Shown piece after piece: positions 1 through 64,000 of a stretch of 64,000 nucleotides of DNA (within the stretch, counting starts at the first letter, position 1; each line of letters starts with the position of its first letter). The translations under genes were made by a program, and so were the position numbers. The notes beneath the pieces are model-generated. The model was given only the letters and a program-made list of their open reading frames with translations. It did no database searches and was not told the origin of the DNA. The stretch lies in assembly GCF_000512915.1 (NCBI RefSeq), contig NZ_CP007034.1, positions 806,001 to 870,000 on the forward strand. The letters run 5' to 3'. Origin of the DNA: Barnesiella viscericola DSM 18177. Lineage in GTDB: Bacteria > Bacteroidota > Bacteroidia > Bacteroidales > Barnesiellaceae.

Positions 1-289
1 AGAAAGGCAACAGATGGTGCTCGCAAAACGAATAGAATTCAATATCGCGCACGATGACGATGCGCGAACCGGTGTGCTCGAATATCGCCGACGAAATGAC
101 ATCGCTTGCCGACTGCCGATAGCCCTTGGTGAGTTTCATCATCGCCTTGGCCGCCCGCTCGGGAGTTTTAAGTAGACCCTCACGATTGGGGTCGTCGCCC
201 AATAAAGAGATAATGGCCCGATAGTGTTCGGCCAGCTCCTTGCAAACCCGTTGTTGTTCTTCCGGGCTCATGACAACCTGTTCCTCCAT
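1..289 (-). CDS. folE: GTP cyclohydrolase I, 5' part (cut by window edge)
   Basis: Only the first ~96 codons lie in the window. The translation from the ATG at 289 contains a helical N-terminus, the segment DDPNREGLLKTPERAAKAM typical of FolE, and FCEHHLLPF at the very edge. The Cys and His of CEHH are zinc-site residues of the family. The enzyme converts GTP to 7,8-dihydroneopterin triphosphate, the first step of tetrahydrofolate synthesis, in the cytoplasm. The gene starts 9 bp after the stop of the SPOR-domain gene and is the last visible member of the operon that begins with the DUF1599 gene at 3730. A second in-frame ATG at 271 could also be the start; the first is preferred because of the close operon spacing. 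Confidence 0.95.
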   Translation of the reverse strand, partial: MEEQVVMSPEEQQRVCKELAEHYRAIISLLGDDPNREGLLKTPERAAKAMMKLTKGYRQSASDVISSAIFEHTGSRIVIVRDIEFYSFCEHHLLPF

Positions 290-298
290 GCGTTCAAA

Positions 299-808
299 TT
301 ATTCGGTAAATCCCTGATGTATCTGTATGTGTATCTTGTCACGCACGACGCGCATCTCCCGGGCCATCTGGGGGAACTCTCTTTTCAGTTCCCGCAAGGC
401 ATTGCCGGCCTCTTCGTAGGAGCGGAAATCGCCTACCCTCAGGCGCCAGAACGGCGAGGTGAAGGTGACATAGGTCTCCATCTCGGGGAAAGCCTGCTTG
501 ATAAGCCCCTCTTTATAGAGGGCGTTGTTCTTGGCCGTGCGATAGTTGTTGTCGGAGAATACCTGTATGCGGAATCCCGACGACTGGGCATAGCCTTTGT
601 TGCCGTCGTACTTGATTACGCCTTCGGCCCGACTGACCCGCTTGGCCAGCTCGGCAGGCTGCACCACTTTCACTTTGCCGCCCGTCTCGGGCCGTTCGAG
701 ATACTGGACAATCGACGTATCGGAAACGGCAACCTGCGCCTGTACCCGACCGACTGTCGTCCCTGCCCAAACCAGGGCTACGATAAAAAGAAGAGAATTG
801 CGCGTCAT
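299..808 (-). CDS. Secreted SPOR-domain protein
   Basis: 169 residues. Residues 1-24 form a signal peptide ending near VQAQ. The C-terminal half (about 75-155) reads as a SPOR domain: GFRIQVFSDNNYRTAKNNA, then FWRLRVGDFRSYEEAGNAL, with the beta-alpha-beta pattern and the aromatic residues of the fold. SPOR domains bind glycan strands of peptidoglycan lacking stem peptides, so a periplasmic cell-wall role is likely; the exact role is unknown. It sits between tpiA (83 bp upstream) and folE (9 bp downstream) on the same strand and is probably co-transcribed with them. Confidence 0.85.
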   Translation of the reverse strand: MTRNSLLFIVALVWAGTTVGRVQAQVAVSDTSIVQYLERPETGGKVKVVQPAELAKRVSRAEGVIKYDGNKGYAQSSGFRIQVFSDNNYRTAKNNALYKEGLIKQAFPEMETYVTFTSPFWRLRVGDFRSYEEAGNALRELKREFPQMAREMRVVRDKIHIQIHQGFTE

Positions 809-891
809 AATCTACATCTTTTCAAAAACAATGAGGCTGCAAAAATAAGAATTTATTCCCACTTTTGCAGCCTCTGTGAAAATCTATTTTA

Positions 892-1647
892 TCAGAATGC
901 GGTAATAATGCCCATGAACGAGTCGGCTTTCAGGGCAGCACCACCGATAAGACCACCGTCTACATCGGGTTTGGCGAAGAGCTCGGGAGCGTTGCTGGGT
1001 TTGCAGCTACCGCCGTAGAGAATCGAGGTGTTCTCGGCAACTTCCTTGCCATACTTGTCGGCAATGGTTTTGCGGATAAAGGCGTGAATCTCTTCGGCTT
1101 GGTCGGCCGTAGCGGTTTTTCCGGTACCGATAGCCCAAACGGGTTCGTAGGCCAGAATGATTTTACCGAAATCTTCGGCCGAGAGGTTGAACAGCGACTC
1201 TTCTACCTGAGCCTTTACCACCTCGAAGTGTTTGCCGGCTTCGCGCTCTTCGAGAACCTCGCCGATGCAGAAGATAGGAGTCAGACCGTTGGCAAGAGCC
1301 AGGAGGACTTTCTCTTTCAAGATTTCGGGAGTCTCGTGATAGTAGGCACGACGCTCCGAGTGACCCAGGATTACATATTGAGCACCTGTCGAAGCGACCA
1401 TCTTGGCCGAAACTTCACCCGTGAAGGCACCTTCGGTCTTGTCGGCGCAGTTCTCGGCACCTACCCCGATGCGTTTGGTATCGATGGCGTTTACAACCGA
1501 TACCAGGTGAGTAAACGGAGTGGCGATGATGACATCGCATTTGGTAGTTACACCAGCCAAAGCAGCATCAATTTCTTTGGCCAAAGCTACGCCCTCTTGG
1601 ACGGTAGTGTTCATTTTCCAGTTTCCTGCAACAATGTTTTTTCTCAT
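892..1647 (-). CDS. tpiA: Triosephosphate isomerase
   Basis: 251 residues, normal length. It interconverts dihydroxyacetone phosphate and glyceraldehyde 3-phosphate in glycolysis and gluconeogenesis. The catalytic set is present: Lys in GNWKMN (residue 11), His in VILGHSERR (96) and Glu in [11 protein letters not shown] (168), followed by the phosphate-binding [10 protein letters not shown] and GLIGGAALK segments. It lies 27 bp after the stop of the DoxX-type gene and is third in the DUF1599-to-folE operon. Confidence 0.98.
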
Positions 1648-1674
1648 AACAAATCTTTTTTATGGGTTAAAAAA

Positions 1675-3198
1675 TTATTTGATTATTTCTCTTTCTTCTG
1701 GTTTCTCTTGGGACTCGGCACGGTCGTCGGCAGGAGGCTCCGGCGCCTCGGGTTCCGGCTCCAATGCGGCACCCGGCTGCGCCTCTTCCGGACGGGAATC
1801 CCCGGCCTCTCCGGTCGATTCGGGGTCCTGAGAGGCATCGTCACCCCCGCTCTCCCCGACCGCCGCAAGCGCATCGCGCTCGGCCCGGCGACGACGGATA
1901 CGGTTGAGCCGCCACAATTTGATACGCCCGATAATCATCGCTACCATCTTCTCGGTCAACAGCAGCACAAGCATGGGAAAGAGATAGGCCACGAAGATAA
2001 AGCCGATGCGCCGCTGAGGCCGGTACAACTCGGGACGCCCGTAATCGAGCTGGTCGAGCGGCCAGGTGAGTTGCGTCTCGTCGGGCAGTTGCGAAGGGGC
2101 CGTCTTGCGCAGAATCGTACCTCCTTTCAACAACAATACACAGGGATTACCCCTCGCGATGGTCCGTATGGTGGTCTTGTCCATAAAGCAGAGCGGATAC
2201 TCGGCACCTGTATTTTCGAGCCAAACCTCGGCCTCTCTCGGCGAGGAGGAGGTCACACAGACGAACTTGTATCCCCACTCTACACAATAGTCATAGAGTT
2301 CGTTTATCCGGTCAACCTCGCTGTCGTCGGCTTTCGAGAGGTCGGGCGAGAGCAACAGAATGCAATAACTCTCGTCGTTGATAATCTCGTCGGTCACATC
2401 GACGGCCCCGCGATAGATGGTAAACTCGTCGATAGCGGGGGCCTGGGTCTGCGGGGCTTCCGTCTCCTTCTCATAACGATCGACAAAGCTCCACCCTTCC
2501 TCTTCCGGCGGCAGGTTGTCCAAGGTAAACTCTTGTTGCTTACCGTCCTTCTCGTAGATGAAGACAAACTCGCGCTGGGGTTCACCGGAGGTAAGAGCTT
2601 CGGGTATATTCACCCCGATTTTATAGGGCCGGAAATCGAGATAGGGCTGGTAATTGATGCCTATGTAACAGAAGAAGAGTACAAAAACCAGCGAATAGAG
2701 CCCCGTGAGCCACTGTACCTCCTTGTTGTACAGCCCCCGCAACCGCTTACTGGTATAGAGCAGGAAGACCGTGAGGCCCAACAGCACCACATTTTTGAAG
2801 AAGGTGGCCCAGTTGCTCAAATGGACGGCGTCGCCGAAACAGCCGCAATCGGATATGGGATTGGCTATGGCCAGATAGAGCGTGAGGGGGGTCATCACAC
2901 AAAGGAAGAGGAAGACAAGCCGAGGTGTGGACTTGCGATACGACCCGAACAGCAGATGCACGCCCAGCAGGAACTCGACTACCGAGAGGGCTACCGAGAA
3001 AAGCAGGGTGAACGACGAGAGGAACTCGAGGTGAAATGCGGCAAAATAGTCTTCAAACTTATAGGCCGTGCCATAGGGATCGAGAGCCTTGACAAACCCC
3101 GAAAAGACGAATGTCCCCCCTACGACCAGGCGGAACAGAAAAACCAGCCACTTCATCAAAAGGGCCTTGCGTTTCTCGTTAATCGTCTTGCTCTCCAT
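1675..3198 (-). CDS. DoxX-like membrane protein with thioredoxin-like region and acidic tail
   Basis: 507 residues, the Bacteroidales protein usually called BT_3928 family. Residues about 12-165 form a four-helix DoxX-like membrane domain (GGTFVFSGFVKALDPYGTAYK, then GDAVHLSN with conserved cysteines). About 200-375 is a soluble region with a thioredoxin-like layout (YCILLLSPDLS ... GNPCVLLLKGG) but no CxxC pair. A further membrane helix lies near 395-415. The last ~70 residues are a low-complexity tail of Glu, Pro, Ala and Asp. Its start overlaps the end of the DUF1599 gene by 20 bp, so translation is probably coupled. Function is unknown; the DoxX relation suggests redox or quinone-linked work in the inner membrane. 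Confidence 0.8.
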   Translation of the reverse strand: MESKTINEKRKALLMKWLVFLFRLVVGGTFVFSGFVKALDPYGTAYKFEDYFAAFHLEFLSSFTLLFSVALSVVEFLLGVHLLFGSYRKSTPRLVFLFLCVMTPLTLYLAIANPISDCGCFGDAVHLSNWATFFKNVVLLGLTVFLLYTSKRLRGLYNKEVQWLTGLYSLVFVLFFCYIGINYQPYLDFRPYKIGVNIPEALTSGEPQREFVFIYEKDGKQQEFTLDNLPPEEEGWSFVDRYEKETEAPQTQAPAIDEFTIYRGAVDVTDEIINDESYCILLLSPDLSKADDSEVDRINELYDYCVEWGYKFVCVTSSSPREAEVWLENTGAEYPLCFMDKTTIRTIARGNPCVLLLKGGTILRKTAPSQLPDETQLTWPLDQLDYGRPELYRPQRRIGFIFVAYLFPMLVLLLTEKMVAMIIGRIKLWRLNRIRRRRAERDALAAVGESGGDDASQDPESTGEAGDSRPEEAQPGAALEPEPEAPEPPADDRAESQEKPEEREIIK

Positions 3199-3730
3199 AC
3201 TCTATCTTGATGAGACCAAACAACGAATAGTTAATCATGTCCATGTAGTTGGCATCGACACCCTCCGAGACCAGCGTCTTGCCGCCATTGTCCTCGATTT
3301 GCTTGGTACGGCACACCTTGGTCAGAATCAAATCGGTATACGAGCTGATGCGCATGCTGCGCCAAGCCTCGTCGTAGTCGTGGTTCTTGGCATACATGAG
3401 GGTCTTGGTCTCGGTCATGTATTTGTCGTAAAGCGCCAAGGCCTCGTCGTTGCTGATGTCCTCGCTATCGGCATAGCCGAAGTGCAGTTGGATAAGGCCG
3501 ATGATACCGTAGTTGACGATACCGATAAATTCGGAACGAATACCCTCGTCGATTTTGCTTTCGCCCTTCGTCTCGATGCTTCTGATACGCTTTGCCTTGA
3601 TAAATATCTGATCGGTAAGCGACTGCGGACGCAAGATGCGCCACGAAGCCCCATAGTCCTTCAGCTTCTTGGCGAAGAGGTCCCGACAAATGGATATTAC
3701 ATGCTCAAATTGTGCTACAGTATCTGCCAT
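3179..3730 (-). CDS. DUF1599 protein
   Basis: 183 residues, soluble, with no signal peptide. It contains two related halves (YGASWRILRPQSLTDQIFIK near 25-45 and YDEAWRSMRISSYTDLILTK near 118-138), the internal duplication of DUF1599 proteins, which have been linked by comparative genomics to nucleotide or modified-base metabolism. Biochemical function is unproven. It is the first gene of the operon, read from a promoter with a TACCTTTG box at 3826-3833, and it overlaps the next gene by 20 bp. Confidence 0.8.
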   Translation of the reverse strand: MADTVAQFEHVISICRDLFAKKLKDYGASWRILRPQSLTDQIFIKAKRIRSIETKGESKIDEGIRSEFIGIVNYGIIGLIQLHFGYADSEDISNDEALALYDKYMTETKTLMYAKNHDYDEAWRSMRISSYTDLILTKVCRTKQIEDNGGKTLVSEGVDANYMDMINYSLFGLIKIEYGEQDD

Positions 3731-3825
3731 GACTAATCAATTTTTCCAACGATTCTCACCAGGCCTGCGGGCAGCGGCATGCACACACGGCCTTCGCGCC
3801 CAACCCCGGACCCGGGTTTCTGCTG

Positions 3826-3833
3826 CAAAGGTA
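3826..3833 (-). promoter_or_regulatory. Promoter -7 box of DUF1599-tpiA-folE operon
   Basis: On the minus strand these bases read TACCTTTG, a match to the Bacteroidetes -7 consensus TAnnTTTG. Transcription would start near 3820, about 90 nt before the ATG at 3730. A TTTG at the ideal distance upstream is not clear. Confidence 0.6.
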
Positions 3834-3902
3834 CAATTTTATTCCCAAAAATTACAGCCAAATCGCTATGGATATTTGGCCAGGCTGCAAGTGCCCGCCC
3901 GG

Positions 3903-5198
3903 TCAAAATCCGAAGAAGAGCTCGAACATCTCTGCAGCCTCCTCATCGGCTTCCTCGATCTGGTCTACATATTTTTTGGCAATCGTCTTGGACAAATTGT
4001 TTGCCCGGGTATTGGCGGCACATTTCTTGAACCACTCTTTGGCTTCGGTGGTTTTCTCGTCGGCATAGAGAAGCAACCCCAAATGACACTGCGCCAGCGC
4101 GTCGCCATTGTTGGCCCGCGATCGCAGCTCGCCAGCGGTGGCGGCGGCATAGTCAAAGCCCGAGCGATATTGTTGCAACCACTTGCGGGAGCAGAGAGCC
4201 GAAGCCGTGAGATACCCGCCTTTGTCGTAATACTTGACGGCTATCTGGTAATCCTTGATTACTCCCCCCCCTGTCTCGTAACAGGTTCCCAGTTTGAAGC
4301 AGGCCTCTCGCTCTCCCTGTTCAGCCGCCTCGGTATACCAATGAGCCGCCGTCGTGACGTTGCGGTCGACGCCTACCCCATCATGATAGCAATCGCCCAA
4401 TTTCAGCGAGGCTTTGCCATATCCCTGTTTTGCGGCTTGACGCCACCAGTACACGGCTTGCTCGTAGTTCCCATCGTCAAAATACTGCTGCCCCAGCACA
4501 TACTGCGACACATCGATTCCCGACTGGGCATTGGCCAACGTCGAGGGGTCGACATGCGAGCCCGACGATGACGAAGAAGTGGATGCCGTCGAGGCCGACG
4601 TTGTGGAACTGCCGTCGGCCGACAGGCCCAGCTTGGACAGCCGCTGGCGGGCATCCTCATTGCCGCTCGCAGCCGCCTTGCGATAGTAACTGATGGCCAG
4701 CGACCGGTTGGAGGCAACCCCCTCCCCATTTTCGTAACACCAGCCCAGGTTATAGCAGGCCGAAGGGAACTCCTGGTCGGCAGCCTTCTTGTACCACAAA
4801 ACCGCCTTTTCGTAACTCCGCTCGACACCCCGTCCGTAGTAGTAGCACTCGCCCAGGTTGTTCTGCGAGAAGCGGTTGCCCTGGTCGGCGCTGCGACGAT
4901 ACCAGTACGCCGCCTCGCCGAAATCTCGTGCGGTGCCGTAAGCATTTTCATAGAAGTAGCCTACCCACGACTGGGCATAGGCATTGCCTTGCTCGGCCGC
5001 TTTCTTGGCCCAATAAAAAGCCTTGCTGTCATCTTTCGGTGCCCCTTCTTTACCTTCCCAGTATCGCATGGCCAAATCATACTGAGCATCGGAGTCCCCA
5101 CTTTCGGCGCGCTGCTGCAATTCGCTCAGCGTCTCGCCCCACACAGCTGTCGTGCTGCCGAGAAACAACAGCACGAAGCACAAAAACACATGTTTCAT
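3903..5198 (-). CDS. Secreted Sel1-repeat protein
   Basis: 431 residues with signal peptide 1-21. Two blocks of Sel1-like (SLR, TPR-related) repeats follow: about residues 25-195 and 228-320, with signatures such as DAQYDLAMRYWEGKEG, AYAQSWVGYFYENAYG and ACYNLGWCYENGEG. A Ser/Thr-rich linker at about 198-215 separates the blocks. The C-terminal ~100 residues are degenerate repeats ending in an acidic helix. Sel1 repeats are protein-binding scaffolds; the partner is unknown. No separate promoter is seen between its ATG and the terminator at 5240-5281, so it may be expressed by read-through of the structured leader RNA upstream. Confidence 0.85.
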   Translation of the reverse strand: MKHVFLCFVLLFLGSTTAVWGETLSELQQRAESGDSDAQYDLAMRYWEGKEGAPKDDSKAFYWAKKAAEQGNAYAQSWVGYFYENAYGTARDFGEAAYWYRRSADQGNRFSQNNLGECYYYGRGVERSYEKAVLWYKKAADQEFPSACYNLGWCYENGEGVASNRSLAISYYRKAAASGNEDARQRLSKLGLSADGSSTTSASTASTSSSSSGSHVDPSTLANAQSGIDVSQYVLGQQYFDDGNYEQAVYWWRQAAKQGYGKASLKLGDCYHDGVGVDRNVTTAAHWYTEAAEQGEREACFKLGTCYETGGGVIKDYQIAVKYYDKGGYLTASALCSRKWLQQYRSGFDYAAATAGELRSRANNGDALAQCHLGLLLYADEKTTEAKEWFKKCAANTRANNLSKTIAKKYVDQIEEADEEAAEMFELFFGF

Positions 5199-5239
5199 AA
5201 TCCCTTTTTTTCAACTATTCTAAAATAATAAAACGCATG

Positions 5240-5281
5240 CTTTAAAAAGGAAAGCCCGGCATCTTCTCCAAGAACCGGGCT
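5240..5281 (-). terminator. Terminator of the structured RNA, upstream of the Sel1 gene
   Basis: On the minus strand AGCCCGG (5281-5275) pairs with CCGGGCT (5259-5253). An inner TTCT/AGAA helix is also present, and TTCCTTTTTAAA follows. It lies 42 nt before the Sel1 ATG. Confidence 0.7.
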
Positions 5282-5482
5282 ATATAAGGGGTCGTATCAA
5301 AGGATGCGATGAAACTCCGAAAGACAGGATTTGAGGGCCTCCGCTCCTTTGTAATCCACCGTGCAAAGCATACCTCGAAAGGTTGTGGCCCGCCATTGGA
5401 ACGGAAAGCGTGTCTCGGTATTTCATAATTTTTGATGAGTTTCCCAATCTACTCTGATACGACCGGGCTTTCTCTTTCTCTT
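5240..5482 (-). ncRNA. Structured RNA with own promoter and terminator; candidate sRNA or leader switch
   Basis: The transcript predicted from the promoter at 5488-5518 folds into nested helices. Helix 1 is 13 bp (5452-5464 with 5290-5302, one G.U). Helix 2 is 5437-5443 with 5311-5317. Helix 3 is 5411-5417 with 5318-5326, with a 2-nt bulge. Helix 4 is 5387-5391 with 5335-5339. Inside lie a UUCG-loop hairpin at 5372-5383 and a hairpin pairing 5364-5368 with 5347-5351. A terminator follows. The 5' AAAGCCCGG (5463-5471) repeats the left arm of the terminator, so it can pair with the terminator's 3' arm (5251-5259). It does not read as tmRNA, RNase P RNA or SRP RNA. A 6S-like RNA is possible but no diagnostic motif was recognised. 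The Sel1 gene starts 42 nt after the terminator, so this could be its riboswitch-like leader. Confidence 0.6.
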
Positions 5483-5487
5483 TGATA

Positions 5488-5518
5488 CAAAGCTATACAT
5501 TTCCTTTGAGAATACAAA
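5488..5518 (-). promoter_or_regulatory. Promoter of the structured RNA
   Basis: On the minus strand TTTG (5518-5515), a 19-nt spacer and TAGCTTTG (5495-5488) give a full match to the Bacteroidetes housekeeping promoter. Transcription would start near 5482. Confidence 0.75.
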
Positions 5519-5528
5519 ATATTTCGGT

Positions 5529-5565
5529 AAAAAAAATTAGGGATTTCTCCATGAGGAATCCCTAA
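5529..5565 (-). terminator. Terminator of thrS-infC-rpmI-rplT operon
   Basis: TTAGGGATT (5537-5545) pairs with AATCCCTAA (5557-5565). On the minus strand the hairpin is followed by a run of eight T. It lies 30 bp after the rplT stop. Confidence 0.85.
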
Positions 5566-5594
5566 CTCTATCATAAGAAGATGGTTTGTCTTTC

Positions 5595-5939
5595 TTATTT
5601 TACTTTCTCGACGATAGCCTTGAAAGCTTCGGGGTTGTTCATAGCCAGGTCGGCCAGAACCTTGCGGTTGATTTCGATGCCGGCTTTGTGAAGGGCGCCC
5701 ATCAGTTTCGAATAGGACATGCCTTCGAGGCGAGCGGCTGCATTGATACGTTGAATCCACAATGCACGGAAATTGCGCTTATTGTTTTTGCGGTCACGGT
5801 AGGCATAGGTCAAACCTTTTTCCCAAGTGTTCTTGGCAACGGTCCATACGTTTTTGCGCGAACCATAATAACCGCGGGTAAGTTTAAGAATTTTTTTTCT
5901 TTTTGCTCTTGAAGCAACGTGATTTACTGATCTTGGCAT
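5595..5939 (-). CDS. rplT: 50S ribosomal protein L20
   Basis: 114 residues, full length. It begins [19 protein letters not shown] and carries [16 protein letters not shown] and [19 protein letters not shown], all characteristic of L20. It binds 23S rRNA early in 50S assembly. It is the last gene of the thrS operon, 124 bp after rpmI, and is followed by a clear terminator. In other bacteria L20 represses its own operon; whether the 124-bp gap holds such a site cannot be judged by eye. Confidence 0.98.
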
Positions 5940-6063
5940 AGTTTTTCTTGTTTTGAATGTTAGCGCTACCGTTCAAGGTAAACTTCAAGCTAAAAACATT
6001 CGGTTAATAAATTTTGAAACTACTCTTTTGTGTTTGTGAGAAAACTCAAAACCCCGACAGGTC

Positions 6064-6261
6064 TTATTTCATACCCAGCAATGCTTTCACATTGTTCACA
6101 TCGACCGTTTTCAGCGTGGTCATGTGGGTGAGGTTTCTTTTTTGCTTCTTGGTCTTCTTCGTCAGAATGTGGCTTTTGTAAGCATGTTTTCTCTTGATTT
6201 TTCCTGTTCCGGTAAGGGCGAACCTCTTTTTGGCACCGGAATTAGTTTTAATCTTTGGCAT
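6064..6261 (-). CDS. rpmI: 50S ribosomal protein L35
   Basis: 65 residues, full length and highly basic. [20 protein letters not shown] and [20 protein letters not shown] match L35. It lies between infC (51 bp upstream) and rplT, the universal infC-rpmI-rplT order. Confidence 0.98.
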
Positions 6262-6312
6262 TTTACTAAATTTTAATTTTATAATTGAATGAATAGTTTG
6301 TGCTATCTCTTC

Positions 6313-6894
6313 TTATTTTTTCTTGGGGCTGATCATGATAATCATGCGCTTACCTTCAAGCACAGGCATCATCTCGACCTTACCGTAGTCCTCCAAGTCG
6401 TTGGCAAATCGCAACAACAGCACTTCGCCCTGCTCCTTGAACAGAATCGAACGGCCCTTGAAGAAGACGTAGGCCTTCACCTTGGCCCCTTCGTTGAGGA
6501 ACCCGATGGCGTGCTTCAACTTGAAGTTGTAGTCGTGATCGTCGGTTTGCGGCCCGAAACGAATCTCCTTGACCACAATCTTGGTCGACTTGGCCTTCTG
6601 CTCCTTCTGCCGTTTCTTTTGCTGATAGAGGAATTTCTGATAATCCAGAATCTTGCATACCGGCGGCACTGCATTGGGTGAAATCTCGATCAAATCGAGA
6701 CCTTGCTCGTCGGCCATGTGCATCGCTTCCTGTATGGTATATACACCCTGCTCTACATTATCGCCGACCAAACGCACCTCTTTGGAGCGGATACGTTCGT
6801 TGACACGATATTGATCTTTGATGTCATTCTTTTTTGCAGGCATAGACCGGTTAGGTCTACCGGGCTGCGGTTGTGGTTGCGGTTTTTTCTCCAT
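6313..6894 (-). CDS. infC: Translation initiation factor IF-3
   Basis: 193 residues. A Pro/Gln-rich N-terminal extension (1-25) precedes the N-domain ([19 protein letters not shown], then [21 protein letters not shown]) and the C-domain ([21 protein letters not shown]). IF-3 binds the 30S subunit, blocks premature 50S joining and polices start-codon choice. It starts 5 bp after the thrS stop, consistent with coupled expression. The start might lie inside the Pro/Gln extension, for example at the Met of MPAKKND. Confidence 0.97.
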
Positions 6895-6899
6895 TCAGA

Positions 6900-8840
6900 T
6901 TACCATTCTTTGAGTAATTCTTCTACTTCTGCATTTAAATTTGCGGCAAAGGTAGCAATTTTCATCGAACCTTTATCACCTTCGCCCTGTTTTCTTACAG
7001 AAACTTCACCATTTTCGGCCTCTTTTTCACCGACAATCAGCAAATAAGGAATCCGCTTCATCTCGTTGTCGCGAATCTTGCGGCCTATCTTTTCGTTGCG
7101 GTCGTCGACAATGGCACGAATATCTTTCTCGGCCAATTGGCTGGCTACCTGTTGTGCATAGTCGTTGAACTTGGCGCTGATGGGCAGGACTGCTACCTGG
7201 TCGGGGGTGAGCCACAAGGGGAACTTGCCACCGGTGTGCTCGATGAGCACGGCCACGAAACGCTCCATCGAACCGAACGGTGCGCGGTGAATCATGACAG
7301 GACGGTGTTTCTGGTTGTCGCTACCCGTGTATTCGAGTTCGAAACGCTCGGGCAGGTTGTAGTCTACCTGAATCGTACCCAACTGCCAACGACGGCCCAG
7401 GGCATCTTTGACCATGAAGTCGAGTTTGGGACCGTAGAAGGCGGCTTCGCCATATTCTACACGGGCTTTCAAGCCTTTCTCCTCGCAAGCCTCGACGATG
7501 GCACGCTCGGCCTTCTCCCAGTTTTCGTCGCTACCAATGTATTTCTCGCGGTGAACGGGGTCGCGAAGCGAGATTTGAGCCTCGAAGTTATCGAATTTCA
7601 GAGCCTTGAAGATGATGAAAATAATATCCATCACTTTGAGGAACTCCTCTTTCAACTGGTCGGGACGGCAGAAGATGTGGGCATCGTCCTGCGTGAAGCA
7701 ACGTACACGGGTCAAACCGTGCAGCTCACCGCTCTGCTCGTAACGGTATACCGTACCGAACTCGGCAAAGCGCAAAGGCAGGTCTTTGTACGAACGGGGC
7801 GATACTTTATAGATTTCGCAGTGATGCGGGCAGTTCATCGGTTTGAGCAGATACTCTTCGCCCTCTTCGGGGGTGTGAATCGGCTGGAACGAATCCTTAC
7901 CGTATTTGGCATAGTGACCCGATGTCACATAGAGCATCTTGTTACCGATATGAGGGGTGATTACCTGCAAGTAGCCGAAACGTTTCTGTACCTTGCGCAG
8001 CATGGCTTCGAGACGGTCGCGCAACCGGGTACCACGGGGCAACCACAACGGCAGACCGGGACCTACGTTGGGCGAGAAGGCAAAGAGTTCCATCTCCTTG
8101 CCAATCTTGCGGTGGTCGCGTTTCTTGGCCTCTTCGAGCAACACGAGGTATTCGTCGAGCATCTTCTTCTTGGGGAAGGAGATACCGTAGACACGTACCA
8201 ACTGTTTGCGCTTCTCGTCGCCACGCCAGTAGGCACCGGCCAACGAAGTAATCTTCACGGCCTTGATAAGCCCGGTGTTGGGCAGGTGCGGGCCGCGGCA
8301 CAAGTCGGTAAATGCGCCTTGTGTATAGGTAGTGATGGTTCCGTCTTCGAGTTCGCTGATAAGTTCGACCTTATACTCTTCACCCCGCTTGCCAAACATG
8401 TCGAGGGCATCGGCTTTCGAGATTTCTTTCCGCACGATGGGGTCTTTGTGACCGGCCAGTTCGAGCATCTTGGCCTCAATGGTGGGAAAATCGGCGGCGG
8501 TAATGGTAGCGTCGCCCGGGTCTACATCGTAGTAGAATCCGTTTTCAACGGCCGGACCAATACCGAATTTGATACCGGGATAGAGCTCCTGCAAGGCCTC
8601 GGCCAACAAGTGTGCCGAAGAGTGCCAAAAGGCGTGTTTGCCTTCGGGGTCGTCCCATTTGAACAGTTTGATAGCCGCATCTTCATTCACAGGGCGGGTG
8701 AGGTCCCACTCTTGACCGTTGACGGTGGCGGCGAGGACTTCCTGTGCCAACCGGGGGCTGATGCTCTCGGCGATTTGCAAAGGGGTAATGCCAGACTCAA
8801 ATTCCTTTACCGAATTATCGGGAAATGTAATCTTAATCAT
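6900..8840 (-). CDS. thrS: Threonine-tRNA ligase
   Basis: 646 residues, full length. It has an N-terminal TGS domain ([20 protein letters not shown]), the editing domain with [11 protein letters not shown], the class II catalytic core (motif 2 region with FRYAEF-like [31 protein letters not shown], motif 3 [13 protein letters not shown]) and an anticodon-binding C-terminus ([17 protein letters not shown]). It charges tRNA-Thr. It leads the thrS-infC-rpmI-rplT operon. A TACTTTTG box at 8920-8927 is a likely promoter. Confidence 0.98.
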
Positions 8841-8919
8841 TGTTTCTATCCTTTATATCTTTCAGTTTGACTTGTACACATTGAAGCACGACGCCTGTGG
8901 CGCCGTTTTTTCCAAGGCA

Positions 8920-8927
8920 CAAAAGTA
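8920..8927 (-). promoter_or_regulatory. Probable thrS promoter -7 box
   Basis: Reads TACTTTTG on the minus strand, matching TAnnTTTG, about 80 nt before the thrS start. No good upstream TTTG is seen. Confidence 0.45.
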
Positions 8928-8968
8928 ATAATTATTTCATTACGAACAGGAATAATTACAAAAATCTT

Positions 8969-11053
8969 TTAATCGCTCAGACGTTTCAGCAAATTATAGG
9001 CGGCCACGACGCCCAACTCGCCGGCTTTACTCAGGTCGGCGGTACCCGCAGCGGTGTTCCCCTGTTTCAGATAGACGAGCCCGCGGTTGTAGTACGCATC
9101 GCCGAAATCGGGCCGCAACTCGATTGCCTTGGTATAGTCGGCTATGGCGCCCCGGTAGTCCTGTTGCGAACAGCGCAGATTGCCCCGGTTGTAGTAGGCA
9201 TAGATAAAACGGGGAGCATCTTCGATGACCTTTTCATAGTCACGCAGCACCATTTCATACTCCATTTTCAGATTCTCGCCGCCCAACGAAGCGATACCCA
9301 TCGCGGCAAAGTCGTTGGAGTCGGTTTTACGCTTGGCCTGGAAGTCGAGGTCCTGCGACGAGGCGGTCGACAACTCATACTCGATTTGCTTGGCCCGCAC
9401 CACCGCCCGCAGGAAATAGGCCATCGTGAAGTTGTTGCTGGTCATCACCGCCTTGTTCAGGTCGTCGAGAGCGCTGGCAAAATCCTGCACAAGCATGAAA
9501 TCGATGGCCCGCCCGAAATAGGACAAGGGATTGGAGGGGTTGATCTCTATCAACCGGGAGTAGTCGTTAATCGAGGCAAAGTGGTAGTTCACCTGGTCGG
9601 AGAGCAGGGCGGCCTCCGAGTTGGTCAGCAGCAGCTTCTTGGCGAATACATGAGTGTCGTTGAGCTCTTCCAGCTCCTTGACGTAGTAGATATTCTGACG
9701 CACGGCATCGGGACGCTCGTAATAGGTGAGCACATACATGGGCTGTATCGACACCTGCACGTCCTGGTCCTGCACGCGGCCTCTGATTTTGTTTTCATAC
9801 TCGGGTTTATACTCGGTGTGGGCGTCGGCCACAAGTATCTGGTTGAACTTGTTGATGTTCTTGTCCGACTCGGAACGCTCGTCGGCCGCCTGCCCCGACG
9901 CCTTGCCGGTCGTGCCGGCCGCAGCCGTAGCCTCGTCGATGGGATCGTACTTGGTCTTCTTCTGCAAGTCGAGTGCCAGCATGAAATCCTTTTCGCCCCC
10001 CTTCATGTCGCCCATCTTGCGTTTGGCTTCGGAGCGGGCAAAGAAACCGGCGGCAAAGTCGGGATACTGTTCCAGCACCACGTTGAAGTCGGCAATCGCC
10101 TTGCTGTAACTGCCTATCATGTCGTAGAGCAAGGCCCGGTTGTAGATGGCGAAGTAGTTGTCGGGCTCGGCCTTGATTACCGCCGAGAAGTCCGATATGG
10201 CCTTGTTGCGTTCACCCACCTGCATGCGCAGCAGACCGCGGTTGTAATAGGTCATCGTGTTGCCGGGGTCGAGTTGCAAGATGTGGTCATAGTCGGCCAT
10301 CGCCCCTTGCAGATCGTCCTGGTGGTATTTGATACGAGCCCGGTTGAAATAGTACGACACCTCCTTGGGGTCGAGCCGCAGGGCCTCGTTCATATCGGCC
10401 AGCGCCGAGTCGTAGTCGGCATCGTGCAAGACCTTGATAATGGCGCGCTGGGCATAGGCCCCTGACATGTACTTGTCAATCGAGATAGCCTTGTCGATGT
10501 CGGCCAAAGCCTTGATGGTATCGCCCGTCTCCAAATAAAACTGCGAACGGCTCATATAACCATTGTAGTAGTTGGGGTGCAGAGCTATGAGTTTTCCGAA
10601 ACTCTTCTCGGCCTCGTCGTATTTTTTCAACTGTACCTCGGCTATGGCCTTGTTATTTAAAAAGGTACGGTCCTCGGGGGCATAGCGAAGACCGGCCGTG
10701 TAATCGTCGATGGCCCCTTGATAATCGCCGAGGGTCTGCCGGGCAATACCTCTCACCTGATAGGCATTCACGATAAAGGGGTTGCGCTCGATACAGAGGC
10801 TGCAATCCTCCTCGGCCCCCTTGAAATCGTCGAGGCTCAGCTTGGCCACGGCCCGATAGAAATAGGGTTCGGCCATGTAGGGTTTCACCTTGATGACCTG
10901 GTTGAAATATTGCATCGACAGGATATAATCTTCAAAATAGAGTGCGTTACGCCCGATGTTCATCACCCGGTCGGTGTTGATTTGAGCCACCGACAAGAGA
11001 GAGGTAAACGAAAGCAACAGCAATATGATACAGGACTTATGTATAAGTTTCAT
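8969..11053 (-). CDS. Secreted TPR-repeat protein
   Basis: 694 residues from the ATG at 11053, chosen because it begins a signal peptide (MKLIHKSCIILLLLSFTS, cut near SVAQ). A longer frame upstream only adds residues that would bury that signal. The mature part is mostly tetratricopeptide repeats, at least ten between residues 30 and 350 and again at 460-690, with the pattern AYYNRGLVYLKQGNTAAGTADLSKA. A Lys/Asp/Ser-rich non-repeat stretch lies near 365-400. TPR arrays bind proteins, here in the periplasm or at the outer membrane; the partner is unknown. Confidence 0.85.
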   Translation of the reverse strand: MKLIHKSCIILLLLSFTSLLSVAQINTDRVMNIGRNALYFEDYILSMQYFNQVIKVKPYMAEPYFYRAVAKLSLDDFKGAEEDCSLCIERNPFIVNAYQVRGIARQTLGDYQGAIDDYTAGLRYAPEDRTFLNNKAIAEVQLKKYDEAEKSFGKLIALHPNYYNGYMSRSQFYLETGDTIKALADIDKAISIDKYMSGAYAQRAIIKVLHDADYDSALADMNEALRLDPKEVSYYFNRARIKYHQDDLQGAMADYDHILQLDPGNTMTYYNRGLLRMQVGERNKAISDFSAVIKAEPDNYFAIYNRALLYDMIGSYSKAIADFNVVLEQYPDFAAGFFARSEAKRKMGDMKGGEKDFMLALDLQKKTKYDPIDEATAAAGTTGKASGQAADERSESDKNINKFNQILVADAHTEYKPEYENKIRGRVQDQDVQVSIQPMYVLTYYERPDAVRQNIYYVKELEELNDTHVFAKKLLLTNSEAALLSDQVNYHFASINDYSRLIEINPSNPLSYFGRAIDFMLVQDFASALDDLNKAVMTSNNFTMAYFLRAVVRAKQIEYELSTASSQDLDFQAKRKTDSNDFAAMGIASLGGENLKMEYEMVLRDYEKVIEDAPRFIYAYYNRGNLRCSQQDYRGAIADYTKAIELRPDFGDAYYNRGLVYLKQGNTAAGTADLSKAGELGVVAAYNLLKRLSD

Positions 11054-11077
11054 GAAAAGCACGGCATGATTATCAGA

Positions 11078-11111
11078 CAAATGTAAGCAAATAATAAGAA
11101 ACCATCGCAAA
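11078..11111 (-). promoter_or_regulatory. Promoter of the secreted TPR gene
   Basis: On the minus strand TTTG (11111-11108), a 22-nt spacer and TACATTTG (11085-11078) precede the ATG at 11053 by about 25 nt. Confidence 0.5.
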
Positions 11112-11227
11112 CCCGTGAAAATTTTATAAGTTTTTTCTTTTCAGAGCCGCTTCCTGAACATTTTTTACGATCGGCTGTCTTATATAAAAGCCCGAAAAAC
11201 TTTTCGATCTTTGAGCAAGACAGAATG

Positions 11228-11297
11228 CGGCCTGGTATAGCCAAACTTGAAAACCGGGTTTCCCGTTTGTCTCTACTCTCGCCTTTTGCTATCTTTG
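11228..11297 (+). repeat. Promoter-bearing direct repeat, copy 1
   Basis: This 70-bp unit is 64/70 identical to the unit at 11316-11385 (offset 88 bp). It contains TTTG at 11266-11269 and TATCTTTG at 11290-11297, 20 nt apart, a perfect Bacteroidetes promoter. Just upstream of the -33 box is the dyad AAACCGGGTTT. Confidence 0.85.
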
Positions 11298-11315
11298 TTT
11301 CACGAAAATAGGATA

Positions 11316-11385
11316 CGGCTTGGTATAGCCAAACTTGAAAACTGTGTTTTCCGTTTGTCTCTACTCTCGCCTTTCACTATCTTTG
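11316..11385 (+). repeat. Promoter-bearing direct repeat, copy 2
   Basis: This is the second 70-bp unit. TTTG at 11354-11357, a 20-nt gap and TATCTTTG at 11378-11385 form a promoter about 20 nt before the NADH dehydrogenase ATG. The dyad here is GAAAACTGTGTTTTC: its sequence differs from copy 1 but the symmetry is kept. Confidence 0.85.
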
Positions 11386-11405
11386 CAGACTAAATTTGCA
11401 TTGAC

Positions 11406-12692
11406 ATGACCACAAACAAAACCGAAGAAAAAGAGTTGAAACATATCGTTATCGTGGGAGGCGGCTTTGCCGGGTTCCTCTTGTCCAAACGAATCGACCA
11501 CACGAAATACAGCGTGACGCTGGTCGACCGGAAGAATTTCCACGGCTTCCCTCCCCTGTTCTATCAAATCGCCTCGTCGGGTCTCGAGCCGGCCGCCATC
11601 TGTTTCCCCTTCCGGAAGGAGTTGCGCAAACTGCGCCACGTGCGCTTCCACATGGGCGAGGCCTTGTCGGTCGACACCCAGAAACAGGAACTGGTGACCA
11701 ACACGGGCAAAATCCACTACGATTACCTGGTTCTGGCCACGGGAACGACCAACAACTTTTTCAACATGCCCGAACTGCGGGAACGGGTATATACGCTGAA
11801 ATCGACGGCCGAAGCCATCAGGCTGCGGAACGAAATACTATTCTGTCTGGAGCGCGCCTGCACCTGTGCCGATGCCGAATCGCGCCGCACGCTGCTCTGC
11901 TTTACCGTCGTGGGGGGAGGTCCCACCGGTGTAGAGATTGCGGGTGCTTTGGGTGAAATGAAGAAGTACATTCTGGCTCGGGAATACCCCGAAATCAGTC
12001 CTTGCGACATGCGCGTCGTCATCGTCGAAGGTTCAGACCGCCTCTTGCAGAATATGAGCCCCGAAGCCTCGGCCAAATCGCGGCAATACCTCGAAGAGCT
12101 CGAAGTCGAGGTCATCACGGGACACACCATGAAATCGTTCGACGGCACCTATGTGAACCTCGACAACGGCGAACAGCTGAAATGCCACACCCTCATCTGG
12201 ACGGCCGGAATCACCGGCGAACCCCTGAAAGGGATACCCGAAGAATCCATCGGACGGGGACGGCGTATCTTCACCGACGAATACAACCGCGTCAAGGGGT
12301 GCGACCACATCTTTGCCATCGGCGACATAGCCCTGCTCACCGAGAAGGACTACCCCAAGGGGCACCCGCAAGTGGCACAGGTGGCTATCCAACAGAGCGA
12401 ACTGCTGGCCAAGAACCTCAACAAAGGGAGTTTCGACACCCCCTTCCGCTACAAGGACAAGGGGAGCATGGCCACCATCGGCCGCAACAAGGCCGTGGCC
12501 GACCTACCCTACCTGAAACTGCACGGTCGTCCCGCCTGGTTCACCTGGATGGGAATACACCTCATCTCCATACTGGGTATGAAAAACAAAATCATCACCC
12601 TGCTCAACTGGTGCTGGTACTACTTTACCTACAACGCCACCTTGCGGCTGCTCATTCGCCCCACCCGGTTCCCCAAACGGAACGAGGAGTAA
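11406..12692 (+). CDS. ndh: Type II NADH dehydrogenase (NAD(P)/FAD-dependent oxidoreductase)
   Basis: 428 residues. An N-terminal FAD-binding Rossmann motif (VIVGGGFAGFLLSK, about 15-28) and a central NADH-binding one (FTVVGGGPTGVEIAGALGE, about 164-182) are followed by the FAD-contacting IFAIGDIA (near 301) and VAQVAIQQ. The C-terminus (WFTWMGIHLISILGMKNK) is the amphipathic membrane-binding region of NDH-2 enzymes. It passes electrons from NADH to quinone at the inner membrane without pumping protons. Two tandem promoter copies precede it. Confidence 0.9.
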   Translation: MTTNKTEEKELKHIVIVGGGFAGFLLSKRIDHTKYSVTLVDRKNFHGFPPLFYQIASSGLEPAAICFPFRKELRKLRHVRFHMGEALSVDTQKQELVTNTGKIHYDYLVLATGTTNNFFNMPELRERVYTLKSTAEAIRLRNEILFCLERACTCADAESRRTLLCFTVVGGGPTGVEIAGALGEMKKYILAREYPEISPCDMRVVIVEGSDRLLQNMSPEASAKSRQYLEELEVEVITGHTMKSFDGTYVNLDNGEQLKCHTLIWTAGITGEPLKGIPEESIGRGRRIFTDEYNRVKGCDHIFAIGDIALLTEKDYPKGHPQVAQVAIQQSELLAKNLNKGSFDTPFRYKDKGSMATIGRNKAVADLPYLKLHGRPAWFTWMGIHLISILGMKNKIITLLNWCWYYFTYNATLRLLIRPTRFPKRNEE

Positions 12693-12764
12693 ACCAAGAT
12701 ACGTAACCCGAGAAACAAAACAAGCCAAACCGCTATACCTATACCCAACGACTAAACCAAACAG

Positions 12765-13589
12765 ATGATGACAAAATACAGTTTTCTCCTCCTGTCGACA
12801 CTCCTGCTGGCATCGGTGACCTCGTGTAGAACGGCTCAAAAAAGCGTGGACACACCCAAGCCCGAGGCCGAGGCTACCGCCACTGTCCGCCAAGCGCCCG
12901 CCATATCCCGCGAAGAGTTCGACGGCACCTGGATTGTCAAGAGTGCCGAACGCCACGAAGTGGTAGGTGATGAACCGGTCGAACTCACTTTCGACCTGAC
13001 CAACGGCCGCCTCTATGGCAGCGACGGGTGCAACGTGATAAACGGTACCTTCACCCTCGGCGACGAGAACGAACTGCAATTCGGGTCGCTCATCTCCACC
13101 TCAAAAGTGTGCCGCCCCGAGGTTACCGACCGGGCCGTGCTCAATGCCCTCAACCACACCCGTTCCTACAAACGGGCCGACAACCACGACCTGAGCATCA
13201 AGCTCTGTAACCGACGGGGCAGGACGGTCATGACCCTTGTCAAGCGAATGACCTATCTCTTGAACGGGCCCTGGAAGGTTACCGCAATCAACGGTACCCC
13301 GGTTCCCGACGAGCAGCCGGTCTTGGTTATCGACATTCCCGAGGCCAAACTATCGGGTTTTGCCGGTTGCAACCGCTTGTTCGGGCACATCGCGCTGGAC
13401 GACACCCCCTATGGCATCACGTTTACTCAGGTGGCGGCTACCCGCAAAATGTGTCCCGAAATGGATACCGAGCAAAACTTTCTCTCGGCACTCGACCAAG
13501 TGACCGGGTTCTATCCAATGGACGATACGCATGTCATACTCTATCAGACCCCCGAAACCCCTCTTATTACGCTGGAAAAGGGGCTTTGA
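12765..13589 (+). CDS. Lipoprotein with two META (HslJ-like) domains
   Basis: 274 residues. The signal sequence ends in a lipobox (LASVTSC), so the mature protein is lipid-anchored. Two META domains follow (about 48-145 and 165-272), each with the hallmark loop GSDGCNVINGTF or GFAGCNRLFGHI and conserved Trp/Gly residues. META domains occur in HslJ-type stress proteins; the molecular function is not established. It lies 72 bp after ndh on the same strand and may be co-transcribed with it. The start has two adjacent Met codons. A strong terminator follows the gene. Confidence 0.85.
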   Translation: MMTKYSFLLLSTLLLASVTSCRTAQKSVDTPKPEAEATATVRQAPAISREEFDGTWIVKSAERHEVVGDEPVELTFDLTNGRLYGSDGCNVINGTFTLGDENELQFGSLISTSKVCRPEVTDRAVLNALNHTRSYKRADNHDLSIKLCNRRGRTVMTLVKRMTYLLNGPWKVTAINGTPVPDEQPVLVIDIPEAKLSGFAGCNRLFGHIALDDTPYGITFTQVAATRKMCPEMDTEQNFLSALDQVTGFYPMDDTHVILYQTPETPLITLEKGL

Positions 13590-13622
13590 GCGGTGTCACC
13601 GAATTAACACGATTTTGTCACA

Positions 13623-13663
13623 GAAAATAAATCTCTCTGTATGGAGATTTATTTTCTTTTTTT
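13623..13663 (+). terminator. Terminator after META lipoprotein gene
   Basis: A perfect 13-bp stem (GAAAATAAATCTC 13623-13635 with 13644-13656) and an 8-nt loop are followed by seven T. Confidence 0.9.
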
Positions 13664-13665
13664 AA

Positions 13666-13673
13666 TATATTTG
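13666..13673 (+). promoter_or_regulatory. Promoter -7 box of secreted adhesin-like gene
   Basis: TATATTTG lies 43 nt before the ATG at 13717 and directly after the preceding terminator. The -33 region falls inside that terminator hairpin and has no clear TTTG. Confidence 0.5.
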
Positions 13674-13716
13674 TGGCAGTTAAATTATTTATTCTACACT
13701 AACTAAAATATAGCTT

Positions 13717-15267
13717 ATGAAAAACTTTACACTTTCTTCATGGGTATTGCTCGCCGCCCTATCGGTGGGTACATTTACCTCGCAGGCAGCCTATCCGGGT
13801 GTCGGCACGTTCACCAAAGTAAACTCGGCGGACGAGATTACAACCGGTTCATACATGCTCATCGCCAACAAAAAAGCCATGAGTAACGAATTCGGCAGCA
13901 ATAAGAAATTTGTTCCCGTAGATCTCGAAATCACCGGTGACGAATCATCGATGGTCGACCCGGACAAGAGCCTTGTATTTGAATTTGAGGTAGCCAATGG
14001 CATTATCACCATCAAGAACGGTAACAACATTGTAGGATATGCCAGCGGTACCAACTTCACGTACAACACGACGGCCAACAGCGACGTAACCAAAGACCAG
14101 TGGAAGGCCGAGAACGGTGACAACGGCATCTTACTGAAAAATGTCAATACCATCAATGCCAACGTCAGCGACCCTGACACCAAAATCCGTTGCATCTTAT
14201 TGAACAACTCGGTATTAAACAAAGAAACAGGAGAGAGAAACAACGCATTCGGGCCCTATGTCGAGAATAATGTTACCAGTGAAGGCTACTACGTTCCCGC
14301 CCTGTTCAAATTGGAAGAATCGGGACTCCCCTCGGCCCAACTGGCTTTCACCGACGGCAGCAACAAGACCAAAATCTTTACTGCCGGAGCTACATTCGCA
14401 AGCCGGGCCACCACGGTATCGACAAGTCCCATCGTATATGCCAGCTCCAACACCGGTGTGGCAACCATCGACAACAACGGCCTCGTGACGTTGGTAGCTG
14501 CCGGCGAAACCGAGATCTCGGCCTCAGTGGCAGCCAACGACTCGTATGAGGGTGCTGTCGTTAGCTATACATTAACCGTACTCAACAATTTGGTAACTCT
14601 GCCCTACTCCATCGACTTCAAGAGCGGCTTGGGCGACTGGCTCAACTATTCGGTAAAAGGCAACATGGCTTGGGAGTCCGATCCGAAATATGGTGTAGTA
14701 GCCAAAGGTTTTGGTAAGGGCGAGAGCGAAACCTGGTTGGTATCGCCTGCCGTAGCAGCTTCGAGCATCGAGTTCTCCTTCTCGTCGTGGACCAAATACG
14801 AAGGCCCGGCTCTGGCAATGCTCATCTCGTTCGATTTCGATCCCCTCACCATGGACGATCCCAACGAAGCTACCTGGACCGATATTACCTCGCAAGCCCA
14901 ATGGCCTTCTGCAAAGGAAACATGGACCGAATCGGGTACAATATCGCACAACGAGCTGCAAGCTCCGGTCCGCATCGCCTTCAAATACATTGGTGGAGGT
15001 AATTCCGATGACTCGGCCCAATGGGAGATTACCGACTTGTCTGCCCAAGGCGAGAATTTGAGTGTAAGCAGCGCAACCCTGAACGAGATGAAGGTCATCA
15101 GCGGTAAAGGCGAAATTGTTGTACTCTCGGACAAAGCCGAAGAGATTGCCATCTACTCCATGACGGGTATGGAGGTGCTCCGCACACAAATCGTCGAGGG
15201 CAGCAACCCCATCAGCCTGCCTGCCGGCATCTATATCGTCAACGGTGTAAAGGCTATCGTTTTCTAA
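13717..15267 (+). CDS. Secreted adhesin-like protein with Big-type and choice-of-anchor-like domains
   Basis: 516 residues with a signal peptide (1-24, ending SQAA). Residues 25-205 form a beta-rich domain (TTGSYMLIANKKAM). About 215-292 is a bacterial Ig-like Big2-type domain (SSNTGVATIDNNGLVTLVAA). About 295-445 is a jellyroll resembling choice-of-anchor J or cleaved-adhesin domains (PYSIDFKSGLGDWLNYS, WLVSPAV). The last ~60 residues (IAIYSMTGMEVLRT, LPAGIYIVNG) resemble a T9SS type A sorting domain, so surface delivery by type IX secretion is inferred. Ligand unknown. A hairpin terminator follows at 15321. Confidence 0.75.
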   Translation: MKNFTLSSWVLLAALSVGTFTSQAAYPGVGTFTKVNSADEITTGSYMLIANKKAMSNEFGSNKKFVPVDLEITGDESSMVDPDKSLVFEFEVANGIITIKNGNNIVGYASGTNFTYNTTANSDVTKDQWKAENGDNGILLKNVNTINANVSDPDTKIRCILLNNSVLNKETGERNNAFGPYVENNVTSEGYYVPALFKLEESGLPSAQLAFTDGSNKTKIFTAGATFASRATTVSTSPIVYASSNTGVATIDNNGLVTLVAAGETEISASVAANDSYEGAVVSYTLTVLNNLVTLPYSIDFKSGLGDWLNYSVKGNMAWESDPKYGVVAKGFGKGESETWLVSPAVAASSIEFSFSSWTKYEGPALAMLISFDFDPLTMDDPNEATWTDITSQAQWPSAKETWTESGTISHNELQAPVRIAFKYIGGGNSDDSAQWEITDLSAQGENLSVSSATLNEMKVISGKGEIVVLSDKAEEIAIYSMTGMEVLRTQIVEGSNPISLPAGIYIVNGVKAIVF

Positions 15268-15320
15268 CCGTCGCAATAACCCATCAGAAGGTCATCGCAG
15301 TATGACCCTCCCAGACATAC

Positions 15321-15354
15321 AGAATCCCGGCCCTGTGGGCCGGGATTCTTGTTT
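15321..15354 (+). terminator. Terminator after secreted adhesin-like gene
   Basis: A perfect 13-bp GC-rich stem (15321-15333 with 15337-15349) with a 3-nt loop is followed by TGTTTT. Confidence 0.9.
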
Positions 15355-15492
15355 TAAAGCCAGACGGTTCATCACGGACGGTACCCCTTGCCAGGGGAGA
15401 AGCGGCATGTTCTCCCTCGCCACAATAAACCATCGAAATAAGTTTCAATCTATTTAATTAGTACACAGGAGATAAAATCCCACTTTTCTTGA

Positions 15493-15518
15493 AAAAAGGG
15501 AATCGAGCTCCCCTTTTT
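15493..15518. terminator. Bidirectional terminator-like hairpin
   Basis: AAAAAGGG (15493-15500) pairs with CCCTTTTT (15511-15518), giving T-runs on either strand. No gene ends right beside it, so its client is unclear. Confidence 0.4.
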
Positions 15519-15546
15519 ATTCAAATCTATTTTTTATTTTTGAATC

Positions 15547-15692
15547 GTCTTACTTGCTTATCTTGGGAAAAAATCGTGTGTTGCACACCACGTGGGAAGA
15601 AGGATTTTTTAGTGCCTTCGCCTAATAAGTGTAATACACGACATTCGAGGAAAGCAAGTAAGACATCTTTTTACGAATGAATTAGGCGAAGG
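15547..15692. other. Interleaved inverted repeats: structured intergenic element
   Basis: Two perfect inverted repeats cross each other. Arm A is GTCTTACTTGCTT (15547-15559), pairing with 15652-15664. Arm B is CCTTCGCCTAAT (15615-15626), pairing with 15681-15692. Nested within B is CATTCG (15642-15647) with CGAATG (15674-15679), so the second half of A lies in the apical loop of the B stem. Small hairpins GTGTGTTGCACAC (15576-15588) and GTGTAATACAC (15629-15639) add more structure. As RNA this is a long-range pseudoknot or two exclusive folds. No promoter is recognised inside, and no convincing protein is encoded. The next gene is the small HTH protein downstream. Confidence 0.5.
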
Positions 15693-15840
15693 TCTTTATA
15701 TATACGTCTAAAATATAAAAAAGTTTATGTTGTCTCCAAGACTCAAGCCATTTTTTTTCAAAATACTTCTCTCTATTTTCGTTCACGATTATAAAAATAT
15801 AGTGAAGTTATACCGCCAGTCTTGCGCAACGCGGTCGGAG

Positions 15841-16068
15841 ATGGAGCCCTATTTGCGGGCCGTCACAGCCGAAGATTTATATGACCAGGAGCTGCTCCTC
15901 ATCGCCGAAAAGATGGACGACCTGCAACGCCTCGTCTGCCAACTGCGTGAAAAAGGGTTCAGCGACGAAGACATATCGGAAAAGTTGAATGTCCCGCTAT
16001 ACCGCATACAAAAGCGGCTCAACCTCGTCGAGGCCGACCTGCTGCAAATACTCCAATACACCACCTGA
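15841..16068 (+). CDS. Small HTH-like protein, unknown
   Basis: 75 residues from the ATG at 15841, which has GGAG just upstream. The frame is open back to an ATG at 15727, but that 38-residue extension is AT-rich, with codon use unlike the rest. Residues about 20-62 (LQRLVCQLREKGFSDEDISEKLNVPLYRIQKRLNL, in two helices and a turn) look like a helix-turn-helix related to sigma region 4 or LuxR-type HTHs, so DNA binding is possible. No partner domain is present. It lies downstream of the interleaved inverted repeats and converges on the M13 peptidase gene. Confidence 0.5.
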   Translation: MEPYLRAVTAEDLYDQELLLIAEKMDDLQRLVCQLREKGFSDEDISEKLNVPLYRIQKRLNLVEADLLQILQYTT

Positions 16069-16089
16069 TTAACCAACCGACAGATATAA

Positions 16090-16125
16090 TAAAAAGGGCC
16101 AACCGGAATATTCCGGTTGGCCCTT
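16090..16125 (-). terminator. Terminator of M13 peptidase operon (32-bp perfect palindrome)
   Basis: Bases 16094-16125 are a perfect 32-bp palindrome centred on AATATT. On the minus strand a TTTTTATT tract follows, which suits the M13 peptidase gene ending at 16155. The plus-strand side lacks a T-run. Confidence 0.85.
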
Positions 16126-16154
16126 GACGTATCATAGAAATCAGGCTATGCGAT

Positions 16155-18185
16155 TTACCAAATGATTACCCGATCTTCGGGAGCCAGATACATGGGGTCA
16201 CCCTCTTTGATATTGAACGCCTTGAAGAAGGAGTCGATATTGCGCAGAGCAGCATTTACACGCCAGCGACCCAGCGAGTGGGGATCGATTTTGGTCAGAC
16301 GCAGAATTTCGGCATCGCGAATGTTCCCGGCCCACAGCGTAGCATAAGAGAGGTAGAAACGCTGGTCGGCCGTGAAGCCGTCGATCGGAGCAGGCTCTAC
16401 CCCGTTGAGCGAATTACGGAAGGCGGTATAGGCTACACGCAGACCTCCGTGGTCGGCAATATTCTCACCCAGAGTGAAGTGACCGTTGGCATGAACCGTG
16501 TCGAGCACGATGATGTTGTCGTACTGTTTGGCCAGAATTTCGGCCCGTTTGTTAAACTGCTCGGCATCGGCAGGAGTCCACCAGTCGTTCAAGTTTCCGT
16601 CCTTGTCGAATTGACGGCCCTGGTCGTCAAACCCGTGGGTCATTTCGTGGCCGATTACTACCCCGATACCACCGTAGTTGACGGCATCGTCGGCATCGAA
16701 ATTAAAGAAGGGCGGTTGCAGAATACCGGCCGGGAAGCAAATCTCGTTGGAGCTGGGATTGTAGTAGGCATTCACCGTTTGCGGGCTCATGAACCACTTG
16801 GTCTTGTCGACGGGTTTTCCCTCATCTTTGAGTGAATAGAGCGTCTCAAACTCGGCGGCACGACGCACGTTGGCATAGTAGCTCTCCTTGGGGTCGATGG
16901 TCAGGCCGCTGTAATCGCGCCATTTGTCGGGATAACCGATTTTTACATAGAAGGCATTCAGCTTCTCATGAGCTTTGGCCTTGGTCTCGTCGCTCATCCA
17001 TTCGAGGCTGTCGATATGCTGACCCAAAGCCGTCTGCAAATTGGCCACAAGCTGTACCATGCGCTCCTTGGCTTCGGGCGGGAAATACTTGGCTACATAC
17101 ATTTCGCCCACAGCCTCCGACAGCACGCCGTTGGCTACATTAAGAGCCCGTTTCCAACGCGGTTCAATCTGCTCTTTACCCGACAGGGTCTTGGAGTAGA
17201 AATCGAAGCGGGCATTCACGAAATCGTCGCTCAGATAGGGAGCTGCACCGTCGATGCAGTTGAAGGCCAGATAGTCGCGCATCTCCTGCTCGCTCAGGGT
17301 TTTAAGCAGTTCGTTCACGGCTTTGAGCGTACGGGGCTGACCGATGTTGATCTTCTGCAAGCTGTCGAGGCCTACGGTATTGAAGTAGACGTCCCAGTCG
17401 AGTCCGTCGCACTGTTTCTTCAACTCGGCCACCGTCATCACGTTGTAGCCAGCCTGCGGATCACGCAACTCTTCGCGGGTGAAAGCGGCCTTGGCAATAG
17501 CGGTCTCCACTTTCAGCACCGTAGCGGCAGCCTGCTCGGCAGCCTCCTGGCTGTACCCGGCCAGGGTAAAGAGGGTTTTGATGTAGTTGCGGTAGCTGTC
17601 GCGAATCTTGCGGTTGTTCTCGTCGTCAACCACATAGTAGTCACGGTCGCCCATGTTCATGCCAGCCTGATACCAACCGGCCAGATTCATCGAGCTGTTC
17701 TTGGCATCGGCATCGACATAGATGGCAAAGAACGGAGCCGACATGGTGCGGTGCATCTCACCGATCATGGCGCTCACAGCCTCTTTGCCCGAGAGCGATT
17801 GAATGCGTTTGAGTTCGTCGGCGATAGGAGCTGCACCCTCTTGATTCAAGCGCACACTGTCCAGCCCCATGTTGTAGAGGTCGCCAATCTTTTGGGCCAC
17901 ACTGCCCGGTTCGGCCTTCTGTTTACCCAACTCCTCGAAGAGCACACGGATTTGCTCCTGGTTGTTCTCCCGCAACTGGTCGAACGAACCGTAGCGGGCA
18001 TACTCGGGTTTCAACGGATTTTTTTTCATCCAGCCGCCGCAGGCATACTCATAGAAATCGTCGCCGCAGGCTACCGTCGTATCGAGGTTGGTAAGGTCGA
18101 TACCCGGCGTCTTTGTCACCGATTTGCTGGTGCAGCCCGTAGCAATCAAGGCTGCTGCAAACGATAAAATCATTACTTTTTTCAT
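16155..18185 (-). CDS. pepO: M13 family zinc metallopeptidase (neprilysin/PepO-like) lipoprotein
   Basis: 676 residues from the ATG at 18185, chosen for its signal sequence with lipobox LIATGC. The zinc motif VIGHEMTHGFDD lies near residue 513. The third ligand Glu is in GENIADHGGLRVAY near 574, and NAYYNPSSNEICFPAGIL precedes the zinc site, as in neprilysin, ECE-1 and PepO. It is expected to cleave oligopeptides in the periplasm or at the outer membrane. It follows the ABC-F gene by 25 bp on the same strand, so the two are probably co-transcribed. A strong terminator follows. Confidence 0.93.
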   Translation of the reverse strand: MKKVMILSFAAALIATGCTSKSVTKTPGIDLTNLDTTVACGDDFYEYACGGWMKKNPLKPEYARYGSFDQLRENNQEQIRVLFEELGKQKAEPGSVAQKIGDLYNMGLDSVRLNQEGAAPIADELKRIQSLSGKEAVSAMIGEMHRTMSAPFFAIYVDADAKNSSMNLAGWYQAGMNMGDRDYYVVDDENNRKIRDSYRNYIKTLFTLAGYSQEAAEQAAATVLKVETAIAKAAFTREELRDPQAGYNVMTVAELKKQCDGLDWDVYFNTVGLDSLQKINIGQPRTLKAVNELLKTLSEQEMRDYLAFNCIDGAAPYLSDDFVNARFDFYSKTLSGKEQIEPRWKRALNVANGVLSEAVGEMYVAKYFPPEAKERMVQLVANLQTALGQHIDSLEWMSDETKAKAHEKLNAFYVKIGYPDKWRDYSGLTIDPKESYYANVRRAAEFETLYSLKDEGKPVDKTKWFMSPQTVNAYYNPSSNEICFPAGILQPPFFNFDADDAVNYGGIGVVIGHEMTHGFDDQGRQFDKDGNLNDWWTPADAEQFNKRAEILAKQYDNIIVLDTVHANGHFTLGENIADHGGLRVAYTAFRNSLNGVEPAPIDGFTADQRFYLSYATLWAGNIRDAEILRLTKIDPHSLGRWRVNAALRNIDSFFKAFNIKEGDPMYLAPEDRVIIW

Positions 18186-18210
18186 TTTACAATACATTTA
18201 TTTATGTGTC

Positions 18211-20193
18211 TCATTTATTCTGTTTCTGCAACTGTTCCAACGACTCGGAGGCCTCGGACCACCGCCACATGGCGTCGTCGAGCTGTTTCTTCAACTGCCC
18301 GTGCTGTTCATAGAGGGTGGTATCGGCAGCCCCATCGGGAGTAGCCAGCTTCTCTTCGAGGCTGGCAATCTGCGCGTCGAGGTCGGCAATCTCCTTTTCG
18401 ACATCGGCCACCGCCTTTTCTGCCTTCCGCAAACGCCGTGCCAATTCCTTCTGCTCCTCATACGAGAGTTTCGAGCCCTCATTCCCAGCCGAAATGGCAG
18501 ATGCCGAGGCCTCGGCTTTCGGAGCCGTAGCCTTTTTATCGGCCGCAGGCGGTGCGGGATTGCGCTGTTCGAGTTCGCGCAATGATTCGAGTTTGCGGCT
18601 TTCGAGAAAATCGTAGATGCCGCCCAGGTGCTCACGCACCCGTCCGCCCCCGAACTCATAGACCTTCGACACCAGTCCGTCGAGGAATTCGCGGTCGTGC
18701 GAAACCACAATCACCGTGCCGTTGAAGTCGCGTATGGCCTGTTTCAACACATCTTTGGTGCGCATGTCGAGGTGGTTGGTAGGCTCGTCGAGAATAAGCA
18801 GGTTGACCGGTTCGAGCAACAGGCGTATCATGGCCAGCCGCGTACGTTCGCCACCCGAGAGCACCTTCACCTTCTTGTCCGACGCTTCGCCGCCAAACAT
18901 GAAGGCGCCCAAGATGTCGCGTATCTTGGTGCGTATATCGCCCACGGCCACTCGGTCGATGGTTTCGAACACGGTGAGCGACTCGTCGAGCAGGCTCGCT
19001 TGGTTCTGGGCAAAGTAGCCTATCTTCACGTTGTGCCCTATCTTCAAAGTACCGGTGAAGGGTATCTCGCCCATGATGCACTTGACCATCGTCGACTTAC
19101 CCTCACCGTTCTTGCCCACGAAAGCTACCTTCTCGCCCCGCTTGATGGTAAAGGTGGCATCGGCAAAGACCAGGTGGTCGCCATAGCTCTTGCCCACCCC
19201 CTCGGCAATGACGGGATAGTCGCCCGAGCGGGGAGCCGGGGGAAATTTCAAATTCAGGTGCGACGTGTCTACCTCGTCGACCTCCACCCGTTCGAGTTTG
19301 GCCAGTTGCTTAATGCGCGACTGCACCTGCACCGACTTGGTTGCCTTGTAGCGAAAGCGCTCGATAAAGGCCTCGGTGTCCTGTATCTGTTTCTGTTGGT
19401 TCTCATAGGCACGGCGTTGCTGTTCGAGACGCTCCTGCCGCAGAACGACATAGTGCGAATAGTTGACCTGATAGTCGTAGATGTGTCCCATCGAAATCTC
19501 GATGGTGCGAGTTGTCACGTTGTCGATAAAGGCGCGGTCGTGCGAAACCAGCACCACGGCATTGGCACGCGTGGCCAGAAAATTTTCGAGCCACTGTATC
19601 GACTCGATGTCGAGGTGGTTGGTAGGCTCGTCGAGCAGCAGCACGTCGGGGCGCTGCAACAGCAGCTTGGCCAGCTCGATGCGCATGCGCCAGCCCCCGC
19701 TGAACTCCGAGGTATTGCGATTGAAATCGTCGCGCGTGAAGCCCAAGCCAATCAAGGTCTTTTCGATTTCGGCCTGATAGTTGGCCGCCCCGATGAGCGA
19801 GAGTTGCTCGTTGGCGTTGGATACCCGCTCGATAAGCTCCTGGTAGTCGTCCGACTCGTAGTCGGTTCGTTCGGCCAGTTCGGTATTCATGCGCTCGATG
19901 CGCGCCTGCAATTCAAAGATGTGGGCAAAAGCCTGCTCGGCCTCCTGCATCACGGTGCGGGAGTCGGTCAGGTTCATCTGCTGAGGCAGATACCCCACGG
20001 TAAGATCTTTCGGCATATTCACCCGGCCCGAGGTAGGCGCCTGCAACCCGGCTATGATTTTCAGCATGGTCGATTTGCCCGCCCCGTTCTTCCCGACCAA
20101 GGCGATGCGATCACGTTTGTTGATGACATAAGTGATGTTATCGAACAACGTATTTCCACCAAAAGCAACCGAAAGTCCTTCTATCGATATCAT
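18211..20193 (-). CDS. ABC-F family ATPase
   Basis: 660 residues from the ATG at 20193 (MISIEGLSVAFGG); eight upstream codons in frame are less likely. There are two ABC domains with Walker A GKNGAGKST and GKNGEGKST, signatures FSGGWRMRIELAKLL and LSGGERTRLAMIRLL, and Walker B LLLDEPTNHLD and LILDEPTNHLD. Between them is the charged interdomain linker of ABC-F proteins, and the C-terminus is coiled coil (about 560-655). No membrane segments are present. ABC-F proteins act on the ribosome, in translation rescue, factor control or antibiotic protection; the subgroup (Uup/YheS-like) is inferred. A TATCTTTG box at 20222-20215 is a likely promoter. Confidence 0.92.
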   Translation of the reverse strand: MISIEGLSVAFGGNTLFDNITYVINKRDRIALVGKNGAGKSTMLKIIAGLQAPTSGRVNMPKDLTVGYLPQQMNLTDSRTVMQEAEQAFAHIFELQARIERMNTELAERTDYESDDYQELIERVSNANEQLSLIGAANYQAEIEKTLIGLGFTRDDFNRNTSEFSGGWRMRIELAKLLLQRPDVLLLDEPTNHLDIESIQWLENFLATRANAVVLVSHDRAFIDNVTTRTIEISMGHIYDYQVNYSHYVVLRQERLEQQRRAYENQQKQIQDTEAFIERFRYKATKSVQVQSRIKQLAKLERVEVDEVDTSHLNLKFPPAPRSGDYPVIAEGVGKSYGDHLVFADATFTIKRGEKVAFVGKNGEGKSTMVKCIMGEIPFTGTLKIGHNVKIGYFAQNQASLLDESLTVFETIDRVAVGDIRTKIRDILGAFMFGGEASDKKVKVLSGGERTRLAMIRLLLEPVNLLILDEPTNHLDMRTKDVLKQAIRDFNGTVIVVSHDREFLDGLVSKVYEFGGGRVREHLGGIYDFLESRKLESLRELEQRNPAPPAADKKATAPKAEASASAISAGNEGSKLSYEEQKELARRLRKAEKAVADVEKEIADLDAQIASLEEKLATPDGAADTTLYEQHGQLKKQLDDAMWRWSEASESLEQLQKQNK

Positions 20194-20214
20194 ATTTCTC
20201 GTTTTATCAGCCGA

Positions 20215-20222
20215 CAAAGATA
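20215..20222 (-). promoter_or_regulatory. Promoter -7 box of ABC-F/M13 operon
   Basis: TATCTTTG on the minus strand, about 22 nt before the ATG at 20193, with a T-rich -33 region rather than exact TTTG. Confidence 0.5.
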
Positions 20223-20340
20223 CGAAAAGATGAGTGGAGAATAAAATATCGAAACATCGTTTCAGATATTTTTTATCTCGCGCCGTCGCCTATATATAAT
20301 GAAAGGTGAGCAGAAAGCAAGGACGATTGATTAAAACGGA

Positions 20341-20380
20341 TAGCCGCAGGGCGCCCCCGATTGGGAGCGCCCTGCGGCTA
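20341..20380 (-). terminator. Terminator after alpha/beta hydrolase gene
   Basis: An 18-bp stem with one mismatch (20341-20358 with 20363-20380) and loop GATT lies 12 bp past the hydrolase stop. ATCCGTTTT follows on the minus strand. Confidence 0.7.
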
Positions 20381-20391
20381 ACGAAATGCCA

Positions 20392-21168
20392 TTATCTCTT
20401 TTTCTTCTGGGCAAACAGCCAGTCCATAAACCCGGGATAGTTGAAGGCTGGATTCCAGCTTCCATGATTACAGCCGGGGAACTCGATATACTCCACATCG
20501 GCCCCAACGGTCTTCAAGGTCTTGTAGGCCTGACGGGAGCCCTCGGGTGTAACCACCTCGTCGGCATCGCCGTGAAAGATGTGAAACTTCACACGCTTTG
20601 CCGCTTTCAGCCGCTCAGGATTCACCGAGCCGCAAATGGGGATAGCGGCCGCGAAAATATCGGGATAGCGCACGGCCATGTCGAACGTGCCCATACCACC
20701 CATGGAGAGTCCCATGACGTAAATGCGGCTCTTGTCTACTTCGGGCCGGGCCAGATAGGTATCCAGCAACTCCTTCACGGCCTGGAATATCGGCGAAAGG
20801 GGTACCTCCACCGGCATCTCGGCGGGCATGAAAGAGGTAGGGCGAGCCATATAGGCCCAATATCCGTCGGACGGACACTGCGGAAACAGCACAAAAGCCG
20901 GGTGTTTCTCGCGGTTCACCGGGTTGAGCCACATCTGCCCGCCGTGCGTCAACTGTTTCTCATTGTCATTGCCCCGCTCGCCGGCCCCGTGCAGGAACAG
21001 GACCAGCGGATATTTCTTGCCCTTCTTCAAATTCTCGGGGGGCAGTACCCGATACAACAGGCTGTCGCCCGCAGACGACACATAGACTCTCTTTTCAAAC
21101 ACCTCTTGCGCGCCGGCTGTACACCACACCAACAACAGGGCCAACAGGGAAATTATTTTCTTATTCAT
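20392..21168 (-). CDS. Secreted alpha/beta hydrolase (esterase/prolyl oligopeptidase-like)
   Basis: 258 residues from the ATG at 21168, which begins a signal peptide (MNKKIISLLALLLVW, cut near TAGAQ). It has the oxyanion-loop LVLFLHGAGERG, the nucleophile elbow GLSMGGMGTFD and the charge-relay HGDADEVVTPEGS plus a late His (FPGCNHGSW). Such proteins resemble PHB depolymerases, feruloyl esterases and dienelactone hydrolases acting on esters outside the cytoplasm; the substrate cannot be told. A TACCTTTG box at 21253-21246, with TTG 21 nt upstream, is a good promoter. Confidence 0.85.
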   Translation of the reverse strand: MNKKIISLLALLLVWCTAGAQEVFEKRVYVSSAGDSLLYRVLPPENLKKGKKYPLVLFLHGAGERGNDNEKQLTHGGQMWLNPVNREKHPAFVLFPQCPSDGYWAYMARPTSFMPAEMPVEVPLSPIFQAVKELLDTYLARPEVDKSRIYVMGLSMGGMGTFDMAVRYPDIFAAAIPICGSVNPERLKAAKRVKFHIFHGDADEVVTPEGSRQAYKTLKTVGADVEYIEFPGCNHGSWNPAFNYPGFMDWLFAQKKKR

Positions 21169-21245
21169 AATCGGGATTATTTCAGAATCATACACAATTA
21201 TTCAAATATAAACCAATTCACCTCCTCTACAAGTTTTTGTAAAAA

Positions 21246-21277
21246 CAAAGGTAAAACTTTTACCACGACACCCGCAA
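21246..21277 (-). promoter_or_regulatory. Promoter of alpha/beta hydrolase gene
   Basis: On the minus strand TTG (21277-21275), a 21-nt spacer and TACCTTTG (21253-21246). Confidence 0.55.
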
Positions 21278-21403
21278 CAACCCGATTGAGAAATTGAACA
21301 ATGCGGGTCATAAAGGAACCTGAGTCCTTTCATTTTTGCCCGCAGATTTCACCATGTGGATAAAAAACCGTAAACTTGTAGGGTAAAACCGTACCGTCCC
21401 GAT

Positions 21404-24277
21404 ATGACTCCGTTTCTATACCGCATAGCCCAGGCGTTTTATCAACGCTATGGCTCCGAAATCTCGCAACTCGCCTTTGTCTTTCCCAACCGGCGAAGCG
21501 GCATCTTTTTCCAGAAATACCTGGCCGAGGTGGCGGGCAAGCCGCTCTTCTCGCCCCGGGTGACCACCATCAACGACCTCCTGGCCGAGCTGTCGCCCTA
21601 CACGGCCATCGACCGCATCAGTCTGCTGGTGATGCTTTACAAGCGGTATATCGAGTTGCGACAGAGCGACGAGACCTTCGACAACTTTGTCTTCTGGGGC
21701 GACATGTTGCTGGGCGACTTTGACGACGTGGACAAGTATATGGTCGACGCCCGCCAGCTCTACACCAACATTCACGACCTGAAAGAGATTGACGAATTTT
21801 ACCTTACCGACGAACAGATTGAAATCATCAAACGTTTCTGGGGGCACCTCTTCTTCCCCTCGACCGAGAGCGACAACAAGCAGCAGTTCATTCAACTGTG
21901 GCAGATTCTCTACGACCTCTACACCCGGCTGCGGCAAGACCTGGCCGACCGGAACAAGGCTTACGAAGGCATGATTTTCCGCGAGGTGGCCGAGCGGTGC
22001 CGCCGCAAAGAGCCGCTCGACCTGCCCTACACGCAGGTGGTCTTCGTGGGGTTCAACGCCATCACCGAGGCCGAACGGGTATTCATGGAGTATCTGCGCG
22101 ACACGGGGCAGGGCGACTTCTACTGGGACTACTACGCCCCTACCCTGCAAGACTCGTACAACAAGGCGGCCTTCTTCCTCAACGACAACAAGCGGCGCTT
22201 TCCCTCGAAAATCGTAATCGACGAGCATATCGACGAGACACCCCAGATCGAGCTCATCTCGATACCGTCGGCCGTGGGGCAGGCCAAGCAGGCAACCGAC
22301 ATTCTGCAACAGCTCATCGACGAGAAACTGCTTTCGCCCGAACGGGCCATCGACACGGCTATCGTCCTCCCCGACGAGGAGTTGCTGCTGCCCATGCTCT
22401 ACTCCATTCCGTCCGACATCACGACGGTCAACATCACCATGGGCTACACGCTGCAACATACCACGGTAGCGGCTCTCATGGATTCGGTCTTCCAGATGCA
22501 ACGCCACATACGTTTCACCAAGGGCGACCCGCGTTTCTATCACATCGACGTCAAGCAACTGCTGGGGCATCGCTTCATCGCCTCACGTCTGGGCGACGAG
22601 GCGCATCGCATCACCACATTCATCAACGACAACAACCGGGCCTTCGTCTCCCCTGTCGAACTGGGACATCACCCGCTCATCGAGTTGCTGTTCCGCATTC
22701 CCACCACAGCCGACGAGGCGGCCGACTACCTTACCCGCCTGCTCGAATACCTGCAACAAGATGCCCCGGCCGACGAGGTGACCGACGACGATAACTCACC
22801 CGTAGGCTTCTCGGCCGTAGAGCGGGAGTTCATGTACCACTACTACATCACCATCAAGCGGTTGCGCGACGTGATGACCGAGCAACACATCGCCATGAGT
22901 GTCGACACCTTCTTCCGGCTGTTGGGGAAGATGGCCGCTTCGATTTCGATACCCTTCCGGGGCGAGCCCCTCTCGGGTCTGCAAATCATGGGTGTGCTCG
23001 AAACACGGGCACTCGATTTCGAGAACCTCATCATTCTCTCGATGAACGAGGGGGTATTCCCGGTGAAGAAGGTGGCGGCCTCCTTCATTCCCTACAACCT
23101 GCGACGCGGTTTCGGCATGGCCACGACCGAACATCAGGACAGCATCTACGCCTACTATTTCTACCGCATGATTAGCCGGGCCAAGCGGGTGTATCTGCTC
23201 TACGACAGCCGGGCCGAAGGGCTCAAAAGCGGCGAGGTGAGCCGCTATATCTACCAGTTGAAATACCACTACCGCGTGCCTATTCGCGAGATTCAGGTCA
23301 ACTGCGACATCGCCACCTTCTCGCCCACGACCATCACGGTCGACAAGCACCGCTACGGCATCGAACAGAAACTGGCCGATTTCCTCTCGGGCGGGAAGAG
23401 CGCCCTCTCAGCCAGTGCCATCAACCGCTATCTGAACTGCCCCCTGCAATTTTACCTGCAATATATCGAGGGGCTCGAACGTCCCGACGACGTGGCCGAG
23501 AGTGTCGACAGCGGCACCTTCGGCAGCATCTACCACGGCATGATGCAACGCATCTACGACCGCATCAAGGGCGACCGCGAACAGGTGACCGTCACGGCCG
23601 ACCACATCGACGCCGTGCGCAAGGACAAAGCCCTGCTCACCCACTACCTCGAAATCTGCTTTGCCAACGACTACTACAAGACGCCGCAACACCCCAAGGC
23701 GCTCACGGGCTACGACTACCTCACGGGCGAGATTATCCTCAAACTCATCGACAAGACTCTCGAAAAGGATCGTGCGCTCACCCCCTTCGTCTACCGGGCT
23801 TCCGAGTTGCGCATCACGGGCGAGGCTCCCATCAGCCACCACCGGGCCGTGCAACTGAAAGGGTTTATCGACCGGGTGGACGAGTGCAACGGCCGTATCC
23901 GCATTGTCGATTACAAGACGGGAAAGGAGCGGCTCGACTTCCAGTCGGTCGGGGAGCTCTTCGACAGCTCGGCGACCGAGCGCCGCAAGGCCATACTGCA
24001 AGTGCTGCTTTACTGCAAACTGTACCGGGAGAACTACCACCCGGCATCGCCCATATACCCGGCCATCTACATCATACGCAACCTCTTCGACAAGTTCGAG
24101 TGGAACATCAAGTACGAGAAGGAGCCGTTTACCGATTTCGACCGGGTGGCTGCCGATTTCGACCAATGCCTCACCGCCTGCCTCGACGAAATTTTCGACC
24201 TCGGCCGCCCCTTCACCCAGACAACCGAGGAGTTGCACTGCCAGTATTGCGACTTCAAACTACTGTGCAAGCGATAA
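21404..24277 (+). CDS. AddB/RexB-like PD-(D/E)XK nuclease
   Basis: 957 residues. The N-terminus (FVFPNRRSGIFFQKYLAEVAG) matches the degenerate helicase-like domain of AddB, where the ATP site is lost. Residues about 675-957 form a PD-(D/E)XK nuclease with IRIVDYKTGKERLDF near 833. Four cysteines (LNCPLQFYL near 679 and CQYCDFKLLC at the C-terminus) have the spacing of the AddB iron-sulfur cluster. The AddAB-type complex resects double-strand breaks for recombination. The AddA-like helicase partner is not next to it in this window. Confidence 0.88.
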   Translation: MTPFLYRIAQAFYQRYGSEISQLAFVFPNRRSGIFFQKYLAEVAGKPLFSPRVTTINDLLAELSPYTAIDRISLLVMLYKRYIELRQSDETFDNFVFWGDMLLGDFDDVDKYMVDARQLYTNIHDLKEIDEFYLTDEQIEIIKRFWGHLFFPSTESDNKQQFIQLWQILYDLYTRLRQDLADRNKAYEGMIFREVAERCRRKEPLDLPYTQVVFVGFNAITEAERVFMEYLRDTGQGDFYWDYYAPTLQDSYNKAAFFLNDNKRRFPSKIVIDEHIDETPQIELISIPSAVGQAKQATDILQQLIDEKLLSPERAIDTAIVLPDEELLLPMLYSIPSDITTVNITMGYTLQHTTVAALMDSVFQMQRHIRFTKGDPRFYHIDVKQLLGHRFIASRLGDEAHRITTFINDNNRAFVSPVELGHHPLIELLFRIPTTADEAADYLTRLLEYLQQDAPADEVTDDDNSPVGFSAVEREFMYHYYITIKRLRDVMTEQHIAMSVDTFFRLLGKMAASISIPFRGEPLSGLQIMGVLETRALDFENLIILSMNEGVFPVKKVAASFIPYNLRRGFGMATTEHQDSIYAYYFYRMISRAKRVYLLYDSRAEGLKSGEVSRYIYQLKYHYRVPIREIQVNCDIATFSPTTITVDKHRYGIEQKLADFLSGGKSALSASAINRYLNCPLQFYLQYIEGLERPDDVAESVDSGTFGSIYHGMMQRIYDRIKGDREQVTVTADHIDAVRKDKALLTHYLEICFANDYYKTPQHPKALTGYDYLTGEIILKLIDKTLEKDRALTPFVYRASELRITGEAPISHHRAVQLKGFIDRVDECNGRIRIVDYKTGKERLDFQSVGELFDSSATERRKAILQVLLYCKLYRENYHPASPIYPAIYIIRNLFDKFEWNIKYEKEPFTDFDRVAADFDQCLTACLDEIFDLGRPFTQTTEELHCQYCDFKLLCKR

Positions 24278-24332
24278 TCCTGTACCTCAGCGGACAGTCG
24301 ATAAACCGGGAGCGGCTTCTGGAAAAGTGTGC

Positions 24333-26069
24333 TTAAATATTCCGTAAAAAGTCTTCGAGCGAATCCTCCTTGCCGAGTTGCAACTTCTGTCGCAACCGGT
24401 AACGGCTCTTCTTCACGCTCTCGGGCTGCAACGAGAGCATCTGTGCAATGTGTTTGATTTCCATGCCGGTGCGGATATAGGCACACAACCTCAACTCCCC
24501 CTCGGTAATGGTGGGGCACAGGGCTTTCAGGCGTACGAAAAACTCGGGGTGAACCTTGACAAACTGCATCTTGAAGAAGTCCCACTCGTTGCCGCTACCC
24601 AGGTGAATCTTCACATTGTGCCCGATTTGCGAGGCCACGCCCGGTGTGATGTTCCCCATCGCCTTCTCCCGTTCCAACTCCTCGACCAGTGACTTCAAGG
24701 CCCGGTTCTTCTCCATGATAATCAACGAATTGGAGGCCAGTTCACGATCTTTCGACTCCACCTCCATCTTGAAATAGTCCTTTTGCAGAGTCTCATGTTC
24801 CAGCCGCATGGTAAGTTCCTTGTTTTCAAGCTCCTTCATCTGCTTTTTCACCTGCTCGTCGCGGGATCTCTTCCAAAAGACATAGCAGATGAAAACAGCC
24901 AGACAAAGAATCAAGGCTCCCCCCACCCCGACCAGTACAAGCCGGAAACAGTTTCGCTCCTCGGCCTGCTGCAACTCCATCTCCTGCTTCTCGATGGCTG
25001 CCCGGCTCTCCAAGTGTCGAATCTCGGCCAGGCTGTTGATCTGGTCCAGCGAATCCTTGTAATGTTCGTAGCGATTCAGATAAAAATAGGCGCTATCGGT
25101 TTGATGCAGAGAGGCAAAGCAGTCCGACATGCTCTTCATGGCCGGCACCACCAGGTCGATATTACGCTTGTCCATTTGTCGAACTGCCATGCGATAATAC
25201 GATAAAGCCCGGGCCGGATTGCGGGCATCTTGATAATAACGCCCCAGGAAATATTCGGATTGAATCGAGAGCCCCCGGTTGGCAAACGCCGTCGACAAGC
25301 GGTAAGCCTCGGTAACATACTTTTCGCTTCGGGCAATATCATGCTCGGTCAACGACAGCAACGTGCTGATATGAAAAGCGGTATCCCCTACACACACGGG
25401 GTTGCGCAACAACCCGTGCAAAATCTGGTCGGAACGAGAGGTCTCGCCCATCAAGAACAGTACATTCGATATGTTCAACTGATTTTTCGCCCGATAAATC
25501 GCCTCGCCCAATTCCCGATAGTAGGCATCGGCCTTCTGGAAATACTCCAAAGCCTTGGGGTAATCCTTCACCCGGCTCAATATATTCCCCATGTCGATAT
25601 AGGCATGGGCCAGCATGAAGAGGTTGCCGGTGTGGGCATAATACCCCGCAATCCGTTTCAGATGGCCATAGGTCACATGCGGTTGCTCCTTGTTCATGAC
25701 ACTCCACAAGTGGAAAATGCGCATGAAATCATAGGTATATCTCACCGAATCCACCTCGTTATAAGCCTCGTCGATCAACCGGAGGGTAGAGTCGGAATTG
25801 TTCTTTTTGAGTTGGGCCCGGGCGTCCCAGAACTTGGCTCGCCAGCGATACACCTTTTTCCCGGGATTGTCCCCGGCCTTTCGGTAAAGTTCCTGTATGA
25901 GCGAGTCACGACTCAGTGCATCATCACCCTCGATAAATTCCAATTCCAGCACGGCAGCAATCGAATCGAACACAGGGTCGACCGGCTTCCAATAGGAGCT
26001 GACCGGCTTCTCGGCGAAGCCCCTTAAAAAGCCAAGCAACAAAACGACAATCAAAATACCTCTTCCCAT
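24333..26069 (-). CDS. TPR sensor with membrane helix and C-terminal HTH, transcription regulator
   Basis: 578 residues from the ATG at 26069, which starts a signal/anchor (MGRGILIVVLLLGFLRG). Residues about 60-350 are periplasmic TPR-type helices. A membrane helix lies near 370-395 (LVLVGVGGALILCLAVFICYV). A coiled coil spans 400-490. The C-terminal ~80 residues (LCPTITEGELRLCAYIRTG, EIKHIAQMLSLQPESVKKSRYRLRQKL) form a LuxR-like helix-turn-helix. The layout implies a one-component membrane regulator that senses outside the cytoplasm and binds DNA inside. It is transcribed away from the giant surface-protein gene at 26182, its most likely target. The promoter box lies so close to the ATG that the mRNA may be almost leaderless. 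Confidence 0.85.
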   Translation of the reverse strand: MGRGILIVVLLLGFLRGFAEKPVSSYWKPVDPVFDSIAAVLELEFIEGDDALSRDSLIQELYRKAGDNPGKKVYRWRAKFWDARAQLKKNNSDSTLRLIDEAYNEVDSVRYTYDFMRIFHLWSVMNKEQPHVTYGHLKRIAGYYAHTGNLFMLAHAYIDMGNILSRVKDYPKALEYFQKADAYYRELGEAIYRAKNQLNISNVLFLMGETSRSDQILHGLLRNPVCVGDTAFHISTLLSLTEHDIARSEKYVTEAYRLSTAFANRGLSIQSEYFLGRYYQDARNPARALSYYRMAVRQMDKRNIDLVVPAMKSMSDCFASLHQTDSAYFYLNRYEHYKDSLDQINSLAEIRHLESRAAIEKQEMELQQAEERNCFRLVLVGVGGALILCLAVFICYVFWKRSRDEQVKKQMKELENKELTMRLEHETLQKDYFKMEVESKDRELASNSLIIMEKNRALKSLVEELEREKAMGNITPGVASQIGHNVKIHLGSGNEWDFFKMQFVKVHPEFFVRLKALCPTITEGELRLCAYIRTGMEIKHIAQMLSLQPESVKKSRYRLRQKLQLGKEDSLEDFLRNI

Positions 26070-26073
26070 GACA

Positions 26074-26105
26074 CAAAGATAGTAAAAAAGATGTTTGTCC
26101 ACCAA
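26074..26105 (-). promoter_or_regulatory. Promoter of the TPR-HTH regulator
   Basis: On the minus strand TTG (26105-26103), a 21-nt spacer and TATCTTTG (26081-26074). The -7 box ends only 4 nt before the ATG. Confidence 0.55.
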
Positions 26106-26145
26106 TTGTCCATCGTGTTTTCCCCGACAAACAACGCTTATCCAC

Positions 26146-26153
26146 TATATTTG
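26146..26153 (+). promoter_or_regulatory. Promoter -7 box of giant surface-protein gene
   Basis: TATATTTG lies 28 nt before the ATG at 26182, back-to-back with the regulator promoter. No exact TTTG lies upstream, which fits a promoter that needs an activator. Confidence 0.5.
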
Positions 26154-26181
26154 CTTGTCAAAAAAAACAAAACAGATACCC

Positions 26182-29100
26182 ATGAGAAAAGTAAGACTCC
26201 TTTCCCTGTTGGCATTCCTGGGCGCCCTACTCCTTGCCCTGCCGACGAATGCCCAAACCGAAAGCCGTGAAGTCTATGGCTGGCTGCGGTACGACAATTA
26301 CAACCAAAGCGACTATGGCATTTGCAAATTTACAACCGACAACGCCGAAAATATCCAGTCGGTATGGCCCTACGACCCCGCCCGGGTTGCCTGCGCCGGA
26401 GCTTATGCCGAAGGTTTCTACTACGTCTACCTGTATGAGACCGACGGTTACAATGCCACGCCCTACTCGTTCAACCGCATCAATCTCGCCACCGGCGAGT
26501 CGACTCAGGTAGCCGACTATCGGGGCATGCCGTTTCTTTTCCAGGACATGACCTACGACTACTCCACGCAAACCATGTTTGCCACCGCCTATGACGAAAA
26601 TGTCTATACCGCCGTTCTGCTCAAAATAGACTTGACGACGGGCGAGGCTACCACCGTAGGCGAGATGGGCGAGAACAAATTCATGACCCTGGCCTGCTCC
26701 TACGAAGGGCAACTCTATGCCATCGACATCGACTATGGCGACCTGTGGAGCATCGACAAGTCGACCGGTGCGGCCACCAGCATCGGCAATACCGGCGAAC
26801 GCGTGAGCGAGGACTACTTACAAACGATGGAGTTCGACCACGAGACCAACCTGCTCTACTGGGCCGGCGACAACTTCTGGGGCACTGTCGACACCAACAC
26901 CGGTGCCGCCCAACAAATCAGCTGGCTGGGTAACGATGCCCAAGTGGTAGGTCTCTATATTCCCTTCAAAAAGACCAATGCCGATGCGCCCGCCGAGATA
27001 ACCGATTTGACCGTAACACCCGGCGAACAGGGTGCCCTGTCGGCCCAGCTGAGCTGGACCAACCCCGCCACGACTTTTGGCGGAGGCAGTCTGACCGAAC
27101 TGTCGCGCCTGGAAATCTATCGCAACGACCAGCTCGTTCACACCATCGACAACCCGATTATCGGGCAGAAAGAGAGTTGGACCGATACCCAAATCACCGA
27201 GAAGGGTCTCCAAGTTTACAGCCTCTCGGCCATCAACAGCCTGGGCAACAGCCTCACTACCGCCCAAGCGGTATTCGTGGGACGCGACCTGCCGGCGGCA
27301 CCTGCCCAACCTGTCGTGACCCGACTCGACGAGACCAGTGCCCGGATTAGCTGGCAAGCGCCCCAATCGGGTATAAACGGCGGCTGGATAGATGCCTCGT
27401 CGCTGACCTATAAGATTACCCGCCAACCCGGGAATCAGATAATTGCCGGATCCATATCCGCCACCGAGTACATCGACAACACCATCGACTCGCGCGACTA
27501 CTATGCCTACCAGATACAGGCAATCACCCCCGAGGGCGAAAGCCCGGTCGTCACAACCGACAAGCTGGTACTGGGCCCGGCGCTGAGCGTACCCTATTTC
27601 TGTAATTTCGCCACCGACGACCAGTTTGCCCTGTGGAGCGTCATCGACGCCAACCACGACGATTACTCCTGGAAACGCGAGACCACCATGGACGCCGCCT
27701 ATTACTACTACAACGAGGACGGCGAGACCGGTGGCGACGACTGGCTCATCTCCTCGCCCATTCACCTGGAACAGGGGAAGAGCTACCGCCTGCGCTTCAA
27801 GCTCCAAGCCTACGATTCGAGCTACCCCGAGAAGGTGGCCGTCTACCTGGGAACCGATGCCAGCATCGAGGGGCAAACCGTACAGTTGGGCGACTACCTG
27901 GTCGAGGAGTTCACACTCACCGAGCACAAAGTAATTCTTCCGCAAGATTTGGAAACAGGCAACTACTATATCTCGTTCCACTGCTATTCCGATCCCTATA
28001 TGTTTATCCTCTACCTGACCGACGTTACACTGGAAGAGGTGAACGAGGGTAGCATCTCGGGAATCGTAACCGACGGTACCAACCCGCTGGAAGGGGTTAC
28101 CGTGTCGATTCAGGGCCATGACCTGCAACAGACTACCGACGAATCGGGAGCCTATACTTTCAAGGAGCTGGAAATCGGCAGCTACACCCTCCGTTTCGAC
28201 AAAATGGGTTACCGCCCGGCCGAACAGACCGGTATCACCGTAGAGATGGGCGAAACCACCACGGTGAACCAGACGATGGAGCTGCTGCCCGTCTACTCGG
28301 TGAGCGGCAAACTGGTCAATGTGCAGAACAGACCCGTCGACCAGGCCAAGCTCTCGATAACCGGTTATGCCGACTATTCGACCCAGTCGGGCACCGACGG
28401 TTCCTTCTCGTTCCCGCAGGTGTATGAGGCCGAGCAATATGCCCTGTCCATCGAACGGTACGGCATGAGCGACACCACCCTGACGATAAACGTAACGGGC
28501 GGAGATCTCGTGTTGAACAACATCGTATTGACGGACAAGCCGCTGCCGCCCCACGCCGTATCGGCTACCCGCCAGGGCGAAACGACGGTAATCGCCTGGG
28601 AAGAACCCGTCGATACCCGGCAGTTCCGTCACGACAATGGCATACACAGCGGCCGACTGGGAACCTCCAGTTCAACCGCCAAGAGCGTCTATGGCGCGGT
28701 GTTCCGCACCCCGGCCAAACTCATGCAAATGACCTGGTTCACCGAGAACTACCTCACCACTCACCCCACGGTCAACGTATTCGTGTTCGACCTGGACGCC
28801 GAGGGGAACCCCACCTCTACCCTTCTGTTCTCGCAGATGAACGTGCCGAACAAGGATATGGGATGGACCACCTTCGACTTCCCCGAACCGATCGATGCCC
28901 CCAACGGATATATGCTGGCCATCAGCTACGAGGGTCACGTGGGATTGGGTCTCGACAACGGCGAAGGTCCCGACTATCCCTTCACCGAACAGACCAACTG
29001 CTATGCCGAGGACTACACCACGGGACAATTCACCTATACCGAGGAGCACGACATCAGACGTTCGCTGATGATTCGCGGCATCGGTATCCTGCTGGGCGAG

Positions 29101-30693
29101 GACGAGTTACCCTCGACCACGACCGACAAGCGTTACTCGGTATGGCGGCTGACCGACGGTCAACAGGAGACCCCGAGCGAATGGACCCTGTTAACCGAGA
29201 CACCGGTCGAAGAGCTCACCTACACCGACAACACATGGAACGCCTTGACGCAAGGCATCTACCGCTATGCCGTGACTACCGGCTACAACAACGGGGCCAT
29301 CGTCTCGCCGGCTGCCTTCTCGCAACCGCTCGACAAGGACATGTACACTCGGATTACCCTGAACCTGAAAACCAATACGCCCCAAAACGAGGCCCAAAGC
29401 GCCCATGTGGTACTGGCCCACGTCGACGGGAATGCCGACCACGTCTATACCGGCACGGCCGACAAGGCGGGTCAGGTAGTCTTCGACCAGGTATGGAAGG
29501 GGCTTTACAACGTGTCGATTACACTGAAAGGCTTCAACGATTTCACGGTCCAAAACGCAGACTTCTCGACCGAGAACAGCTACACCCTTTCGGACTATAC
29601 CTTGCAGGAGTATATCGTCAACCCCTTCAACCTCGAAGTAGTAAAAGACGACCAGCAACAGGGCTATATCTTTAACTGGAACGTGGCCGACTACCTCTTC
29701 GACGACTTTGAGTCGCACACCGACTTTGCCATCAATTCGCCGGGTAGTGTGGGTTGGAGCTACATCGACGGCGACGGCCGCGAGACCTACGGCATAGACG
29801 GGGTCGACTTTATCAATGACGAGCTGCCCAAGGCCTACATCGTCTTCAACCCCTACACGACCGACCCGAACATAGCCCTCTTCGACTCGAATATCCGGCC
29901 GCACAGCGGCGAGAAATACCTGGCTTCGTTCCCGGCCCGCCCGGGTGCCAACGACGACTACGTCATCTCGCCCGAGTTGAACTTCAACCGCGATTTCGTC
30001 CTGAAATTCTATGCCAAGAGTTATACCGACGATTACGGTGAGGAACAGATGAATGTAGGCTACTCCACAACCGGCAAAGAGGCCACCGACTTCATCTGGC
30101 TCAACGAGGAGGGCCCCATCAGCGTACCCATGAGCCAATGGAACGAATACCGGTACACAATCCCGGCCGAGGCCCGCTACGTAACCATCAACTGCGTGTC
30201 GGACAACATCTTCATCTTCATGGTCGACGACATCTTCATCGGCCTGGAATTGCCCGACGGGGTCGACTTGGAGAAGATGAAGGACGACATCTCGTTTGAG
30301 GTTTACCTGGACGGCGAGCGCGTGAATACCACCCCGCAAAGCAGCTACCTCTTCACCGGCCTCTCGAAAGGGACGCACAAAGCCGGCGTGAAAGCGGTAT
30401 TCTCATCGGTTACCACCCCGCTCACCGAGATTGAATTTGAGGTAGACGAAGAGAGCGGCATCGCCCGCAACCAGGCGAACAGCCTCACCGTACACCCCAA
30501 TCCGGCCCAAGATGTGGTGACCGTATCGGGCGAATATGACTACCTCTCGATACTCAACCTGTCGGGTCACGAAGTATCGCGCCACACCGCCCACGAGGTA
30601 ATCAGCGTGCGGGAGTTGCCCGCCGGAGTCTACATTGTACGAATCGTAGCCGGCAACCGCGTCGAAACGACCAAACTGATTGTGACCCGATAG
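26182..30693 (+). CDS. Giant secreted multidomain surface protein with T9SS sorting domain
   Basis: 1503 residues from the ATG at 26182, which begins a signal peptide (1-25, ending TNAQ). Domains in order: a beta-propeller-like region with repeats such as INLATGESTQVADY and IDLTTGEATTVGEM (about 30-265); two fibronectin III-like domains (about 275-460); a choice-of-anchor J jellyroll (about 470-620, GDDWLISSPIHLEQGK); two carboxypeptidase-regulatory-like domains (SISGIVTDGTNPLEGVTV, then YSVSGKLVNVQNRPVDQAKL, about 627-790); more FN3-like segments; a second jellyroll (about 1170-1360, DDYVISPELNFNRDFVLKFY). The C-terminal ~75 residues (VHPNPAQDVVTVSG, LPAGVYIVRI) form a T9SS type A sorting domain. 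It should be exported across the outer membrane and anchored at the surface. No catalytic site is evident. Confidence 0.85.
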   Translation: MRKVRLLSLLAFLGALLLALPTNAQTESREVYGWLRYDNYNQSDYGICKFTTDNAENIQSVWPYDPARVACAGAYAEGFYYVYLYETDGYNATPYSFNRINLATGESTQVADYRGMPFLFQDMTYDYSTQTMFATAYDENVYTAVLLKIDLTTGEATTVGEMGENKFMTLACSYEGQLYAIDIDYGDLWSIDKSTGAATSIGNTGERVSEDYLQTMEFDHETNLLYWAGDNFWGTVDTNTGAAQQISWLGNDAQVVGLYIPFKKTNADAPAEITDLTVTPGEQGALSAQLSWTNPATTFGGGSLTELSRLEIYRNDQLVHTIDNPIIGQKESWTDTQITEKGLQVYSLSAINSLGNSLTTAQAVFVGRDLPAAPAQPVVTRLDETSARISWQAPQSGINGGWIDASSLTYKITRQPGNQIIAGSISATEYIDNTIDSRDYYAYQIQAITPEGESPVVTTDKLVLGPALSVPYFCNFATDDQFALWSVIDANHDDYSWKRETTMDAAYYYYNEDGETGGDDWLISSPIHLEQGKSYRLRFKLQAYDSSYPEKVAVYLGTDASIEGQTVQLGDYLVEEFTLTEHKVILPQDLETGNYYISFHCYSDPYMFILYLTDVTLEEVNEGSISGIVTDGTNPLEGVTVSIQGHDLQQTTDESGAYTFKELEIGSYTLRFDKMGYRPAEQTGITVEMGETTTVNQTMELLPVYSVSGKLVNVQNRPVDQAKLSITGYADYSTQSGTDGSFSFPQVYEAEQYALSIERYGMSDTTLTINVTGGDLVLNNIVLTDKPLPPHAVSATRQGETTVIAWEEPVDTRQFRHDNGIHSGRLGTSSSTAKSVYGAVFRTPAKLMQMTWFTENYLTTHPTVNVFVFDLDAEGNPTSTLLFSQMNVPNKDMGWTTFDFPEPIDAPNGYMLAISYEGHVGLGLDNGEGPDYPFTEQTNCYAEDYTTGQFTYTEEHDIRRSLMIRGIGILLGEDELPSTTTDKRYSVWRLTDGQQETPSEWTLLTETPVEELTYTDNTWNALTQGIYRYAVTTGYNNGAIVSPAAFSQPLDKDMYTRITLNLKTNTPQNEAQSAHVVLAHVDGNADHVYTGTADKAGQVVFDQVWKGLYNVSITLKGFNDFTVQNADFSTENSYTLSDYTLQEYIVNPFNLEVVKDDQQQGYIFNWNVADYLFDDFESHTDFAINSPGSVGWSYIDGDGRETYGIDGVDFINDELPKAYIVFNPYTTDPNIALFDSNIRPHSGEKYLASFPARPGANDDYVISPELNFNRDFVLKFYAKSYTDDYGEEQMNVGYSTTGKEATDFIWLNEEGPISVPMSQWNEYRYTIPAEARYVTINCVSDNIFIFMVDDIFIGLELPDGVDLEKMKDDISFEVYLDGERVNTTPQSSYLFTGLSKGTHKAGVKAVFSSVTTPLTEIEFEVDEESGIARNQANSLTVHPNPAQDVVTVSGEYDYLSILNLSGHEVSRHTAHEVISVRELPAGVYIVRIVAGNRVETTKLIVTR

Positions 30694-30758
30694 TCCCGGC
30701 CGCTCAATGAGGCCCGGACAACAGGTCACCCACGCAAGGAGTGACAGGCAATCGCTCC

Positions 30759-30774
30759 GATAGTGTACACTATC
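30759..30774. repeat. 16-bp perfect palindrome
   Basis: GATAGTGTACACTATC is a perfect palindrome in the 370-bp gap between the giant surface-protein gene and sppA. It could be an operator. No repeat of it was noticed elsewhere in the window. Confidence 0.35.
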
Positions 30775-30790
30775 AGCTTCCATTCCACAC

Positions 30791-30840
30791 CGCAGCGCCC
30801 TGCCCACCGACTCTCCACAAAGTCGGGGCAGGGCGCTGCC
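30791..30840 (+). terminator. GC-rich terminator-like hairpin
   Basis: GCAGCGCCCTGCC (30792-30804) pairs with GGCAGGGCGCTGC (30827-30839). An inner CCGACT/AGTCGG helix is also present, and CCATTTTACC follows. It lies about 100 bp after the giant surface-protein gene. Confidence 0.55.
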
Positions 30841-31012
30841 CATTTTACCGCCAAGCTGTCGTCACCCCGGGAATAAATTCCGACTTTAATTTTATCGAAA
30901 AACGATAATTTTTTATTGATTCACTTGTCGATTCAAAATTTTATATGTATGTTTGTCCAGTTCAAAAATCGAAGATAAACGGCTCGACTCTTTTTTCTTG
31001 GGAAAAAGAGCC

Positions 31013-31020
31013 TATCTTTG
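31013..31020 (+). promoter_or_regulatory. Promoter -7 box of sppA-lpxK
   Basis: TATCTTTG lies 44 nt before the sppA ATG. Upstream is an inverted repeat CTCTTTTT/AAAAAGAG, and no TTTG at the ideal spacing. Confidence 0.5.
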
Positions 31021-31063
31021 CCAAACCGAATGACGTAAAAACCATATAATAAAGGATAACTCC

Positions 31064-32809
31064 ATGAAGAAATTTTTCACCACGACCTTCGCCTGTGTGC
31101 TGGGCGTCATGATTGCCATCGTGCTACTGTCGATTCTGTCGGTTGTAGCATTAACCGGCATGGTTGCAACTACCGAAACCGAATATGTAGCCCAACCTCA
31201 CACGATATTGAAACTCGACCTGGGCACGGTGACCGAACGCAGCCAGGAAGACGTAATGGGTCTCCTGATGGGGAATCAGGAAAAGAGCGACGGACTCGAC
31301 AACATACTCAAAGCCATCGCGACGGCCAAGACCAGCCGCCATATCGACGGCATCTACATCGATGCCCACGGCATGAACATGGGAATCGCCACACTCGACC
31401 GCATACACCGCGCACTGATCGACTTCAAGGAGAGCGGCAAATTTGTCTACGCCTATGCCGACACCTACTCGCAACGGGAATACCTGTTGAGTGCCGCTGC
31501 CGACAGCGTGATGCTGAACCCCGTGGGGGCTGTCGATTTCAGAGGTCTGGCCGGGCAGGTGATGTTCTGGAAAGGTCTGTACGACAAACTGGGCATCGAG
31601 ATGCAAATCCTGAAAGTGGGAACCTACAAGTCGGCCGTCGAACCCTATGTCAACACCCGAATGAGCGACGCCAATCGCGAACAGACCATCGCCTACATGA
31701 CTCCCATCTGGAACCACCTGCTGGAACAGCTGTCGAAAGACCGCAACCTGTCGGTCGAGCAGTTGAACAACCTGGCCGATACACTGCTGATTACCGTTGA
31801 AGCCAAAGAGCTGGTGAACCGCGGACTCATCGACTCCCTGCTCTATCGCCCGCAGATGGAACAATTCCTCAAAGATAAAGTGGGCATCGACTCCGACGAC
31901 GACCTCATCTTCGCCTCGGCCAACGAGGTGGCCTCGATGAAGCAACCCAAAAACAAGGCCAAGGACGAGATTGCCATCGTCTATGCCGAAGGGGGTATCG
32001 ACCTGGGCGAAACCAACGGCGTGAACACGGCCGAACTGGTCGAGGACCTTACAAAGATTCAAAAGGACAAAAAGATAAAAGCCGTCGTGCTGCGGGTAAA
32101 CTCACCGGGCGGTAGCGCCTACGGCTCGGAACAGGTGTGGGCCGCTATCGAGGCCATCAAGGCGGCCGGCAAGCCGGTAGTCGTATCGATGGGCGATGTG
32201 GCTGCCTCGGGCGGATACTACATCTCGTGCAACGCCGACCGCATCTTTGCCAACCCCACTACCCTCACCGGCTCAATCGGCATCTATGGCATGATACCTA
32301 ACTTCGAGGGTCTGGTTACCGATAAGTTGGGCATCACCTTCGACGGGGTACAGACCAACCGCTACGGCAACTTCGGCTCGTTCAACCGGGCCATGACCCC
32401 CGATGAACACCGCCAGATGCAACAATACATCGAACGCGGCTACGAACTCTTCACCACACGCTGCGCCGAGGGCCGCGGCATGAGCCTCGATGCCATCAAG
32501 AAGATTGCCGAAGGCCGGGTTTGGGACGGACAGACCGCTCTGAAAATCGGATTGGTCGACGAACTGGGCGACCTCGACGACGCCATTGCCTGGGTAGCTC
32601 AGAAAGCCGGTCTCGAACAGTACAAGACCAGCTCCTATCCCCAACAGAAGACGGCTGTGGAACAGCTCTTCGAAGAGCTCAACAAGAACGTGCAGGCCCG
32701 CATCGCCGCAGTCTATCTGGGCGAGAGCTACAAATACCTGCAAACGCTCGAACAGTGCAAGAATCTCGACCCCCTGCAATGCCGCATGGAAGAGATTGAA
32801 CTCTATTGA
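31064..32809 (+). CDS. sppA: Signal peptide peptidase SppA, 67K type
   Basis: 581 residues, the long two-domain form. An N-terminal membrane helix (about 5-32) anchors it in the inner membrane. The N-terminal domain carries the catalytic Lys (LKVGTYKSAVEPY, near 192) and the C-terminal domain the nucleophile Ser (GDVAASGGYYISCNADRIFANP, near 384), the Ser/Lys dyad that E. coli SppA splits between its two domains. It degrades signal peptides left in the membrane after export. lpxK begins 11 bp after the stop, or overlaps it if a TTG start is used. Confidence 0.95.
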   Translation: MKKFFTTTFACVLGVMIAIVLLSILSVVALTGMVATTETEYVAQPHTILKLDLGTVTERSQEDVMGLLMGNQEKSDGLDNILKAIATAKTSRHIDGIYIDAHGMNMGIATLDRIHRALIDFKESGKFVYAYADTYSQREYLLSAAADSVMLNPVGAVDFRGLAGQVMFWKGLYDKLGIEMQILKVGTYKSAVEPYVNTRMSDANREQTIAYMTPIWNHLLEQLSKDRNLSVEQLNNLADTLLITVEAKELVNRGLIDSLLYRPQMEQFLKDKVGIDSDDDLIFASANEVASMKQPKNKAKDEIAIVYAEGGIDLGETNGVNTAELVEDLTKIQKDKKIKAVVLRVNSPGGSAYGSEQVWAAIEAIKAAGKPVVVSMGDVAASGGYYISCNADRIFANPTTLTGSIGIYGMIPNFEGLVTDKLGITFDGVQTNRYGNFGSFNRAMTPDEHRQMQQYIERGYELFTTRCAEGRGMSLDAIKKIAEGRVWDGQTALKIGLVDELGDLDDAIAWVAQKAGLEQYKTSSYPQQKTAVEQLFEELNKNVQARIAAVYLGESYKYLQTLEQCKNLDPLQCRMEEIELY

Positions 32810-32820
32810 TACCGATTCTC

Positions 32821-33924
32821 ATGTACGGCAAATCAATCAGGATAAACCGTTGGTTACTCCCGCTCAGCTGGCTATACGGCTTTGCCACGGGAGTCAGGAA
32901 CAGACTCTTCGACTGGGGCATACTCCCGTCCGAAGAGTTCGACATTCCGGTCATCTCGGTGGGTAATCTGGCGGTAGGCGGTACCGGCAAGACCCCGCAC
33001 ATCGAATACCTGATTGAACTGCTGCAACCCAAATACCGGGTGGCCGTGCTCAGCCGGGGCTACAAGCGCAAGAGCCGGGGATTCGTCCTGGCCGATGCGA
33101 ACGCGACCGCCCGCGACATCGGCGACGAGCCTTACCAGATCAAGCGGAAATTCCCCGACATCGCCGTCGCCGTCGATGCCAACCGTCGCAGGGGCATCAA
33201 CCGGCTGAAAGAGCTGTTGCCCGACCTCGACGTCATTCTGCTCGACGATGCCTTCCAACACCGCTACGTATCGCCCCTCATCTCGATTGTGCTCACCGAC
33301 TACAACCGGGCGTTGCATCTGGACAAGCTGCTGCCGGCCGGTCGCCTGCGGGAGTCGCGTCACGAACTGTCGCGGGCCGATATCGTGATTGTGACCAAAT
33401 GCCCCGCCGACATGAAGCCCATCGAGTTCAACATCATTTCGCGGTGGCTGCACCTCTTCCCCTACCAGCATCTCTACTTCACCACGCTCGACTACGGCAA
33501 CCTGCAAGCGGTATTTCCCCAGCCGGGAACGCCCCGCGAGATTGACCTGAGCACGCTTTCCAAAAAGAGCGGTGTGATGCTGCTCACGGGCATTGCCAAC
33601 CCGCGCCCCATGCAACAATACCTAGCCCGCTACCTCACCGCGCAGGAAGAGCTGCGATACCCCGACCACCACAACTTCTCCGACAGCGACCTGCATCAAA
33701 TAGCCAACCGCTTGGCCTCGCTGCATGGTGAGGAGAACTACATCATCACCACCGAAAAAGATGCCGCCCGCCTGCGCTCGGCCGCACTCGACGAACCGGT
33801 GAAACGGGCCCTCTACTACCTGCCCATACGGGTACGCTTCATGCAACACAACGGCACCTCGTTCGATACCAAGATAACCGACACGATCTACAAGAACCGT
33901 CGGATAAAACGCCCCCGCAGATAA
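32821..33924 (+). CDS. lpxK: Tetraacyldisaccharide 4'-kinase
   Basis: 367 residues from the ATG at 32821; an in-frame TTG at 32806 overlapping the sppA stop is the alternative start. The P-loop lies in ISVGNLAVGGTGKTPHIEY, followed by LSRGYKRKSRGF, the LDDAFQHR motif and IITTEKDAARL, all LpxK hallmarks. It phosphorylates the 4' position of the tetraacyldisaccharide 1-phosphate to give lipid IVA on the inner face of the inner membrane. An N-terminal hydrophobic segment (WLLPLSWLYGFATG) tethers it. The short gap places it in one transcript with sppA. It converges on the TonB receptor gene. Confidence 0.96.
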   Translation: MYGKSIRINRWLLPLSWLYGFATGVRNRLFDWGILPSEEFDIPVISVGNLAVGGTGKTPHIEYLIELLQPKYRVAVLSRGYKRKSRGFVLADANATARDIGDEPYQIKRKFPDIAVAVDANRRRGINRLKELLPDLDVILLDDAFQHRYVSPLISIVLTDYNRALHLDKLLPAGRLRESRHELSRADIVIVTKCPADMKPIEFNIISRWLHLFPYQHLYFTTLDYGNLQAVFPQPGTPREIDLSTLSKKSGVMLLTGIANPRPMQQYLARYLTAQEELRYPDHHNFSDSDLHQIANRLASLHGEENYIITTEKDAARLRSAALDEPVKRALYYLPIRVRFMQHNGTSFDTKITDTIYKNRRIKRPRR

Positions 33925-33951
33925 TCGGTCCAACCGCTTTTCTTCCCGTAC

Positions 33952-36330
33952 CTAAAACTCGACCGTGATGCCCAACGTAGGCAGAATCACCCCGCTCTGC
34001 TGGGCAATGTATTTCATGCGATAACGCTCCGTCCCGGCCTCATCGACATAGGTCTCGCCGGTACTGATCAGGAGGGGCTGATTGTCGTATTTGAAATTCA
34101 GCACATTCTGCAAGTCGATATAAAAGCCCAGCATCACTCCCTTGAAATAGAACGACTTGTCGACCCGCAAATCGATTTCGTAAAACGTCTTCAACCGCCC
34201 CGAATTGTAGCGGCTGTAATCGTAATAGGGACGGGCCGTGGCATTCCAGGCCGGGACAAGCGACGACACATACTCGTCGTAAGGGGTATAAGGAGCCCCG
34301 CCCATGAGTCGCACCTTCATGCCGATGTCCCAATTCTTGGGCAGCTTGTAGGTACCCGAGAGGGTGAACAGATGGCGATAATCCCAGGCCGAAGGCAGAT
34401 AACGACCGGTTGCGGGATTCAGGAACTGACTGCGATACCAGGTATAGGAGGCGAGTGCCGTGAAACGCCCCATACCCAGCCAACGGAGCATCACCTCCAC
34501 CCCATAGGCCCGTCCGTGGGCTGTCGAGGCGGCCGCCTCGTTACCCGACACGCCGTAGTCGGTTCCCTTGCAGGCCAGCGGAATGCTATCGGAGAGCGAG
34601 AGCGGCGAGTGGGTGTAGCTCTTGTAAAAGCCCTCGACCGTGAGCCGGGCCCATCGGTTGAGGTAATACTCCACCCCCAAAGCCGCCTGGTCGGAACGGA
34701 TATAGCGCAACCGCGAGCGGTTGACCAGCACCTCGTTCTCCTGGAATCCCAGGGTCGTATAGGCCGGCAACTGGTAATAGCGCCCCAGACTGCCGTTCAC
34801 ATAGAAATTGCCCGCTATGTTGTAGGAGAAGGAGAGCCGGGGTGAGAACTGATCAAACGGGTTGTCGGTGAGCCACGAGTAGTCACAGGCATCGAGCCGG
34901 AAACCCAGCGAAGCCGACAGCCGCTCGTCGGCCGACTTGTATCCCACCGTGGCAAAAGCGCCCCACTTGAACAGCCCCAAATCGGTGTCGTAGCGTATCA
35001 CCCGCGGCACATCGGCAAACACCCGCTGGAAGGTGCGGTTGGTATAGACGGCATAGTCGGCATTCAACCCGGCCGTCACCTGGAACAGCCCCAGCGACGA
35101 CCTATTCTCCAAGCGCAGGTGATTCTCGACCTCGCTCGATTTCAATCGCAGGGTCAGATTCTCGTCGGTCGACTCGTCGTTGTCGCGATACTTCACATTG
35201 CCGTTGTCCATGTAGCTGCGGCTCAGTACGACCGTCTGGATATGATTGCCCCCGTAGTGCTTGTAGACAGCCCCCAGCGTATAGGTGTTCTGCTTGATGG
35301 TAGGCAGGTAGTTGAGCAGATACTGTTTCGACTCGTCGGCCGGGTCGGTCTCGGTATTCAGTTTCATGTCGTCGATAGCCCCCAACCCCAGAATCGTAAG
35401 CTCGTGTGCCTGCGAAAAGCGGGTCTTTATCTTGAATTGCGCATCGGTATATTGGGGCAGGAAAGGCATGTCGAGCAACGAAAAGAGCAGTTGCAGATAG
35501 GATTGCCGAACCGACACCACATAGGTTGTGCGGCTCCCGATATGCCCCTTCGAACCCAAGGCCAGCTCCGAAGCCCCCACCGTTCCCTTGAAGGTATAGC
35601 GGTCGGGGGTACCGTCGAGCAATTTGAAGTCGAAAACCGAACTCAACGCATTGCCCCGGCTCACCGGGAAAGCCCCCGTATAGAAATCGACCTCGCGAAT
35701 GAGGTCGGCATCGATAATCCCCACCGGGCCACCCGAAGCTCCTTGCGTGCTGAAATGGTTGATGTTGGGAATCTCCACCCCGTCGAGGTAGAACTTGTTC
35801 TCGGCCGGACCGCCACCCCGTATCATCAAGTCGTTGCGATAGCCTCCGCCCGCCACCGTAGCCACGCCGGGGAAAGCGTTGACCACCTTCGAGATGTCGC
35901 GATTGGCCCCCGGACTCTTCTCAATCTCCTGTACCCCGATAACCCGCATGGCGATAGGGCTCTCGACCGAGCGCCTGAACGGAGCCGCCACCACGCTCAC
36001 CTCGCCCAGCGCCACCTGCGACTCGTCGAGTCCGATGTCGAGCGTATAGTCGTAGGTCGTGATATGAAACTCGGGCGACACATAGGTCTTGTAGCCCACC
36101 GACGACACCTGCACCCGATACATGCCCGGCTGCAAGTTACCGATGCGGTAGTTCCCCACCGAATCGGTCGTGGTCCCCCGCGACGTATTCCAGATGCCCA
36201 CACTCACAAAAGGTACCCCCTCGCCGGTCGCCCGAGAAAACACACGCCCCTTCACCGAATAGGTCTGCGCACACCAAGCCCAGGAGGTCGCACACCAGAG
36301 GCACAACCACAGCACACACTGCCTCCACAT
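33952..36330 (-). CDS. TonB-dependent outer-membrane receptor with carboxypeptidase-like N-domain
   Basis: 792 residues from the ATG at 36330 (signal peptide MWRQCVLWLCLWCATSWAW). Residues about 23-105 are a CarboxypepD_reg-like beta-sandwich (YSVKGRVFSRATGEGVPFVS). About 115-235 is the plug (DISKVVNAFPGVATVAGGG, MIRGGGPAENKFYLDGVEIPN). The rest is a 22-strand-type barrel ending in the aromatic-terminal strand LGITVEF. It takes up a large substrate with TonB energy. No SusD-like partner is adjacent, so a glycan Sus system is unlikely here; the substrate is unknown. Confidence 0.92.
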   Translation of the reverse strand: MWRQCVLWLCLWCATSWAWCAQTYSVKGRVFSRATGEGVPFVSVGIWNTSRGTTTDSVGNYRIGNLQPGMYRVQVSSVGYKTYVSPEFHITTYDYTLDIGLDESQVALGEVSVVAAPFRRSVESPIAMRVIGVQEIEKSPGANRDISKVVNAFPGVATVAGGGYRNDLMIRGGGPAENKFYLDGVEIPNINHFSTQGASGGPVGIIDADLIREVDFYTGAFPVSRGNALSSVFDFKLLDGTPDRYTFKGTVGASELALGSKGHIGSRTTYVVSVRQSYLQLLFSLLDMPFLPQYTDAQFKIKTRFSQAHELTILGLGAIDDMKLNTETDPADESKQYLLNYLPTIKQNTYTLGAVYKHYGGNHIQTVVLSRSYMDNGNVKYRDNDESTDENLTLRLKSSEVENHLRLENRSSLGLFQVTAGLNADYAVYTNRTFQRVFADVPRVIRYDTDLGLFKWGAFATVGYKSADERLSASLGFRLDACDYSWLTDNPFDQFSPRLSFSYNIAGNFYVNGSLGRYYQLPAYTTLGFQENEVLVNRSRLRYIRSDQAALGVEYYLNRWARLTVEGFYKSYTHSPLSLSDSIPLACKGTDYGVSGNEAAASTAHGRAYGVEVMLRWLGMGRFTALASYTWYRSQFLNPATGRYLPSAWDYRHLFTLSGTYKLPKNWDIGMKVRLMGGAPYTPYDEYVSSLVPAWNATARPYYDYSRYNSGRLKTFYEIDLRVDKSFYFKGVMLGFYIDLQNVLNFKYDNQPLLISTGETYVDEAGTERYRMKYIAQQSGVILPTLGITVEF

Positions 36331-36454
36331 AATCTTTCTCCTTTCCGAGGGGCCACTCTGCCACACGGCAAGCCCCACAAGGCATATACAACCGATTCCC
36401 CGTTTTGGTTCACCCGCTCAGAAAAGAGAGAAGGTCGATCGTCTACATCATATA

Positions 36455-36494
36455 AAAATGCCAGCGGAAATCCCTGTCGAGGATTCCCGCTGGC
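36455..36494 (-). terminator. Terminator after peroxiredoxin gene
   Basis: Bases 36460-36473 pair with 36481-36494 (14 bp, one mismatch) and ATTTTTATA follows on the minus strand. A second small hairpin (AGGAGGC/GCCTCCT, 36521-36540) lies between it and the stop codon. Confidence 0.7.
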
Positions 36495-36572
36495 GCAAAC
36501 ACTTCTGGATAAATCTACCCAGGAGGCTTTACTGCCTCCTGAACTCTTGTTTCACTATGACAGACAGAGGAT

Positions 36573-37283
36573 CTACTTTTTGCCCAAGCGACTTTCAACC
36601 TCTTCCTTGGAAATCTGTTTAGTACAGAAGAACCAGTCGTAGCAATGCAGATCACTCTCCGCTCCCTCCATGCGCTCTTTGGCAACGCCACAAGAACCGG
36701 CCGGCGGAACAATCACCTCATCACCCGGACGCCAATCGGCCGGGAGGGCTACGCCAAAGTTGTCGACCGTTTGCAAGCCTACCAATACCCGCTTAATTTC
36801 ATCGAAATTACGACCCAACGAAAGGGGATAGTACATGATGGTGCGAATCTTGTCCTGCGGGTCGATGAAGAAGACGGCCCGCACGGCCGAAGTATTGCTT
36901 TCGCCCGGTTGAATCATACCGTACAGGCTGGCCACCTCCATGGTAATGTCGACCACCAGCGGGAATTTGATTTCCACATTTTTCCAGCCCTTCCAGTCGA
37001 TCTTCTCCTTAATCGTGCGAAGCCAGGCAATGTGACTGTGCAGTCCGTCGACCGATAGGCCTACGAGTTGGCAGTTCAGGGCTTCAAACTCCTCGGCCAT
37101 CTTGCCGAATGTCATGAACTCCGAGGTACATACGGGCGTGAAATCGGCCGGGTGGCTAAACAGGATTTTCCACTTGCCTTTGTAATCCGAGGGGAAATGA
37201 ATGGTACCCTGGGTGGTTACTGCTTGAAATTCGGGAGCCGAATCACCGATACGCGGCATTGAATAAACGTTTGTTGCTTCCAT
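36573..37283 (-). CDS. Peroxiredoxin, Prx6-type
   Basis: 236 residues. The peroxidatic Cys lies in HPADFTPVCTSEF (residue 52), with the Prx6-type length and C-terminal dimerization domain. Further cysteines at 198, 214 and 220 (CYDWFFC) resemble the extra C-terminal cysteines of archaeal-type Prx6 enzymes and may resolve the sulfenate. It reduces H2O2 and alkyl hydroperoxides in the cytoplasm. It is transcribed divergently from oxyR, with a perfect promoter at 37324-37355, so OxyR control is likely. Confidence 0.92.
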   Translation of the reverse strand: MEATNVYSMPRIGDSAPEFQAVTTQGTIHFPSDYKGKWKILFSHPADFTPVCTSEFMTFGKMAEEFEALNCQLVGLSVDGLHSHIAWLRTIKEKIDWKGWKNVEIKFPLVVDITMEVASLYGMIQPGESNTSAVRAVFFIDPQDKIRTIMYYPLSLGRNFDEIKRVLVGLQTVDNFGVALPADWRPGDEVIVPPAGSCGVAKERMEGAESDLHCYDWFFCTKQISKEEVESRLGKK

Positions 37284-37323
37284 AACTTTTTGTTTTTATG
37301 TGATTATCATTTTGTTTCTGCGA

Positions 37324-37355
37324 CAAATATAAAGGGCTTATCTTTATCAATCAAA
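37324..37355 (-). promoter_or_regulatory. Promoter of peroxiredoxin gene
   Basis: On the minus strand TTTG (37355-37352), a 20-nt spacer and TATATTTG (37331-37324), a perfect match. It overlaps the -33 region of the opposing oxyR promoter. Confidence 0.75.
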
Positions 37356-37366
37356 CAGATTTTTTC

Positions 37367-37374
37367 TATATTTG
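37367..37374 (+). promoter_or_regulatory. Promoter -7 box of oxyR
   Basis: TATATTTG lies 86 nt before the oxyR ATG, with TTTA about 20 nt upstream. The 12 bp between the two opposed -33 regions would be covered by any regulator bound there. Confidence 0.55.
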
Positions 37375-37459
37375 TATCGATAAAATCAATAACAAAACGG
37401 AAATCTCCCTCCCCATCGGACCGATGAAGGGAATACTCCTTTTAAAACAGGCAACCCGT

Positions 37460-38386
37460 ATGACTCTTCAACAGATGGAATATATTGTGGCGGTCGACAA
37501 ATACCGTCACTTTGTGCGTGCCGCCGAGGCTTGTGGAGTGACTCAAAGCACATTGAGTTCGATGATACAAAAGCTGGAAACCGAACTCGACATGCTGATT
37601 TTCGACCGCAACAGCCACCCGGTGCGTCCTACCGCCCAGGGTGAAAATGTTATCCGACAAGCCCAGGTGATACTCTACAACGTAGCCCAAATGAAAGAGA
37701 TGGTATTAAGCGAGCGTATGCAGGAGTCGGGCGAACTGCATCTGGGAGTGATACCCACCATCGCTCCGTATATCATTCCCAAACTGATTCGACACATGCA
37801 CAGCCACTACCCCCATGTACAACTGCGCCTGCTGGAAGCCCGCACCGCGGTACTGGTCGAGAAACTCGAACGGGCCGAAATCGATGTGGCCCTGCTCTCC
37901 ACGCCGCTCGACAACCCGAAACTGCTCGAAATTCCCATCTACTACGAAAAATTCAAGCTGTATATTTCGCCCGAAGAAAAGCTCTTCACCCAACAGGAGA
38001 TAGACGAAGCGGATTTGGTGAGTGACAAATTGTGGATTCTGGCCGAGGGGCACTGCCTGCGCAACCAGGTGCTCAACTTCTGTCACCGCAAGTCGCGCTA
38101 TTCGAGCATCTACGAAGCCGGCAGCATCGATACCCTGGTGAAGATTGTCGACGAAAACGGCGGATACACCATTATTCCCGAGCTCCACACCGCACTGCTT
38201 TCTCCCCAACAGCAAGAGCGCGTACATCACTTCCGCCAACCCGAGCCGGTTCGGGAGGTGTCCCTGGTCGTGCGCAACGACTATATCCGGGAGCGCATGC
38301 TCAACCTGCTTTCCGACAGCATTCGCTCCATTATTCCCGACGATTTAATAAACTCTCGTCTCAAAAAGTTTGCCATCAAACTATAA
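37460..38386 (+). CDS. oxyR: Hydrogen peroxide-sensing LysR-type regulator OxyR
   Basis: 308 residues from the ATG at 37460 (MTLQQMEYIVAVDKYRHFVR), the normal LysR start; the upstream in-frame Met adds 12 unlikely residues. It has an N-terminal winged HTH (about 1-60) and a periplasmic-binding-protein-like sensor domain. The sensor motif EGHCLRNQVLNFC places cysteines at 199 and 208, the positions and spacing of the E. coli OxyR redox switch. Peroxide oxidises these to a disulfide and changes DNA binding. The divergent peroxiredoxin gene is the obvious target. Confidence 0.96.
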   Translation: MTLQQMEYIVAVDKYRHFVRAAEACGVTQSTLSSMIQKLETELDMLIFDRNSHPVRPTAQGENVIRQAQVILYNVAQMKEMVLSERMQESGELHLGVIPTIAPYIIPKLIRHMHSHYPHVQLRLLEARTAVLVEKLERAEIDVALLSTPLDNPKLLEIPIYYEKFKLYISPEEKLFTQQEIDEADLVSDKLWILAEGHCLRNQVLNFCHRKSRYSSIYEAGSIDTLVKIVDENGGYTIIPELHTALLSPQQQERVHHFRQPEPVREVSLVVRNDYIRERMLNLLSDSIRSIIPDDLINSRLKKFAIKL

Positions 38387-38531
38387 CCTTGCTTCTTGTA
38401 AAGGAGGATAGCTGCCACAAGACAACTTGGATACTACGATAAACCGCCAGAAATTGCCACGACGCATCGTACGAGGCCACTTGTTTTCATAGGGATAAAA
38501 AAAGGGAGCAAACGACTTTGCTCCCTCGGGG

Positions 38532-38605
38532 TGATTGAGTTGGGATTCGAACCCAAGACCCACAGCTTAGAAGGCTGTTGCTCTATCCAGCTGAGCTACT
38601 CAACC
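38532..38605 (-). tRNA. tRNA-Arg (anticodon TCT)
   Basis: The minus strand folds into a cloverleaf. The acceptor stem is GGTTGAG/CTCAATC with one G.U pair. The D-arm is AGCTCAGCTGGATAGAGC, the anticodon stem ACAGC/GCTGT encloses loop CTTCTAA, and GGTTCGAATCC forms the T-arm. The anticodon TCT reads AGA/AGG. CCA is not encoded. It stands alone between oxyR and the TamL-like gene. Confidence 0.97.
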
Positions 38606-38702
38606 GACCTTTCATAAAAAAGTGCTGCAAAGTTAGGGATATTTCGCGATTTTCCAAATATATAAATCCACTTTTTTTAACCGGCAAGATGGCCTCACCT
38701 CG

Positions 38703-41006
38703 TCAGAAGGGATAGCCCACGGTAAAGTGGAAAGCCGAGTCGCGCTTGAAATTCTGGGAAGCTATGGCCCAATGCTCCTGACCGGCGGCCGGATTGTAGG
38801 CCTTCATACCCAAATCGAACCGCAAAAGAAAATAACTGAAATCGAGACGGATACCCAACCCATAGGCCAAGGCTATCTCCTTGTAGAACGAGTTGAGTCG
38901 GAATTGTCCGCCGGGCTGAGCCTCGTAGTTGCGAATGGTCCAAATGTTACCGGCATCGATAAAGGCACCCAACTCGACCTTCCAGAAGAGTTTGGCCCGG
39001 TATTCGAGATTCATGTCGAAGCGTATGTCGCCGCACTGGTTGATAAACTCCGACACCGAGTTGTTGCCGTTGTAGCTGCCGGGTCCCAGCGTCCGCACCG
39101 ACCACCCCCTCACGCTGTTGGCCCCACCCGAATAGTATCGTTTCTCGAAGGGCAATATATCGGAGTTGCCATAGGGGATACCGATACCACCGCCCACATG
39201 GAAGGCTACCGAGTTGCGGTCGTCGATGATGTGAGTGATACTGTAATCGAAGTCGAACTTGGCATACTGGGAGTAGCGGATTCCGAAAAGCGTGTATCCG
39301 TCCTCGGGCTGCGACTTGGAGGTGAGGTGCGAAATGGCATTGAGCAGGTTGCCCGCTATCTCACCGGCAGCTCGCAACGTATAGACGTTGGTGCGCCGCT
39401 GCACGGGATTGGAGGGGTTGAGATTGGAGCAGTAGAAGGTATAGCCCATGCGCATGATGAAGTGGTCCTCGTAACTGTACCGCAACAGAGGATTGTCGGG
39501 GGCAATGCTTTCGAGAAAGCCCTCGGTCTTGTGCGGCAGATAGACGTAGTTGATGTCGAGCAGGTCGTAGTTGTGGCGGAAGAACCCCCGATTGGTGGTC
39601 CACTTGTATTTCCAGGCGGTACCCCAAATGACCCGGGTGTACTCGGGCCGCTGTTGGAAGTTGAAGTTCACGCTGTACTCGGTACTGGCCTTCATGCGGC
39701 GGCGAAAGTCGGTGCGCAGGAAGGGAAAAAGGAATTTCGGATAGGTGATACCCACCTCACCACCCAGCTCGGTGTAGCGGTCGTTGATGAGTCCGCTCAA
39801 ATCGCCCGACAGACTCTCGTAAGCACCCCGCACCTTGGTCGAGAAGGTCTCGGAACCCTTGAAAATATTGCGGTGTTCGTAGGTGGCCCCCACGGCAAAA
39901 CCCAGGTCGCCCTCCGAGTTGGTTCCTTCCAGTTCGAGCGAAACCGACTGCGGCTTGTCCTCGCTCAGCAAGATGTAGCAGTCGAGCAGATTCTCGCCCT
40001 TTTCATTCTGCCCGGCCAGCTCAAAACGAATGTTGACATACTTGACAATGCGCAGACGGCCGAAAGCGGTATAGGTATTGTCGACATCGCGACTGCTGTA
40101 CAGAAGCCCCGGCCGTATGAAGCAGTTCTCGACCAACGTCTCGCGGCGGATATAGGGGTGCTCCCCCTCGATAAAGTAGTAGTTCTTGTACATGCCGGCA
40201 TTGGAGACATCGATGCGGTCGGCCGCAGCGGGGTCGTAGGAGAGCACGAAGTAGATGTTGTGCATGTAATAGCGTTCATAGGGGCGGTAGCGCTCGGTGT
40301 TGACCAGCGAGTCGGGCCTGATGGTCAAGGTCAGGTCCACCGCCTTGGAGCGGTCGGCCGTATCGGCAGTGTAGGTAATCAACTCCTTGTTGAAGGCATA
40401 GAAACCGCCCCGCCGTAAAATGTCGGAGATGCGTTGCCGCTCCTCGTCGAGCACGTTACGGTCGAAATTGTCGCCCTTCTTCAAGAGTGAATGGCGCGAG
40501 AGCCTGCGCTCAATCAGACGCGAGAGGGTATCGTTGCCAATCTGGTAATTCACATCGTCGATGTAGTGCGGCTCGTTGGCCTGCACCCGGTAGACCACGT
40601 CCATGCGCTTGCCGTGCGAGGTGGTATCGGCCTCGACCCGCGCCGCCATATAGCCCTTGTTGAACATGGCTTTCTCCATCTGCAAACGCGAGTTCTCCAT
40701 CAACATCGGGTCATAGATGACCGGCGGCGTACCGGCATTGCGCACCCAGCGGTTGAACCACTTGGTCGAGTCGTTGCCCGAGAGGTTGTACAACCCCAGC
40801 GAAAAGCGGAAGAGGCCGAACATGCGGTGGTTGGGTTCCTGCCGCAGATAGGATTTCAGGTCCGACGGTTTTACCCCCTTGTCGCTGGTCTCTATCTTCA
40901 CGTGGTCGAGCAGATAACTGCCGTCGGGGACATGACGCGTAGGGCTGCACGCCACCATCACCACGACGGCAATGGCTACTCCACACGCTGTTAGAACTCG
41001 ACGCAT
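38703..41006 (-). CDS. TamL-like BamA-superfamily outer-membrane lipoprotein
   Basis: 767 residues from the ATG at 41006, chosen because it starts a lipoprotein signal (lipobox VMVACS). POTRA-like repeats lie within about 25-370 (LLDHVKIETSDKGVKPSDLKS; EPHYIDDVNYQIGNDTLS; NIYFVLSY). A C-terminal Omp85 barrel spans about 390-767 with GGANSVRGWSVRTLGPGSY (the lid-lock-like VRG[WF] motif) and final strand FHFTVGYPF. Bacteroidota carry a lipidated TamA relative, TamL, that works with TamB in outer-membrane homeostasis; this fits by domain layout. The partner TamB is not in the window. A TATATTTG box at 41073-41066 may be its promoter. Confidence 0.88.
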   Translation of the reverse strand: MRRVLTACGVAIAVVVMVACSPTRHVPDGSYLLDHVKIETSDKGVKPSDLKSYLRQEPNHRMFGLFRFSLGLYNLSGNDSTKWFNRWVRNAGTPPVIYDPMLMENSRLQMEKAMFNKGYMAARVEADTTSHGKRMDVVYRVQANEPHYIDDVNYQIGNDTLSRLIERRLSRHSLLKKGDNFDRNVLDEERQRISDILRRGGFYAFNKELITYTADTADRSKAVDLTLTIRPDSLVNTERYRPYERYYMHNIYFVLSYDPAAADRIDVSNAGMYKNYYFIEGEHPYIRRETLVENCFIRPGLLYSSRDVDNTYTAFGRLRIVKYVNIRFELAGQNEKGENLLDCYILLSEDKPQSVSLELEGTNSEGDLGFAVGATYEHRNIFKGSETFSTKVRGAYESLSGDLSGLINDRYTELGGEVGITYPKFLFPFLRTDFRRRMKASTEYSVNFNFQQRPEYTRVIWGTAWKYKWTTNRGFFRHNYDLLDINYVYLPHKTEGFLESIAPDNPLLRYSYEDHFIMRMGYTFYCSNLNPSNPVQRRTNVYTLRAAGEIAGNLLNAISHLTSKSQPEDGYTLFGIRYSQYAKFDFDYSITHIIDDRNSVAFHVGGGIGIPYGNSDILPFEKRYYSGGANSVRGWSVRTLGPGSYNGNNSVSEFINQCGDIRFDMNLEYRAKLFWKVELGAFIDAGNIWTIRNYEAQPGGQFRLNSFYKEIALAYGLGIRLDFSYFLLRFDLGMKAYNPAAGQEHWAIASQNFKRDSAFHFTVGYPF

Positions 41007-41239
41007 ACGCAATATTCCCCGAATAAATTTGATTATACCGATTTTCTTTCTGTCAATAAACCTTGCAAATATACACTTTATTTTTTCAAAACCCGCCATT
41101 TGAAGGTAAGATGCTCCCCCAAAGGATAACGCTTGTCTATCTCCCGAATGCCCCGTGAAGTCTTTTATTTAATAATGATAAGAAAATGTGCGAAATAGGA
41201 ACAAATTTAAATATGAAGCTCCATTTTTCTTACAAAACA

Positions 41240-41271
41240 TTTGTTTATCTCACAAAATAGTTATACATTTG
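41240..41271 (+). promoter_or_regulatory. Promoter of the ilv operon
   Basis: TTTG (41240-41243), a 20-nt spacer and TACATTTG (41264-41271), a perfect match. Transcription would start near 41277, 17 nt before the leader peptide. Confidence 0.8.
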
Positions 41272-41293
41272 CAATACAATAATTGAGTATTGC

Positions 41294-41362
41294 ATGAATA
41301 TTATGTTACTACACGTCATTTCTCTATCGGTCATTAGCGAACTTATTGTCGTGAGTCGGTAA
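41294..41362 (+). CDS. ilvL: ilv leader peptide (Ile/Leu/Val-rich)
   Basis: A 22-residue frame from the ATG at 41294 to the TAA at 41360. Twelve residues are Ile, Leu or Val, including the run ELIVV just before the C-terminal Ser-Arg. It lies between the ilv promoter and a terminator whose rival antiterminator begins at the base after its stop codon. This is the standard arrangement for ribosome-mediated attenuation: starvation for any branched-chain amino acid stalls the ribosome in the peptide and frees the antiterminator. Confidence 0.8.
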   Translation: MNIMLLHVISLSVISELIVVSR

Positions 41363-41454
41363 GGTGGAAAGGCGTATGTGGTTACTTAATTATAGATATA
41401 GGAATCAAAAGTAATTGTGAAACCTTTCCACCCGCATGGAAAGGTTTTTCTTTT
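41363..41454 (+). promoter_or_regulatory. Transcription attenuator of the ilv operon
   Basis: The terminator pairs AAACCTTTCCA (41420-41430) with TGGAAAGGTTT (41437-41447), followed by TTCTTTT. The antiterminator GGTGGAAAGG (41363-41372) is exactly complementary to CCTTTCCACC (41423-41432), which includes most of the terminator left arm. A ribosome resting at the leader stop codon would cover 41363-41372 and let the terminator form; one stalled at the Ile/Leu/Val codons would not. Confidence 0.85.
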
Positions 41455-41471
41455 GAATAACGACGCAGATT

Positions 41472-43298
41472 ATGAAACATCAGTTACGAAGCGCAACCAG
41501 CACCGAAGGCCGTCGAATGGCCGGAGCGAGAGCCTTGTGGCGGGCCAACGGCATGAAGGCCGAGGAGATGGGCCGCCCCATCATCGCCATCGTCAATTCA
41601 TTCACCCAGTTCGTGCCGGGTCACGTACACCTGCACGAGATAGGGCAAACGGTCAAACGAGAAATTGAGAAACTGGGGTGCTTCGCCGCCGAGTTCAACA
41701 CCATCGCCATCGACGACGGCATAGCCATGGGACACGACGGCATGCTCTATTCGCTGCCTTCGCGCGACCTCATCGCCGACAGCGTGGAGTATATGGTCAA
41801 CGCCCACAAGGCCGATGCCATGGTGTGCATCAGCAACTGTGACAAGATAACCCCGGGTATGCTCATGGCGGCCATGCGGCTCAATATCCCCACGATTTTC
41901 GTTTCGGGAGGACCGATGGAGGCCGGTCACCTCGACGGGCGCGGACTCGACCTGATTGACGCCATGGTCGAATCGGCCGACGAGAGTATCGACGACGAGC
42001 AGGTGCGTCGGGTAGAACATGCGGCCTGCCCCACCTGCGGATCCTGCTCGGGTATGTTCACCGCCAACTCGATGAACTGTCTCAACGAGGCTATCGGGCT
42101 AGCTCTGCCGGGCAACGGCACGATTGTGGCTACGCACCGCAACCGCGAACGGCTCTTCATCGAGGCGGCCCGGCAAATCGTCGAGAACAGCTATGCCTAC
42201 TACCGCGACGGCGACGAAAGCGTGCTGCCCCGCAGCATAGCCACCCGGGCGGCCTTTCTCAACGCCATGACCCTCGACATTGCCATGGGAGGCTCTACCA
42301 ACACGGTGCTACACCTGCTGGCCATTGCCCACGAGGCAGGTGTCGACTTCACAATCGGCGACATCGACCGCCTCTCGCGCCGGTCGCCGGTGCTCTGCAA
42401 GGTGGCACCCAACTCGCACTACCACATTCAAGACGTAAACCGGGCGGGCGGGATTCTCTCGATTCTGGCCATTCTGGCCCGCGAGGGACTCATCGACACC
42501 TCGGTACACCGCGTCGACCGACAGAACCTGGCCCAAGCCATCGAAAACTATGCCCTGCGCGACGGCATCTGCCCGCCGAAGGGCGAACCCCTGTGGCACA
42601 GCGCCCCGGGCAACCGATTCAATCTGGTACTGGGTTCGCAGGAGAATCGCTACGACACGCTCGACACCGACCGCAGCAACGGCTGCATCAGAGACTTTGA
42701 ACATGCCTATGTGAAAGACGGCGGACTGGCCGTGCTCTTCGGCAACATCGCCCAGGACGGGTGTATCGTCAAGACGGCCGGCGTGGACGAAAAGATATTC
42801 CGGTTCAAAGGCCGGGCCAAAGTGTTCGAGTCGCAGGAGGAGGCCTGCCAGGGCATACTCGGCGGCGATGTGGAGAGTGGCGACGTGGTGGTCATCACCC
42901 ACGAAGGGCCCAAAGGGGGGCCCGGCATGCAGGAGATGCTCTACCCCACCTCCTACATCAAGTCGAAACATCTGGGAAAAGCCTGTGCCCTCATCACCGA
43001 CGGCCGTTTCTCGGGTGGTACCTCAGGGCTGTCGATAGGCCACATCTCGCCCGAAGCGGCGGCGGGAGGCAACATCGGCCTCGTCCGCAACGGCGACCTC
43101 ATCGAAATAGACATTCCCGCCCGACGCATCGAACTGCTGGTCGACGACACCGAGCTGGCCCGCCGCCGGGACGAGGAGCTGGCCCGCGGCAAAGCGGCCT
43201 TCACCCCCCATCACCGGCAACGCCCGGTGTCGAAAGCCTTGCAGGCCTACGCCGCTCTGGTAAGCTCGGCCGACAAAGGGGCCGTTCGCATCATCTAA
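41472..43298 (+). CDS. ilvD: Dihydroxy-acid dehydratase
   Basis: 608 residues. The iron-sulfur ligands sit in [13 protein letters not shown] and [18 protein letters not shown], and the C-terminal [20 protein letters not shown] motif is present. It dehydrates 2,3-dihydroxy-isovalerate and -methylvalerate to the 2-keto acids, the third common step of valine and isoleucine synthesis. It is the first structural gene after the attenuator; ilvB follows after 21 bp. Confidence 0.98.
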
Positions 43299-43319
43299 CC
43301 CTCTTTCTACGAAACGACT

Positions 43320-45032
43320 ATGGCAAAAGAAAAAATAAGCGGAGCCGAAGCGCTCATCAGATCCTTGATTGCAGAGCAAACCGAATATATCTTCGGGTAC
43401 CCCGGTGGAGCCATCATGCCGGTATTCGATGTGCTGTATGACTATCGCGACCGAATAAATCACATTCTCGTTCGCCACGAGCAGGGAGCCACCCACGCTG
43501 CCCAGGGCTATGCCCGTGTATCGGGCAAGACGGGTGTGGTGATGGTCACCTCGGGCCCGGCGGCGACCAATATCATCACCGGCCTGTCGGACGCCATGAT
43601 GGACAGCACACCGCTCATCGTCATCACCGGGCAGGTGGGCTCGTCGCTCCTGGGCTCCGATGCCTTCCAGGAGACCGATGTGGTAGGTATCACCCAGCCG
43701 GTCACGAAATGGAGCTACCAGATACGCCACAGCAGCGAGATTGCCTGGGCCGTAGCCCGCGCCTTCTACATCGCCGGGACCGGCCGTCCGGGACCGGTTG
43801 TGCTCGACATCGCCAAAGATGCCCAAACGGGATTGACCGAATATGAATATCAACCCTGCCAGTTCATTCGCAGCTATAACCCCTACCCCACCGTCAAGGC
43901 CGACGAGATAGAGGCAGCTGCCCGCCTCATCAATCAGGCGCGCAAACCGTTCATACTGGCCGGCCAGGGGGTGCTTATCGCCAATGCCGAGGAGGAGCTG
44001 GTGCGCCTGGCCGAGAAGGCCGACATACCGGTGGGCTGTACCCTGTTGGGGCTCTCGGCGATACCCACCGACCACCCGCTCTACAAAGGTATGCTGGGCA
44101 TGCACGGCAGCGTGGCCTCGAACATCAAGACCAACGAGTGCGACCTGCTCATCGCCATCGGCATGCGGTTTGACGACCGGGTTACGGGCGACATCACCCA
44201 ATATGCCCGACAAGCCCGAATCATTCACATCGACATCGACCCCGCAGAGTTCAACAAAAACGTCAAGTGCGACGTGTCGGTACTGGGCGATGCCCGGGCC
44301 GTGCTGCAAGCGCTGCTCCCGAAGGTGGAACCGGCCCGTCACACCAAATGGCTCGAATCATTTGCTTCCTGCGAAGAGGTAGAGCGCATCAAAGTCATCG
44401 AGCCCGAGATACACCCGCAGAAACCGCTGATGAACATGGGCGAGGTGGCCCGTAAAGTGTCGGAGGCGACCGGCAACGACAGTATTCTGGTGACCGACGT
44501 GGGACAAAACCAGATGCTCTCGGCCCGCTACTACCGCTTCAAGCGTCCGCGCAGCCTCGTCACCTCGGGCGGCCTGGGCACGATGGGCTTCGGCCTGCCT
44601 GCCGCCATCGGCGCCAAGATAGGTGCACCCGACCGCACGGTCTGCTTCTTTACCGGCGACGGCGGCATACAGATGACCATACAGGAGCTGGGCACCATCA
44701 TGCAGTATGGCATCGACGTGAAGATTATCATTCTCAACAACAATTTCCTGGGCATGGTGCGGCAGTGGCAAGCCCTCTTCTTCAACCACCGCTACTCCGA
44801 GACGCCCATGCTCAACCCCGACTTTACGATGGTGGCTGCCGCCTACGGAATCGATGGCGAACGGGTGGCCACCCGCGAGGAGCTCGACGGGGCCATCGAG
44901 CGCATGCTCGCCCACCGCGGCTCCTACCTGCTCGACGTGCAAATCGACCCCGACGGCATGGTATTCCCCATGACCCCTGCCGGAGCCTGTGTGACCCACA
45001 TCATGCTTAACGCGACCGAAAAATATGAATAA
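43320..45032 (+). CDS. ilvB: Acetolactate synthase, large subunit
   Basis: 570 residues. The N-terminal TPP domain has the catalytic Glu in VRHEQGATHAAQGYAR. The FAD-binding middle domain and the TPP-diphosphate motif GDGGIQMTIQELGTIMQYG ... LNNNFLGMVRQWQ follow. It condenses pyruvate with pyruvate or 2-ketobutyrate, the committed step of branched-chain synthesis. Its last 8 bp overlap the first ATG of ilvN, consistent with coupled synthesis of the two subunits. Confidence 0.98.
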   Translation: MAKEKISGAEALIRSLIAEQTEYIFGYPGGAIMPVFDVLYDYRDRINHILVRHEQGATHAAQGYARVSGKTGVVMVTSGPAATNIITGLSDAMMDSTPLIVITGQVGSSLLGSDAFQETDVVGITQPVTKWSYQIRHSSEIAWAVARAFYIAGTGRPGPVVLDIAKDAQTGLTEYEYQPCQFIRSYNPYPTVKADEIEAAARLINQARKPFILAGQGVLIANAEEELVRLAEKADIPVGCTLLGLSAIPTDHPLYKGMLGMHGSVASNIKTNECDLLIAIGMRFDDRVTGDITQYARQARIIHIDIDPAEFNKNVKCDVSVLGDARAVLQALLPKVEPARHTKWLESFASCEEVERIKVIEPEIHPQKPLMNMGEVARKVSEATGNDSILVTDVGQNQMLSARYYRFKRPRSLVTSGGLGTMGFGLPAAIGAKIGAPDRTVCFFTGDGGIQMTIQELGTIMQYGIDVKIIILNNNFLGMVRQWQALFFNHRYSETPMLNPDFTMVAAAYGIDGERVATREELDGAIERMLAHRGSYLLDVQIDPDGMVFPMTPAGACVTHIMLNATEKYE

Positions 45033-45582
45033 CGATATGACAGACAAGACTTTATATACCGTAACCGTTTACTCCGAGAATCAGGTGGGCCTGCTCAACC
45101 AGATTTCGATTATCTTCACCCGCCGACAGCTCAACATCGAGAGTCTGTCGGTATCGGCCTCGGCCGTCGAGGGGATACACAAGTTTACCATCACCACATA
45201 CAGCGACCGCGAGACGATGGAGAAGCTGGTCAAGCAAATCGAGAAACGCATCGACGTGCTGCGGGCCTTCTTCTACACCGACGACGAAATCGTGTTCCAG
45301 GAGGTGGCCCTCTACAAGGTACCCACCGACAAACTGCTCGACGACAGTCACATCGAAGAGCTGATACGCCGGCACAATGCCCGCATCTTGGAGGTAAACC
45401 GCACCTACACGGTCATCGAGAAGTCGGGACACACCGACGAGACCCAGGCCCTCTTCGAAGAGTTGAGCCGGTATGAGGTGATGCAGTTCGTGCGGTCGGG
45501 CCGGGTAGCCATCACCAAATCGACCATCGAACATGTAAGTATCTTTATACAGGAACAACAATATCGCCAAAACCAACTATGA
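45025..45582 (+). CDS. ilvN: Acetolactate synthase, small regulatory subunit
   Basis: 185 residues from the ATG at 45025; a second ATG at 45037 is also possible. The N-terminal ACT domain (YTVTVYSENQVGLLNQISIIFTRRQLNIESLSVSAS, in two stretches) binds valine for feedback inhibition, and the C-terminal ALS-type domain follows (about 80-175, ALYKVPTDKL). It overlaps ilvB by 8 bp and the next gene by 4 bp (ATGA). Confidence 0.95.
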   Translation: MNNDMTDKTLYTVTVYSENQVGLLNQISIIFTRRQLNIESLSVSASAVEGIHKFTITTYSDRETMEKLVKQIEKRIDVLRAFFYTDDEIVFQEVALYKVPTDKLLDDSHIEELIRRHNARILEVNRTYTVIEKSGHTDETQALFEELSRYEVMQFVRSGRVAITKSTIEHVSIFIQEQQYRQNQL

Positions 45583-46340
45583 AAGAAAATCAAGAAATTC
45601 CCGAAGCAGGAGGCCCGCTCTACACCCACAGCTATACGGTGGAACCGGCCGAAGGGAACGCCCAACAAGAGCTACCTTTACCTCTGCTGGCCAAGCGGAT
45701 TCTCGAAGTGGCCACGCTACACGCCGAGTCGTGGGGCATCGGATACAGCGACCTCATCAAGAGCCGGCAAGTGTGGGTGCTCTCGCGACTGAGCATCGAG
45801 ATGACCCGCTACCCCCGCATTCACGAACGCTACACGCTCGAAACCTGGATCGAAGGGTACAACAAGCATTTCTCGTCGCGGAACTTTGCCATCTACGGCG
45901 GCGACGGTGCCCCCTGCGGTTATGCCCGCACGATATGGGTAGTCATCAATCTCGACACCCGCACCTCGGTCGACATCGGGCAAATCGAACACATCGCCCG
46001 CAACATCATCGACCACCCCTGCTCCATCGCCCGCCAGTCGCGGGTGCGCGAGGTGCACGACGATAATCCGCACACGCATCGCGTAGGGTATATCGACATC
46101 GACCTCAACCGGCATGTCAACAGTGTGAAATACATCGAGCACCTGCTCGACCTCTTCGACCTCGACCGGTATGACCGCCAACGGGTACACCGCTTCGAGA
46201 TAAGCTATGCCAACGAGGCCCGCTACGGCACCCCGTTGCAACTGCTCAAAGAGGAGGAGTCGCCCGACAATTTCGCCTTGGAGATATGCGACGACCAGAC
46301 GGTCTACTGCAAAGGACGTATTATTTTTGAAAACAGATAA
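45579..46340 (+). CDS. Acyl-ACP thioesterase (FatA/FatB-like)
   Basis: 253 residues forming a double hotdog fold. The N-terminal half carries VLSRLSIEMTRYPRIHE and LETWIEGYNKHFSSRNFAIY. The second half carries the FatA/FatB catalytic region GYIDIDLNRHVNSVKYIEHL with Asn and His near 175-177. It hydrolyses acyl-ACP to free fatty acid. Its ATG overlaps the ilvN stop (ATGA), and ilvC follows after 33 bp, so it is an integral member of the ilv operon. The link may be branched-chain fatty acid or keto-acid primer metabolism, which is inference from position only. Confidence 0.9.
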   Translation: MKENQEIPEAGGPLYTHSYTVEPAEGNAQQELPLPLLAKRILEVATLHAESWGIGYSDLIKSRQVWVLSRLSIEMTRYPRIHERYTLETWIEGYNKHFSSRNFAIYGGDGAPCGYARTIWVVINLDTRTSVDIGQIEHIARNIIDHPCSIARQSRVREVHDDNPHTHRVGYIDIDLNRHVNSVKYIEHLLDLFDLDRYDRQRVHRFEISYANEARYGTPLQLLKEEESPDNFALEICDDQTVYCKGRIIFENR

Positions 46341-46373
46341 ATACCATTTCATAACCTCAAAACAGAAAAAGAC

Positions 46374-47420
46374 ATGGCAATCATGAATTTTGGCGGTGTT
46401 GACGAGAACGTAGTTACCCGCGAAGAATTTCCCTTGGAGAAGGCAAGAGAAGTACTCAAAAACGAAACTATCGCTGTCATCGGCTATGGCGTACAAGGCC
46501 CGGGACAAAGTATGAACCTGCGCGACAACGGCTTCAACGTGATTGTGGGACAGCGCAAAAATTCCAAAACATGGGACAAGGCCGTGGCCGACGGCTGGGT
46601 ACCCGGTGAAACACTCTTTGAAATCGAAGAGGCCTGCCAGCGAGGCACGATTATCGAATACCTGCTCTCCGACGCCGCTCAGATAGAGGTGTGGCCGCAG
46701 GTGAAGAAGCATCTCACCGCCGGCAAGACGCTCTATTTCTCTCACGGATTTGCCATCACCTACAAGGATCGCACGGGCATCGTACCGCCGCCCGACGTCG
46801 ACGTCGTGCTAGTAGCCCCCAAAGGGTCGGGCACAAGTCTGCGCCGCATGTTCCTGCAAGGACGCGGCCTCAATTCGAGTTATGCCGTATTCCAAGATGC
46901 GACCGGGCACGCCAAAGAGAAAGTACTGGCACTGGGTATCGGTGTCGGTTCGGGTTATCTGTTCGAGACCACATTCAAACGCGAGGTCTACTCCGACCTC
47001 ACCGGTGAGCGCGGTACCCTCATGGGGGCTATCCAAGGCATCTTTGCGGCCCAGTACGACACGCTGCGGGCTCACGGGCACAGCCCCTCGGAGGCTTTCA
47101 ACGAGACCATTGAGGAGCTCACTCAATCGCTCATGCCGCTCATCGCCGAAAACGGTATGGACTGGATGTATGCCAACTGCTCGACCACGGCCCAACGGGG
47201 TGCCCTCGACTGGTGGAAACGGTTCCGCGACGCCACCAAGCCGGTATTCGAGGAGCTGTATGAAGAGGTGGCCAAAGGCAACGAAGCCCAACGCTCAATC
47301 GACGCTAACAGCAAGGAGGGATACCGCGAAGGGTTGAACAAGGAGCTGAAAGAGTTGCGCGACAGCGAGATGTGGCAAGCCGGCGTCACGGTGCGCAAGC
47401 TGCGTCCCGAAAACAACTAA
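46374..47420 (+). CDS. ilvC: Ketol-acid reductoisomerase
   Basis: 348 residues, class I size. It has the NADPH-binding motif IAVIGYGVQGPGQSMNLRDNG, the loop VGQRKNSKTWDKA that sets cofactor choice, and the metal-binding helices (TGERGTLMGAIQGIFAAQYD, then EETIEELTQ-like region). It isomerises and reduces acetolactate and acetohydroxybutyrate, the second common step. It is last in the ilv operon and followed by a strong terminator. Confidence 0.97.
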   Translation: MAIMNFGGVDENVVTREEFPLEKAREVLKNETIAVIGYGVQGPGQSMNLRDNGFNVIVGQRKNSKTWDKAVADGWVPGETLFEIEEACQRGTIIEYLLSDAAQIEVWPQVKKHLTAGKTLYFSHGFAITYKDRTGIVPPPDVDVVLVAPKGSGTSLRRMFLQGRGLNSSYAVFQDATGHAKEKVLALGIGVGSGYLFETTFKREVYSDLTGERGTLMGAIQGIFAAQYDTLRAHGHSPSEAFNETIEELTQSLMPLIAENGMDWMYANCSTTAQRGALDWWKRFRDATKPVFEELYEEVAKGNEAQRSIDANSKEGYREGLNKELKELRDSEMWQAGVTVRKLRPENN

Positions 47421-47451
47421 TCGAGCCATAGGTTTAGTTTATATAGCAATA

Positions 47452-47490
47452 GGCCACTGTATCCCGACGGGATACGGTGGCCTTTTCATT
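47452..47490 (+). terminator. Terminator of the ilv operon
   Basis: A 14-bp stem (47452-47465 with 47469-47482, one T.G) and a 3-nt loop are followed by TTTTCATTTT. Confidence 0.9.
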
Positions 47491-47518
47491 TTCGTATAAG
47501 GCAATACGAACGGTCTGG

Positions 47519-48070
47519 CTAAAAAAGATAGCCCAGTCGCACATTGAAAGCCGGACCCACCGACACGCTGCTGAAATCGGTCGTGACCAGGTTCAGTCCC
47601 CCACCCAGTTCAAACAGCAGGTGGCGATACCACACCCGGCGAAATCCCCAGAAGGGAGTCACTACAAAACCGCCCTTGCCCTCAACCTGATGGCGATAAT
47701 AGGGCGGGAAATCATATTGTAGGTTGCACGAGAGGAAGGCACCACTGTTCTTGAACGTATTCTTCCCGGCCTCGTAGCGCTTCGGGAGGTTGTAATAGTA
47801 ACGGGGTTCCACCGAAAGGACGGGATAGAGCCCCACGCTCCAACGGTGCTCTCGCTCGCCCCAAAAACTGCCAGAAGACAAATATTGAATCCCCGCCTGG
47901 GTACCAACCCGGGCCACAAGCGAGAACCGGTCGCCCAACGGGCACTCATAGGCATACATCAATCCGGCCAGTTCGACCGAAACCGAATGAGTAGAGACTA
48001 CCTGCTGCGCCGCAAGCGGCGAAAGGCTCAACAACGAAACAACAACACAGGCCCATTTTTTCAATCGCAT
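47519..48070 (-). CDS. Small outer-membrane beta-barrel protein, unknown
   Basis: 183 residues from the ATG at 48070, which begins a signal peptide (MRLKKWACVVVSLLSLSPL, cut near AAQQ). The mature part has alternating strands (EPRYYYNLPKRYEAGKNTF, GFVVTPFWGFRRVWYRHLLFELGGGLNL) and ends VRLGYLF, with a terminal aromatic typical of outer-membrane barrels. Function is unknown. It lies downstream of pyrG-yidC but beyond their terminator, so it may be expressed separately. Confidence 0.75.
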   Translation of the reverse strand: MRLKKWACVVVSLLSLSPLAAQQVVSTHSVSVELAGLMYAYECPLGDRFSLVARVGTQAGIQYLSSGSFWGEREHRWSVGLYPVLSVEPRYYYNLPKRYEAGKNTFKNSGAFLSCNLQYDFPPYYRHQVEGKGGFVVTPFWGFRRVWYRHLLFELGGGLNLVTTDFSSVSVGPAFNVRLGYLF

Positions 48071-48105
48071 GGCTATTCTATCATTTGATTCCATAGCCTT
48101 AACGA

Positions 48106-48144
48106 AAAAGGCAAAGGCGTCCCCTACTCGGGAGGACGCCTTTG
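48106..48144 (-). terminator. Terminator of pyrG-yidC operon
   Basis: CAAAGGCGTCC (48112-48122) pairs with GGACGCCTTTG (48134-48144). GCCTTTTTCGTT follows on the minus strand, 22 bp past the yidC stop. Confidence 0.85.
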
Positions 48145-48165
48145 TCTCAAAAAATATCGATACGC

Positions 48166-50064
48166 TTAACGGCGACGTTGCTGTTTGGCGCGTTGTTTCT
48201 GTTGCTCGCGCAAGGCAGCCTGCTGCTGGCGTTGAGCCTCTTCGAGGCGAGCCATGAAGCCGCTCTTCTTGCGGGGTTTCTTCTGGTTCTCTTTCAGCTC
48301 GGCCAATACCTTCTCTTCGTTGATGCTCTTGCGGAAGATGTAGGTTTGAATGATGGTAATCAACAGCGAGAGGAAATAGTAGTAGCTCAAACCGGCCGAA
48401 TAGTTGTTGAAGAATACCAGGAACATGATGGGCATGAGGTACATCATGAACTTCATACCGGGCATCTGCTGCTGACCGGCCGTATTCTGCATGTTGATTT
48501 TGGTGTAAATCAGGTTGGTGATGGTCATCAACAAACAGAAGAGGCTGATGTGGTTACCAAAATAGGGCGTGATGAGCGGTATGTAGGTATCCCAACTTAC
48601 GATGGCATCGTAGGTCGAGAGGTCTTTTACCCACAGGAACGATTCACCCCGCAGCTCAATCGACGAGGGGAAGAAGGTGAACATGGCGATGAGGATAGGC
48701 ATCTGCAACAGCAGCGGCAGACAGCCTCCCATGGGATTGACCCCGGCCTTGCTGTACAGGTCCATCGTGAGCCGCTGACGCTCCATGGCATTCTCCTGCC
48801 CCGGATACTTGTCGTTAATCTCCTTGATCTGCGGAGCCAGCACCCGCATGCGGGCCTGCGACTTGTACGACTTGTAGGTGAAGGGGAAGAGCACGAGCTT
48901 GATGAATATGGTCAACAACAGAATGATGATACCGTAGTTGCTGAAGAACTTGCCCAGGAAGGTGAAGACCGGGATTACGATAAGGGTGTTGATCCAGCGG
49001 AAGAACTTGTAACCCAGCGGCACCAGTTTGTCGAGGTCGAGGGTCTGGTCGCCCGAACGGCCGTCGTCATACGACGACAACAGCGGGTACGAGTTGGGGC
49101 CCAGGAAGATATTGAACCCGGCTACCTGCGGCTCTTTCGAGTCGTAGTCGATGGTACTCTCGGCATGGAACCGTTTCAGGTATTTGCCCTCTTTGATGGT
49201 CTCGGAGGTGAAAGCACCGTCGTTGAACTTGCCATCGGCAATGAAGGCGGTCGAGAAGAACTGGTTCTTGAAACCAATCCATTTGAGACTGGTGGTTGCC
49301 TTCTCGTCGTCGTTGCCCGACTCGCTCAGGTGCTCGACGTCGTCGCCGGCAAACTTGTAGTACAGGGCACTGTTACGCTCCTCGAACATGCGACCCTGCT
49401 CCTGACGACGCATCGTCTGGTCCCAGATGAAATCCCAATAAACTACGCTGGCAGGAATCACCCGGTTCATATCCTTTTGCCAGATGTCCATCTTCAACAT
49501 GTAACTGTCCTCGGGCAAGGTGTAGCGAATGCCCAGCCGGCTGCCATTGGCCAGTGTGAGGGTCATGTCGACCGTGCTGTCATTCACCACCGGCTCGAAA
49601 TAGAGGTCGCGGGTATCGATTACCCGGGCATTGGTGCGCACGATAAAGCCGTAGTCGTTCTCATCGCCGGTGAAGAGAGTCACCTGCGTAGAGTCGTAGG
49701 CCATATAGTCGTTGAGCACAGCCTCGTAGAGACGGCCGCCCTTATTGGAAAATTTCAAGGTCACCTTGTTGTTGGAGAGTGTGGTAAACTCTTCGGTACC
49801 CTCGGCACAGGGAGCGAACTCGCCAAACTGAGCCACCAGCCCGGCCTGATGCAGCGAATCGACCATTTCGGGCGAAAGGGTATCGGGTTGAGCCGTAGCG
49901 ACTACCTCAGCGGCTTCGGCCATGCGTTCTGCCTCGACGGCAGCAATAGAGTCGTTGTACCGGCGTTGAGCTTCCAATTGCTCGGGGGTAGGCTGCATCC
50001 ACCACGAGAAGAGCAGCACAACCACTACCATCAGTACAAGACCTAAAATCGTGTTCTTATCCAT
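48166..50064 (-). CDS. yidC: Membrane protein insertase YidC
   Basis: 632 residues. An N-terminal membrane helix (LGLVLMVVVVLLFSWW) and a long periplasmic beta domain (about 30-370) are followed by the conserved insertase core of five membrane helices (about 375-590: NYGIIILLLTIFIKLVLFPF, MGGCLPLLLQMPILIAMFTF). The C-terminus is a basic, Gln/Arg-rich tail that probably contacts the ribosome. It inserts inner-membrane proteins alone or with SecYEG. It follows pyrG by 28 bp and is followed by a terminator. Confidence 0.97.
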   Translation of the reverse strand: MDKNTILGLVLMVVVVLLFSWWMQPTPEQLEAQRRYNDSIAAVEAERMAEAAEVVATAQPDTLSPEMVDSLHQAGLVAQFGEFAPCAEGTEEFTTLSNNKVTLKFSNKGGRLYEAVLNDYMAYDSTQVTLFTGDENDYGFIVRTNARVIDTRDLYFEPVVNDSTVDMTLTLANGSRLGIRYTLPEDSYMLKMDIWQKDMNRVIPASVVYWDFIWDQTMRRQEQGRMFEERNSALYYKFAGDDVEHLSESGNDDEKATTSLKWIGFKNQFFSTAFIADGKFNDGAFTSETIKEGKYLKRFHAESTIDYDSKEPQVAGFNIFLGPNSYPLLSSYDDGRSGDQTLDLDKLVPLGYKFFRWINTLIVIPVFTFLGKFFSNYGIIILLLTIFIKLVLFPFTYKSYKSQARMRVLAPQIKEINDKYPGQENAMERQRLTMDLYSKAGVNPMGGCLPLLLQMPILIAMFTFFPSSIELRGESFLWVKDLSTYDAIVSWDTYIPLITPYFGNHISLFCLLMTITNLIYTKINMQNTAGQQQMPGMKFMMYLMPIMFLVFFNNYSAGLSYYYFLSLLITIIQTYIFRKSINEEKVLAELKENQKKPRKKSGFMARLEEAQRQQQAALREQQKQRAKQQRRR

Positions 50065-50092
50065 TCTTCGGTTTTGAGATTACTAAAAAGAT

Positions 50093-51715
<1,623 letters not shown>

Positions 51716-51874
51716 TTACATTACAGAGCGCAAAATTAAGAAAAATAATCCACATACCGGCATAATGTATGCGGGAATATTTCTTCACAAGAGCCAAAGT
51801 CGCAGCTCTGTCTTTGCTCTCCTCATAAGACAGCAGGCTGCTCGAACGAAATAAATAAGAAAACGCTATTTTCA

Positions 51875-51906
51875 TTTGCCTCTGCGCTTGCCATTCACTA
51901 TCTTTG
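51875..51906 (+). promoter_or_regulatory. Promoter of DUF3078 gene
   Basis: TTTG (51875-51878), a 20-nt spacer and TATCTTTG (51899-51906), a perfect match, 70 nt before the ATG at 51977. Confidence 0.75.
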
Positions 51907-51976
51907 TTCCAAAATATCGGATAATTTCCGTCGGTTCAATTCGATATTACAAATATAATAGACACACAATAAGCCT

Positions 51977-53446
51977 ATGAGTCCACGAATTACCGCTTTT
52001 CTCATTGGTCTACTCTCGGTAACCGCATCGTTGGCAACAGTCGTTGCTCCGGCCGACAGTACTATAATTACCACAGGAGACAGCATTGTGGCCGCCCCCT
52101 CCACCCCCGATTCGATTGCTCAACTTGCAACCGATAGCCTGGCCCTACCCCTCACGGCTCTCGACTCCATGCGCCTTCAACAGAAGGCCGACCAGAATTT
52201 ACTCTCGCTCATCGAGACCGACACTACCGACCAAACCTTGCCGGTCATCAAGATGCTGCGCTTGCTCGAATATGCCGACAGCCTGAAAGCGGCCCAGGGC
52301 AACAACGAAATGCCGGTTAACCCCCTGTTTCTTCCCATCGTGTTCAAGGAACAGATGTCTACCCCGCTGCAACATATCTCCCTCCCTGACGACAATCCGT
52401 TCAAACCCAAGGAGTTAACCGTCGACGACTTGTGGCTGCAAAAGGAGACTCAGAGCGAGAAGACCCGGAACATGGCTCAGAACTACGTGATTGTCAATTA
52501 CCCCAAGATGATTCGCTACAACCTCGACAATCTGCCCGAGGTTCCCAAACAATACATGATCGAAAACGACCCGGTAAAACATATCCTCTCGATTAAGGAG
52601 AAACCTTTGGTCATCAAGAACGATGTAGGAAAAGAGAATATCAAACTGAAACGGTGGATTGTCAATTTCCAGTCGTCGATACAGTTCTCGCAGGTATATG
52701 TATCGGAAAACTGGTACCAGGGTGGAACGAGCAACGTGAACCTACTGAGCGACCAGCAGTTTTCGGTCAAATACAACGACCCGAAAGAGCAACGTATCTT
52801 ATTCGAGAACCTGATACAGTGGCGACTCAACATCAACAGTGCTCCCGAAGACACCTTGCGTTCGATACGCATCAGCGAGGACCTGTTCCAAATCAACTCC
52901 AAGTTTGGTCTCAAAGCCTATAACAACTGGTACTACACGGCTACGCTGAATTTCAAGACCCAGTTCTTCACCAGCTATACGGCCAACACCAACGACAAAT
53001 CGGCCTCGTTCCTGTCGCCGGCCGAGTTGAACCTGGGTCTAGGTATGTCGTACCAGTACAAGAACGACAAAAAACAGTTCGAGACCTCGGTATCGCTCTC
53101 GCCACTCTCCTACAACCTGCAATTTGTGATTGACGACGACATGAACCCCTCCAACTTCGGTATCAAGTCGGGCAAGAGCATGAACCAGTACGGTTCGTCG
53201 TTCGAAGGGCGCATCAAGTGGGAGTTCTACCACAACATGGTATGGACCTGCCGGTTGTTCTACTTTACCAACTACGAGCATGTGCAGGGCGACTGGGAGA
53301 ATACGTTCGATTTCATACTCAACCGCTTCTTCTCGACACGGCTCTTCGTACACCTGCGCTACGACGATGCCTTGGCTCTGAATAAAGATCTGGGGCATTT
53401 CCAGTTGAAGGAGTTGCTCAGTTTTGGATTTAATTACAAGTTCTGA
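51977..53446 (+). CDS. DUF3078 outer-membrane protein
   Basis: 489 residues with a signal peptide (1-23). An Asp/Ser/Leu-rich helical segment (about 25-150) precedes a C-terminal region of about 270 residues built of beta strands (WIVNFQSSIQFSQVYVSENWYQGGTSNVNLLS, in two stretches) that matches DUF3078, a Bacteroidota outer-membrane barrel family of unknown function. It ends LLSFGFNYKF with a terminal Phe, as barrels do. The next gene starts within its stop codon (TGATG), so they are translationally coupled. Confidence 0.82.
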   Translation: MSPRITAFLIGLLSVTASLATVVAPADSTIITTGDSIVAAPSTPDSIAQLATDSLALPLTALDSMRLQQKADQNLLSLIETDTTDQTLPVIKMLRLLEYADSLKAAQGNNEMPVNPLFLPIVFKEQMSTPLQHISLPDDNPFKPKELTVDDLWLQKETQSEKTRNMAQNYVIVNYPKMIRYNLDNLPEVPKQYMIENDPVKHILSIKEKPLVIKNDVGKENIKLKRWIVNFQSSIQFSQVYVSENWYQGGTSNVNLLSDQQFSVKYNDPKEQRILFENLIQWRLNINSAPEDTLRSIRISEDLFQINSKFGLKAYNNWYYTATLNFKTQFFTSYTANTNDKSASFLSPAELNLGLGMSYQYKNDKKQFETSVSLSPLSYNLQFVIDDDMNPSNFGIKSGKSMNQYGSSFEGRIKWEFYHNMVWTCRLFYFTNYEHVQGDWENTFDFILNRFFSTRLFVHLRYDDALALNKDLGHFQLKELLSFGFNYKF

Positions 53447-54015
53447 TGAAACCGGCGGCTTGGCTTCTCGTGTGTGCAGGTTTTCTCTTCTGCTCCTCAT
53501 CGATAACCGACGACGAATGTCGCTACGACAGCAAGCCGCCCTATCGCAGTTTTATCCTTGAAAATTACAGTGAAGAGAGTGCCAAGCACTACTTCGACAC
53601 GGCCCCTATCGATAACTGGGAGGGTATATGGCTCATGACCGAGAATGGCGAGCGGGTGTCGATCGAGCGATTCAAGGATGCCCGATTTTCCGAAATCTTT
53701 ACGCACCGCATTGTCAAACTGGAATCGGGAGTACACGGCGAGATACCCATGGGTACCGTCATCGGCTATCTGAGCCGTGGCGTTGCCGCCAACACTTGCT
53801 TCGTGTGGCTTTATAAAAAGAGGTTGACGGGGGCCATTCTCTACAAACCCGAGCGATTTTCGGCCCGCTTGACTCCCGACCTGACCGGCATTCTGTTCTC
53901 GGGCAACAAGGCCAAGAATCTGGAAGACCTCTTCGACCCTCGTTCGGGATTTGTCAAACTATATCCCAAACAGGTATCGGAAGATACCGAGAATCGAGAA
54001 ATACGTTATCTGTAA
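53446..54015 (+). CDS. Exported protein, unknown, coupled to DUF3078 gene
   Basis: 189 residues. The N-terminus (MKPAAWLLVCAGFLFCSSS) is a short signal; Cys at 10 or 16 could be lipidated, but neither lipobox is convincing. The mature part has WEGIWLMTENGERVSIERF and a C-terminal charged tail, resembling small beta-sheet proteins. No family was recognised. Its ATG overlaps the DUF3078 stop by one base, which suggests it works with that barrel. Confidence 0.65.
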   Translation: MKPAAWLLVCAGFLFCSSSITDDECRYDSKPPYRSFILENYSEESAKHYFDTAPIDNWEGIWLMTENGERVSIERFKDARFSEIFTHRIVKLESGVHGEIPMGTVIGYLSRGVAANTCFVWLYKKRLTGAILYKPERFSARLTPDLTGILFSGNKAKNLEDLFDPRSGFVKLYPKQVSEDTENREIRYL

Positions 54016-54031
54016 TTGACGCCCCTCCCCC

Positions 54032-54469
54032 TTAAAATTTACGGAAAACAAAACGCTCGTTCTCGCCTCGTGTAAGAATCATTTGCGAGGAGGTGAGTTT
54101 TTCGATATGAAACACATTCACATGATCGAGCCCCATGGGTTCCAAATTAAGCTCTGCCGGCAATACGACCTGATACTGCGAAGGTTCTACCAGTGAAAAC
54201 CTCAACTCATTACCCTCTTTTACAAAATTCCCGTAATAGGCGTCCGTAACATTCACTGACCGATGGACCAACTGCACCAAAATGACATCGGTCTGAAAAT
54301 TATAATAAATATTATCATGAGGGGTCATTGTCTCGCCCTCCCACATTTCGATAAGTTGCCATTTACCGAAAATAGGACCTATATAACCATCGTTCTGCGT
54401 ACAGGAGGTAACGGTTATCCCCAGGGTCAGGCTTAACAAGAGACCGTAAATTATTGCTTTTGCTTTCAT
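54032..54469 (-). CDS. Lipocalin-like lipoprotein
   Basis: 145 residues from the ATG at 54469, chosen because it starts a lipoprotein signal (lipobox GITVTSC near residue 20) and overlaps the upstream stop as ATGA. The mature part (GPIFGKWQLIEMWEG, YYNFQTDVILVQLVH, GNELRFSLVEPSQYQ) has the small beta-barrel pattern of lipocalin-like domains in Bacteroidales lipoproteins. The ligand is unknown. It is coupled to the Wzi-like gene. Confidence 0.75.
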   Translation of the reverse strand: MKAKAIIYGLLLSLTLGITVTSCTQNDGYIGPIFGKWQLIEMWEGETMTPHDNIYYNFQTDVILVQLVHRSVNVTDAYYGNFVKEGNELRFSLVEPSQYQVVLPAELNLEPMGLDHVNVFHIEKLTSSQMILTRGENERFVFRKF

Positions 54470-56022
54470 TTTCCAATCGTTAAAATTCCACTCTTCTTGA
54501 TTCCAATAGCAACGCCCCATTGATCGCCATACAATTTTCCCAAATCACCTGCCAGCGAAAGGGAGAAGGTCCAACCCGCCAACTTTGCAGGCGTATAGTG
54601 ACATTCGAGCAATCCCGAGAGATCGTGCTCAGTATCGGCCAGCGGGAGTTCCAAAGAGCCCCACGAGGTGCGATACGAAGCCAACACCTTGTAACGCCAC
54701 TCGGGAGAAATGTATCCCAAGGCTCCAACGTGTATTCCTCGCATGCGGTTATGCTTGTACCGCAAATAGCCATCGGTATTATATAGCGTCGACTTGGCCA
54801 TGGCCGTACCGTTGGAGAGGCCAAAGTGAGTCCACCCGTTATAGAAATAGTTATTGTAGTAGTTATCGAAGCCCGTCGCTTCGGTCGTCAATATCGGATT
54901 CTCAAAATCGGTAGGGCACCAGTTCAGCGGCCCCCCCTGGTTGGTAAAATCGATATACTCAACCACCACGTTCGACAACCAGTTTTGCCGTCCGCTACGG
55001 TATTCGAGCCCCCACAAACCGTCCCAGCCGTTGAGTTTGCCCATACCCGACGCGTCATCGTAATACCACTCGAAATAACCTCTTATCGACGACTTGTCTT
55101 TGAAGGTGTACTCGGCCGACAGATTCCATTGCCCCACATGGTTGCCATAGTAATAAGCTTGATCACCCACATTGGTCGATCCGTCGCCCGATGTGGGGAC
55201 CAAAACCTGCAAAAAGTCCCTGAACCGAGTGGGACTCTTGGAGGTAAGATCGTCGCGCAAAACGCCATTCTGATAAATTCTTTTGGTACCCCCAAATTGG
55301 GCAGCCAACTCGGCTCCGATAGTTACAACAAAAGGTTTGTGAGGATTGCTGCGAAACGAAATCGACTTGTGATGATACAAGGCTCCGGTAGTTATAAAGT
55401 GGTTATAATAGTTATAATGAGTCTTCAAATAATTGTTATCCATGAACTTGCCATAAGCCAAATCGCCCTTGATCTGCACCCACCCCTTGGTGAGAGGAAT
55501 GTCGACAAAATCGATAAAGCCGGCACGCACCTGCGGTATGGGCCGCGCATTTCCAGACCAGATCAACCCACCGGAACTTAACTCAAAGTTAACCACCGGG
55601 TCGGTGAGTTCACGGCTCCCGGCCGAGATGAAAATCATTCGGTACTTGATGCCGGCATACAGTTGCTGAATCAAAAAGGCAGAGACTCCCGGGCGACGTT
55701 CAGTCATCTGCCCGTCGGTATAATAAGCAACCGGCGAGGTCGACGAAAGGCGCCCGATGAGGTCGACACCGAACTCGTAGGAGAAACGCTTGCTTCTGTC
55801 CAGGTCGCGCGAGAGAGCCGCCCGCAGATAACCGCTCTTGCTATGGGTTACCAGTCCGTGCTTATTGGCCGACAAATAGTAAGGAGCAAAGGTGCCGTTA
55901 CCGACATTACCGGCCATCGATACGGCATAGTCCATCGAATATTGGGCAAACGAATAGGAAGAGCCACCGGTCAGCAGCATGAGAACAGTGAACAGCGCAC
56001 TCTTGAATCGACAATGCATCAT
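54466..56022 (-). CDS. Capsule assembly protein, Wzi family
   Basis: 518 residues with a signal peptide ending near SFAQ (about 27). The mature protein is a large outer-membrane barrel with Wzi features: GTFAPYYLSANKHGLVTHSKSG, ALSRDLDRSKRFSYEFGVDLIGR (partial), and many Trp/Tyr-bounded strands. Wzi of Klebsiella and E. coli is a surface lectin that attaches capsular polysaccharide. The polysaccharide gene cluster less than 2 kb away supports a role in surface glycan display. A TACTTTTG box (56112-56105) with TTG 20 nt upstream is a likely promoter. The start may be either of two adjacent Met codons. Confidence 0.85.
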   Translation of the reverse strand: MMHCRFKSALFTVLMLLTGGSSYSFAQYSMDYAVSMAGNVGNGTFAPYYLSANKHGLVTHSKSGYLRAALSRDLDRSKRFSYEFGVDLIGRLSSTSPVAYYTDGQMTERRPGVSAFLIQQLYAGIKYRMIFISAGSRELTDPVVNFELSSGGLIWSGNARPIPQVRAGFIDFVDIPLTKGWVQIKGDLAYGKFMDNNYLKTHYNYYNHFITTGALYHHKSISFRSNPHKPFVVTIGAELAAQFGGTKRIYQNGVLRDDLTSKSPTRFRDFLQVLVPTSGDGSTNVGDQAYYYGNHVGQWNLSAEYTFKDKSSIRGYFEWYYDDASGMGKLNGWDGLWGLEYRSGRQNWLSNVVVEYIDFTNQGGPLNWCPTDFENPILTTEATGFDNYYNNYFYNGWTHFGLSNGTAMAKSTLYNTDGYLRYKHNRMRGIHVGALGYISPEWRYKVLASYRTSWGSLELPLADTEHDLSGLLECHYTPAKLAGWTFSLSLAGDLGKLYGDQWGVAIGIKKSGILTIGK

Positions 56023-56104
56023 GTGTGGATTTTCTATAAATACAAATCATGTGGCTTGTAGGGACAACAGGAATTCCCCCGCAAGAAGCTCCCCCGGCCG
56101 GTCA

Positions 56105-56135
56105 CAAAAGTAATATATAAAGTTCTAAGCGGCAA
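56105..56135 (-). promoter_or_regulatory. Promoter of Wzi-like/lipocalin pair
   Basis: On the minus strand TTG (56135-56133), a 20-nt spacer and TACTTTTG (56112-56105). Confidence 0.5.
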
Positions 56136-56149
56136 TATTCTACTCCATA

Positions 56150-56197
56150 TTTAACAAAAGCGGGTCGAGACATGTATCGACTACATCTCCCGACCCG
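56150..56197 (-). terminator. Terminator after beta-barrel gene
   Basis: CGGGTCG (56161-56167) pairs with CGACCCG (56191-56197), an inner ATGTA/TACAT helix is present, and CTTTTGTTAAA follows on the minus strand. Confidence 0.65.
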
Positions 56198-56229
56198 ACC
56201 TCTGTTGAAGGGGGTATGCTTCCCTGTGC

Positions 56230-56859
56230 TTAGAACGAGACACCTACCCGGAAACCGAGGTTACTGCGCCCGTCGATTTCATAGGTGAGCACTTTGCTCT
56301 TGTTGGTCGTATAGTTGTAATACATGGCCAAGTGCAACCCGTACCGGTAACTGGGACTGGGGAAAATGGTAATACCAATCTCGGGCGAGACGGCAAATCC
56401 CCACGTGTCGTGATAGAGCTCCCAGGCCTGCATGTAGGACGACATGCGGCTGTAATTGGCTCCCATCTTCAAAGTCATATAGGGCTCGAACATGCCGTCG
56501 GTAGTAAAGCGATATTTGGCCAACACACCAAAAGGCAACTGGAACAGCGAGTGTTGCTGGTCGGTCGTGAGTGCCGAGCTGGAACTCAGGGCCAGAGTCT
56601 GACGGTCGACATACTTGTTGTTGGTGTGGTAGGCAATGTAGGCACCGATGGCCATACGGGGCATCACGTAGTATCCGCCCTCAAAGTTCATACCCCACCC
56701 GCTCGCCTTGTCGGCATAGCTGTTTCCCATAGGGGCATTGAACTGCCAATCGACATTGAAATAGGTTTTTGAAACGGCTTGTGCGTTTCCGCGGGTCGGC
56801 ACAACCACCATAAAAGCAGCCGCTACCACCCATAACGATATTTGTTTGATAGTTTTCAT
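56230..56859 (-). CDS. Outer-membrane beta-barrel protein, unknown
   Basis: 209 residues with a signal peptide (1-26, ending NAQA). The pattern of strands (FNVDWQFNAPMGNSYADKA, GMNFEGGYYVMPRMAIGAYI, GLHLAMYYNYTTN) and the terminal GFRVGVSF match small OmpW/OmpA-like barrels. It follows the DUF4136 gene by 40 bp on the same strand and is followed by a terminator, so the two form one unit. Substrate or role unknown. Confidence 0.78.
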   Translation of the reverse strand: MKTIKQISLWVVAAAFMVVVPTRGNAQAVSKTYFNVDWQFNAPMGNSYADKASGWGMNFEGGYYVMPRMAIGAYIAYHTNNKYVDRQTLALSSSSALTTDQQHSLFQLPFGVLAKYRFTTDGMFEPYMTLKMGANYSRMSSYMQAWELYHDTWGFAVSPEIGITIFPSPSYRYGLHLAMYYNYTTNKSKVLTYEIDGRSNLGFRVGVSF

Positions 56860-56899
56860 AATTCAATCTCTTTTTATTGGATATACAAAATGGGTAGTT

Positions 56900-57541
56900 T
56901 TATTCTTGATTGGTCAACAGATAGGGTGACTGAACAAATGCCTGGTCAATGGCCTGGATTACCAAATTGCGGTTGACCCGAGGCGAACTGCTCTGCAAGC
57001 CGGCCATATAGGTATCCCACAAGATGTTAAGCCGTTTGCTTGTACCCGTCTGGTCAGTCAGGTCGACCAACTCGGCCAGGAAAGAGTTCACGCTGTAACT
57101 GTATACCACGGGATAAGGATAGTACCAGGTGCTCCAATACGGACCCCAGTAACCGGGGCCCCAATAACCGGGATAGCCCCACCACCAGTAGCTGTTGGGA
57201 TAGTCGACAAAATAGTGAACATCTTCGATATAGCTGACTTGCAAACCCAGGTCGGCCTCTTCCTTGGTATCTACCAGCAGGAAGCCGCGAGATGCCATAT
57301 TCTCGGCAAAGGTTTCGAGAATATAGTTAGCCTCGTCATTAGTCCAATAGGTGGCTTTTTCGCTGTCGGTGATGAGCAAGACACTATCGGGCATGTAGTA
57401 GGTGAGATAGTTGTCGAAATTGGCCGATTTGTCGTAATCGGTAAACACCACATAATCGTCGTCCAGCTCGGAGAGGCTGGGCTCTTTCTGGCACGCAGTT
57501 ATTGCTGCAACGACAAAAAGAATCGGGATTAGTTTTTTCAT
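56900..57541 (-). CDS. DUF4136 lipoprotein
   Basis: 213 residues. Signal with lipobox VAAITAC (Cys near 17). The mature region carries the DUF4136 pattern: YDKSANFDNYLTYY near the start, then EADLGLQVSY, a Gly/Tyr/Trp-rich loop (WWWGYPGYWGPGYWGPYW, about 118-135) and GTSKRLNILWDTYMAGL. Function of DUF4136 is unknown. It is probably anchored in the outer membrane and expressed with the downstream beta-barrel. Confidence 0.85.
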   Translation of the reverse strand: MKKLIPILFVVAAITACQKEPSLSELDDDYVVFTDYDKSANFDNYLTYYMPDSVLLITDSEKATYWTNDEANYILETFAENMASRGFLLVDTKEEADLGLQVSYIEDVHYFVDYPNSYWWWGYPGYWGPGYWGPYWSTWYYPYPVVYSYSVNSFLAELVDLTDQTGTSKRLNILWDTYMAGLQSSSPRVNRNLVIQAIDQAFVQSPYLLTNQE

Positions 57542-57653
57542 AATCGTTCTGTTTTTGATTGTTTTGTGATAACATGATTGTTATACCTCAAAAACAAAAC
57601 AGGTGCGAGATGGTTCGGGCAGAAACCGTTTTTTTACCGTGCAGCGTCTCTTT

Positions 57654-58742
57654 TTACCGTAACCGACGATACACGGCATCGACCTGCGTGGCGATGTAGT
57701 CCCAATTATAGGGCGACAGGTCGTATGTAGTGCGGGTATCGCCCTCGGCCAGTTTTCGGCGGAGAGCCTCTTCGAGCGAAGTCACATCGTCCGTAGCGAA
57801 AAAATCGCTCGGAGCAAGACAGGAAAGCCGGTTGGCCGGAATATCACTGACCAGTACCGGAAGGCGATAACTCAGCGCTTCGAGCAAGACGATAGGCAGT
57901 CCCTCATGGAAAGAGGGCAACACAAAGAGCCGGGCTTGCGAAAAAAGTTCGTTCAACCTGGCTCCCCGTATGAATCCGGTGAGTACGACATCGTGCTCCC
58001 GGGCCAGCTGTTTCAGCAATGTAGAATAGTGATCCTCGTGATCGGCATCACCGGCAATCACTAGTTTGTATCCGTCGTGAGGTATGCCGGCGAAGGCTTT
58101 GATAAGCAAATCAAAACCCTTCTCCTCGACAAAACGGCCTACGGCCAGTACATATCGATGAGGCTCCAAACCCAGGGAACGAATATAGTCGTTGGTTTCG
58201 GCCACGGTAGGTATATTCACGCCATTGTAAATCAAATGTGCATTCTCACGATGATATTTTTCTCGCAAAATGTGGTCGATAACGGTCGAGATAACAATTA
58301 CCTCGTTGGCAAACCGCGCCCCCATGCGTTCTCCCAAACGCAACATGGCTTTGGCAACCTTGTTCCACTTCTGCCGGTCATAGTCGGGACCGTGGTGAGT
58401 CATTACCACTTTCAACCCCAAAAGACGGGCAAAGGGGGTAAGCAACGCCGGCCCGATGGCATGGATATGCAACACGTCGGCATGTACCCGGCGAGCATAC
58501 AGAATGGCCAGAAAAGTGTGTACAATGGCTTCGATGCTCTTTTTACGAGGAGCATAGATATCTTTGAGTTTCACCCCCTTATATTGTGCTATCCTATTTT
58601 GAGGAGTTACATAGCACGAGCGACGCACTACCGTGACATCGTGCCCCATGGCAGCCAGGCGGGGATAGAGTTCTTCGCAATGAGTCTCTACTCCACCCTG
58701 GATATTGGGGATTCCACGAGTACCTGTCACCACTATCTTCAT
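57654..58742 (-). CDS. Glycosyltransferase family 4
   Basis: 362 residues with two Rossmann domains (GT-B). N-terminus MKIVVTGTRGIPNIQGGVETHCEEL gives the acceptor-side glycine loop. The donor domain has YVLAVGRFVEEKGFDLLI and the EGLPIVLLEALSYRLPVLVSD signature with the conserved Glu-x7-Glu. It resembles WbnK- or rhamnosyl-type GT4 enzymes. It adds a sugar to a lipid-linked surface polysaccharide in the cytoplasm. It is the last gene of the cluster, 25 bp after the radical SAM gene. Confidence 0.92.
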   Translation of the reverse strand: MKIVVTGTRGIPNIQGGVETHCEELYPRLAAMGHDVTVVRRSCYVTPQNRIAQYKGVKLKDIYAPRKKSIEAIVHTFLAILYARRVHADVLHIHAIGPALLTPFARLLGLKVVMTHHGPDYDRQKWNKVAKAMLRLGERMGARFANEVIVISTVIDHILREKYHRENAHLIYNGVNIPTVAETNDYIRSLGLEPHRYVLAVGRFVEEKGFDLLIKAFAGIPHDGYKLVIAGDADHEDHYSTLLKQLAREHDVVLTGFIRGARLNELFSQARLFVLPSFHEGLPIVLLEALSYRLPVLVSDIPANRLSCLAPSDFFATDDVTSLEEALRRKLAEGDTRTTYDLSPYNWDYIATQVDAVYRRLR

Positions 58743-58767
58743 CGCTACGGGCCTCCTTTCTTCGGAA

Positions 58768-59832
58768 TTAGGGGCGGTTGAGATTGCCTTGCCGGGGGTC
58801 TTGACCTACATCATACCATTTCTTGTCTATGCAGACCGGTTTACCCACAAGCATACGCATCTTGTTTTTGAGAATCCACCCCATGGGGTGACGCACATAC
58901 GAGAGCTTCTTCATGACCGGTGAGACGGTTCCTACCATCCAGCAGTTCTTGGGACAGGTACGCACCAGTTCGCGCACGTGCTGAGCCTGCTCGCTGTTCC
59001 AAATCTCGGCAAAAGTATTGGCCTTCCGGATATTGCCCATGCTCTCTTTCCAATACTTGGCTTCCAACCCGTTGCAGGGATAAACCTCGCCATAGGGATC
59101 GATAAAGCAGTTCATGAGGCCAGCCTCACATGGCAACAGACGACGATTACCCTCGATGTAATTGATAAGCCCCATGTTGAAGAAAGCACGAGCCCACGAC
59201 TTGGGGTGTTTCTCCCGCATCTGCATGTCTATCAACTTGGCAAAATTGGCACATACGGTATCGCGGTTAGTAATGACATTGTCGTCCTTATGGAAATAAT
59301 AAGAGTTGTGAAAAGCAGCTGTGGCAAACTCCATGTCGAGTGCCTTGGAAAGATGATATAACGATAGCATATCCTCGGAATTGTTGTTCGATACGGTAAT
59401 TCCGAAGCCAATGTCCTTCACCCCCATCTCTCGCAAAGTCAGCAGTGTGCGAAGGCCCTTGTCAAAACCTCCGGGACGTCCTCGCAACTCATCGTTCTTT
59501 TGGGAAAGGCCCTCGATGCTGATGCGAATTCCTATCTTGGGAAACTTTTTGGCGAGTTCTATCACCCGCGTTTCAAACCAACCCGATGTGGAAATGACAA
59601 CTCGTGGCGCTTTGCGAAAAGCGACTTCCACAATCTTATCCAAATCTTCCCGAATAAAAGGCTCACCACCGGTAATGTTGATGAATTTTACTTTTGGTAA
59701 AATTCCCAACTCCTCGGGTTGAATCTCCAGCTTGGGGTCAGTAGGATTTTTCCATATATTGCACATTTTACACTGCATGGGGCAGCGATATGTGGTGATA
59801 ATACTTATATCAGTGAGTGCGAGATTTTTCAT
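58768..59832 (-). CDS. Radical SAM/SPASM protein in polysaccharide cluster
   Basis: 354 residues. The radical SAM cluster motif TTYRCPMQCKMCNIW has Cys 17, 21 and 24, followed by the SAM-contacting NITGGEPFIRED. The C-terminal SPASM-type region has cysteines in LLPCEAGLMNCFIDPYGEVYPCNG and RTCPKNCW for an auxiliary iron-sulfur cluster. Such enzymes modify peptides or small molecules by radical chemistry. Here every neighbour is a glycosyltransferase or acyltransferase, so a sugar or lipid carrier may be the substrate; that is inference. It lies 44 bp after a GT4 gene and 25 bp before another. Confidence 0.88.
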   Translation of the reverse strand: MKNLALTDISIITTYRCPMQCKMCNIWKNPTDPKLEIQPEELGILPKVKFINITGGEPFIREDLDKIVEVAFRKAPRVVISTSGWFETRVIELAKKFPKIGIRISIEGLSQKNDELRGRPGGFDKGLRTLLTLREMGVKDIGFGITVSNNNSEDMLSLYHLSKALDMEFATAAFHNSYYFHKDDNVITNRDTVCANFAKLIDMQMREKHPKSWARAFFNMGLINYIEGNRRLLPCEAGLMNCFIDPYGEVYPCNGLEAKYWKESMGNIRKANTFAEIWNSEQAQHVRELVRTCPKNCWMVGTVSPVMKKLSYVRHPMGWILKNKMRMLVGKPVCIDKKWYDVGQDPRQGNLNRP

Positions 59833-59876
59833 ATTTTTTCACAAATGTTTTGCAAAGATATATTTTTTCCCTTTGC

Positions 59877-61100
59877 TCAACAAATTTTATCTTCTATTCC
59901 ATATACTTTTTTCAAAGCCTCCCAATAACGTCCCTCGGAAAAACGGCTTTGAGCTCGTTGCGAAATAGCGACCCGGTCAATATTCGACGCAGTCATCATC
60001 GCTGTAATCGCCTCGGCCAACTCCTCTTTGTCCCCCAAAGAGAACAGGCAACCGTCTCCTTCACGAATTAACTCGGGGATACCTCCAACCTCAGAACCAA
60101 TAACAGGTGTACCCATACAAAGCGACTCAATGACACTTAACGGATTGTTTTCATACCACACCGAGGGTATAACCATAGCTTTCGCCCGGCTTACCAACCA
60201 GACAATCTCTTGCGAAGAAAGATGGCCCAAGAAATGAATCTTCCCCGAAGCATATTTCACACACAGTTCATCAGACAAAGGGCCATCTCCAGCTATATAA
60301 AGTTGATAGGGTAACGATTGTGCGGCTTCAAGCAACAGACGTATCCCTTTCTCTTCGGAAAGACGCCCCACATAGCAATAATAGGGCTCCGAATCAGGCT
60401 CATCACTCTTAATTGATTGAAGTGCCACCAACTTATCCTCTTCTATAAAATTGCATATTACCTCTAACTTGGAATAATCGAACCCGCAAGCTCGCATCTT
60501 TTGAGCCATGAAGGAACTGGGACAGACGAAGGTGTCGACCCAACGTTGCAATTTCGATTTATTCCACCACAAAGCTTCTCCATAGGCCAAAGCGCTGGCC
60601 AACAAACTACCTTTCATACACTTACGCCGCAGCACTTGGGTAAGGTCGGTAAAGCAGGCTTCACAAATTTCTCCTTGATACAAACAGCTATACGAGGGAC
60701 ATAACAGTTTATAGTCGTGCAAAGTCCACACCGTGCGACAGCCGAACTCCTTTGCCAGTTTAACAATGATAGGAGAAAGATAGGAGTGTATATTATGAAA
60801 GTGGACGATATGCGGACGAAAATCATCGAGCATTCGCTGGAACGAACGGACAATATCTCCCGTCCCAAACAGTCGCTCTGTCGCCTTCAACTTACCCATT
60901 ACCCCCTCGGAAAACGATACCTCCGAGGCAAAATAGCGGGAAGTCTTACAGGGCAGATTCTGAGGATAGGACATGGAGTAGATAGCTACCTCATACCCCA
61001 AACGGCGCAATAAAGACTCAAGATTGATCACGCAGATGCAATCTCCTCCACGCGGGTAGTAAAATTTGTTGACAAGTAAAATTCGTAGTTGTTCTTTCAT
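59877..61100 (-). CDS. Glycosyltransferase family 4
   Basis: 407 residues, GT-B fold. The N-terminus LRILLVNKFYYPRGGDCICVINLE gives the acceptor domain. An insert with several Cys (LLCPSYSCLYQGEICEACF, about 131-149) is seen in a subgroup of GT4 enzymes. The donor domain has YYCYVGRLSEEKGIRLLLEAA and NPLSVIESLCMGTPVIGSEVGG. A polysaccharide-building role in the cytoplasm is inferred from its neighbours. It lies 14 bp after the acyltransferase gene. Confidence 0.92.
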   Translation of the reverse strand: MKEQLRILLVNKFYYPRGGDCICVINLESLLRRLGYEVAIYSMSYPQNLPCKTSRYFASEVSFSEGVMGKLKATERLFGTGDIVRSFQRMLDDFRPHIVHFHNIHSYLSPIIVKLAKEFGCRTVWTLHDYKLLCPSYSCLYQGEICEACFTDLTQVLRRKCMKGSLLASALAYGEALWWNKSKLQRWVDTFVCPSSFMAQKMRACGFDYSKLEVICNFIEEDKLVALQSIKSDEPDSEPYYCYVGRLSEEKGIRLLLEAAQSLPYQLYIAGDGPLSDELCVKYASGKIHFLGHLSSQEIVWLVSRAKAMVIPSVWYENNPLSVIESLCMGTPVIGSEVGGIPELIREGDGCLFSLGDKEELAEAITAMMTASNIDRVAISQRAQSRFSEGRYWEALKKVYGIEDKIC

Positions 61101-61114
61101 GAATATCGTTCAGG

Positions 61115-62085
61115 TTACTTAAATATTCGAGACGTAAATTTGTTCTTCACCCACACCCATCTATAAAGCCAAATGGGAATGATTAACCCCGTCCCTATTA
61201 TAAATAACGAAGAAAGTATAAATTCTAGTATATTTTCACCAAACGATATATATGTTAAAATTGCCTTCCCACCTCCCATAACCCAGGTGTGAAAAAGATA
61301 GATAGTCATCGACATGACTCCAAACCGATTAAATATCAAGGCCATTTTGTGATTATATCGAGTGATTCTCTGTGACAGAGAAACAACCATATAACTCCCG
61401 GTAACCCCCATAATGACTGTAAGCGACAAGGTAAAAAATCCATGCGGCAATAGGTATATACGATTGAAAGAGATACGGTTAATACAGTCCAGAGGAACAG
61501 ATGCCGATTCATGAGTCGCTCCAACCAGACTTTGCGAGCCGTCCACATGCCTACAACGAAAAAGATAAGATTCCGACAGACCAAATTAATGCAACAATAT
61601 GAGGGAGCCGTGTTCCAAAAGGCTATTCCCAAAGCGATAAGAGAAAGCACCATCAGCCGTTTGCCCGGTTTAAAAAACGGAACAATACAAAAGACAAGAA
61701 ATAAGACATATACAAACCACAAGAAATAGCCCGCCTCGGGCAAATAAAACACACGATACAGCGTATCAAGTGTCACCGGGTGATCTACCTGCAAGTAGTT
61801 GTCCAAACCTATTTTGACTCCTATAATTACCCATGAAAGAATAAAATAGGGCAACATCAGACGCTGGAATTTATTCCACACAAAAGCCCCATAAGACTCT
61901 TTTCGAGTCGAACTCTCGTAAAAGAACCCAGCAATCAAGAAAAACAGCGGCATGTGAAAGTGATAGATAAAGCGAGTGAATACAATACTACTTGGGAGCA
62001 TTGACCGAATATAGTGACCAATAACCATCAAAACGATACCTATCCCCTTAGCTATATCGAATGCGATATCTCGTCTCTTTTCCAT
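61115..62085 (-). pseudogene. Acyltransferase 3 family membrane protein, frame broken at 61432-61438
   Basis: From the ATG at 62085 the frame gives an N-terminal acyltransferase 3 sequence (DIAFDIAKGIGIVLMVIGHY, with the catalytic-type His, then HFHMPLFFLIAGFFYE) and stops at 61336. The missing C-terminal third lies in the -1 frame down to 61115 (LTVIMGVTGSYMVVSLSQRI, MTIYLFHTWVMGGG). The two join cleanly at GATTTTTTACC, where one extra T, or a -1 slip on U UUU UUA, yields a 323-residue protein of normal size with about ten membrane helices. It would O-acylate a sugar of the surface polysaccharide at the inner membrane. It may be a true frameshift, a phase-variable state, programmed frameshifting or a sequencing error. 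It lies 13 bp after a GT4 gene. Confidence 0.8.
61432..61438 (-). other. Slippery heptamer T TTT TTA at the acyltransferase frame break
   Basis: In the zero frame the codons read GAT TTT TTA, so the heptamer is T TTT TTA in the X XXY YYZ register used for -1 frameshifting. The -1 frame then continues ACC TTG into the missing C-terminal part. No strong downstream hairpin was noticed. Confidence 0.6.
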
Positions 62086-62098
62086 TATAGAACTTTTT

Positions 62099-63211
62099 CT
62101 ATTTCTTTCGCGAAGCCTCCTCAAACGATTCAATAATACGCCCCGCCACGGCATCAACCGTAATCAACGAAGCATAATGTTTACAATTCTCCACATAAAA
62201 GTCGTTCTGCTCTATTACCCGAGCCATATCCACTTCATTCCAACCATCACGAGCAATACCCAACTGGTTCTCTTCTACCTCATTGCTATTAAATGGTACT
62301 TTATTTGTAATTACCGGTGTCGACAAAGAAATCGACTCCATAAGCGATAACATATTATTTTCACGAAAAGAATCAAACAGCGAAGCCTTTGACTCCCGAT
62401 AATATCGGAATAATTCTTCATGAGATAACTTTCCCAGCAAAATAATTTGCTGTTGTCTACCCATCTCCGCAATCTGCCGGGTATAATCGTCACGCAACAC
62501 TCCGTCACCCGCAATATACAGCACATAGTTGCCATATTGCGGATAGTTCGACAAGAAAGCATCAAACTTGGCCATAATCGACCCGATATTCTTACGCGGA
62601 ATCAACTGACCTACCGTCAGGAACTGCGGTTTCTTCACACCATTGTCGGCCGAAGCAGGAACCAACTTTACCCCATGACCAATAGGCTCGCCTACCCGAG
62701 GCATATATTGCTTAATAAATCGCTGCGACACATACGACCGGGGTATCACCCAAACTTTACGCATAAAAAGTCGTGCCACCACATTATACCACACCCGAGA
62801 AGGGATTTTCTTCATCTTACGATTATGCGAACCCAACTCCTGCCAGATCGCCGTCTTTCCCGGAAAGATACGTGCAGCCATTAAAGACGAGACCGAAAAA
62901 GTTTCACTGGTCAACACCATGTCGACACACTGCCGACGACTCTTCAAAAAATGCCACAGCCCGGGCATAAAGGGTATCAGACTCGGTTTGAAGAGCCGGG
63001 ACCACCGAGTTTCCAGAAAAACAACCTCAAACTCATATTTCTCCCTCTGTTTGGGGGCATAATCCCGAGCAGCCACAAGTGTAACTGTGTGCCCAGCCCG
63101 ATAGTAGGCTAAGCACAAATCATAAATCATCGTATCTTTGATGGTCTTCACCCGAGGGATAACCCCCTTTTCGGGCGTAAAAAGTATGGGATTAATGACA
63201 ATGATTCTCAT
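62099..63211 (-). CDS. Glycosyltransferase family 4
   Basis: 370 residues, GT-B fold. It begins MRIIVINPILFTPEKGVIPRV. The donor domain has QFLTVGQLIPRKNIGSIMAKF and ENNMLSLMESISLSTPVITNK with the paired Glu pattern. More AT-rich codons than the genes left of 57 kb fit a horizontally variable polysaccharide locus. It starts 10 bp after the GT2 stop and 13 bp before the acyltransferase gene. Confidence 0.9.
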   Translation of the reverse strand: MRIIVINPILFTPEKGVIPRVKTIKDTMIYDLCLAYYRAGHTVTLVAARDYAPKQREKYEFEVVFLETRWSRLFKPSLIPFMPGLWHFLKSRRQCVDMVLTSETFSVSSLMAARIFPGKTAIWQELGSHNRKMKKIPSRVWYNVVARLFMRKVWVIPRSYVSQRFIKQYMPRVGEPIGHGVKLVPASADNGVKKPQFLTVGQLIPRKNIGSIMAKFDAFLSNYPQYGNYVLYIAGDGVLRDDYTRQIAEMGRQQQIILLGKLSHEELFRYYRESKASLFDSFRENNMLSLMESISLSTPVITNKVPFNSNEVEENQLGIARDGWNEVDMARVIEQNDFYVENCKHYASLITVDAVAGRIIESFEEASRKK

Positions 63212-63221
63212 AGCAACTTAC

Positions 63222-64000
63222 TTATCGCCCCAACAATTTATACTTGATATATCGGTTCATTTTGATAAGAATATAGCGTAGCCTCGGAAAACGGATCAAA
63301 AATTGTAAAACTCTAATCTTAAAAGGGTATTCTGTCGTATCATATTTAATTACTTGCCTTACCCAATTGTCAGTTTTATCTATTTCCTTCACATAAAAGG
63401 CCAATCGTTCAATTTCAAGGATATGGAAACGCCGCTCATTTGCTGCATATAGCCCCCGTTCTTTTAGATTGGTTTTAAGCATTTCGAAATAAGGCTTCCA
63501 CAAATCCTGTCGACTAGTCAACGAACCTCGCATCGATAATGAATCCGACACACAATAATAATTATACACAATGTCATTTATGATTCCTGCTCTATGCACA
63601 TACTTAGACAACTTAATATTAACCAGCACATCAGCAGTAGGATATTTTATATCTCCACCCAAGAATACATCGTCATGCCAAAGAGATCTTTTACTAAAAC
63701 TACTACTCAGACATATCGATTTCAGATCCATTAGATACGCAGCTAATTCATCACCCGAGATTATCCCTGAAAATGGGTGAAAAACCGGAAATTCTCTTTG
63801 AGGCTTAATCCTTCTGTATGCACCAAAAACAATATCTAGCTGATTTTCAACACAATATGTATAAAGTTTTTCTATCGCATCTTGAGGGAACGAATCATCA
63901 GCATCAATAAAAGTAATATATTGCGATGTGGCAACTTCAACGCCTGTACGACGAGCACCTACATCACCCTTATTCTTTTGATGAATAACCCGTATACGCT
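63222..64000 (-). CDS. Glycosyltransferase family 2, 3' part (cut by window edge)
   Basis: 258 residues are visible, open to the window edge with codon phase starting at 63998. The edge-proximal part reads QKNKGDVGARRTGVEVATSQ followed by YITFIDADDSFPQDAIEKLY: the Gly-Ala-Arg-Arg turn and the DxD-type IDADD that binds the metal-nucleotide sugar in GT2 (GT-A) enzymes. The following region has GGDIKYPTADVLVNIKLSKYV and a C-terminal helical part typical of capsule and LPS GT2 proteins. A Met codon at 63731 lies inside the domain and is not the start. It is the first visible gene of the cluster in transcription order. Confidence 0.9.
   Translation of the reverse strand, partial: RIRVIHQKNKGDVGARRTGVEVATSQYITFIDADDSFPQDAIEKLYTYCVENQLDIVFGAYRRIKPQREFPVFHPFSGIISGDELAAYLMDLKSICLSSSFSKRSLWHDDVFLGGDIKYPTADVLVNIKLSKYVHRAGIINDIVYNYYCVSDSLSMRGSLTSRQDLWKPYFEMLKTNLKERGLYAANERRFHILEIERLAFYVKEIDKTDNWVRQVIKYDTTEYPFKIRVLQFLIRFPRLRYILIKMNRYIKYKLLGR

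Follow-up and report, generated by a model that had tools for sequence, protein, structure and literature searches.

A Bacteroidales-1 RNA beside rplT in Barnesiella viscericola, probably a 6S RNA, with a leader complementary to its own terminator

The question raised by this locus is whether the structured minus-strand RNA encoded between rplT and a Sel1-repeat gene serves as a switch for the gene that follows it or as an independent regulator with a function of its own. The locus lies in a stretch of 64,000 nucleotides of Barnesiella viscericola DSM 18177 (hereafter the window), and the preliminary description, made from the letters alone, gave precedence to a riboswitch-like leader of Sel1 with an independent 6S-like small RNA as the stated alternative. 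The features named there were all found in the sequence and are collected in Table 1; the promoter TTTG-N19-TAGCTTTG, the 13-bp closing stem (one G-U pair included), the UUCG hairpin and the intrinsic terminator are present at the places given for them. The spacing of Sel1 from the terminator had to be corrected, as its ATG lies 45 nt beyond the T-run and not 42. Transcription would begin near 5482, as judged from the DNA. The stretch 5200-5500(-) is predicted to fold with -89.8 kcal/mol, whereas its shuffled versions average -75.7 (z -2.75); one shuffle in 100 was at least as stable.

Table 1 Elements of the RNA locus and of its downstream gene, in window coordinates
Feature	Position	Strand	Basis or remark
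-33 element TTTG of primary-sigma (sigma-ABfr type) promoter	5515..5518	-	sequence; consensus from the available text of PMC7366714
-7 element TAGCTTTG	5488..5495	-	sequence; 19-nt spacer to TTTG
Leader copy AAAGCCCGG, complementary to terminator 3' arm	5463..5471	-	sequence
Probable 6S RNA body	5284..5464	-	RF01693 full-length match, E 9.4e-27
Closing stem, 5' arm GGTCGTATCAGAG	5452..5464	-	sequence, covariation
Closing stem, 3' arm CTTTGATACGACC	5290..5302	-	sequence, covariation
Proposed inner stem, 5' arm GAAACTC	5437..5443	-	nearly invariant, hence little covariation support
Proposed inner stem, 3' arm GAGTTTC	5311..5317	-	sequence
Apical stem, 5' arm	5398..5409	-	paired in Rfam structure line; covariation
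Apical stem, 3' arm	5337..5347	-	paired in Rfam structure line; covariation
UUCG-capped hairpin CCTTTCGAGG	5373..5382	-	sequence, Rfam alignment
Intrinsic terminator, ATAGCCCGG arm	5244..5283	-	sequence, folding
Terminator left arm AGCCCGG	5275..5281	-	
Terminator 3' arm CCGGGCTTT	5251..5259	-	
Terminator T-run	5244..5248	-	
Sel1-repeat gene	3903..5198	-	ATG at 5198

The identity of the RNA was addressed by a cmscan comparison of the window with Rfam 15, in which two matches rose above their cut-offs, namely one tRNA and RF01693. The latter aligns with the RNA body over the full model (positions 1-179 of 179) at 156.5 bits, the cut-off being 60, so that the earlier statement that no known class could be recognised did not stand. 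RF01693 is the family Bacteroidales-1, which Rfam labels "6S-Bacteroidales RNA suggested". Matches of the window to mir-365, RgsA, SurA and snR30 scored far under the respective cut-offs and were regarded as fortuitous. It is therefore well supported that the structured RNA is a further member of a known Rfam family and no new riboswitch; an apparent orphan riboswitch would thereby become an ordinary global regulator. The available text of PMC2864571 classes Bacteroidales-1 as an RNA ("Y") and puts "?" under both cis-regulation and switch.

RF01693 occurs as one copy in the whole genome, and homologues were found in all nine Barnesiella genomes examined. Of 393 genomes sampled from the order, 106 have one, and in 76 the score exceeds the cut-off. 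A full-length model built from our alignment widened the family little, matching 109 of the 393 genomes while missing some that RF01693 finds (e.g. G012). For comparison across genomes 94 loci were assembled, comprising 90 of the 106 matching order genomes and four further genomes of the genus, with 16 low scorers left out.

On this evidence we hold with high confidence that the structured RNA is the 6S RNA gene (ssrS) of Barnesiella, for which a 6S mode of action and a pairing of the 3' end are proposed below; the independent 6S-like RNA of the preliminary description was, by the full-length RF01693 match, the right choice. The locus resembles E. coli ssrS (RF00013) in length, in its predicted rod shape with a closing stem and in being, probably, an independent gene, and it shares with RF01693 the full-length match, its own promoter and terminator sequences and the single copy. 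In the available text of PMC7366714, dRNA-seq of B. thetaiotaomicron is stated to have detected the 6S RNA of Bacteroides together with product RNAs of two classes, and we infer that this 6S RNA is RF01693; the same text cites a survey of 6S RNAs (Wehner 2014). PMC9723704 mentions a 6S RNA in Flavobacterium, while the passages of PMC5581868 and PMC7160235 have no relevance to this RNA. Several observations speak against the assignment. The Rfam wording is "suggested", the classical 6S model RF00013 gave no match at E <= 0.001 in the whole genome, and the upstream neighbour in the window is rplT, unlike the zapA neighbour of E. coli ssrS. The 6S-Flavo model (RF01685) did not match the window copy in cmscan; over the RF01693 stretch of divergent homologues it gave weak matches (L076, E 0.0012; L092, E 0.0067; L094, E 0.042; L088, E 0.056), all under the family cut-off of 85 bits.

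The genomic neighbourhood, sought in about 1.5 kb on each side of every locus, offers a further connection with known 6S genes. In five of the 94 loci (L088 and L091-L094), which are among the lowest-scoring and most divergent RF01693 homologues fetched, the closing stem starts 18-37 nt past the zapA stop codon with rny shortly downstream, the Pfam ZapA family being assigned in three of the five and RNase Y in one. Since ssrS of E. coli K-12 starts 41 nt after zapA, the shared neighbour supports common descent, although 89 of the 94 loci, like the window, lack the zapA link. In all five the closing stem measures 12-15 bp and five or more T come immediately after it; as the stem leads into the T-run without a gap, it may itself be the terminator.

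Covariation was examined on an alignment of 64 loci out of the 94, chosen for higher scores and ease of alignment. In the RNAalifold drawing all nine counted pairs of the closing stem had changed on both sides. Over the whole hand-drawn structure two-sided changes were seen in 24 of 39 pairs and 94.3% of cells pair, values biased towards the drawn structure, since its stems were counted on the same alignment used for drawing. Sliding the stem arms lowered the paired cells to 39.1-45.0%, and none of 500 shuffles reached the observed value on any of the five covariation measures. The helices are thus conserved in relatives, with the closing and apical stems covarying and the middle pairs almost constant, and the absence of conservation or covariation that the preliminary description named as grounds for refutation is not seen; GAAACTC with GAGTTTC, and CCGAGACA with TGTC and TCGG, hardly vary. 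Because these middle stems are nearly invariant, the pairings drawn for the middle of the rod are plausible candidates for its fold. A middle pairing proposed by RNAalifold (UUGG/CCGA) was set aside for the hand-drawn stems, few of whose pairs vary. In the RF01693 structure line of Rfam the closing stem is left unpaired in spite of its covariation, and the family model could be extended by it.

A role of the RNA as a riboswitch or other cis-acting leader, controlling Sel1 through alternative terminator and antiterminator folds, draws on the order of structured domain, terminator and gene, on the near-equal energy of the two folds described below, and on the lack of a TAnnTTTG element in the gap that separates the Sel1 ATG from the terminator; the sole such element on the minus strand of 5151-5600 belongs to the RNA. 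The neighbours across the family point elsewhere. Within the 1.5 kb or so searched, Sel1 lies downstream in six of the 94 loci, all of them among the nine Barnesiella loci, which makes this lead reading of the preliminary description unlikely; it was rejected on these counts, and we consider it highly improbable. The conserved RNA is that of RF01693, whose loci have no constant downstream gene, and the three Barnesiella species without Sel1 at this place (L002, L003 and L007) retain the complementarity between leader and terminator. In these three the next gene resembles the window's own DUF1599 gene (assigned by Pfam), which there comes after Sel1. RplT is found upstream in 29 of the 94 loci, the window among them. 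As a separate observation, the Sel1-repeat gene follows the putative 6S gene in six of nine Barnesiella loci and is missing in three, indicating gain or loss within the genus.

Signals of an independent gene recur across the family. Upstream, at a distance of no more than 90 nt, 49 of the 94 loci carry TTTG-N17..22-TAnnTTTG where 0.14 were expected, and 81 carry the -7 element alone where 5.74 were expected; the expectations come from shuffles of single bases, as do the controls for the leader and for the boxA-like word treated below, and such shuffles are weaker than a dinucleotide-preserving control. The 3' ends of 93 loci (L073, cut by a contig end, was excluded here and from the leader-pairing counts) fell into 56 with a separate hairpin only, 17 with a U-run right after the closing stem only, 11 with both and 9 with neither, under a crude classifier whose stem ends are visibly misplaced in the distant L070-L072, L089 and L092-L094.

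Following the reading as a 6S RNA, the gene would have a primary-sigma promoter and a terminator to itself and give rise to a rod of RNA about 240 nt long, in which the covarying closing stem is followed by an asymmetric, conserved middle and by the apical stem. By analogy with the family, the RNA most likely mimics an open promoter and would sequester the primary-sigma form of RNA polymerase as growth slows; the 6S RNA would be released once the polymerase copies a short product RNA from it. In Barnesiella, complementarity and folding energies suggest an additional step, in which the leader would pair with the 3' arm of the terminator and lengthen the closing stem after termination.

That step concerns the second claim of the preliminary description, namely that a copy of the terminator left arm near the 5' end could pair with the 3' arm over 9 bp and that two exclusive folds therefore exist. 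The pairing is there, with a length of 10 bp in place of 9, and the alternative folds hold as well, the leader-paired fold of the window copy (-76.8 kcal/mol) and the terminator fold (-75.8 kcal/mol) lying 1 kcal/mol apart if the transcript starts at 5482. Leader and downstream 3' arm share 8-11 exactly complementary base pairs in all nine Barnesiella loci, while the longest such match in the other 84 loci is 8 bp, in two of them; the complementarity is accordingly specific to Barnesiella among the loci sampled. The duplex energy was reached by none of 100 single-base leader shuffles in eight of the nine loci and by 3 of 100 in L009, and among the 84 loci outside the genus a single one had an energy that no more than 1 shuffle in 100 reached. 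Expressed as leader-paired minus terminator fold, the energy differences in kcal/mol are -1.0 (L001), +0.6 (L002), +2.8 (L003), +1.8 (L004), -1.0 (L005), -0.3 (L006), -0.9 (L007), -0.6 (L008) and -4.4 (L009), so that the two folds lie less than 3 kcal/mol apart in eight of nine loci.

Two interpretations of this complementarity have to be weighed. It may lack any function within the 6S RNA, being a chance or inherited word that close kinship has preserved, and this is the account towards which we lean. It is confined to one genus whose nine loci have a mean identity of 96.6% in the core and hence do not count as independent cases. The word AAAGCCCGG occurs often in the genome, at 40 sites, and its reversed control at 39; the leader shuffles that equalled the length of the exact match numbered 3 of 100 in L002, 6 in L003 and 1 in L009. 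Furthermore, a local hairpin should form first, and the terminator fold is favoured energetically in L002-L004. Pulling in the other direction is the retention of AAAGCCC in the leader and of CGGGCTTT in the right arm in nine of nine loci, despite a mean identity that falls to 76% in the terminator stretch and to 57% in the DNA beyond, and with hairpin loops that differ; in L002 and L009 the left arm of the terminator is altered while leader and right arm are kept. These retained words hint at selection on leader pairing, which is unproven because the nine loci are close relatives.

Leader pairing may remodel the 3' end of the RNA after termination. It is conceivable, if doubtful in our estimate, that in the 6S RNA of Barnesiella the leader ousts the left arm of the terminator hairpin after the hairpin has freed the transcript, and that by pairing with the 3' arm it extends the closing stem and seals the 3' end. 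An early invasion by the leader could in turn let transcription read into the next gene. For the Bacteroidales 6S family the locus bears on three points, these being the covarying closing stem, the divergent members adjacent to zapA and a possible rearrangement from terminator to stem in Barnesiella.

A minor observation concerns the DNA ahead of the RNA. A word GTTCTTTGA or GTTCTTTAA, which we take to resemble the boxA antitermination signal, stands ahead of the RNA match, at a distance of 18-30 nt, in L040, L080, L088, L091, L092 and L094, that is in six of 94 loci where base shuffles led to an expectation of 0.1.
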